Of a DNA stretch of 25,585 bases, positions 1-25,585 are shown piece by piece. A model generated the notes under the pieces. The model had not been told where the DNA came from and made no database searches. It saw only the letters and a program-made list of their open reading frames with translations. The first letter of the stretch is position 1. Every line of letters starts with the position of its first letter. Position numbers and translations under genes: made by a program. The DNA is from a virus, in IMG/VR virus record IMGVR_UViG_3300018059_000036, positions 1-25,585 of that record. One strand, given 5' to 3'.

Positions 1-243
1 CGCACGGTGAATGACCGGGAGACACCCTGGCTGGTGTTCCGGGCCACCATCTCGCGGCGGGAAGGCTACAACCAGAAGACCGGGAAATGGGCGCGGGAGG
101 ATCTCGAAATCCCCTTCGACCAGTTGGGCGGCGTGGACGTCCCGATTCCCTTCCTGGGAGTCGGCACGGTGAATTATGTGGACGCCAGCCGGATCCGCGT
201 GCTGCCGGAGTCTGCCCTGTTACCCGCGATCTATCGGTTTTAG
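1..243 (+). CDS. C-terminal fragment of an unknown protein
   Basis: The reading frame is open from the first base of the window to a TAG stop at 241-243. A GTG at position 7 could be a start, but no ribosome binding site is visible because the upstream sequence is missing, so I treat it as the 3' end of a longer gene. About 80 residues are visible. They are rich in charged and hydrophobic residues, with a segment suggestive of beta structure (IPFLGVGTVNYVDASRIRVLP). I do not recognise a family. The next gene starts only about 20 bases downstream on the same strand, so it probably belongs to the same phage operon. Confidence 0.5.
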   Translation, partial: RTVNDRETPWLVFRATISRREGYNQKTGKWAREDLEIPFDQLGGVDVPIPFLGVGTVNYVDASRIRVLPESALLPAIYRF

Positions 244-262
244 ACATAACCAGGCATTATAT

Positions 263-985
263 ATGGCAGTAGACAACAGCGACACCAAAGCCTTGCTCCA
301 CATGAATGGGTCCGGGACGACGTTCACGGACGAATCCGGCAAAACCTGGACAGCGGCGGGCAATGCCCAAATATCTTCCGCCCAGTCTGTTTTCGGTGGT
401 GCATCCGGTTTATTCGATGGCACCACGGATTACATCTCGACTGCACAGCACGCAGATTTCAACCTGGTCGGATTGACCACCTGGACCTTTGATTGGCGCG
501 GGCGCTTCACGGCACTTCCGGCCAATGGCAGCAAGTTCATGCTTTGGAGTCATGGCGACAGTCTGACCCATTGCACAGTTATTGAGATATTCAACAACGC
601 CGGAACATATGTGGTAGTGGTGGAGGTGGTCAACGGCAGTAGTGAAGTTGCCTATGGGGCAGTGACCATCACAACGAATACGTGGTATGCCTTCTCGACG
701 GTGAGAAATGGCGATGATTATTTGTTTTTTCTCAATGGGACGCGAGTGGCTACGTTCAACAATTCCGCCCTGGACTATGAAAACTATACAGCCGGGCCGC
801 GCATTGGAGCGCATATCGACAATGGTTTTAGCCACAATGGTTATTATGATGAGTTTAGATTCTCAAGGGTGGCGAGGCAGACGGGCGCGAGTTACACCGT
901 GCCTACTTCGGAATATGCGCCACTCGCGGCTTCGCTATTGGCGAATGAACGTGCAAAACTAAACCAGGATATGTTAGTGAGGTAA
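263..985 (+). CDS. LamG/concanavalin A-like lectin-fold virion protein
   Basis: This 240-residue protein has the layout of a single concanavalin A-like (LamG) jelly-roll domain, as often found in phage tail or capsid appendages. Visible hallmarks are the N-terminal DTKALLHMNGSGTTFTDESG stretch, the FDGTTDYIS strand, a central W-containing sheet, the NTWYAFSTVRNGDDYLFFLNG strand pair, and the C-terminal GYYDEFRFSRVARQTGASYT signature (usual form GYIDEFRISKGVARWT). I chose ATG 263 rather than the upstream in-frame GTG at 176, because the sequence between them lies inside the preceding gene and does not look like protein. Family knowledge points to carbohydrate binding or host adsorption. The exact virion location is inferred. 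It ends 2 bases before the next start. Confidence 0.75.
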   Translation: MAVDNSDTKALLHMNGSGTTFTDESGKTWTAAGNAQISSAQSVFGGASGLFDGTTDYISTAQHADFNLVGLTTWTFDWRGRFTALPANGSKFMLWSHGDSLTHCTVIEIFNNAGTYVVVVEVVNGSSEVAYGAVTITTNTWYAFSTVRNGDDYLFFLNGTRVATFNNSALDYENYTAGPRIGAHIDNGFSHNGYYDEFRFSRVARQTGASYTVPTSEYAPLAASLLANERAKLNQDMLVR

Positions 986-987
986 AC

Positions 988-1470
988 ATGGGAAGAAAAT
1001 ATACAGTAGCATTCAAGGCAGTGGCAGTGACGGCACAGCAGGATTTGTTCGAGATCCTCGCGCCAACGGATGCCATTGTCGTTATCCAAGAGTGGGAGTT
1101 GTCGCAATCCACCGAGGTCGGCGATGCCCAGGAGGAGCAGTTGCAACTCACAACCAATCGGGGAATTGGTGCCGTGACCTCCGGGAGCGGCGGGACCACA
1201 CCGACCGCACAACCCATCGAGGATGGTGACGCGGCATTTGGCGGGACCGTGGAGGTCAACAATACTACCAAAATGGTAGTTGGTTCCGGGACCCTGGAGG
1301 AGTTGGAACCTTTTGCGTGGAACATACGCCAACCGCTTAGGCAAATCTATACCCCGGAAACCAGACCTGTGATCTCTCCGGGAAACCGCTGGACACTTGA
1401 ACTGGAGACCACGCCCGCCGATTCGATCACGATGAACGGCAAAGTCATACTTGAGGAGATTGGCGGATAA
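988..1470 (+). CDS. hypothetical phage structural protein (beta-rich)
   Basis: The 160-residue product has alternating hydrophobic strands, Gly/Thr-rich turns and no signal peptide or membrane segment. It resembles small jelly-roll-type accessory virion proteins, but I cannot name a family. A Gly/Thr-rich loop lies near residues 64-71 (TSGSGGTT) and is followed by acidic residues. The C-terminal part (RPVISPGNRWTLELETTPADS) reads like the edge strands of a beta sandwich. It sits 2 bases after the LamG-like gene and 25 bases before a tail-fibre-like gene, so a co-assembled tail-tip or capsid appendage role is plausible. That role is inferred from context only. Confidence 0.55.
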   Translation: MGRKYTVAFKAVAVTAQQDLFEILAPTDAIVVIQEWELSQSTEVGDAQEEQLQLTTNRGIGAVTSGSGGTTPTAQPIEDGDAAFGGTVEVNNTTKMVVGSGTLEELEPFAWNIRQPLRQIYTPETRPVISPGNRWTLELETTPADSITMNGKVILEEIGG

Positions 1471-1495
1471 CCCAATCTATTTATAAGGAGCAAAC

Positions 1496-2182
1496 ATGTC
1501 AAAGACAAATACTTTCGAGAATGACCTGTTGTTGTTGATCTTCAACAACGTGGACATTGCCCTGATCGGCGATGCGGCGGGTGTACAAAACTCGGCTGCA
1601 GCGGGAAGCCTCTATATTTCCCTGCATACCGCCGACCCTGGTGAAGCGGGAGACCAGACCACGAATGAGACGGCGTATACCAATTACGCTCGCGTGGCTG
1701 TGGCGCGTTCCGGAGCCGGATTTACGGTGAGCGGCAACCAGGTGAGCAACGCCGCGGCAATCGCTTTTGCACAGGGCGGTTTGACTGGTGCGACGATCAC
1801 GCACTTTGGAATCGGAACCGCTTCATCTGGTGCAGGTAAGCTGTTGTACAAGGCCCCGCTTGGCAGTGTCATTCAGGGACCCTTCACAGCCAAGGTGGAT
1901 GACACGATCACGATCCCGGGGCACACGCTCGCAGTCAATGAGCGCGTGGCGTTCTACCCGGCGTTTGGCTCAGCGCTACCCACCGGGATTACCGAAGGAA
2001 CCATCTATTGGGTGATCACTGTAAGTGGTGACGATATCACGATCAGCACCACACAGGGCGGGGGCGCGGTGAATATCACTGCTGTGGGTGATGGTGTTGC
2101 CATCGAAGCCGCGACGCTGGCAGTCTCCAGCGGGATTACACCATCGTTCGCGATTGGTGCATTGGTGCTCACGGAGGACTAG
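1496..2182 (+). CDS. phage tail fibre-like protein with an inserted beta domain
   Basis: The N-terminal half matches a small tail-fibre family common in siphoviruses (mycobacteriophage Gp80-like): a hydrophobic start (LLLLIFNNVDIALIGDAAG), SLYISLHTADPGEAG, NETAYTNYARVAVAR, and a GKLLYKAPL strand. The family's usual C-terminal strand pair (LAVSSGITPSFAIGALVLTED) appears only at residues 208-228. Residues about 126-203 between them look like a separate small beta module (NERVAFYP, LPTGITEGTIYWVI, DDITISTTQGG) that recurs in unrelated phage structural proteins. A good Shine-Dalgarno sequence (AAGGAG) precedes ATG 1496. The likely role is a minor tail fibre or decoration at the tail tip. Confidence 0.7.
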   Translation: MSKTNTFENDLLLLIFNNVDIALIGDAAGVQNSAAAGSLYISLHTADPGEAGDQTTNETAYTNYARVAVARSGAGFTVSGNQVSNAAAIAFAQGGLTGATITHFGIGTASSGAGKLLYKAPLGSVIQGPFTAKVDDTITIPGHTLAVNERVAFYPAFGSALPTGITEGTIYWVITVSGDDITISTTQGGGAVNITAVGDGVAIEAATLAVSSGITPSFAIGALVLTED

Positions 2183-2191
2183 TAGAGTCCC

Positions 2192-3172
2192 ATGCCCTAC
2201 GTCTTCAGACGACCGTTTGATTATGCAGTTCAACAACGCCGCCCGTTTATTTTCACAGTTGCACCTTCGGCAGCCACGGAGATCACCGGACAGGCGTCCG
2301 GCTCTTCATTTGCATATGGCACCCTCACGGCTGATGGTGCTCTGGCTGGTCAGGTGGTTGGAGTCAGTGCTGATAACGGGAATCTCGCGGGAGCCGGTGC
2401 GCTCGTGGGTCAGGACTACGGCAATGCAGTTGCAAACGGGAATCTTGGTGGCAGTGGTGCGCTTGCCGGTCAGGATCATGGCGCGGGCGTGGTGTATGGA
2501 AACCTTGCCGGCACAGCCAATGCAAACGGGCAGGTCGTTGGTGTCTCGGTTGCTTATGGCAATCTTGCAGGAGATGGTGCACTCAGTGGCTATGATATTG
2601 GTCAGTCGCATGAGTATGGGACTCTGCTTGGCGCCGGTGTGCTGGCTGGTGTTGATTTTGGCTCTGCCCTTGGATACGGCAATCTTGAAACGGTTGCCGA
2701 TGGTGCGATGGCCGGCAGGGTATTTGGATCATCCTTTGCCTATTATGCAGGACTCACCGGTGTAGGTGCACTCTCTGGTCTTGATGCTAGCCAATCGCAT
2801 GAGACCGGGAATCTCTCCGGTGTCGGCGCGCTGGCTGGTGTGGTGTTCGGTGAAAGCACAGGATACGGCGACCTCACCACGATTGCCGTGGGTGCATTGC
2901 AAGGGTTTATCTTCGGAAGTTCCTTTGCTTATGCCGACCTGCGAGGAGCTGGTGCGCTGGCCGGATTGTCTTATGGGCAGACTGTCACGTTTGCCGGTTT
3001 ACTGGCCAGCGGTGTCCTGGTTGGAAGAGGATATGGTTATGCCTTTGGGTATCTTTCCAATGCGGTGATCCATGCCGGAATCCATATCTATCGAAGCGAG
3101 AGACGTGCTGATTATCAGACTGAGATCAAGCACACACATAAAACGAAGCGCAAAGAGAGTGTCGAACTATGA
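2192..3172 (+). CDS. Gly/Ala-rich 20-residue-repeat virion protein
   Basis: The 326-residue product has a short N-terminal segment (residues 1-29), then about 13 imperfect repeats of roughly 20 residues (residues about 30-290), and a basic, charged C-terminal tail (291-326). The consensus is approximately xGxGALAGxxxGxSxxYGNL, with Gly, Ala, Leu and aromatic residues in fixed register. Two units are 2-3 residues longer. There is no signal peptide or membrane segment. The register suggests a beta-solenoid or stacked fibre shaft, which is inference. It follows the fibre-like gene by 10 bases and overlaps the next gene by an ATGA junction, so it is probably translated with it as part of the adsorption apparatus. 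Confidence 0.65.
   Translation: MPYVFRRPFDYAVQQRRPFIFTVAPSAATEITGQASGSSFAYGTLTADGALAGQVVGVSADNGNLAGAGALVGQDYGNAVANGNLGGSGALAGQDHGAGVVYGNLAGTANANGQVVGVSVAYGNLAGDGALSGYDIGQSHEYGTLLGAGVLAGVDFGSALGYGNLETVADGAMAGRVFGSSFAYYAGLTGVGALSGLDASQSHETGNLSGVGALAGVVFGESTGYGDLTTIAVGALQGFIFGSSFAYADLRGAGALAGLSYGQTVTFAGLLASGVLVGRGYGYAFGYLSNAVIHAGIHIYRSERRADYQTEIKHTHKTKRKESVEL
2279..3061 (+). repeat. in-gene array of about 60-bp imperfect repeats
   Basis: This stretch encodes the 20-residue repeats. At DNA level the units are diverged but keep recurring words such as GGTGCGCTGGCTGGT and TATGGCAATCTT at about 60-base spacing. Two units are 66 and 69 bases long, so indels are in whole codons. The phase is coding-driven and there is no sign of a CRISPR or regulatory array. 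Confidence 0.7.
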
Positions 3173-3456
3173 TCACGTACAACCTGGTGATGAGCAAGAC
3201 GGAAAAGAAGCCGATCACAGTGCAGGTGTTGGATCTCCAGACCAGTGAGACGGTAGCCAGCGCGGAGGTGACCCACACGCCCCCAAGCGGATCGGCATTG
3301 ACAATCACGCCGTCCATTGACACGCCTTATATCAATATGGTGTTCGGCCCCTTTGCGGTAGCCGGCTGGCATATTGTGAAGGTGCAGGCAGTTGGGAACG
3401 CATCCACGCCTTCGAAGCCGGAAGTGCTCTACAACATCGAAGTGAAGGATGTGTAG
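3169..3456 (+). CDS. small beta-rich phage protein, function unknown
   Basis: A 95-residue product whose ATG overlaps the previous stop codon (ATGA), so it is likely translated by coupling. The sequence alternates strands and turns (KPITVQVLDLQTSETVASAEV, then INMVFGPFAVAGWHIVKVQAV) and reads like a single Ig-like or FN3-like beta sandwich. No cysteines, signal peptide or membrane segment are present. It is the last gene before the terminase genes and may accompany the repeat protein in the virion. I do not recognise a named family. Confidence 0.55.
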   Translation: MITYNLVMSKTEKKPITVQVLDLQTSETVASAEVTHTPPSGSALTITPSIDTPYINMVFGPFAVAGWHIVKVQAVGNASTPSKPEVLYNIEVKDV

Positions 3457-3461
3457 CGTAG

Positions 3462-3481
3462 TTTTGAACCATTTTGAACCA
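3462..3481 (+). repeat. 10-bp tandem repeat at the small terminase start codon
   Basis: The decamer TTTTGAACCA is present twice, back to back. The last base of the second copy is the A of the ATG of the small terminase gene. No Shine-Dalgarno sequence is visible before this ATG. Direct repeats at a terS gene can be terminase recognition (pac-type) elements, but this one is short and may instead be a recent slippage duplication. Confidence 0.6.
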
Positions 3482-4014
3482 TGAGACTAAAAAAAGCGCA
3501 GAAAGAAGCAGTCTTGGAATGGATCGCCGAGGGATTGGAATCGGCTGAGATCAACCAGCGCGCGGCAAAATTCAAACCACGCTTCAAGATCTCGAAGACT
3601 CAGGCGGCTTTTTATCGCAAGAGTCGAAAGATCAATTTCGACGAGATCAAACAATCCGCCGAGTTCGATGCGCTAAAGACCGGCCTGGCGTTGAAGGATC
3701 AGCGGGTGGCGGTCCTGCAAGGACTGGCTGATAAATTCATCGCTGATCTCATGCCGGAAAAGGATGAGAAAAATAAACGCTGGCTCCTGCAAGTGAAGGG
3801 CATCGGCGGCATGCTGAACTTCGAGCGCGTCGAGTATTACGAGTTCAACAAGGCCGAAGTGGATGCCCTGCGCGGGGTGCTGGACGATATCGCCGGTGAG
3901 CTGGGCGAACGGACCCCGGGTGTCCAAGTGAACAACACCTACAACTTTAACCTGGAAGAATGGAAGAAGGTCCGCTCGCAACGCTTGAAAGAGATCGAGA
4001 AGCTGGACGCCTGA
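3481..4014 (+). CDS. terS: putative terminase small subunit
   Basis: This 177-residue protein lies directly upstream of the large terminase, the usual place for the DNA-recognition subunit. The N-terminal 50 residues are basic and helical (KKAQKEAVLEWIAEGLESAEI, then FKISKTQAAFYRKSRK), consistent with a helix-turn-helix that selects phage DNA for packaging. The middle is helical and could form the oligomerisation core. The C-terminal part contains VQVNNTYNFNLEEWKKVRSQRLKEIEKL, a strand-plus-helix ending typical of small terminases that contact the motor. The start is taken as ATG 3481, although it lacks a clear ribosome binding site. The assignment rests on position and architecture. Confidence 0.7.
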   Translation: MRLKKAQKEAVLEWIAEGLESAEINQRAAKFKPRFKISKTQAAFYRKSRKINFDEIKQSAEFDALKTGLALKDQRVAVLQGLADKFIADLMPEKDEKNKRWLLQVKGIGGMLNFERVEYYEFNKAEVDALRGVLDDIAGELGERTPGVQVNNTYNFNLEEWKKVRSQRLKEIEKLDA

Positions 4015-4015
4015 T

Positions 4016-5455
4016 GTGGAGCTGCTTACTCTCAAGGCGCACTTCGCCGCCGAATTTATAGACATCCAGGAGGCCGCCCAGATCGAGAATGCACGCTGGG
4101 AAGCCTTCCAGATCCAGTACCTTAATAATTCAACGCGATTGACAATCGATGCCAAGAGCCGGCAGGTGGGCTGGAGCTTCACGGCTGCACTGGATGCGTT
4201 CTGCGACAGCCGGATCACGCCCGGTGCACCGTATGTCTTCGTCTCGATCAACCAGGACGAAGCCAGGGAGAAGATCCGCTATCTGCGGTCCATCGTGCAG
4301 GCGACCGACCCACCGTTACGACCGAAACGCCTGGTGGTGGACTCGCAGACCGAGATCGAGTTCGATGATGGCTCCCGCTTCCTCTCGCACCCGTGCCGGC
4401 CGGTGCGGGGCAAGCCGCGGGCGCGCGTGTACCTGGACGAGATGGCGCATTACCCCCGCGGCATGGACCGCCAGATCTACACGGCCTCCCTGCCGGCGAC
4501 CACCAAGGGCGGGTACATGCGGATCGGCTCGAGCACACTGGGCGCCAAGGGTCTCTTCTGGGAGATCATGGAAGAGAAACTGCGCAAGTGGCCGGGCTTC
4601 AAACGTAGTTTCATTCCCTGGTGGGAGGTGCTGGCCCTGTGCACGGACCGCACGCTGGCACGGCAGCTTGCTTCGGAGATGCCGACGCATGAGCGGGTAT
4701 ACGCCTTCGGGACCGATGCGCTCATCGAGATCTTCGAGAATATGTTTCTCGAAGACTTCCAGCAGGAATATGAATGCGCCTGGGTGGACGAAGCCACGGC
4801 CTGGATCACGTGGGATGTCATCACCCGCAACCAGCAGCTCGATCTCAAGTGGTGGCATGCCCGCAGTGTGGATGAAGCGCTGAGCATGATCCCAGAGCTG
4901 AGCGGGGCCATCTCCACCAGCCAGATCGAGCCGGTATTATGCGGCGGGATCGATGTTGGCCGAAAGAAGGATCTGACGGAGTTCGTCGTCACAGGCAAAT
5001 CCACGAGCGGCCACCTGCCCCTGCGTTTCATGATCTCCCTGGATCGCGTTGAATTCGAACAGCAGAAGAACTGCTTTATCGAAGTGATCCGCCGGCTGCC
5101 GTTCACGCAGGTGTTGGTGGATCGGAACGGACTTGGCATGCAACTGGCCGAAGATTTGGAACGAGAGACCGGCAAGGCGCAAGGCGTTGACTTTACCAAT
5201 CCAAACAAGGAGTTGTGGGCCGTGGAAACCCGTGTGCAGGCAGAGAAAAGCATGACGCCCATCCCGCTGGACCGTGACCTGGCGTACCAGATCCACAGCA
5301 TCAAGAAAACAACCACAGCCGCCAAAAACAGCGTATTCGACACCGAACGGAACGAGAAACATCATGCCGATAAATTCTGGGCATGGGCGCTGGCGCTGTA
5401 TGCCAGCAAGACCGAACAGGCCGGCAGTGGGTTTGCCGGCAAGGCTCGAAGATAA
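4016..5455 (+). CDS. terL: terminase large subunit (ATPase-nuclease)
   Basis: The DNA-packaging motor has an N-terminal ATPase and a C-terminal RNase H-like nuclease. Visible motifs are a deviant Walker A at residues about 47-56 (KSRQVGWSFT), Walker B with catalytic Glu at 138-142 (VYLDE), a coupling motif near 169-175 (RIGSSTL), and nuclease acidic residues D313 (GGIDVGRKKD), D369 (VLVDRNG) and D452 (HHADKFWAWALAL). The last follows the HxDxFWAxALA pattern of Mu gp28/Terminase_6-like enzymes. Length (479) is normal. It starts with GTG at 4016, one base after the terS stop. The Walker A Lys is replaced by Trp, so nucleotide binding may use K47 or R49. Confidence 0.92.
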   Translation: MELLTLKAHFAAEFIDIQEAAQIENARWEAFQIQYLNNSTRLTIDAKSRQVGWSFTAALDAFCDSRITPGAPYVFVSINQDEAREKIRYLRSIVQATDPPLRPKRLVVDSQTEIEFDDGSRFLSHPCRPVRGKPRARVYLDEMAHYPRGMDRQIYTASLPATTKGGYMRIGSSTLGAKGLFWEIMEEKLRKWPGFKRSFIPWWEVLALCTDRTLARQLASEMPTHERVYAFGTDALIEIFENMFLEDFQQEYECAWVDEATAWITWDVITRNQQLDLKWWHARSVDEALSMIPELSGAISTSQIEPVLCGGIDVGRKKDLTEFVVTGKSTSGHLPLRFMISLDRVEFEQQKNCFIEVIRRLPFTQVLVDRNGLGMQLAEDLERETGKAQGVDFTNPNKELWAVETRVQAEKSMTPIPLDRDLAYQIHSIKKTTTAAKNSVFDTERNEKHHADKFWAWALALYASKTEQAGSGFAGKARR

Positions 5456-5464
5456 GAGGAACTC

Positions 5465-6874
5465 ATGGCAATTCATCCTGTAGACATGGCCATACTCGAA
5501 GCGATGGTCAATGACATGCTCGAAGACCATAAGATGATCGTGCTGGCGCGGCGCTATCACAACGGCGACCAGGACGTTTATCTCGATGCCCGCATGCGTG
5601 AATTCCTGGACCTGCATTCCGAGAATCCATTCAGGCTGAATGTGTGCAAAGGGGTGGTCAATGCGGTGCGCGACGAGTTGACGGTGGTCGGCTTCGACAC
5701 GGATGAAACGCCTGACACGCAGGGAAAGAAAGCACAAGCCGAATTTGCCATGGGTGTAGCCACTGCGAATCGCCTGGATGCCCTACAGGGCGATGTACAT
5801 GAGGCGGTGTTGCGAGACCGGGAAACATTTGTGATCGTGGATTGGGATGCAGAGAATAAGCGGGTGCGCCTCACGCACAATCAACGCTTCACGGATGTCG
5901 GTGCGCTGGGCGATGGGACCGGCTGCTGGATGGTCTACGAGAATGACGATCCAAACCAACCCGCGCGCGCGGCGGTGAAGCAATGGACTGAGATCATTTA
6001 CGATACACAGGGCCAGCCGTCCTTTAGCACGCGGCGCACTGTGTATTATGCCGACCGGATCGAGAAATGGTTCTACGATGGCGGATGGCATGAGTACATT
6101 ACGGACGAGGAGCCCTGGCCTCTCCCGTGGGTGGATAGGAAAAAGAAACCGCTCGGTATACCCGTCATCCATTTCAAGAATAAAGGCATGATGCCGGAAG
6201 CGTGGGATGCGATCCCCATGCAGGACGCGATCAATAAGGTACTGGTCGATGTGCTGGCCACGGGCGATATGTCAGCCTTCTCGGTGTTCGTCGCATTAGG
6301 GTTCTACCCCACCGTGGATGGACAGCCTGTCAAAGACGATGGCTCGAACCTGCTGCCCATCAAGCCTGGAAGCTGGGTCGGCACCACAAAATCCAGGAAC
6401 GATGCCGATGTCAAGAAACTGGATGGGCAGGATGTCACATCCATGATGAACGCGCTCAAGGATTTGATCGTGATGACCGCCCAAATCACCGATACACCGG
6501 TTTCGCGGTTCGTCTCGAGCGGCCAGGTCTCCAGCTCGGAGACCTTGAAGGAGCAGGAGCAGCCGTTGAAAAAGAAAGCGGCGGACCGCCGGGTGTTATT
6601 TGGGAATGCCTGGGAAGACTGCATGGTGATGGCACGCAAGCTGGCCAATCTTTTTGGACGGGCCAACCTTAAAGAAGGCACCCAGTTCTCCACCCTGTGG
6701 CAACATAGTGAGAGTCTGGATGATCTTAAGAAGAAACAGGAATTGGGCATACCTCAAGAGACGCTCTGGGCCGAGATAGGTTATTCACCGACACAGATTA
6801 CAGCCATGAAAGGCACTGATGAATATGTGGCAAGATTATCCTTGATGAAGATGGGGATCAATCAGGGCGGATAA
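5465..6874 (+). CDS. portal protein (SPP1 gp6-like)
   Basis: This 469-residue protein follows the large terminase by 9 bases, the standard position for the dodecameric portal through which DNA enters the capsid. It resembles the SPP1 gp6/PF05133 group. The evidence is a helical N-terminus (MVNDMLEDHKMIVLARRYHNGDQ), an early NPFRLNVCKGVVNAVRDELTVVGF segment, a stem region with PLGIPVIHFKN, and a late helical wing (FVSSGQVSSSETLKEQEQPL, then KKKAADRRVLFGNAWEDCM). The motif around residues 355-375, with SGxxSSxxxLKxxEQPL, is very typical of portals. A GAGGA ribosome binding site precedes ATG 5465. Confidence 0.92.
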   Translation: MAIHPVDMAILEAMVNDMLEDHKMIVLARRYHNGDQDVYLDARMREFLDLHSENPFRLNVCKGVVNAVRDELTVVGFDTDETPDTQGKKAQAEFAMGVATANRLDALQGDVHEAVLRDRETFVIVDWDAENKRVRLTHNQRFTDVGALGDGTGCWMVYENDDPNQPARAAVKQWTEIIYDTQGQPSFSTRRTVYYADRIEKWFYDGGWHEYITDEEPWPLPWVDRKKKPLGIPVIHFKNKGMMPEAWDAIPMQDAINKVLVDVLATGDMSAFSVFVALGFYPTVDGQPVKDDGSNLLPIKPGSWVGTTKSRNDADVKKLDGQDVTSMMNALKDLIVMTAQITDTPVSRFVSSGQVSSSETLKEQEQPLKKKAADRRVLFGNAWEDCMVMARKLANLFGRANLKEGTQFSTLWQHSESLDDLKKKQELGIPQETLWAEIGYSPTQITAMKGTDEYVARLSLMKMGINQGG

Positions 6875-6888
6875 TTCCTGAGAATTAT
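6871..6888 (+). promoter_or_regulatory. hairpin spanning portal stop and next start
   Basis: ATAATTC, a CTGA loop, then GAATTAT forms a 7-bp perfect inverted repeat. It contains the portal TAA stop and ends one base before the next ATG at 6890. No Shine-Dalgarno sequence is present. A translational-coupling role is inferred from position. Confidence 0.45.
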
Positions 6889-6889
6889 T

Positions 6890-7720
6890 ATGGCAGCCAA
6901 TCCATTGAAGCGTTCGATTAACGAAGCGGTCCGAGTCAACCACGAGCTGGCGCGGCTATTCGCATCGGCGGGGACAACGGATCACCCGCGCGGCGCTGTA
7001 CTGTCCTCCTATCGAACCACCTTGCGAGCTCTGAAAGCCGACACCAGTACCGGAGCGATCCGGGATACGATGCAATCCCTGCAACGGGAGATCCATTCTT
7101 TTGCCAGGGAGAAATTATTGGAAGCATCGTCCATCGGGACTGGCAGTGCGATCAAACAGATGGGATATTACGGGAAGAAATTATCCACTTTTGTGCCGCC
7201 GCCGCAGATCGAGCCGGCTTTGGATGCGATTAACAGCGTCATCCAGGCCCAAACCAGTGCGGCGTTGGGGTTGGCGTCCACCAGGAACACCACACAGATT
7301 ACTGGAGACCAAAACCGGCAGGGTGTTGTGCAGGCGACGGCTGTCACTTCAGCGCTGGCGTTTTGGATGGCCACCATGCTGGCGCAAGCCATGAGCACGA
7401 CCGTGCTGGCCAGTGGATCGGATTTCAAGAAGCAATCCATTGCCGCCCTGGATGGACGCACCACCGATTGCTGTTTGCGCGCACATGCCCAGATCCAGCC
7501 GATGAATGGGTTGTTTATCTTATCTGGCACACCGCGTTTTGCCGACAAACTGGACTGGACCCCGTTCCACTGGTATTGCAGGACATCGATCGCTTTGTAT
7601 CTGGACGGTTACGATCTTGGCCTGACGGAGCAGATGCGCGACGGCGCCAACTTCCTGCTGAGTGAGCGAAAAGCCGGAAGGCATCCGGACCGTGACCCAG
7701 CAGATGCGTTCTGGCAGTGA
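6890..7720 (+). CDS. head morphogenesis protein (Mu gpF / SPP1 gp7-like)
   Basis: This 276-residue minor head protein has the C-terminal signature of the Phage_Mu_F family: ALDGRTTDCCLRAH at residues 186-199, followed by PFHWYCRTSI at 225-234. The pattern D-x-R-x-T-x-x-x-C...H...P-x-H-x-x-C-R probably binds zinc. The N-terminal 130 residues are mostly helical. In SPP1 the homologue binds the portal and travels with DNA, and the gene order here (portal then gpF-like) is the canonical one. The start is ATG 6890, just after a small hairpin and without an obvious ribosome binding site, so coupling to the portal gene is likely. Confidence 0.88.
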   Translation: MAANPLKRSINEAVRVNHELARLFASAGTTDHPRGAVLSSYRTTLRALKADTSTGAIRDTMQSLQREIHSFAREKLLEASSIGTGSAIKQMGYYGKKLSTFVPPPQIEPALDAINSVIQAQTSAALGLASTRNTTQITGDQNRQGVVQATAVTSALAFWMATMLAQAMSTTVLASGSDFKKQSIAALDGRTTDCCLRAHAQIQPMNGLFILSGTPRFADKLDWTPFHWYCRTSIALYLDGYDLGLTEQMRDGANFLLSERKAGRHPDRDPADAFWQ

Positions 7721-7737
7721 AACATAAAGGAAACCCC

Positions 7738-8097
7738 ATGATACCTATTTCAATAGCACCCAATCAAATATTGATCCATGAAGTTCTTGACGGTGAGAAG
7801 GTTATCGCCATAGAGATCACCAATGGACCTGAGAAGTGGTTTTATGATTTCGACCAAGGCCGCTTCCCCTCCATGCGCCTGGGCGCTGTGCCCCGGAAAT
7901 CTTTGGATGAAGAGTTTGTGCGCCGGTTAATCTATCAATATCCGAGTAGCCAACCCAGTGACGAAGATATCATCAGAAAGTTGGTTGCCGTCGGCGATCT
8001 ATTTTCGGCGCAGAGACATATCATGCAAATGATAGAAGCTATAGCAGACGTTATGGAGCAGGAATTAGATGTCGCTACAGGAACCAACCAAACCTAA
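7738..8097 (+). CDS. hypothetical phage protein
   Basis: A 119-residue protein of unknown family. I place the start at ATG 7738, preceded by AAAGGAAACCCC, rather than at an in-frame GTG at 7717 that overlaps the previous stop. The N-terminal half is beta-rich (ILIHEVLDGEKVIAIEITN, then KWFYDFDQGRFPSM). The C-terminal half is helical and acidic, ending in a Gln/Thr tail. There is no signal peptide or membrane segment. It sits in the head-entry module and is followed by two overlapping very small ORFs. Confidence 0.6.
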   Translation: MIPISIAPNQILIHEVLDGEKVIAIEITNGPEKWFYDFDQGRFPSMRLGAVPRKSLDEEFVRRLIYQYPSSQPSDEDIIRKLVAVGDLFSAQRHIMQMIEAIADVMEQELDVATGTNQT

Positions 8098-8179
8098 GAA
8101 ACGCGTTCCTCTGGGGAAACCCTTGCAATTGAGTGACAAGGATATTGAACGTATGGCAAAGGTTACCCAGAGTGAGTGA
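8069..8179 (+). CDS. 36-residue small ORF
   Basis: This ORF begins with ATG 8069 inside the end of the previous gene, in another frame, with a GGAG-containing stretch upstream. It encodes MSLQEPTKPKKRVPLGKPLQ followed by a short helix (DKDIERMAKVTQSE). The Pro/Lys-rich start and the overlap with both neighbours fit a translationally coupled small phage gene. No family is recognised and its short length leaves real doubt. Confidence 0.45.
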   Translation: MSLQEPTKPKKRVPLGKPLQLSDKDIERMAKVTQSE

Positions 8180-8303
8180 TCAACGTCCGCCGATCTACGA
8201 TGAACGGAACCGGTTTTTCTGGATGGCAGTGCGCAGGCTGTTGCTGGCAATTCTGGCTGACCTGGAACGCTGGTATGGGTTCAATGCAAACGAAAAGAAA
8301 TAA
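8172..8303 (+). CDS. 43-residue small phage protein with an amphipathic helix
   Basis: It starts at GTG 8172, overlapping the previous stop by 8 bases, and ends at TAA 8301-8303. The product begins SDQRPPIYDERNRFFW and continues into a strong helix (MAVRRLLLAILADLERWYGF) with an arginine-leucine face. Short proteins of this kind, ending in a helix of pattern RRxLLxILxxLExWYG, are familiar in phage head modules. The protein-like composition in this frame is much better than in the longer overlapping frame (8176-8367). The function is unknown. The helix could sit at a membrane or pack against the portal or scaffold. Confidence 0.55.
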   Translation: MSDQRPPIYDERNRFFWMAVRRLLLAILADLERWYGFNANEKK

Positions 8304-8367
8304 CCCTGTTGGGTGCGGGTGTAACAAAAGGACAACTAGCACGGCAACGTGGCAAACACTACAATGA
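8275..8367 (+). CDS. possible 30-residue Cys-containing small ORF
   Basis: A short frame from ATG 8275 overlaps the end of the 43-residue gene. It encodes a peptide with a GCGCNKRTT core and a C-terminal STATWQTLQ strand. Small phage proteins with a GCGC motif followed by a Thr-rich strand are known, so it may be real. There is no strong ribosome binding site and composition is weak, so this is tentative. Confidence 0.25.
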   Translation: MGSMQTKRNNPVGCGCNKRTTSTATWQTLQ

Positions 8368-8437
8368 CGTTAATTGAATAACTGGGTCAACCCGTCTTCG
8401 GATGGCCGCCCGCTTTTGCAAGGCAAACGCAGAGATG

Positions 8438-8461
8438 CCCGCCTTCAGAAGCGGGTTTTTT
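8438..8461 (+). terminator. rho-independent terminator before the capsid operon
   Basis: CCCGC (8438-8442), an 8-base loop, then GCGGG (8451-8455) are followed directly by six T residues and ATTT. This fits an intrinsic terminator for the packaging and head-entry transcript and suggests that the capsid genes have their own promoter or an antitermination mechanism. Confidence 0.7.
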
Positions 8462-8481
8462 ATTTGACCCTAATCCCCTTC

Positions 8482-8547
8482 GCCCTTCGGGCACTTCCCC
8501 CAAATGGAAGTGCTGTTTGGGGGAGGAAACCCACGCCTACGCAGGCG
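8482..8547 (+). promoter_or_regulatory. hairpin-rich leader upstream of the scaffold gene
   Basis: Four palindromes lie in 66 bases. A UUCG tetraloop hairpin is at 8482-8492. A stem of GCACTTCC (8491-8498) with GGAAGTGC (8506-8513) competes with a stem of CCCCCAAA (8497-8504) and TTTGGGGG (8516-8523). A third hairpin is CGCCT-ACGC-AGGCG (8534-8547). The two central stems overlap and are mutually exclusive. I see no convincing -35/-10 pair. This could be an attenuator or 5' UTR switch, or a dispersed palindromic repeat. Confidence 0.5.
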
Positions 8548-8566
8548 GTAAAAACACGGAGAACCC

Positions 8567-9223
8567 ATGAACCTTTTCAAATTGAATCAGCCCTTGTTCG
8601 ACAAAGAAGGCGGAGCGGGCGGCGGTGAAAGCGACGAAACCACAGACGACAGCGCTGGCGATGAGAACATCGGAGAAGCTGGCAAGAAAAAGAAAGTTGA
8701 GTTCACTTCCGATCAGCAAAAGGAAATCAACCGGATCGTAGCTGAACGATTAGCCCGCCAGGAAGCGCAGATCAAAGCCGACACCGAGGCGAGAGAAAAG
8801 AAAGCCAAGGAGGACGCTGATAAAACGGCGCTCGAGGAGCAAGGCAAGTTCAAGGAACTTGCGGAAGCCGAACAGAAGAAAGCCCTGGCGGAGAAAGAGC
8901 GGGCCGACCAGGCGGTTGCTGAAGCCAACAAGCTGAAGCTGCAACGCCAGTTCGAGCTGACGGTCGCTGAGATGGACGTGAAATTCGTAAGCATCAAAGC
9001 CGCCGAGGATGCGTTTGCTCATCTGGACACGGAAGCCGTGGGCGAGGATTACAAGGGCATGAAGGAAGCGGTCGAGAAGCTGATCGAAGACCGCGACTAT
9101 CTCTTCGAAGAGGTTGTTCCCGCAGGACAGAACATCGATGCGACCCAAAAAGGAAAGCTCAGCAAAACGGGCGCGAAAAAATCAATCATTGAGAAGAAGC
9201 GGAAGAGCTATACACCGCTCTAA
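8567..9223 (+). CDS. capsid scaffold protein (GP20/DUF4355-like)
   Basis: This 218-residue protein is highly charged. After an acidic, Gly-rich N-terminus comes a long coiled coil (residues about 48-135) with runs of Glu, Lys, Ala and Arg, such as ADTEAREKKAKEDADK and LAEAEQKKALAEKERADQAV. The C-terminus is basic (KTGAKKSIIEKKRKSYTPL). This is the standard look of a phage scaffold, whose C-terminal basic patch contacts the capsid protein during procapsid assembly. Its position two genes before the major capsid gene agrees. A GGAG ribosome binding site precedes ATG 8567. Confidence 0.85.
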   Translation: MNLFKLNQPLFDKEGGAGGGESDETTDDSAGDENIGEAGKKKKVEFTSDQQKEINRIVAERLARQEAQIKADTEAREKKAKEDADKTALEEQGKFKELAEAEQKKALAEKERADQAVAEANKLKLQRQFELTVAEMDVKFVSIKAAEDAFAHLDTEAVGEDYKGMKEAVEKLIEDRDYLFEEVVPAGQNIDATQKGKLSKTGAKKSIIEKKRKSYTPL

Positions 9224-9238
9224 CTCAGGAGAAACCCT

Positions 9239-10048
9239 ATGACTCTCTTAACCAGAAGCGCCAACGCCAGCATGTCAGTCAGCCAGGCCAATCAGGTATT
9301 GGCTGGCAATGTCTATGCCGGCGAGGCTTTGGATGCCTGCGCTCCGTGCTACATCAAGTCGTCTGACGGCAAGGTGTACATGTGCAATGGCACATCCGCC
9401 AACGAGGCAGCGGAATTCGTTGGTTTCACCGCACGGGCGTATCCCGCAAGTTCAGATCAACCCGTGACCCTGTTCGGGTTCGGGACCCGCCTCCGCTATG
9501 GCTCCAGCCTCACGCCCGGTGATGTGTATTACATCGGTGCGACGGCAGGACGCCTCGACACCGCCGCCACCACCGGCGACGGCATGGGCACCGCACAGGC
9601 TGTCAGCACCACCGACATCATGATTTGCCGTGTCTCCCCCCTTGTCTTGAACGCTGTGGCCGACGGTGCCCTGACCGGCACCAAGGTTGGCACGGTCGCC
9701 GACGCCAATGTGGTCGGCGGCATCCCTGTATTACATCGTATCAACATCGCCGCCGGTGCCCTCGGGAATACCGACGTGGTGCTGACGCACAAGACGCGCG
9801 TGATCGATGCGTGGCTTGTGCTAAAAGGCGCCGGGGTTTCCACCACCACCCTGCAGGTCAAGAACGGTACAAGCGCCATCACAAATGCGATGGCCGCGTC
9901 CGGCTCGGATCAGGCCCTGGTCCGTGCGGCATCGCTCGATGATGCCGCCTGGGAAATCGCGGCCGGCGGCACGCTGCGTGTTACGTCCGCGACCGGTGCG
10001 ACCCAGCCAGATGCCGATGTGTTTGTTCTCGGCATCCGCGTGCCATAA
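9239..10048 (+). CDS. capsid decoration (cement) protein with added beta domain
   Basis: The 269-residue product starts with a domain like DUF2190-type decoration proteins: AGNVYAGEALDACAPCYIKSS, a CNGTSANEAAEFVGFTARAY segment and YGSSLTPGDVYYIG (residues about 20-130). These proteins commonly lie just before the major capsid gene and stabilise the expanded head. The C-terminal half (about 165-269) is a second beta-rich domain (VVLTHKTRVIDAWLVLKGAG, TTLQVKNGTSAI, LRVTSATG) that could be a surface-exposed accessory domain. The gene follows the scaffold by 15 bases and has a CAGGAG ribosome binding site. Confidence 0.78.
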   Translation: MTLLTRSANASMSVSQANQVLAGNVYAGEALDACAPCYIKSSDGKVYMCNGTSANEAAEFVGFTARAYPASSDQPVTLFGFGTRLRYGSSLTPGDVYYIGATAGRLDTAATTGDGMGTAQAVSTTDIMICRVSPLVLNAVADGALTGTKVGTVADANVVGGIPVLHRINIAAGALGNTDVVLTHKTRVIDAWLVLKGAGVSTTTLQVKNGTSAITNAMAASGSDQALVRAASLDDAAWEIAAGGTLRVTSATGATQPDADVFVLGIRVP

Positions 10049-10069
10049 GCAGGAAGAGGAGAAAATATC

Positions 10070-11128
10070 ATGGCTACAGTAACCGGAACATTTGACATTT
10101 CAACCCTGCTTGCAGCTCGCATCCAATCCGTGGCTGAATTCGGTTTGGACACGATCCAAAAGATCCTGAAAGATGATATCGATGCGCATAACACGATCGT
10201 GCAGGAAATGATGGGCGACCTGGTGGAATTCACCACGGACCGCCAGCGCATCTACGGCACCTCGGTGGATGGCGACATGCAAGAGGTCGATGAATACGGT
10301 AAGGCGGTCACCCAGCAAAACAAGCCCGGCGCGACCGTCGGCTTCCCCCTGCGTCTCTTCCAATTCAATGTTGGATGGACGGAGAAATGGATGCAGACCA
10401 AGACACCTGCCGACATGGCGACCATGGTGCAGGCAGCCGAGAAGGCACACCTGCGTGAGATCCAACGCCAGGTGAAAAAGGCCCTCTTCCTCAGTGCCAA
10501 CTATACCTTCATCGATCACCTGGTCGATAACGTGAGTTTGGCAGTGAAACGCTTCGTCAACGCCGACAGTGCCAGCATCCCGGATGGTCCGAACGGCGAG
10601 ACCTACGACGGCACCACGCATACGCACTACGACGCCAATAATGGTTGGGATGCCGCCGCCTATACGGCTCACATCAACGATGTGATCGAGCATGGGCATG
10701 GTAACAAGGTATACAGTGCGATCAATAAAGCGGATGAAGCCGCGGTGCGTGCCCTGACCGGCTTCAGTGCGTATGTTGATCCGCGCGTGATCTATCGCGC
10801 GAGCGATACCCCCGGCAACACCCTGGATATCAGCCGCCTGGATAACCGGGCGATCGGGATCTTCGCCGGCGCCGAGATCTGGGTCAAACCATGGGCGCTC
10901 GACAACTACCCCTTCACCTGGGATGCCGGCGCCCCCGAGAAGCCTTTGTGCTATCGCCAGCGGACAGCCGAAGCGCTACAAGGCCTGCGCATTGCCGCGG
11001 AGAACGGTGATTATCCGTTGTTCGCCCGCTATCTCGAAGCGGAGTTCGGACTGGGTGTATGGACCCGCACGAACGGAGCCGTGTTGTATGTGGCTTCCGG
11101 CACGTGGACCGATCCCACCATCAGCTAA
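10070..11128 (+). CDS. major capsid protein (HK97 fold)
   Basis: At 352 residues and placed after scaffold and decoration genes, this is the main shell protein. Sequence features fitting the HK97 fold are a helical N-terminal region (LLAARIQSVAEFGLDTIQKIL), the FTTDRQRIYGTS extended-loop region, the long spine helix (MATMVQAAEKAHLREIQRQV), the A-domain strand FSAYVDPRVIYRASD, and a late RLDNRAIGIFAGAEIWVKPW segment. It resembles capsid proteins of other siphoviruses with a separate scaffold, so no N-terminal delta domain is expected. A strong ribosome binding site (AGGAGA) precedes ATG 10070. Confidence 0.9.
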   Translation: MATVTGTFDISTLLAARIQSVAEFGLDTIQKILKDDIDAHNTIVQEMMGDLVEFTTDRQRIYGTSVDGDMQEVDEYGKAVTQQNKPGATVGFPLRLFQFNVGWTEKWMQTKTPADMATMVQAAEKAHLREIQRQVKKALFLSANYTFIDHLVDNVSLAVKRFVNADSASIPDGPNGETYDGTTHTHYDANNGWDAAAYTAHINDVIEHGHGNKVYSAINKADEAAVRALTGFSAYVDPRVIYRASDTPGNTLDISRLDNRAIGIFAGAEIWVKPWALDNYPFTWDAGAPEKPLCYRQRTAEALQGLRIAAENGDYPLFARYLEAEFGLGVWTRTNGAVLYVASGTWTDPTIS

Positions 11129-11147
11129 TCGATTCGAATATCTATGA

Positions 11148-11170
11148 GGGGCGACCCCACCGGTCGCCCC
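11148..11170 (+). promoter_or_regulatory. 9-bp stem-loop downstream of the capsid gene
   Basis: GGGGCGACC (11148-11156), a 5-base loop, then GGTCGCCCC (11162-11170) forms a perfect GC-rich stem 19 bases after the capsid stop. It lacks a T-run, so it is not a standard terminator. It could protect the abundant capsid mRNA from 3' exonucleases or partly reduce read-through. Confidence 0.55.
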
Positions 11171-11194
11171 TGCCTTGTTGAGAAGGAGGCTTTC

Positions 11195-11452
11195 ATGGCT
11201 GAAACGAAACCCGGCGGCTTTTACCTTGGGACAGATGGCAAGCCGCACGACGCGAACGGCACACCGATCGTCGAAGAACTCAAACCGGAAGGCAACTTCA
11301 CGCCGGCTGAGCCGGCCGTTATGGTCGAAACGGATGGCACGACTCAGAAACCGGAACCGACACCGGAAGAAGCCAGAGCACAGGCCAAGATTGACGCCAA
11401 GGCAAAGGCCAAGGCTGACGCGGAAGCGCATGCCAAAGCGAAAGAAGCCTGA
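11195..11452 (+). CDS. small Ala/Lys-rich phage protein
   Basis: The 85-residue product starts at ATG 11195 behind an AGAAGGAGG ribosome binding site. An upstream in-frame ATG (11144) lies in the hairpin and is unlikely. Residues 1-35 form a small folded start (FYLGTDGKPHDANGTPI). The C-terminal half is low-complexity, with alternating Ala and Lys (AKIDAKAKAKADAEAHAKAK), probably helical and basic. Proteins like this often follow the capsid gene. A role as a head or connector accessory protein is inferred. Confidence 0.6.
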   Translation: MAETKPGGFYLGTDGKPHDANGTPIVEELKPEGNFTPAEPAVMVETDGTTQKPEPTPEEARAQAKIDAKAKAKADAEAHAKAKEA

Positions 11453-11454
11453 GC

Positions 11455-11862
11455 ATGCAGTTTACGTACAACCTGGCCAGCGCCGACGAGGATACCGTCA
11501 ATATCGCCAAGGTGCGCCTGGAGCTGGGTGACACCACGCCGAACTTCGGCGTGAAGCCGGATGGCAACAACTTCTCCGATGAGGAGCTTGCTGCCTGGCT
11601 CAAGGAAGAATCTGATCATGTGATGCACACGGTCATTCGTGCCTGCCTGACCCTGGGGCGGATGTGGGCCAATGTGGCCGATCTCACGGAAGGCCCCCAT
11701 CGCGAGGGGCTTGGCAAGGTTTCCGGTGATTGGAACAAAAACGCCAAGGTCCTGACCGATCAGTACGGAGCACCCACCGGAGTCAGTTCCGGTTCCGCTT
11801 TTGGTGTTGCCAGTGCACGTGTGGACGGGTATAGCGAAGCCGCAAACGGCAGCTCCCTATGA
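11455..11862 (+). CDS. head-tail connector (adaptor) protein
   Basis: A 135-residue protein with the helical pattern of portal-adaptor proteins: a VRLELGDT segment near residue 22, then SDEELAAWLKEESDHVMHTVIRACLTL (a two-helix core), and GPHREGLGKVSGDWNK. Family knowledge places such a protein in a ring below the portal (SPP1 gp15-like). The gene lies 2 bases after the preceding one and overlaps the next by ATGA, as expected for a neck-protein cluster. Confidence 0.75.
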   Translation: MQFTYNLASADEDTVNIAKVRLELGDTTPNFGVKPDGNNFSDEELAAWLKEESDHVMHTVIRACLTLGRMWANVADLTEGPHREGLGKVSGDWNKNAKVLTDQYGAPTGVSSGSAFGVASARVDGYSEAANGSSL

Positions 11863-12212
11863 CCACGGCCTTTAGCCGGAACGCCACTGTGCTGGCATCT
11901 ACGACCCGGATGCCGCTGACCGATGTCACTGGTAAGAGTGGCACCGCAGTGACGGTACTTTCGGATTTGCGCTGTACCCCGTTGTATCCAGTCGATCCGG
12001 AGACCGCACGCCGGCAGGAGCTGCGCACCCCATTGAAGGCACTGGCCACGTTTGTGGATGGTGATCAGGATCTTGTCGAGGGAGATCGCTTGAAAGTCGT
12101 CCGCGGTCAGCCCTTGTATAACAGTAAGGAGTTTCCGGTCCAGAAGGTGGCGAAGTGGCCGTGGCGCGGGGACATCCGCATGCAGGTGTTTCTCGAGGAT
12201 CTCCGCAAATGA
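11859..12212 (+). CDS. head closure (stopper) protein
   Basis: This 117-residue protein is beta-rich and starts inside the previous stop codon (ATGA). It contains LSDLRCTPLYPVDPETARRQ, TPLKALATFVDGDQDLVEGDRL and YNSKEFPVQKVAKWPW. The motif pattern xxGDxLxVxGxxYxVxxVxxWPW is characteristic of SPP1 gp16/lambda FII-type neck proteins that seal the head. Its stop codon is the first base-paired position of a strong hairpin reaching the next start. Confidence 0.75.
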   Translation: MTTAFSRNATVLASTTRMPLTDVTGKSGTAVTVLSDLRCTPLYPVDPETARRQELRTPLKALATFVDGDQDLVEGDRLKVVRGQPLYNSKEFPVQKVAKWPWRGDIRMQVFLEDLRK

Positions 12213-12253
12213 TCCCGCTCGCTACACCCACCCCCCCAGGAGGCGAGCGGGAT
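12212..12253 (+). promoter_or_regulatory. 11-bp stem spanning the stop and next start codon, SD in the loop
   Basis: Bases 12212-12222 (ATCCCGCTCGC) pair perfectly with 12243-12253 (GCGAGCGGGAT). The stem includes the last base of the upstream TGA and the first two bases of the next ATG (12252). The 20-base loop holds the Shine-Dalgarno AGGAG and a C-run. Ribosomes finishing the stopper gene would open it, so translation of the downstream neck gene should be coupled. The regulatory effect is inferred. Confidence 0.65.
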
Positions 12254-12632
12254 GAATGATCTCACGATCAGAGGCCTGCAGGAGGCGCAACGCTGGAATC
12301 TGCGTGCCATAGCCAATACGAAGCCTTCGGGGCAGTTCGGCATGGCGGTTCTGGATATTACGGTCGGGCTTCAACGTTATGAGGTCTCGATCACACACGT
12401 GGATACCGGTGCTTTGAAAGCCTCCGAGAGAATCGAGATCATGGGATTGAGCGGCAGGATTTACGTCGACCCCTCCGCGCAAAACCCACGCTCCGGTGTG
12501 CGCACGGCCTTATACGGTGAGGTGGAAGACCTGCGCGGTGGAAGCCATGCCTTCGGGGCACGCACTGCCCGTGAAGCTGCCCCACCGATCATCAATCTGG
12601 CGTTGGTGCAACTTGGCAGGAGCCTGCAATGA
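12252..12632 (+). CDS. neck / tail completion protein (HK97 gp10-like)
   Basis: A 126-residue protein in the usual slot for the HK97 gp10-like neck protein, between stopper and tail terminator. Features are an N-terminal helix (IRGLQEAQRWNLRAIANTKP), a strand with VGLQRYEVSITHVDTGALKA (the VxTGxLxxS motif seen in gp10-like proteins) and a C-terminal helix (AAPPIINLALVQLGRSLQ). ATG 12252 has AGGAGGCGAG upstream, within a hairpin loop and stem. The family is likely, but homology at this size is loose. Confidence 0.72.
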   Translation: MNDLTIRGLQEAQRWNLRAIANTKPSGQFGMAVLDITVGLQRYEVSITHVDTGALKASERIEIMGLSGRIYVDPSAQNPRSGVRTALYGEVEDLRGGSHAFGARTAREAAPPIINLALVQLGRSLQ

Positions 12633-13108
12633 CCGGTGTGTCACGCACCGATTCACAGGAGTATCTGGGGCTTTTGCTCAAGAATGCGCTCGAAGGCAGT
12701 GGCAAGCCCGCCGAAAAGGTGTTCGATCATCTCGCCGACGATTTCACCGAATCCACGGTGATCTGTGTGGCGACCAGCGGCAGCGCCTCCGCCATTAAGG
12801 GAATCGGTAGCACAAGCGGCAAATCAAAACATCGATACTCGATCTGCATTTTCATTGCCGTCCCCGAACCGGGGAATACCGTATGGACGGCCAAGCTGGC
12901 GCAAAGCAAGCTCAATGACATGTACATCGGTGCCCGTGACGTGGTGCTCGCCAACAAGGCCGCGGCAAGTCACTGGCTGAACCTGAAGTTCTTCAGCGAG
13001 GAGGGGGTCGAGTATGGGGATTTCTCCCAGATCGTCCCGGTGAAAGTGGCCGGGAAAGATTATGACATGGAAAAAATTTTTGTTGAATGTGAGGTGTTCG
13101 ATGCCTGA
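12629..13108 (+). CDS. tail terminator-like protein
   Basis: A 159-residue protein between the neck gene and the tail tube, where phages place the ring that ends tail polymerisation and joins the head. Its start overlaps the previous stop (ATGA). The fold prediction from sequence is alpha-beta: an N-terminal helix with a DSQEYLGLLLKNAL segment, strands STVICVATSGSAS and KHRYSICIFIAVPEP, a helix AKLAQSKLNDMYIGARDVV and C-terminal strands. The assignment is based on order, size and this layout. No diagnostic motif is present. Confidence 0.62.
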   Translation: MTGVSRTDSQEYLGLLLKNALEGSGKPAEKVFDHLADDFTESTVICVATSGSASAIKGIGSTSGKSKHRYSICIFIAVPEPGNTVWTAKLAQSKLNDMYIGARDVVLANKAAASHWLNLKFFSEEGVEYGDFSQIVPVKVAGKDYDMEKIFVECEVFDA

Positions 13109-13313
13109 AAAAAAAGATGATCGATTAATTACAAAACCCATGCCGGTTAGATACACCGGCAATCAGGAATATGTGTTCGGGGTTCCCATGCGCGACATGA
13201 CCCTTGAGGAGTGGGAAGCCATCCCTCTCCGCCTGCGCCATGCCGCGCGCCATTTGTATACCGGGATTCCAAAGATGGATGAAGAACAACCGGTTGAAGT
13301 CAAAGGAGAATAA
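13101..13313 (+). CDS. small conserved phage protein between tail terminator and tail tube
   Basis: The 70-residue product starts at ATG 13101, overlapping the previous gene by 8 bases, with GAGG nearby upstream. An earlier in-frame ATG at 13062 is less likely because it would overlap deeply. The segment FGVPMRDMTLEEWEAIP resembles the pattern (F/Y)GVPxRDLTxxEW found in small phage proteins of unknown function. No membrane segment is seen. It may be a tail accessory factor. Confidence 0.6.
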   Translation: MPEKKDDRLITKPMPVRYTGNQEYVFGVPMRDMTLEEWEAIPLRLRHAARHLYTGIPKMDEEQPVEVKGE

Positions 13314-13315
13314 CC

Positions 13316-14287
13316 ATGCCACCATATGCACCCGATCTAAATCAGATCCAACTTGGAAAACAGACGGTCTTCGGGACCGATGTCGTCGCGACCGTGAAAC
13401 TCCCGCTGGTGGAGTCGGTGGAGCTCGAGGCGGAGGAGGAGGTTGAGCAGATCAAGGAGGTCGGCAAGGGATCACTGCAAGGCGCCTATACCGCGGTGCT
13501 CAACTCGCACAAGGCCAAGGCCTCATTTGGCGGGGTCGTGTCCTATGAGGATAATCAGTACTGGCTGGACAGCATCCTGGCGCTGATCACCCCGACTGGG
13601 GCGGGTCCTTACGTATACGCGGGTCAGGCTCCATTGACCGCGGTGCCGACCCGCCGTATCTCGACTTTTATATGGGGTCAGACCGGCTTGATCTACAAGT
13701 TGACAGGTGGGATCGTAAACGAACTGACCTATACCCTCGAGTCCAACAAGCCCTGGCGCTACAAGGCCAACGTATTCGGGAAGTCCATCGCAACCGGGGC
13801 GCTTGCTTCCCTCTCCGACCGATCGGTCACACCGGCTCATGCCAATGTATCTAGCCTGTACATCGATGCCTGGGGTGGGACAATGGGCGCGACCGCGATC
13901 ACCACGACATTTTTCAGCGCGGAACTTTCGATCAAGAGCAATGCGGATAACGTGATGGGGATCGGGAGTCTGACGCCGGTCAACTATTTTGACGCGGCTT
14001 ATGAGGCTTCGCTGAAACTGCATCTCGAAGTGGATGCGACCACCGCGGGTTATGTTTCAACGTTGCTGGCCTCCCTGCTCCAACACCAGGTCAGGCTCAA
14101 GGCAACCACCGGGGCAAACCAAATTTTGCAACTGGATTTCGCCGGAACGCACACCAAAGTCCCGAAGAATTTCTCGGACAAGGACGGGGTAGTCACGTTC
14201 GAGTTCGAGATGGAACGCACCTATAACCCGACGCTTGGAAATTTCTTCAAGTGGAGCAATACCAACGGAGTCAGCGTACTGGCATAA
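13316..14287 (+). CDS. major tail tube protein
   Basis: The 323-residue protein is beta-rich and resembles tail tube proteins of long-tailed phages. Recognisable features are the N-terminal IQLGKQTVFGTDVVATVKLP, VELEAEEEVEQIKEVGKGSL, a SFGGVVSYEDNQYWLDSIL segment, repeated YTLES/AELSIKSNA strands, and a C-terminal VTFEFEMERTYNPTLGNFF segment. These strands and the long loop are normal for the tube fold that hexamerises around the tape measure. It follows the small protein by 2 bases and precedes the chaperone genes as in siphoviruses. The length is large but within the range for tubes with an extra domain. Confidence 0.85.
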   Translation: MPPYAPDLNQIQLGKQTVFGTDVVATVKLPLVESVELEAEEEVEQIKEVGKGSLQGAYTAVLNSHKAKASFGGVVSYEDNQYWLDSILALITPTGAGPYVYAGQAPLTAVPTRRISTFIWGQTGLIYKLTGGIVNELTYTLESNKPWRYKANVFGKSIATGALASLSDRSVTPAHANVSSLYIDAWGGTMGATAITTTFFSAELSIKSNADNVMGIGSLTPVNYFDAAYEASLKLHLEVDATTAGYVSTLLASLLQHQVRLKATTGANQILQLDFAGTHTKVPKNFSDKDGVVTFEFEMERTYNPTLGNFFKWSNTNGVSVLA

Positions 14288-14295
14288 GGAGGCCC

Positions 14296-14637
14296 ATGCG
14301 TAACAAATCATTTGCAAGGATGCTCGTGATCGTCCTCTCCGCCGTTTTCTGTGCGGCGTTGATCTTTTCAGTGGAGACGGTCGGCGCACGCTCTGGATTG
14401 GGAACGCCGATACCCAAGTCAACGATCCAGCCGACGAACACCCGCACGCCCGTTCCGGTGAATCCGGTTGTCCCAACACGTCCGCAAGTCTTCAGCGTGA
14501 CGGCGACGGCGGAGTCAATTCAGGCCTCTCCGCAGCCGATCACAATAGTTCAGGTTGAGCCGACGAAGAAAGTCAGGAAATCGCACCATCGGCATCAGCG
14601 GATCGATAAACAACAGCATCGGAGAATACATCGATGA
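14296..14637 (+). CDS. exported Thr/Pro-rich protein inside the tail operon
   Basis: This 113-residue protein starts at ATG 14296 behind TAAGGAGG. The N-terminus is a signal peptide or anchor: basic MRNKSFAR, a hydrophobic stretch (MLVIVLSAVFCAALIFSV), then ETVGARSG. The mature part is Thr/Pro/Val-rich (STIQPTNTRTPVPVNPVVPT), a linker style typical of Chloroflexi surface proteins, and it ends in a basic, His-rich tail (KVRKSHHRHQRIDKQQHRRI). No enzyme domain is seen. It separates tail tube from tail chaperone, an unusual place for a secreted protein. A moron acting on the host envelope is one explanation. Its role is unknown. Confidence 0.6.
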   Translation: MRNKSFARMLVIVLSAVFCAALIFSVETVGARSGLGTPIPKSTIQPTNTRTPVPVNPVVPTRPQVFSVTATAESIQASPQPITIVQVEPTKKVRKSHHRHQRIDKQQHRRIHR

Positions 14638-14987
14638 AAGTCATTCTTACCCCTCCTGGACCGGATACGCCCGGACATAACAAACGATTGATGCAGATCG
14701 CCAAAATCGAGAGGATGCGCGATGCCAAAACCATTGATGCAGAGTCCTACGCGGAGTTTCTCAAGTTCCTGGCGCAATATATCGGGATCGAATTCTCGAA
14801 AGGTGAGGAGAAGGTTTCCACGGAGGAATTTCTGCTTGAAATTTGCTCCGAAAACCAGATGACCGAGATCATCGATGCCGTGGCCGGGCAGAGCAAGGGA
14901 CCGGCGAAGGCCAGGGTGCGCAAGGGCAGGAAAAAAATCCCGCTTGTGGGTGAGGGGATGAACGCGGAAGTGTCCCCTACGAAATGA
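14634..14987 (+). CDS. tail assembly chaperone, first ORF (lambda gpG-like)
   Basis: A 117-residue, mostly helical, charged protein in the position between tail tube and tape measure. The sequence RDAKTIDAESYAEFLKFLAQYI and EEKVSTEEFLLEICSENQMTEI resembles the helical core of tail chaperones. The C-terminal tail is basic (KGPAKARVRKGRKKIPL). It overlaps the previous gene by ATGA. In most phages this gene is extended by a programmed frameshift into a second ORF; here the second ORF has its own ATG overlapping the stop. Confidence 0.72.
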   Translation: MKVILTPPGPDTPGHNKRLMQIAKIERMRDAKTIDAESYAEFLKFLAQYIGIEFSKGEEKVSTEEFLLEICSENQMTEIIDAVAGQSKGPAKARVRKGRKKIPLVGEGMNAEVSPTK

Positions 14988-15160
14988 GGCTGATCTCGCG
15001 CGGTCCGGGACATTATCCCGGATGGATGATCTGCCTCATGATGGCAAATGGAGATCCATTGCGTGCGAAACAGATCTTCGATGAAAACGATGCAACCTGG
15101 CATAACCGCTGGATCGCATTCCAAAACGAAATGCAGGAACGAAAGAGCAAAGCGCGGTGA
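14984..15160 (+). CDS. tail assembly chaperone, second ORF (gpT-like, 58 aa)
   Basis: ATG 14984 overlaps the TGA of the previous gene (ATGA), and its own TGA overlaps the GTG of the tape measure (GTGA). The product (MRLISRGPGHYPGWMICLMM, then DPLRAKQIFDENDATWHNRW and a basic Lys/Arg/Glu tail) is in the -1 frame relative to the first chaperone ORF. That is the phase and position of the T-like domain normally made by frameshifting. A TGA at 14951-14953 in the -1 frame means a slip at the upstream A-run (14931-14937) could not join it. Independent reinitiation is therefore likely. Confidence 0.7.
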   Translation: MRLISRGPGHYPGWMICLMMANGDPLRAKQIFDENDATWHNRWIAFQNEMQERKSKAR

Positions 15161-17763
15161 CGACTTATAACGTCGAACTCATCATTACTGGACGCGAGAG
15201 TGCCTCGGGACCGCTTGGTAGTGCCGGGGGGGCATTGCAACGGATCGCAGAGATCGCGGGCGGCATCCTCGGAGCCGCCCTTTTCACGCGTATTGCACAG
15301 GGCTTGCAGAACATGGCCTCCGCGGCGTTCAAGGCGACCGCACAATTCCAGAGCACGAATGCCCTGCTTCAATCCCTTGCGGCGCGTGAGTTGATCGCCA
15401 CGGGTGCGACCGATAAGATGAGTGAGGCGCTGGATATGGCTGCTCCCCTCGCGGCGGCATTGCGCAAGCAACTGGAGGACATCTCGATCATTTCTCCGTA
15501 TCGGAGCAATGTCATCACGGATACGTTCAGGCTGGCGCAGACGTTCGGATTTTCCACAAAAGAGGCCATGACCTTTACGAAGGCATTGCTGGATGTGGCC
15601 GCGGGCAGTGGTCTCACAAACGACATGCTCAACCGTGCCGCCTACAACCTGGCGCAGGTGAGGATGCAGGGCAAGGTTACTGCCGTCGATATTCGCCAAC
15701 TTGCGATGGCCGGTTTCGATCTGCGCGGAGTGCTCAAATTTGTCGGTGAGCAGTTCGGTCTCACGCTCAAGGATCACAATGATTTCAACAAGGCCATCGA
15801 AAGCGGAAAACTGACGTGGCAGCAATTCACGGAAGGCTTTGCCAAGTATGCCGAGGAGAATTTCGGCGGCGCGGCAAAGCGCATGTCAACGACGTTGGAA
15901 GGACTCAAGTCCACATTTGCAGACCTGTTCGATCTGACCATCCCGCACATCCTTGGACCTGCTGCGGAAGTTATAAGCGGTTATCTCACAAAAATCCTTG
16001 GCAAATTCACAAGCCTGCGCGATTCTGGAATCTTCGATGAGATCGGGACAAAACTGGGTGAGAGTATCAAGAAATGGGCGGAGAATTTCAACACGTTGAA
16101 ACAGGTGTTTTCCGGTGGGTTTGGAGCCAAGACCCAGGCGTTTTCGCTGGAAAAGATTTTCAACATTTCACCTGCTTTTGCTGAACTCATCATCAAGATC
16201 AAGAATGATATCGTTGATTTTGTCACAACGGTTTCTGATAATATGCCAACGCTGGAAGAGGCCGGCTCTATAATTGGCGGTCTGTTTGATGGTCTGATTA
16301 CCTTTGCGAACGATCATTATGAAGAGATAAAGGCTGTCATTGCGGGTATTGGCGCGGCCCTGCTTGTATTTCAGGCTCCGGCAGTCATCGCAGCCATCGC
16401 AGCCATAGGCGCAGCAATTGCGGCGATCAATTGGCCGCTGGTCGCGATAGCGGCTGTCGTGGGGCTTCTTGTGGCCGCGTGGCAGGGGAATTGGGGGGGA
16501 ATGCGGGATACATTGATTGCGGTTTGGACAGGGACCATCCAGCCTGCCTTGCAACAGCTATGGGATTGGTTATCTGTGAATATCCCCATTGCACTACAGG
16601 CATTGTCGGATTTCTGGACGTTGACGCTTTTGCCAGCAATCCAATCTGTATGGCTATGGATGCAAACGACTCTCTTCCCAATGCTCCAAGACTTGTGGAA
16701 CTGGCTTTCGATCAATGTGCCTCTTGCACTACAGGCATTGTCGGATTTCTGGACGTTGACGCTTTTGCCAGCAATCCAGGCAGTATGGGAATGGATGTCA
16801 ACTGTACTTTTCCCATTCTTTCAGGAGATCGCCGATTTCATCAATAATGTTTTCAGCATAGCGATCACCGCGCTGGCAGGGTTCTGGCAGAATGTATTAC
16901 AACCCGCCTTGCAAACTGCCTATGATTTCTTTGTTGCGAACATCCTTCCCATTTTGAAGCAGGTGGGAGATTATATAAGTGCGACATTGCAACCTATATT
17001 TCAGGCTTTATCTGACTTTATCAGTGGCACGCTTGTGCCACTGGGTCTTGCTGTTTTGCGTGGCGCGTTTGATGGAATTACATCAGCAATAAAAACTGTG
17101 ACGGATTGGTTGGGGACGCTCAATGACAAGCTCGATAATATCGAATTGCCGGATTGGCTTACCCCAGGTTCGCCAACGCCATTCGAGAACGGACTGGTTG
17201 GAGTAAGCACTCAGATTGGAATTACAACAGGAGCAATAGGGTCAATGACCAGTGCGTTCAAGACATTGACCGATTATCTGCATGCTCAACTATCGATTCG
17301 CTTGAAGCTCATCATCCAGCAGTTTGAATGGCTGATGAACACAGGCAAGACCGTTGCGATATTCTTTGGACAGACCATGTCAAGGGCTTTCAGCCAACTA
17401 GCCGGAACAGTTGGGAACTTTGCAACACAAATCCAGCGTACCGCGAATGCCTTGCGTCAACTGGTGGGAGCCATGCCGTCCTGGCTGATCCCAGGTTCGC
17501 CGACACCGCTGGAGATCGGACTGATGGGGATCAACAAGCAGATGAAACAGTTTGCGGATAACACAATGGGAACCTTCGGCTCCGGCCTGTCATTTCCGAT
17601 GTCGAGCGGACTGGGCGGAGGGATGGGATCGCAATCCGTTTCCAACTCGAACACCAGCACCAGGACCGGACTCAGCATCCAAAATCTGAATATCTATAAC
17701 TCGCCGCAGGATGATAATACCATCCTGAGCGATCTCAAGACGGTCCAATTACTGGCAGGATGA
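15157..17763 (+). CDS. tail tape measure protein
   Basis: The 868-residue protein sets tail length and starts at GTG 15157, overlapping the previous stop. Residues about 100-260 form the tape-measure N-terminal domain (FGFSTKEAMTFTKALLDVAA, VRMQGKVTAVDIRQLAMAGF, KYAEENFGGAAKRMSTTLEG). Two hydrophobic membrane-like segments lie at about residues 393-448. They are followed by Trp-rich amphipathic units, two of which are nearly identical 45-residue copies. Two PGSPTPxExGL motifs occur near the end. These hydrophobic and repeated parts are typical of tape measures that eject into the host membrane. Confidence 0.92.
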   Translation: MTTYNVELIITGRESASGPLGSAGGALQRIAEIAGGILGAALFTRIAQGLQNMASAAFKATAQFQSTNALLQSLAARELIATGATDKMSEALDMAAPLAAALRKQLEDISIISPYRSNVITDTFRLAQTFGFSTKEAMTFTKALLDVAAGSGLTNDMLNRAAYNLAQVRMQGKVTAVDIRQLAMAGFDLRGVLKFVGEQFGLTLKDHNDFNKAIESGKLTWQQFTEGFAKYAEENFGGAAKRMSTTLEGLKSTFADLFDLTIPHILGPAAEVISGYLTKILGKFTSLRDSGIFDEIGTKLGESIKKWAENFNTLKQVFSGGFGAKTQAFSLEKIFNISPAFAELIIKIKNDIVDFVTTVSDNMPTLEEAGSIIGGLFDGLITFANDHYEEIKAVIAGIGAALLVFQAPAVIAAIAAIGAAIAAINWPLVAIAAVVGLLVAAWQGNWGGMRDTLIAVWTGTIQPALQQLWDWLSVNIPIALQALSDFWTLTLLPAIQSVWLWMQTTLFPMLQDLWNWLSINVPLALQALSDFWTLTLLPAIQAVWEWMSTVLFPFFQEIADFINNVFSIAITALAGFWQNVLQPALQTAYDFFVANILPILKQVGDYISATLQPIFQALSDFISGTLVPLGLAVLRGAFDGITSAIKTVTDWLGTLNDKLDNIELPDWLTPGSPTPFENGLVGVSTQIGITTGAIGSMTSAFKTLTDYLHAQLSIRLKLIIQQFEWLMNTGKTVAIFFGQTMSRAFSQLAGTVGNFATQIQRTANALRQLVGAMPSWLIPGSPTPLEIGLMGINKQMKQFADNTMGTFGSGLSFPMSSGLGGGMGSQSVSNSNTSTRTGLSIQNLNIYNSPQDDNTILSDLKTVQLLAG
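16589..16778 (+). repeat. 135-bp in-frame tandem duplication in the tape measure gene
   Basis: A 55-base sequence at 16589-16643 recurs without change at 16724-16778, exactly 135 bases (45 codons) later. It encodes the same ALQALSDFWTLTLLPAIQ segment with identical third positions. The surrounding unit is also similar but diverged. The exact identity indicates a recent duplication or conversion that would lengthen the tail by 45 residues of tape. Confidence 0.85.
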
Positions 17764-17764
17764 C

Positions 17765-18649
17765 ATGACCTTCAGTGTGATTTCAAACGGTGTCGAATAT
17801 TCGCTCGAGGACAAGACCATTGCGATCATCGATGGGATCGATGGCATGGGCATCCCTCCGATCCTGCGCTTTCTATCAAAAGGAGCGCAGCAACACGGCG
17901 GGACCGATCACGGCTTCCTGCTCGACCCGCGCAAGATCAGGTTGTCCCTGCGTATCTTCCCCGACAGCTTTACCGATTACTTCACCAAACGTGATTTTCT
18001 GGTGGCGTTGTTCTCGCCGGAGAACGACCCTGTATTCCGCACCACACAGCCGACCGGGACGAAGCGCGACCTGGCTGTCCTGTATGACAGTGATTTCTCG
18101 CTGCCGATCACGGCAGACAATTGGGCATCCGAGAAGTTCATACTTTCGATCATCGCACCCAACCCGGCGTATTACGACCCCACACCAGGCGCACTTACGT
18201 TCTCCATCGGCGGGTCGGCTGGCGACCTGGGTGAAATACCAACGGCGATCCCCGAGGAGGTCGGCGGGTCTGACATCGATACATCCACCGTAATCAATTA
18301 CCACGGGACATGGAGGGAATACCCGATCATCCGCATTTATGGACCGATCACGGACGCGCTGATCGAGAATGTGAGCACGGGCGACAAGCTCGACTTTACC
18401 GGAATGACTCTCGGCGCGGGAGATTTTATCTACATCGATACGAGCTACGGGGAAAAAAGCGTGATGCTCAACAACGTCACAAACATCATTTCGCAATTAT
18501 CCGACGACAGTGACCTGCTCACGTTCCATCTCGACCCGCGCAAATCCAACGAAACAGAGCACGCCAATTCGATACGCGTGCGCGGGGGCGGGATCAACAT
18601 CAACACCAGGATCGAGATCGCCTATCAGGAACGATATTTAGGAGTCTAA
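17765..18649 (+). CDS. distal tail protein (Dit-like)
   Basis: A 294-residue protein directly after the tape measure, one base apart. In siphoviruses this slot holds the hexameric distal tail protein. The N-terminus shows the pattern SLEDKTIAIIDGIDGMGIPP followed by QQHGGTDHGFLLDPRKIRLSL and an FAVALF-like YFTKRDFLVALFSPENDPV segment, which fits the Dit N-terminal belt domain. The second half contains NPAYYDPTPGALTFSIGG and YHGTWREYPIIRIYGPITD, resembling the galectin-like domain. The assignment is strong by pattern plus order. Confidence 0.82.
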   Translation: MTFSVISNGVEYSLEDKTIAIIDGIDGMGIPPILRFLSKGAQQHGGTDHGFLLDPRKIRLSLRIFPDSFTDYFTKRDFLVALFSPENDPVFRTTQPTGTKRDLAVLYDSDFSLPITADNWASEKFILSIIAPNPAYYDPTPGALTFSIGGSAGDLGEIPTAIPEEVGGSDIDTSTVINYHGTWREYPIIRIYGPITDALIENVSTGDKLDFTGMTLGAGDFIYIDTSYGEKSVMLNNVTNIISQLSDDSDLLTFHLDPRKSNETEHANSIRVRGGGININTRIEIAYQERYLGV

Positions 18650-18651
18650 CC

Positions 18652-20046
18652 ATGACACAAAAATCATATGGATGGACAACATCTGCTGCGGGGGACGGGG
18701 CAACCACCTACACGCGCGTCGATAAACAGCACTGGGATAACATCCTGGCGGCCTGCGGCGGCGGGATCAACGGCGCGGCACCGGGCTATCTCAATAAACT
18801 GGGCATGTTGAGCACTGCTGCCAACCAGGTGACCATTGACACAGGTGGAGCCATCGTGGATGGGAAACCATATCGCAACGATGCCAGTGTCGCGATCACG
18901 ATCCCGTCTGCGGTCGGCGGAGGCAACACACGCATCGATACGATTGCGCTGGAATGTGATTGGACTGCCCAGACGGTGAGGCTGGTGCGTGTGGCGGGTG
19001 TCGATGCCGGAAGCCCGACTCCTCCCTCCCTGACGCAGACCAGCGGCACGCTTTACCAGATTCGCTTATGGGATGTGACCGTCAATACATCCGGGACGAT
19101 CACCGTCACCACGGATAGCAGAGCCTGGGCGCGCTTCTCGTGGCTTGACACCGGAACAACAGGAAAGGTGTTGAAGCGAAAAAGCACCGATGTCAACGGC
19201 GTCGAATGGGGCTACCAGACATCACCACTGGTGACGGGACGCCTGAGTCTTTCGAGCACGTTGCCTGACCCTTCAGCCGACATCACCGCCGCGGCCAATC
19301 TTTACCTTTTGCAATATCAAGGCAACGTGCTTGAATTATGGGATGGTACGGACTGGATACCCTTCTTAATACCAGATGCGGGGGTCTCGTTGTCATTGGC
19401 GTCCATCGCCAGCGGGACACTCTACGATGCTTTTGCCTACAACAACAGCGGCGCGATCGGTCTTGAGCTTCTGGCATGGTCGAGTGCGACGGCCAGGGCG
19501 ACCGCGCTGGCGCTCAACAATGGACGGATCACAAAATCAGGAGACAAGACCAGGCGCTACCTCGGTCAGTTGCGCGGGTCGGCTTCCGGGCAGTGTGAGG
19601 ACTCGGTTGTGAAGCGTTTCCTGACAAACTACTACAACACGGTCAGGAAATACATGTTCCGTAGTTACTCGCCAGGCAACCACGGTTATACAACGGGGAC
19701 ATGGCGATGGTGGAATAATGTTGCGGCCAGCGCGTCGGTGGAGTTTGTGAGCGGATACGACGGAGGCACCAGCCCGATCAGCGCGCCGAATTTGAGTGTT
19801 CAGGGTCAGTTCGAAAATAGTGCCCCTCAGAACGGGGCGGCGATTGGAATCTGGAATGGTACATCGCTGATCGGTAATTTCTCGGAGCAAGCCACGGCAC
19901 GCAACCTGATCGCAGTCAGCGGAATCCTGCATCCCACCATAGGGACATGGGATTTCCGCGGTTACCAGCAGGTGGGCGGCGCTGAGTTTGGTGTGGCGTC
20001 GGCAAACTTTGGGAGTATGAACGTCGAAATATTGATCGACGGATAA
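18652..20046 (+). CDS. minor tail / receptor-binding-type protein
   Basis: The 464-residue protein begins with a tail-associated domain (SYGWTTSAAGDGATTYTRVD, IDTGGAIVDGKPYRNDASVA, NTRIDTIALECDW) found in phage baseplate and upper-fibre proteins. From about residue 255 it carries a conserved module with LYDAFAYNNSGAIGLELLAW, ATALALNNGRITKSGDKTRR, YLGQLRGSASGQCEDSVVKR and FLTNYYNTVRKYMFRSY, common in phage tail-fibre proteins. The C-terminal part is a beta-rich head. It probably forms part of the tail tip that contacts the host, with the receptor-binding portion near the C-terminus (inference). Confidence 0.75.
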   Translation: MTQKSYGWTTSAAGDGATTYTRVDKQHWDNILAACGGGINGAAPGYLNKLGMLSTAANQVTIDTGGAIVDGKPYRNDASVAITIPSAVGGGNTRIDTIALECDWTAQTVRLVRVAGVDAGSPTPPSLTQTSGTLYQIRLWDVTVNTSGTITVTTDSRAWARFSWLDTGTTGKVLKRKSTDVNGVEWGYQTSPLVTGRLSLSSTLPDPSADITAAANLYLLQYQGNVLELWDGTDWIPFLIPDAGVSLSLASIASGTLYDAFAYNNSGAIGLELLAWSSATARATALALNNGRITKSGDKTRRYLGQLRGSASGQCEDSVVKRFLTNYYNTVRKYMFRSYSPGNHGYTTGTWRWWNNVAASASVEFVSGYDGGTSPISAPNLSVQGQFENSAPQNGAAIGIWNGTSLIGNFSEQATARNLIAVSGILHPTIGTWDFRGYQQVGGAEFGVASANFGSMNVEILIDG

Positions 20047-20049
20047 GCA

Positions 20050-21162
20050 ATGGCAACTGTCAGTCTTTATAAGGTTCAGGTCTTCAACCCCGCGGGCGTC
20101 AAAGTCACGGAGTTCGATGATTTCATCACGCTCCAATACCGGAACCAGGTGAATACCCCGGCGTTCTCGATCATCAATTCGGACGCCGAATCGAAGTACG
20201 CGCAATATCTCATCAAGAATTACAGGCTGGAGGTATGGCGAAAGGTGCTCAAGGGAAACACTGTCATGCTGCCGTGGACACGCGATTATGAGGGCAGGAT
20301 CAGGCGCTCGATCACCACGTATACGGGCAATCAATATCGTTTGCAGACAACCTGTGTGGGAAAACTTGAAACCCTGTCACGGCGGGTGGTCGCGTGGTAT
20401 GCAGGGACTGACCAGCGGTCCCGATTCACAAATCTGAACGCTGAGACCATCATGAAACTGATGGTCGATTACAACGCCGGACCGAATGCCACCTCCGTCA
20501 ATGGCAGGCGCAGGGATGGGGTTATATCGAACATAACCGTTGAGACAGACGCGGCACGCGGCGCGGCGGGCATCCATTGGTCTTGTGCCTGGGACGACCT
20601 GCTCAAGTCGCTGCAGGATCTCGCCAGGATCGCGGGCGGTGATTTCGATCTGATCAAAGCCGGCTCTGCGTATGATTTCAAATTCTTTCCGGGACAACGC
20701 GGCACGGACCGGACCACCACAGTGGTGTTTGCAGTCCAGCGCGGCAACATGGCAAACCCGGTGCTGACCGACGACGCACTGGCGGAGAAAACAATTGCCG
20801 TGGTGGCCGGACAGGGAGAGGAAGCCGAGCGCAAGACCCGCAACGTCACGGGCGTCGGGTATTCAACGGAAAATGACATTGAAGATTTCGTGGATGCACG
20901 CAACGACGAGGATACCGACGTTGCACTGGACGCGAAGGGAGCCGCTGAACTCAAAAAGCAGGAGGCGCTCACCACGTTGAAGTTCGACATCGTGCAGACC
21001 GATGGATCGAGATACGGCGTCCATTACTTCCTGGGCGACAAAGTCACTGCGCTGTTCCTGAACTACACACAGACACTCAAGATCACCTCCGCGGAGATCA
21101 CCGTGGACAGGCAGAACAGCGAGAATCCGGAGCACGTGGTTGTGGAGGTGAGCAATGGCTGA
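20050..21162 (+). CDS. tail hub protein (ReqiPepy6 Gp37-like)
   Basis: A 370-residue protein that fits the Gp27/Gp37-type tail hub of siphoviruses. It starts SLYKVQVFNPAGVKVTEFDD with a strand-rich domain, then RLEVWRKVLKGNTVMLPWTR, and a middle with GIHWSCAWDDLLKSLQDLAR plus FDFKFFPGQRG-like strands. The C-terminal part includes YGVHYFLGDKVTALF and LKITSAEITVDR, the usual ending of the family. It overlaps the collar-domain gene by 8 bases. It should cap the tail tube and join the fibres. Confidence 0.8.
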   Translation: MATVSLYKVQVFNPAGVKVTEFDDFITLQYRNQVNTPAFSIINSDAESKYAQYLIKNYRLEVWRKVLKGNTVMLPWTRDYEGRIRRSITTYTGNQYRLQTTCVGKLETLSRRVVAWYAGTDQRSRFTNLNAETIMKLMVDYNAGPNATSVNGRRRDGVISNITVETDAARGAAGIHWSCAWDDLLKSLQDLARIAGGDFDLIKAGSAYDFKFFPGQRGTDRTTTVVFAVQRGNMANPVLTDDALAEKTIAVVAGQGEEAERKTRNVTGVGYSTENDIEDFVDARNDEDTDVALDAKGAAELKKQEALTTLKFDIVQTDGSRYGVHYFLGDKVTALFLNYTQTLKITSAEITVDRQNSENPEHVVVEVSNG

Positions 21163-21712
21163 TGATCTCCAGCAGATCGCCGGGCAGATCAGCGCGATTA
21201 GACGCGAACTGGACGCACTGAAGCGAATGGAGTTTGCAGCAGTACCGGACGCGCTCCCGGTAGGGACGATCCTTGTTTGGGGGACCGGCACGCCGCCAGC
21301 GACATTCCTTGAGATGGACGGTTCTGCCGTATCACGCACCACCTACGCGGATCTGTTTGCGTTATGGGGAACCACATTTGGAGTCGGAGATGGGTCCACG
21401 ACATTTAACCTGCCTGATACGCAACGGAGGGTCATCGCGGGGAAAGGAGGGAGTGGATCGGGGACACTGGGCAATGCCATAGGTAACGCAGGTGGTGCAG
21501 AAACTCACACACTGGTTACTGGAGAGATGCCGGTCCATGCACATTCAGGCAACTATCTCAAAAATGATGGTTCCGGCAGTGGATTGCAAGGGGCTGGTGG
21601 AACGCCAGTAAATTACAGTGGTCAGATTGCAAATACTGGCAGTGGCGATGCTCACAATAATATTCAACCCACACTCATCCTGGCATGGATCGTGAAGGCT
21701 TTACCGGGCTAG
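21155..21712 (+). CDS. tail collar-domain protein (tail fibre)
   Basis: The 185-residue protein has a short N-terminal coiled coil (LQQIAGQISAIRRELDALKR) and a collar domain at about residues 35-90 (PVGTILVWGTGTPPATFLEM and ADLFALWGTTFGVGDGSTTF then NLPDTQRRVIAGKG). The C-terminal Gly-rich segment ends with HNNIQPTLILAWIVKALPG, the characteristic closing motif of the Collar (PF07484) family. A strong GGAGGTGAGC ribosome binding site lies inside the preceding gene. It is most likely a short tail fibre at the tail tip. Confidence 0.9.
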   Translation: MADDLQQIAGQISAIRRELDALKRMEFAAVPDALPVGTILVWGTGTPPATFLEMDGSAVSRTTYADLFALWGTTFGVGDGSTTFNLPDTQRRVIAGKGGSGSGTLGNAIGNAGGAETHTLVTGEMPVHAHSGNYLKNDGSGSGLQGAGGTPVNYSGQIANTGSGDAHNNIQPTLILAWIVKALPG

Positions 21713-21716
21713 TTCC

Positions 21717-21902
21717 ATGTCCAACACGATCCATGTGCTACCACTGTACGATCTGAAGGAACACACCGAGTCGGATGATTGCGAGTGCCTGCCGCGCATC
21801 GAGTATGTCGGCGAGGGCGGCAAGGTGGTGGTGCATCACTCGTATGATAAGCGCGAGTTTTATGAGCAATGGGAGGAAGAGAAAGAGAAACAGGTTCAAT
21901 AA
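21717..21902 (+). CDS. small conserved phage protein
   Basis: This 61-residue protein (MSNTIHVLPLYDLKEHTESD, DCECLPRIEYV, VVVHHSYDKREFYEQW) matches a widespread small phage family of pattern HxxPxxDLxxHxxxxxCxCxPRVE...VVVHHS. Its biochemical role is unknown. It starts 4 bases after the collar gene, probably as part of the late operon. The last residues coincide with the start of the A-run next to a large inverted repeat. Confidence 0.7.
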   Translation: MSNTIHVLPLYDLKEHTESDDCECLPRIEYVGEGGKVVVHHSYDKREFYEQWEEEKEKQVQ

Positions 21903-21972
21903 AAAAAGCGGACTCCTCCGCGCATTAGCCGATGCGGAGGAGTCCTGGGCGCTGCACAAGGCAGCAGACTGA
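21862..21972 (+). CDS. possible 36-residue overlapping ORF
   Basis: From ATG 21862, in another frame and overlapping the end of the small conserved gene, a peptide of 36 residues runs to TGA at 21970-21972. It is a basic start (MSNGRKRKRNRFNKKSG) followed by a helix-like LLRALADAEESWALHKAAD. The tail looks like true protein, but most of it lies inside the inverted repeat at 21910-21945, so the composition may reflect the palindrome. The ribosome binding site is weak. Confidence 0.3.
   Translation: MSNGRKRKRNRFNKKSGLLRALADAEESWALHKAAD
21901..21945 (-). terminator. 12-bp stem terminator for leftward transcripts
   Basis: GGACTCCTCCGC (21910-21921) pairs with GCGGAGGAGTCC (21934-21945) across a 12-base loop. 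On the minus strand this stem is followed by GC and seven T residues (21907-21901). It should stop leftward transcription from the integrase gene. Confidence 0.75.
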
Positions 21973-21981
21973 CACACGTGT

Positions 21982-22020
21982 GAGACGGCGACCGGCGAAA
22001 TCGCCGTCTCTTCTATTTTA
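21982..22020 (+). terminator. terminator of the late operon
   Basis: GAGACGGCGA (21982-21991) pairs with TCGCCGTCTC (22001-22010) across a 9-base loop, then TTCTATTTTA. The stem is 10 bp and GC-rich, and the T-rich tail is on the plus strand, so it should end the rightward late transcript. Confidence 0.75.
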
Positions 22021-22060
22021 ACACCGGCGACTCTAAAGTTCAAGACCTGAATTTTGAAAC

Positions 22061-22091
22061 ACGCCCTGCCGTTACGATGGAAACGCCCTGC
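22061..22091 (+). repeat. 9-bp direct repeats downstream of the integrase gene
   Basis: ACGCCCTGC occurs at 22061-22069 and 22083-22091, 22 bases apart, just beyond the integrase stop. The spacing of about two helical turns would suit a DNA-binding protein, but the sequence is short and no function can be assigned. Confidence 0.35.
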
Positions 22092-22092
22092 G

Positions 22093-23022
22093 CTACAGCG
22101 CCCAGTTATCGACGGGCGAGGCGCGGCGGTGGGCCTTCTCGATATCGGCCTGCACGATGGACAGGTAGCGTTTAACCATGTCGAGTGTGCTGTGGCCCAG
22201 GAGGCGCTGCAGGGTATAGGGATCGCCCCCATTACGCAGGTACTCGATGGCGCAGGTGTGCCGGAAGCGATGGGCGGTGACGTCCAGCACGCCGGCGCGC
22301 GCCCCGATGGTCTGCAGGAGATCCAGCAGGCGGTGGCGGTTGAACAGCCGCCGGTTCTCCATGAGGAAGAGCGGTTCGTTGAGAGTCGCGTCGGGCCGCA
22401 GGGTCAGGTAGCGCCAGAGGGCCTGGTGCGTACGGGCGGAGATGGGCACCTGCCGTTCCTTGGCACCCTTGCCGAAGATGGCGATGCGCTGGTTGCGTTT
22501 GTCGAGATCGTGCAGTTTGATGGTGCAGAGTTCCTCATTGCGGATGCCGGTATCGAGCAGCAGCAGAATGATCGCACGGTTCCGCTCCGTGTCACGCAGG
22601 GCATGATCGGAGACACGCTTGCCGGGCCGGCTGTAGCGCTTCGAACGCTCCAGGCTGTTCAACATGGCGCGTAGATCCTGCTCACTGTAGGGCACGATGT
22701 CGCGCTGCTCAGGCTTGGGCGCCGGGATGGCGCGCACCACGTGCTCGCGCGCGATCTTCTCCCGCAGGGCCCACGTCCAAAAAGCCGAGAGTCCGGTGTG
22801 ATAATTGAGGGCTGTCTTCCTGGAGACGGTGGTTTGCGCGGCCAGGAATTCTTCGATGTGATGGGAGGTGATCTCCTCGACCAGCGGATCCTGGGCGAGG
22901 AAAGTCTGAAACTTTTTGACGAGCGTATTTTCGTAATCGTCGATGGTGTGGGAAGAGAGCTTGCGGGCCTGTGCGCTGAGGAAGAATCCTTGCAAGGCTT
23001 GTGAATAGCGAAGTGGGATCAT
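22093..23022 (-). CDS. int: tyrosine recombinase / phage integrase
   Basis: The 309-residue enzyme has an N-terminal SAM-like core-binding domain (residues about 1-100) and a catalytic domain. All expected residues are visible: R161 in TGIRNEEL, a beta-hairpin Lys in FGKGAKERQVPI (K185/K188), H251 and R254 in AHRFRHTCA, H277 in LLGHSTLDM, and the nucleophile Y286 in KRYLSI. The ribosome binding site AGGAGG lies 8 bases before ATG 23022 on the minus strand. No N-terminal arm-binding domain is evident, so it resembles the simpler XerC/D-like integrases. Its gene converges on the late operon and sits beside the tRNA-Pro fragment, so it likely integrates the phage at that tRNA. Confidence 0.93.
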   Translation of the reverse strand: MIPLRYSQALQGFFLSAQARKLSSHTIDDYENTLVKKFQTFLAQDPLVEEITSHHIEEFLAAQTTVSRKTALNYHTGLSAFWTWALREKIAREHVVRAIPAPKPEQRDIVPYSEQDLRAMLNSLERSKRYSRPGKRVSDHALRDTERNRAIILLLLDTGIRNEELCTIKLHDLDKRNQRIAIFGKGAKERQVPISARTHQALWRYLTLRPDATLNEPLFLMENRRLFNRHRLLDLLQTIGARAGVLDVTAHRFRHTCAIEYLRNGGDPYTLQRLLGHSTLDMVKRYLSIVQADIEKAHRRASPVDNWAL

Positions 23023-23042
23023 CTGTGCCTCCTGGGGCTGGG

Positions 23043-23101
23043 CCGAACCCTGATCGATATACCATTTTTACTTTCGATATACAGGGTTCGGATTTTTTTT
23101 T
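23043..23101 (+). promoter_or_regulatory. inverted repeat with two direct TCGATATAC repeats upstream of integrase
   Basis: CCGAACCCTG (23043-23052) pairs with CAGGGTTCGG (23082-23091), and a run of nine T residues follows at 23093-23101. Inside are two identical TCGATATAC elements at 23054-23062 and 23074-23082, 20 bases apart. It could be a rightward terminator, the integrase control region with repeated operators, or arm sites for recombination. No rightward gene ends here, so a regulatory or att role is more likely. Confidence 0.55.
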
Positions 23102-23207
23102 ATTCCAGGAAGCCTCCAGATGTGTAGGGGTTGGTGGGGTTGATTTTGGAACCTGCCCCTGCATGGTCGGCCAAATGAGCCATCCATGCAAGGTGTGACA
23201 GGTTTTG

Positions 23208-23249
23208 TCGGGGTGCCGAGATTTGAACTCGGGACCTCACGGACCCGAA
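23208..23249. other. putative phage attachment site (attP) region
   Basis: The identity block with a host tRNA-Pro gene probably spans anticodon loop to the 3' end. It lies about 185 bases upstream of the integrase start. Because phage-like genes flank it on both sides, the simplest reading is attP in the circular or virion form. The exact core cannot be set without the host attB sequence. The remaining DNA between the integrase start and the next gene (23023-23358) holds this fragment, the 23043-23101 inverted repeat and an imperfect GCATGG...CCATGC hairpin at about 23159-23190. No further gene is seen. Confidence 0.55.
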
Positions 23250-23254
23250 CCAAG
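23208..23254 (-). tRNA. tRNA-Pro(CGG) 3' fragment, putative att core
   Basis: Reading the minus strand, bases 23254 to 23208 form an anticodon arm (CTTGG, loop TTCGGGT with anticodon CGG at 34-36, CCGTG), a variable loop AGGTC, a perfect T-arm (CCGAG, TTCAAAT, CTCGG), acceptor CACCCCG and discriminator A. The acceptor 5' strand and D-stem are absent, though AGTCCGGTA just upstream resembles a D-loop. The anticodon stem has one U-U mismatch (28-42) and one G-U pair. CCA is not encoded. The gene is not functional by itself. Integrases commonly use the 3' half of a tRNA gene, so this is the expected form of an attachment site. Confidence 0.8.
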
Positions 23255-23358
23255 TACCGGACTGGGGCAACCTGGGATACCTTTTGATGGGAAATACGGG
23301 AGCTATGTCATGTGCGGTGATGCGATACATTTGGTCATTGATTATTGTTATTGAAGCG

Positions 23359-23939
23359 TCATGGTGTGCTGATGAAGACCCATGTGCCACAGCCATTGAA
23401 TTCAACCTGGAAGGCGTTCGGGGGGATGTAGGCCGTACCACCGGCTTGCCCGAAGTGGTTATTGATGATGTCGCCATTGGGTTTGGTGACTCCCCAATAA
23501 CAAGAATCAGCTGTGCCGTCCGAGCGCCATATCCCAGGTGCGATATCGACATTGACGAGATAGAAACCGTCCTCTTTATCAGATCGAAGTTCCTGGAGTG
23601 CCTGCGCTGTGGATGTTTGTTCCCGGTTCGGTGTGGCCGTGGGCGGAAGTGGTGTGTTTGTGATCGTTGATGTGAAGGTGTCGTTGGCGTATATTGGGGT
23701 GTGGCCGTGAAGGTTTGTGTGACGATCTGCGTAATGATCCAAGGAGTCTGAGTGGCCGCCTCGGTGGGTGTTTTTTGCGCCAACGGAATCACAGCTGGAG
23801 TGGGAGAGTCGGCGGCGCGAGATGGCGGCCTGATCAACAGCACCAACGATTGACATGCACAACAAAGGGTTATCAAGGCAAAGACTGATATGAATATCTT
23901 GCCTGTACGGATCTGCCAGAATTGTCTAATCTCGTTCAT
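23359..23939 (-). pseudogene. frameshifted exported protein with Thr/Pro linker and C-terminal domain
   Basis: Two reading frames join into one recognisable protein. From ATG 23939 the first frame gives MNEIRQFWQIRTGKIFISVF, a hydrophobic export or anchor segment (ALITLCCACQSLVLLI) and a linker (TPTEAATQTPWIITQIVTQT, then FTATPQYTPT). Near 23670-23690 the coding signal moves to the other frame, which continues the linker (ITNTPLPPTATPNREQT) and a C-terminal domain (DGFYLVNVDIAPGIWRSDGT, SCYWGVTKPNGDII, FNGCGTWVFI). That domain type recurs in secreted actinobacterial and Chloroflexi proteins. A one-base loss or sequencing error is likely. It is last in the repressor operon. Confidence 0.65.
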
Positions 23940-23952
23940 GATGCCCCTTTCT

Positions 23953-24147
23953 TTAGAGCCAATGGGTAGTTACCTTTTCCCTGCCCTCCCCCGAAAGAAG
24001 AGGCAAAGCGCGAGCAACCCAATGGACTTGCAAATAAAACTCGTTGTGCATGCGCCGGCGAAAGCCGACCCAGGCGATGTAGCGCTTGATCTGGAGCCTG
24101 TCGGCGGGATGGATTAGTCTCAATTCGGTGTAGATCTCTTCGAACAT
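23953..24147 (-). CDS. 64-residue small protein of the immunity operon
   Basis: ATG 24147 is preceded by AAAGGATTAAGA on the minus strand, a good ribosome binding site, and the gene starts 2 bases after the previous stop. The product (MFEEIYTELRLIHPADRLQI, KRYIAWVGFRRRMHNEFYLQ, VHWVARALPLL) is basic and helical, with aromatic residues. No signal peptide and no membrane-length hydrophobic run is seen. The alternative frame (23936-24172) is Pro/Arg-rich and less protein-like. No family is recognised. Confidence 0.6.
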   Translation of the reverse strand: MFEEIYTELRLIHPADRLQIKRYIAWVGFRRRMHNEFYLQVHWVARALPLLSGEGREKVTTHWL

Positions 24148-24149
24148 TC

Positions 24150-24338
24150 TTAATCCTTTTTGAGTCTGGCAAGACGTTCCTTATCGGTGGCGAGCATGAA
24201 ACCCAGGGGGACCACGATCAAGAGCAGATAACCAAATTCGCCGATGGCGCTGAGCAATGCCGGGAAAAGAATCATGGAGACAAACAGCACCCCGAAGGCC
24301 AGCAAGAATATCTTTTCACGGCGGGTGAAGAGGTTCAT
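24150..24338 (-). CDS. two-helix small membrane protein
   Basis: The 62-residue protein starts at ATG 24338 behind GGAGCTAGT and overlaps the previous stop (ATGA). It has a basic N-terminus (MNLFTRREK), two hydrophobic helices (IFLLAFGVLFVSMILFPALL, FGYLLLIVVPLGFML) and a charged C-terminus (ATDKERLARLKKD). The hairpin topology, with both ends inside, fits a small inner-membrane protein. Its place in a repressor-linked operon makes a superinfection-exclusion or envelope-modifying role possible, but nothing in the sequence proves it. Confidence 0.65.
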   Translation of the reverse strand: MNLFTRREKIFLLAFGVLFVSMILFPALLSAIGEFGYLLLIVVPLGFMLATDKERLARLKKD

Positions 24339-24592
24339 ACTAGCTCCACTGTAATTTCGACACACATATTGCTTGATGTGATTGGTGAATCGTCTTCCTT
24401 TTTGGTTGGAAATTCTTCTATAGCAATAACTCTAAACCTAGATAATCCTTTTTGATCTTTCAAATATTGAGAAAGATTAAGAATTGATCCAATCGAAGGA
24501 GGTATTGCATTGGAAAAATATTCAGCAATCAAATTTCTTTTCCCTGCATTTTTTTGATAGACCAGATACTCATAAACAAACTCAGGATTCAT
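24335..24592 (-). CDS. 85-residue protein translated with the repressor
   Basis: The start ATG 24592 overlaps the repressor stop (ATGA), so the two are probably made together. The product shows a helical N-terminus (MNPEFVYEYLVYQKNAGKRN), a middle (AIPPSIGSILNLSQYLKDQK) and a C-terminal strand region (RFRVIAIEEFPTKK, NMCVEITVELV). It has no HTH motif or membrane segment. Its base composition is more AT-rich than the late genes, as is the rest of this operon. No family is recognised. A partner of the repressor or an antirepressor-like function is speculation. Confidence 0.6.
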   Translation of the reverse strand: MNPEFVYEYLVYQKNAGKRNLIAEYFSNAIPPSIGSILNLSQYLKDQKGLSRFRVIAIEEFPTKKEDDSPITSSNMCVEITVELV

Positions 24593-25017
24593 TTGTTCTT
24601 TTCGCGTAAGTTGCGCTTCATACGGATGTAGGCCAACACTTCGCGCTGGTCGGCCTTGTTCAACTTGGCGATCTCATGCAGGATCTGTTCCATCTCTTCA
24701 TCAATGTTGATGGCAGGGGGAAGTTGACCAGCTAAACGAGAGAGATATTCAGGGGGATAGCCGAAAACCGCAGAAATTCTCACTAGTATCCTTTCATCTG
24801 GATTTGCGCGCCGCCTACTTTCGTAGTCGTTGATCGTTTGACGTGAGACCTCTGCTTTTCGTGCGAGATCGGATTGAGACCATTCTCGTTTCTCACGTTC
24901 AGTAATTATCCAATCAACCCATGCAAATGGTTCGGTTTTGTTTTTGTCCATGCTTGCGTACATTATGTCACTGATTGTTTCAAGGGTGGCTGTCAGTTTG
25001 TATGCAGCCCTTGACAT
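24589..25017 (-). CDS. XRE-family HTH repressor
   Basis: The 142-residue protein has an HTH at about residues 46-67 (WSQSDLARKAEVSRQTINDY), with the standard pattern of a Cro/C1-type domain and a following helix (ERILVRISAVFGYPPEYLSR). The C-terminal part is helical (EEMEQILHEIAKLNKADQRE) and could mediate dimerisation. No S24 peptidase domain is present, so it lacks RecA-stimulated self-cleavage. The start at 25017 lies next to two TATAAT boxes, giving a very short leader; ATG 24951 is an alternative start without the first 22 residues. It likely maintains lysogeny and controls divergent plus-strand genes. Confidence 0.8.
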   Translation of the reverse strand: MSRAAYKLTATLETISDIMYASMDKNKTEPFAWVDWIITEREKREWSQSDLARKAEVSRQTINDYESRRRANPDERILVRISAVFGYPPEYLSRLAGQLPPAINIDEEMEQILHEIAKLNKADQREVLAYIRMKRNLREKNK

Positions 25018-25120
25018 CCCAATATGATTATAGTATTATATCGGTTGTCTGTAGTCGCAGTCGAAATGACAGCAAGTGCGTAACTAAATCACATTCATTC
25101 AGTCATGATGGAGAAGCCAG
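25018..25120. promoter_or_regulatory. divergent control region between repressor and early genes
   Basis: The 103-base gap between the minus-strand repressor and the plus-strand ribbon-helix-helix gene is AT-rich next to the repressor. TATAAT occurs twice on the minus strand (25032-25027 and 25040-25035), suggesting repressor promoters with a very short or absent 5' leader. AGTCG is repeated directly at 25053-25057 and 25059-25063, and CTGT and ACAG half-sites flank that area. I cannot fix operators or a plus-strand promoter by eye. Confidence 0.5.
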
Positions 25121-25363
25121 ATGAACGAAGAGAAGAAAGAGATCAAGAAGACGCAGGCTTACACCCTGAGCCCATCAAAAATCGCCTGGCTGCGCCAGCG
25201 TGCAATGCAAGAATCGTCCCCTGAAAAGACCGTCTCGGCCAGCGCCGTCCTGGAACGGATCATCGATGAAGCGATGGTACGAAACGCAAAACAACTCGCC
25301 TTACCCATCCCCCAACCCAAAGAAAAAAAAAGAAGCTCAAGCCTTGAGGCCGTGGCTGCCTAG
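25121..25363 (+). CDS. ribbon-helix-helix-like DNA-binding protein
   Basis: The 80-residue protein starts at ATG 25121 with GGAG upstream. The segment TQAYTLSPSKIAWLRQRAMQ followed by SASAVLERIIDEAMV has the strand-helix-helix spacing of Arc/CopG-like regulators, and the C-terminus is basic (KEKKRSSSLE). It diverges from the repressor, as expected of an early regulator (a Cro-like or Arc-like role), or it may accompany the recombinase-like gene that follows. The family call is by pattern only. Confidence 0.6.
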   Translation: MNEEKKEIKKTQAYTLSPSKIAWLRQRAMQESSPEKTVSASAVLERIIDEAMVRNAKQLALPIPQPKEKKRSSSLEAVAA

Positions 25364-25372
25364 GACTATATC

Positions 25373-25585
25373 ATGACTACTTTCAACTGGCGCGTCGCCT
25401 CTCCGAATACCTTGCGAGCCTACCTGACCGCGATGAAGGAATTCGAGACGGTCACGGGTAGGCGCGTGGATCGAGCCGACGTGGTGAGCATCGAAACGTA
25501 CCGCGCTTCGATGGAAGTGCGCGGGCTGAGCCGGAATACGATCAGATGCCGGCTGTCGGCGGTCTCGATCGTGAGCGGCGTGAAG
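25373..25585 (+). CDS. N-terminus of a second tyrosine recombinase-like protein (partial)
   Basis: From ATG 25373 the frame stays open to the end of the window (71 codons). The sequence contains ASPNTLRAYLTAMKEFETVT, then RADVVSIETYRASMEVRGLS and SRNTIRCRLSAVSIVSGV. This has the pattern of the SAM-like core-binding domain of XerC/D-type recombinases (xxSxxTLRxYxxxLxxFxxxxG...xxAxxYxxxLxxxGLSxxTIxxRLSAVxxxY). The catalytic half lies outside the window, so activity cannot be judged. It begins 9 bases after the RHH-like gene and no strong ribosome binding site is visible. It would be the second such enzyme in this phage. Confidence 0.6.
   Translation, partial: MTTFNWRVASPNTLRAYLTAMKEFETVTGRRVDRADVVSIETYRASMEVRGLSRNTIRCRLSAVSIVSGVK

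What the first reader, a model, noticed from the sequence alone, without database searches (positions are those of the whole stretch)
23359..25017. Five-gene leftward operon led by the repressor: candidate exclusion or conversion module
Repressor, an 85-aa protein, a two-helix membrane protein, a 64-aa protein and a secreted protein are packed with ATGA overlaps or gaps of 2-13 bases. Genes co-expressed with a prophage repressor often act in the lysogen (superinfection exclusion, phage defence, surface change). None of the four small products is recognised beyond general features, so this is the best candidate for an undescribed system in the window.
Basis: inference. Interest (0 to 1): 0.6.

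Follow-up and report, generated by a model that had tools for sequence, protein, structure and literature searches.

The report
Prophage surface-protein operon beside the repressor
A dormant virus of (probably) Anaerolineae bacteria carries, in one run of genes with the switch that keeps it dormant, a stalked surface protein that unrelated dormant viruses carry in the same place, so it is probably a shield against rival viruses; its function is untested and the copy read here is broken by a frameshift.

Summary
The five-gene leftward run is real: HTH_3 repressor, 85-aa, two-helix membrane (62 aa from its ATGA start), 64-aa and secreted-protein genes, linked by ATGA overlaps or gaps of 2 and 13 bases, between a divergent switch promoter region and an attP (tRNA-Pro 3' end) next to the integrase. 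Two corrections. (1) The secreted gene is not one frame here: anchor and stalk lie in one frame, the C-terminal domain in another; intact relatives exist. (2) That C-terminal domain is recognised: NCBIfam NF053833 (Rv1352/Rv1906c domain, function unknown). Searching by this domain alone found 8 other phage contigs; all 7 with upstream sequence have an HTH_3 repressor upstream, all 6 with downstream sequence a recombinase downstream. Mycobacteriophages Sparky and prophiGD03-1 also carry it between annotated immunity repressor and integrase; prophi79-1, ZL12 and Jflix2 do not. The domain stays 50-66% identical while repressors (about 27-39%) and integrases (33-47%, or different families) vary. 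Best reading: lysogeny-module cargo whose conserved member is a membrane-tethered surface protein acting like (not homologous to) the Ltp exclusion lipoprotein of phage TP-J34. Function is inferred only. The 85-, 62- and 64-aa products have no detected relatives.

The parts
24589..25017 (-). HTH_3 (Cro/CI-type) repressor, 142 aa as called; real start may be an internal ATG nearer the HTH
   Evidence: Pfam HTH_3 E 8e-14; PHROG transcriptional regulators; homologous to the L002 (37%) and L009 (33%) repressors
24335..24592 (-). 85-aa orphan protein, AT-rich (32.6% GC), ATGA overlap with the repressor
   Evidence: no family above cut-off; single-sequence model beta-beta-alpha-beta-beta, pLDDT 76; no significant PDB fold
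24150..24338 (-). 62-aa two-TM hairpin protein (71 aa if the upstream GTG is used)
   Evidence: two TM segments; no relatives
23953..24147 (-). 64-aa small protein; weak resemblance to repressor C-terminal tails
   Evidence: lead only; no relatives
23690..23939 (-). 5' part of the secreted-protein gene: signal anchor and TP-rich stalk (frame 1)
23359..23700 (-). 3' part of the secreted-protein gene in another frame: end of the stalk and Rv1352/Rv1906c domain (encoded about 23362-23570)
   Evidence: NF053833 E 1e-14; 50-69% identical to 9 homologues, all 21 invariant residues kept; model pLDDT 92
23203..23251 (-). attP core: 3' part of tRNA-Pro(CGG), no complete tRNA in the window
   Evidence: 48 of 49 bases identical to an intact tRNA-Pro gene of an Anaerolineae genome; same tRNA piece beside the homologous integrase in L035
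22093..23022 (-). tyrosine integrase
   Evidence: Pfam Phage_integrase E 2e-29; 55% identical to L035 integrase
25018..25120 (.). divergent switch region with overlapping promoter-like sites
   Evidence: imperfect 17-nt inverted repeat 24989-25005 / 25057-25073
25121..25363 (+). 80-aa ribbon-helix-helix-like early protein, divergent from the repressor
   Evidence: weak PHROG 38291; RHH likeness by inspection; L009 and L012 have small divergent genes in the same place
25373..25585 (+). N-terminal part of a second tyrosine recombinase, runs off the record
   Evidence: weak XerA/C/D matches, E 0.001-0.003; L007 has a whole tyrosine recombinase in its divergent early genes

Best explanation
This is the lysogeny module of a temperate siphophage of an Anaerolineae-type host. 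From the repressor promoter one transcript is expected in the lysogen, carrying the repressor and four cargo genes up to the attP. The conserved cargo is a surface protein: an N-terminal membrane anchor, a TP-rich stalk, and a small all-beta C-terminal domain of the Rv1352/Rv1906c family held outside the cell. Its most likely job is superinfection exclusion at the envelope: made while the prophage is dormant, it would meet an incoming phage at the membrane or mask a surface component and block DNA entry, as Ltp of TP-J34 does. The two-helix protein may help in the membrane; the AT-rich 85-aa gene is a recent acquisition. Shown here: gene order, attP, domain identity, anchoring motifs, recurrent position. 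Inferred: co-transcription, surface exposure, exclusion. In this record the secreted gene is frame-broken, so either the phage has recently lost the protein or the assembly has an error.
For: Gene order and spacing. Domain NF053833. A search by the domain alone gave 8 phage contigs: 7 of 7 evaluable have a co-directional HTH_3 repressor upstream and 6 of 6 a co-directional recombinase downstream (L011 after one opposite gene). Mycobacteriophage Sparky: immunity repressor - domain protein - tyrosine integrase; Farewell same, gene not annotated; prophiGD03-1 likewise within the repressor-integrase interval. Every copy with a complete 5' end starts with a TM anchor or lipobox followed by a P/T-rich stalk. 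The domain is 50-66% identical across phages in most pairs, while repressors are about 27-39% and integrases 33-47% identical or of different families, so it persists while its neighbours are swapped. Chromosomal copies in Anaerolineae are rare (12 of 298 genomes) and, in the loci read, often multi-domain and without evident repressor/integrase neighbours. Precedent: TP-J34 has int - ltp - orf3 - CI-type repressor all leftward and cro rightward, and Ltp is a prophage-expressed lipoprotein that blocks DNA injection (PMC3952083); lactococcal Sie genes lie between integrase and repressor (PMC7693887); CarolAnn 43/44 defence genes are co-transcribed with the repressor (PMC6426606).
Against: No expression or phenotype data. 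Position alone is not proof: three genes between integrase and repressor of Dub35A gave no resistance when expressed (PMC7693887). The domain is not Ltp-like in sequence, and the model is all-beta with one helix. In three actinophages the domain protein lies elsewhere (prophi79-1, ZL12, Jflix2). The window's own copy is frame-broken. A surface change serving the lysogen (adhesion, envelope stress) fits the same anatomy.
Confidence: 0.5

Rival explanations
1. Lysogenic conversion without exclusion: the tethered protein alters the lysogen's surface (adhesion, envelope stability, binding of a ligand) and benefits the host; phage exclusion is not its role.
For: Hosts carry chromosomal homologues, some multi-domain, without phage context (L004 69% identical); in the held papers Rv1906c and Rv1352 appear as mycobacterial proteins, not in a phage role (titles and abstracts only).
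Against: Strong preference for the repressor-integrase interval in phages, where several characterised genes are exclusion genes.
Confidence: 0.27
2. Repressor-linked abortive infection: the small cytoplasmic and membrane proteins (85, 64, 62 aa) act as a RexAB/CarolAnn-like sensor and membrane effector, and the secreted protein is incidental.
For: Co-directional coupling with the repressor and a two-helix membrane protein; CarolAnn 43/44 precedent. The 85-aa gene has foreign composition.
Against: None of the three genes was found in other phages or genomes; no PADLOC model matches them. The conserved element is the secreted one.
Confidence: 0.13
3. Decayed or neutral passenger cargo: the gene run is hitch-hiking DNA beside attP, already degrading.
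For: The secreted gene is frame-broken; three genes are orphans; sites next to attP gain cargo easily (general knowledge).
Against: The broken domain still has all 21 invariant residues, and intact copies persist across divergent phages.
Confidence: 0.1

Closest known systems
Ltp superinfection-exclusion lipoprotein, Streptococcus thermophilus phage TP-J34 (PMC3952083)
   Same: Between integrase and CI-type repressor, leftward, cro divergent; anchored outside the membrane and expressed in the prophage state (both shown for Ltp, inferred here)
   Different: Unrelated domain (all-beta Rv1352/Rv1906c against Ltp's two repeats); TP-rich stalk; here often a TM anchor in place of a lipid; no exclusion data
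NCBIfam NF053833 Rv1352/Rv1906c domain proteins (mycobacteria, other bacteria)
   Same: The C-terminal domain is a member (E 1e-14, above cut-off)
   Different: The phage copies studied are stalked and mostly single-domain, and many sit in the lysogeny module; no function of the family was found in the held papers
Sie2009-type lactococcal membrane exclusion proteins (PMC7693887)
   Same: Small membrane proteins encoded in lysogeny modules between integrase and repressor
   Different: No family match for the window's two-helix protein, which has no detected relatives
CarolAnn gp43/gp44 and lambda RexAB (PMC6426606)
   Same: Cargo cotranscribed with the repressor, including a membrane protein
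   Different: No DUF4747-type partner recognised; two TM helices against four in gp43

Membership tests
NF053833 Rv1352/Rv1906c domain | Score above the curated cut-off of 25 bits | tested here: met
   54.6 bits, E 1e-14
Ltp family | Sequence or repeat-domain homology to Ltp | tested here: inconclusive
   No Pfam or PHROG hit and no NCBIfam hit other than NF053833; modelled fold is a helix plus seven strands. No direct alignment to Ltp was run; nothing points to homology
Ltp family | Gene between integrase and repressor, same direction, divergent early genes | tested here: met
   compared with PMC3952083 Table 3
Ltp family | Lipid- or membrane-anchored outside the membrane | tested here: inconclusive
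   Signal anchor by hydropathy; lipoboxes in L007, L008, L010, L011 and L004; exposure not shown
Superinfection exclusion protein (functional class) | Blocks DNA entry or adsorption of a superinfecting phage | not testable with these tools
   Needs a lysogen or expression strain and phage challenge
Known anti-phage defence systems | Match to a PADLOC model beyond a generic HTH | tested here: not met
   Only HTH parts of the repressor match
Temperate phage lysogeny module | Integrase, attP, repressor and divergent early genes together | tested here: met

The most novel reading that the evidence does not exclude
Rv1352/Rv1906c-domain proteins are a previously unrecognised family of prophage-encoded, membrane-tethered superinfection-exclusion proteins shared by phages of Chloroflexota-type hosts and Actinobacteria, and the orphan mycobacterial proteins Rv1906c and Rv1352 are chromosomal relatives whose role may touch phage entry.
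Probability: 0.3. Interest if true: 0.7.

Novelty: new variant of a known kind. Interest (0 to 1): 0.5.

Why it matters
It gives a concrete, testable function for a widespread domain of unknown role, and shows that the 'exclusion protein between integrase and repressor' layout known from lactic-acid-bacteria phages recurs with an unrelated protein in phages of other host groups. Sparky in Mycobacterium smegmatis makes it testable in a tractable laboratory system.

Tried and rejected
Repressor as bait in viral contigs: no relatives. 71- and 64-aa proteins in viral contigs, the 62-aa protein in phages, and 62-, 85- and 64-aa proteins in 199 Anaerolineae genomes each: nothing; the 85-aa protein was not scanned in viral contigs (only in phages, best E 0.5). 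Tail protein as bait: nothing. PDB sequence hits of the domain to haemagglutinin rejected as chance (E 0.014 or worse, short stretches). PDB fold hits of the domain and of the 85-aa model: none significant. Programmed -1 frameshift considered: by inspection no slippery heptamer at the place where the two frames must join, so not proposed. Idea that the 64-aa protein is a repressor-tail mimic: it ranks just behind the training tails among about 900 ORFs and scores p 0.004 against the window repressor, but no better than chance against the other seven repressors; kept as a lead only. Idea that the operon is host DNA outside the prophage: rejected because the tRNA piece lacks its 5' half and its 3' end points to int, as in attP. 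A related prophage in genome G248 (terminase 52-56%) was read, but no comparable lysogeny module was seen on its contig. Rfam: nothing significant.

Full report
The window is a whole IMG/VR record of 25,585 bases (classed there with the virus records). Structural genes run rightward to about 21.9 kb, then a tyrosine integrase runs leftward (22093-23022; Pfam E 2e-29). Between it and the reported operon lies a 49-base piece, 48 of 49 identical to the 3' part of an intact tRNA-Pro(CGG) of an Anaerolineae genome; ARAGORN finds no whole tRNA in the window. A 55% identical integrase in another phage sits beside the same tRNA piece. The piece lacks the tRNA 5' half and its 3' end faces the integrase, as expected of attP, so the operon on the other side is phage DNA. 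The terminase is 52-56% identical to one in an Anaerolineae genome, which supports that host class; the host remains an inference.

The five leftward genes are there as described, with ATGA overlaps at the first two junctions and gaps of 2 and 13 bases at the next two. Overlapping divergent promoter-like sites lie between the repressor and the rightward genes, although the number of such sites in the region equals chance. No leftward terminator-like site was found inside the operon. Co-transcription is therefore likely but not shown.

The secreted gene is not one reading frame in this record. The ATG at 23939 opens a signal anchor and a stalk rich in Thr and Pro; the C-terminal domain that ends at 23359 is in another frame. 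All homologues with complete 5' ends are single ORFs with anchor, stalk and domain. The domain in the window keeps all 21 residues that are invariant among ten homologues. So the break is recent or an assembly error; the tools at hand cannot tell which.

That domain is NCBIfam NF053833, Rv1352/Rv1906c (E 1e-14). AlphaFold gives a confident model of one helix and seven strands (pLDDT 92). No PDB structure matches significantly; among predicted viral structures the top hits, marginal in E-value (0.001-0.04), include proteins of Mycobacterium phage Aziz and Rhodococcus phage ChewyVIII and a 'lipoprotein' of Gordonia phage VanLee.

The decisive comparison was made with the domain alone, without regard to position. 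It brought up eight phage contigs. All seven with upstream sequence have a co-directional HTH_3 repressor upstream; all six with downstream sequence have a co-directional recombinase downstream, serine integrases of several kinds, where the window has a tyrosine integrase. L008 and L009 have a small membrane protein between repressor and domain protein, L010 and L011 a second lipoprotein. Among named phages, Sparky has immunity repressor, domain protein and integrase in that order; Farewell has the same sequence, with no gene annotated on that strand; prophiGD03-1 has it beside the integrase inside the repressor-integrase interval. prophi79-1, ZL12 and Jflix2 carry it elsewhere. Counting only loci with both flanks, 7 of 10 lie in the interval; if 5% of phage genes lay there, chance would be about 1e-7, with the reservation that some of these phages are related and the 5% is a guess.

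Within this set the domain is mostly 50-66% identical between phages (L010/L011 higher, some pairs with L012 lower), repressors about 27-39%, integrases 33-47% or of different families. The domain protein is thus the steady element while regulators and integrases are exchanged. In 298 Anaerolineae genomes only 12 carry the domain; the host loci read show no evident repressor/integrase context.

This layout is that of TP-J34: int, ltp, orf3 and a CI-type repressor leftward, cro rightward, Ltp being a prophage-expressed lipoprotein that blocks DNA injection (PMC3952083). Lactococcal Sie proteins are encoded in the same interval, but genes from that interval of Dub35A gave no resistance when tested (PMC7693887), so position is suggestive only. 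Defence genes cotranscribed with a repressor are known in Gordonia phage CarolAnn (PMC6426606).

The other three cargo products stay unexplained. The 85-aa gene has 32.6% GC, below every equal-sized window of the phage body (minimum 43%), which marks it as recently acquired; a single-sequence model gives beta-beta-alpha-beta-beta at pLDDT 76 without a significant fold match. The 62-aa protein is a two-helix membrane protein. The 64-aa protein weakly resembles the C-terminal tail of the repressor, a lead only. None has relatives in the collections searched.

It is a new variant of a known kind. In the held paper library the papers naming Rv1906c or Rv1352 do not, from their titles and abstracts, describe the domain in phages; this is not an exhaustive literature check.

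Noticed in passing
window 25373-25585 (+): N-terminal part of a second tyrosine recombinase in the early rightward genes, besides the integrase at 22093; L007 likewise has a tyrosine recombinase in its early genes plus a serine integrase.
   Followed up: partly
L012 5635-6516: Phage copy with two tandem Rv1352/Rv1906c domains on one TP-rich stalk.
   Followed up: no
L045 (Mycobacterium phage Farewell) 2270-2779: The Sparky gp46 homologue is present (98.9%) but not annotated; two hypothetical genes are annotated on the opposite strand over it.
   Followed up: yes
window 2192-3172 (+): Protein made of many similar repeats of the type GALAG..YGNLAG near the left end, after a LamG-like protein (176-985, by inspection); looks like virion surface or tail material.
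   Followed up: no
L010 6306-6797 and L011 6375-6863: Conserved 163-aa membrane protein (65% identical) on the opposite strand next to the domain lipoprotein; in L011 it lies between that gene and the integrase.
   Followed up: no
L008 5461-5757 and L009 5409-5675: Related ~90-aa membrane proteins overlapping the end of the repressor gene; same place as the window's small membrane gene but not clearly homologous.
   Followed up: partly
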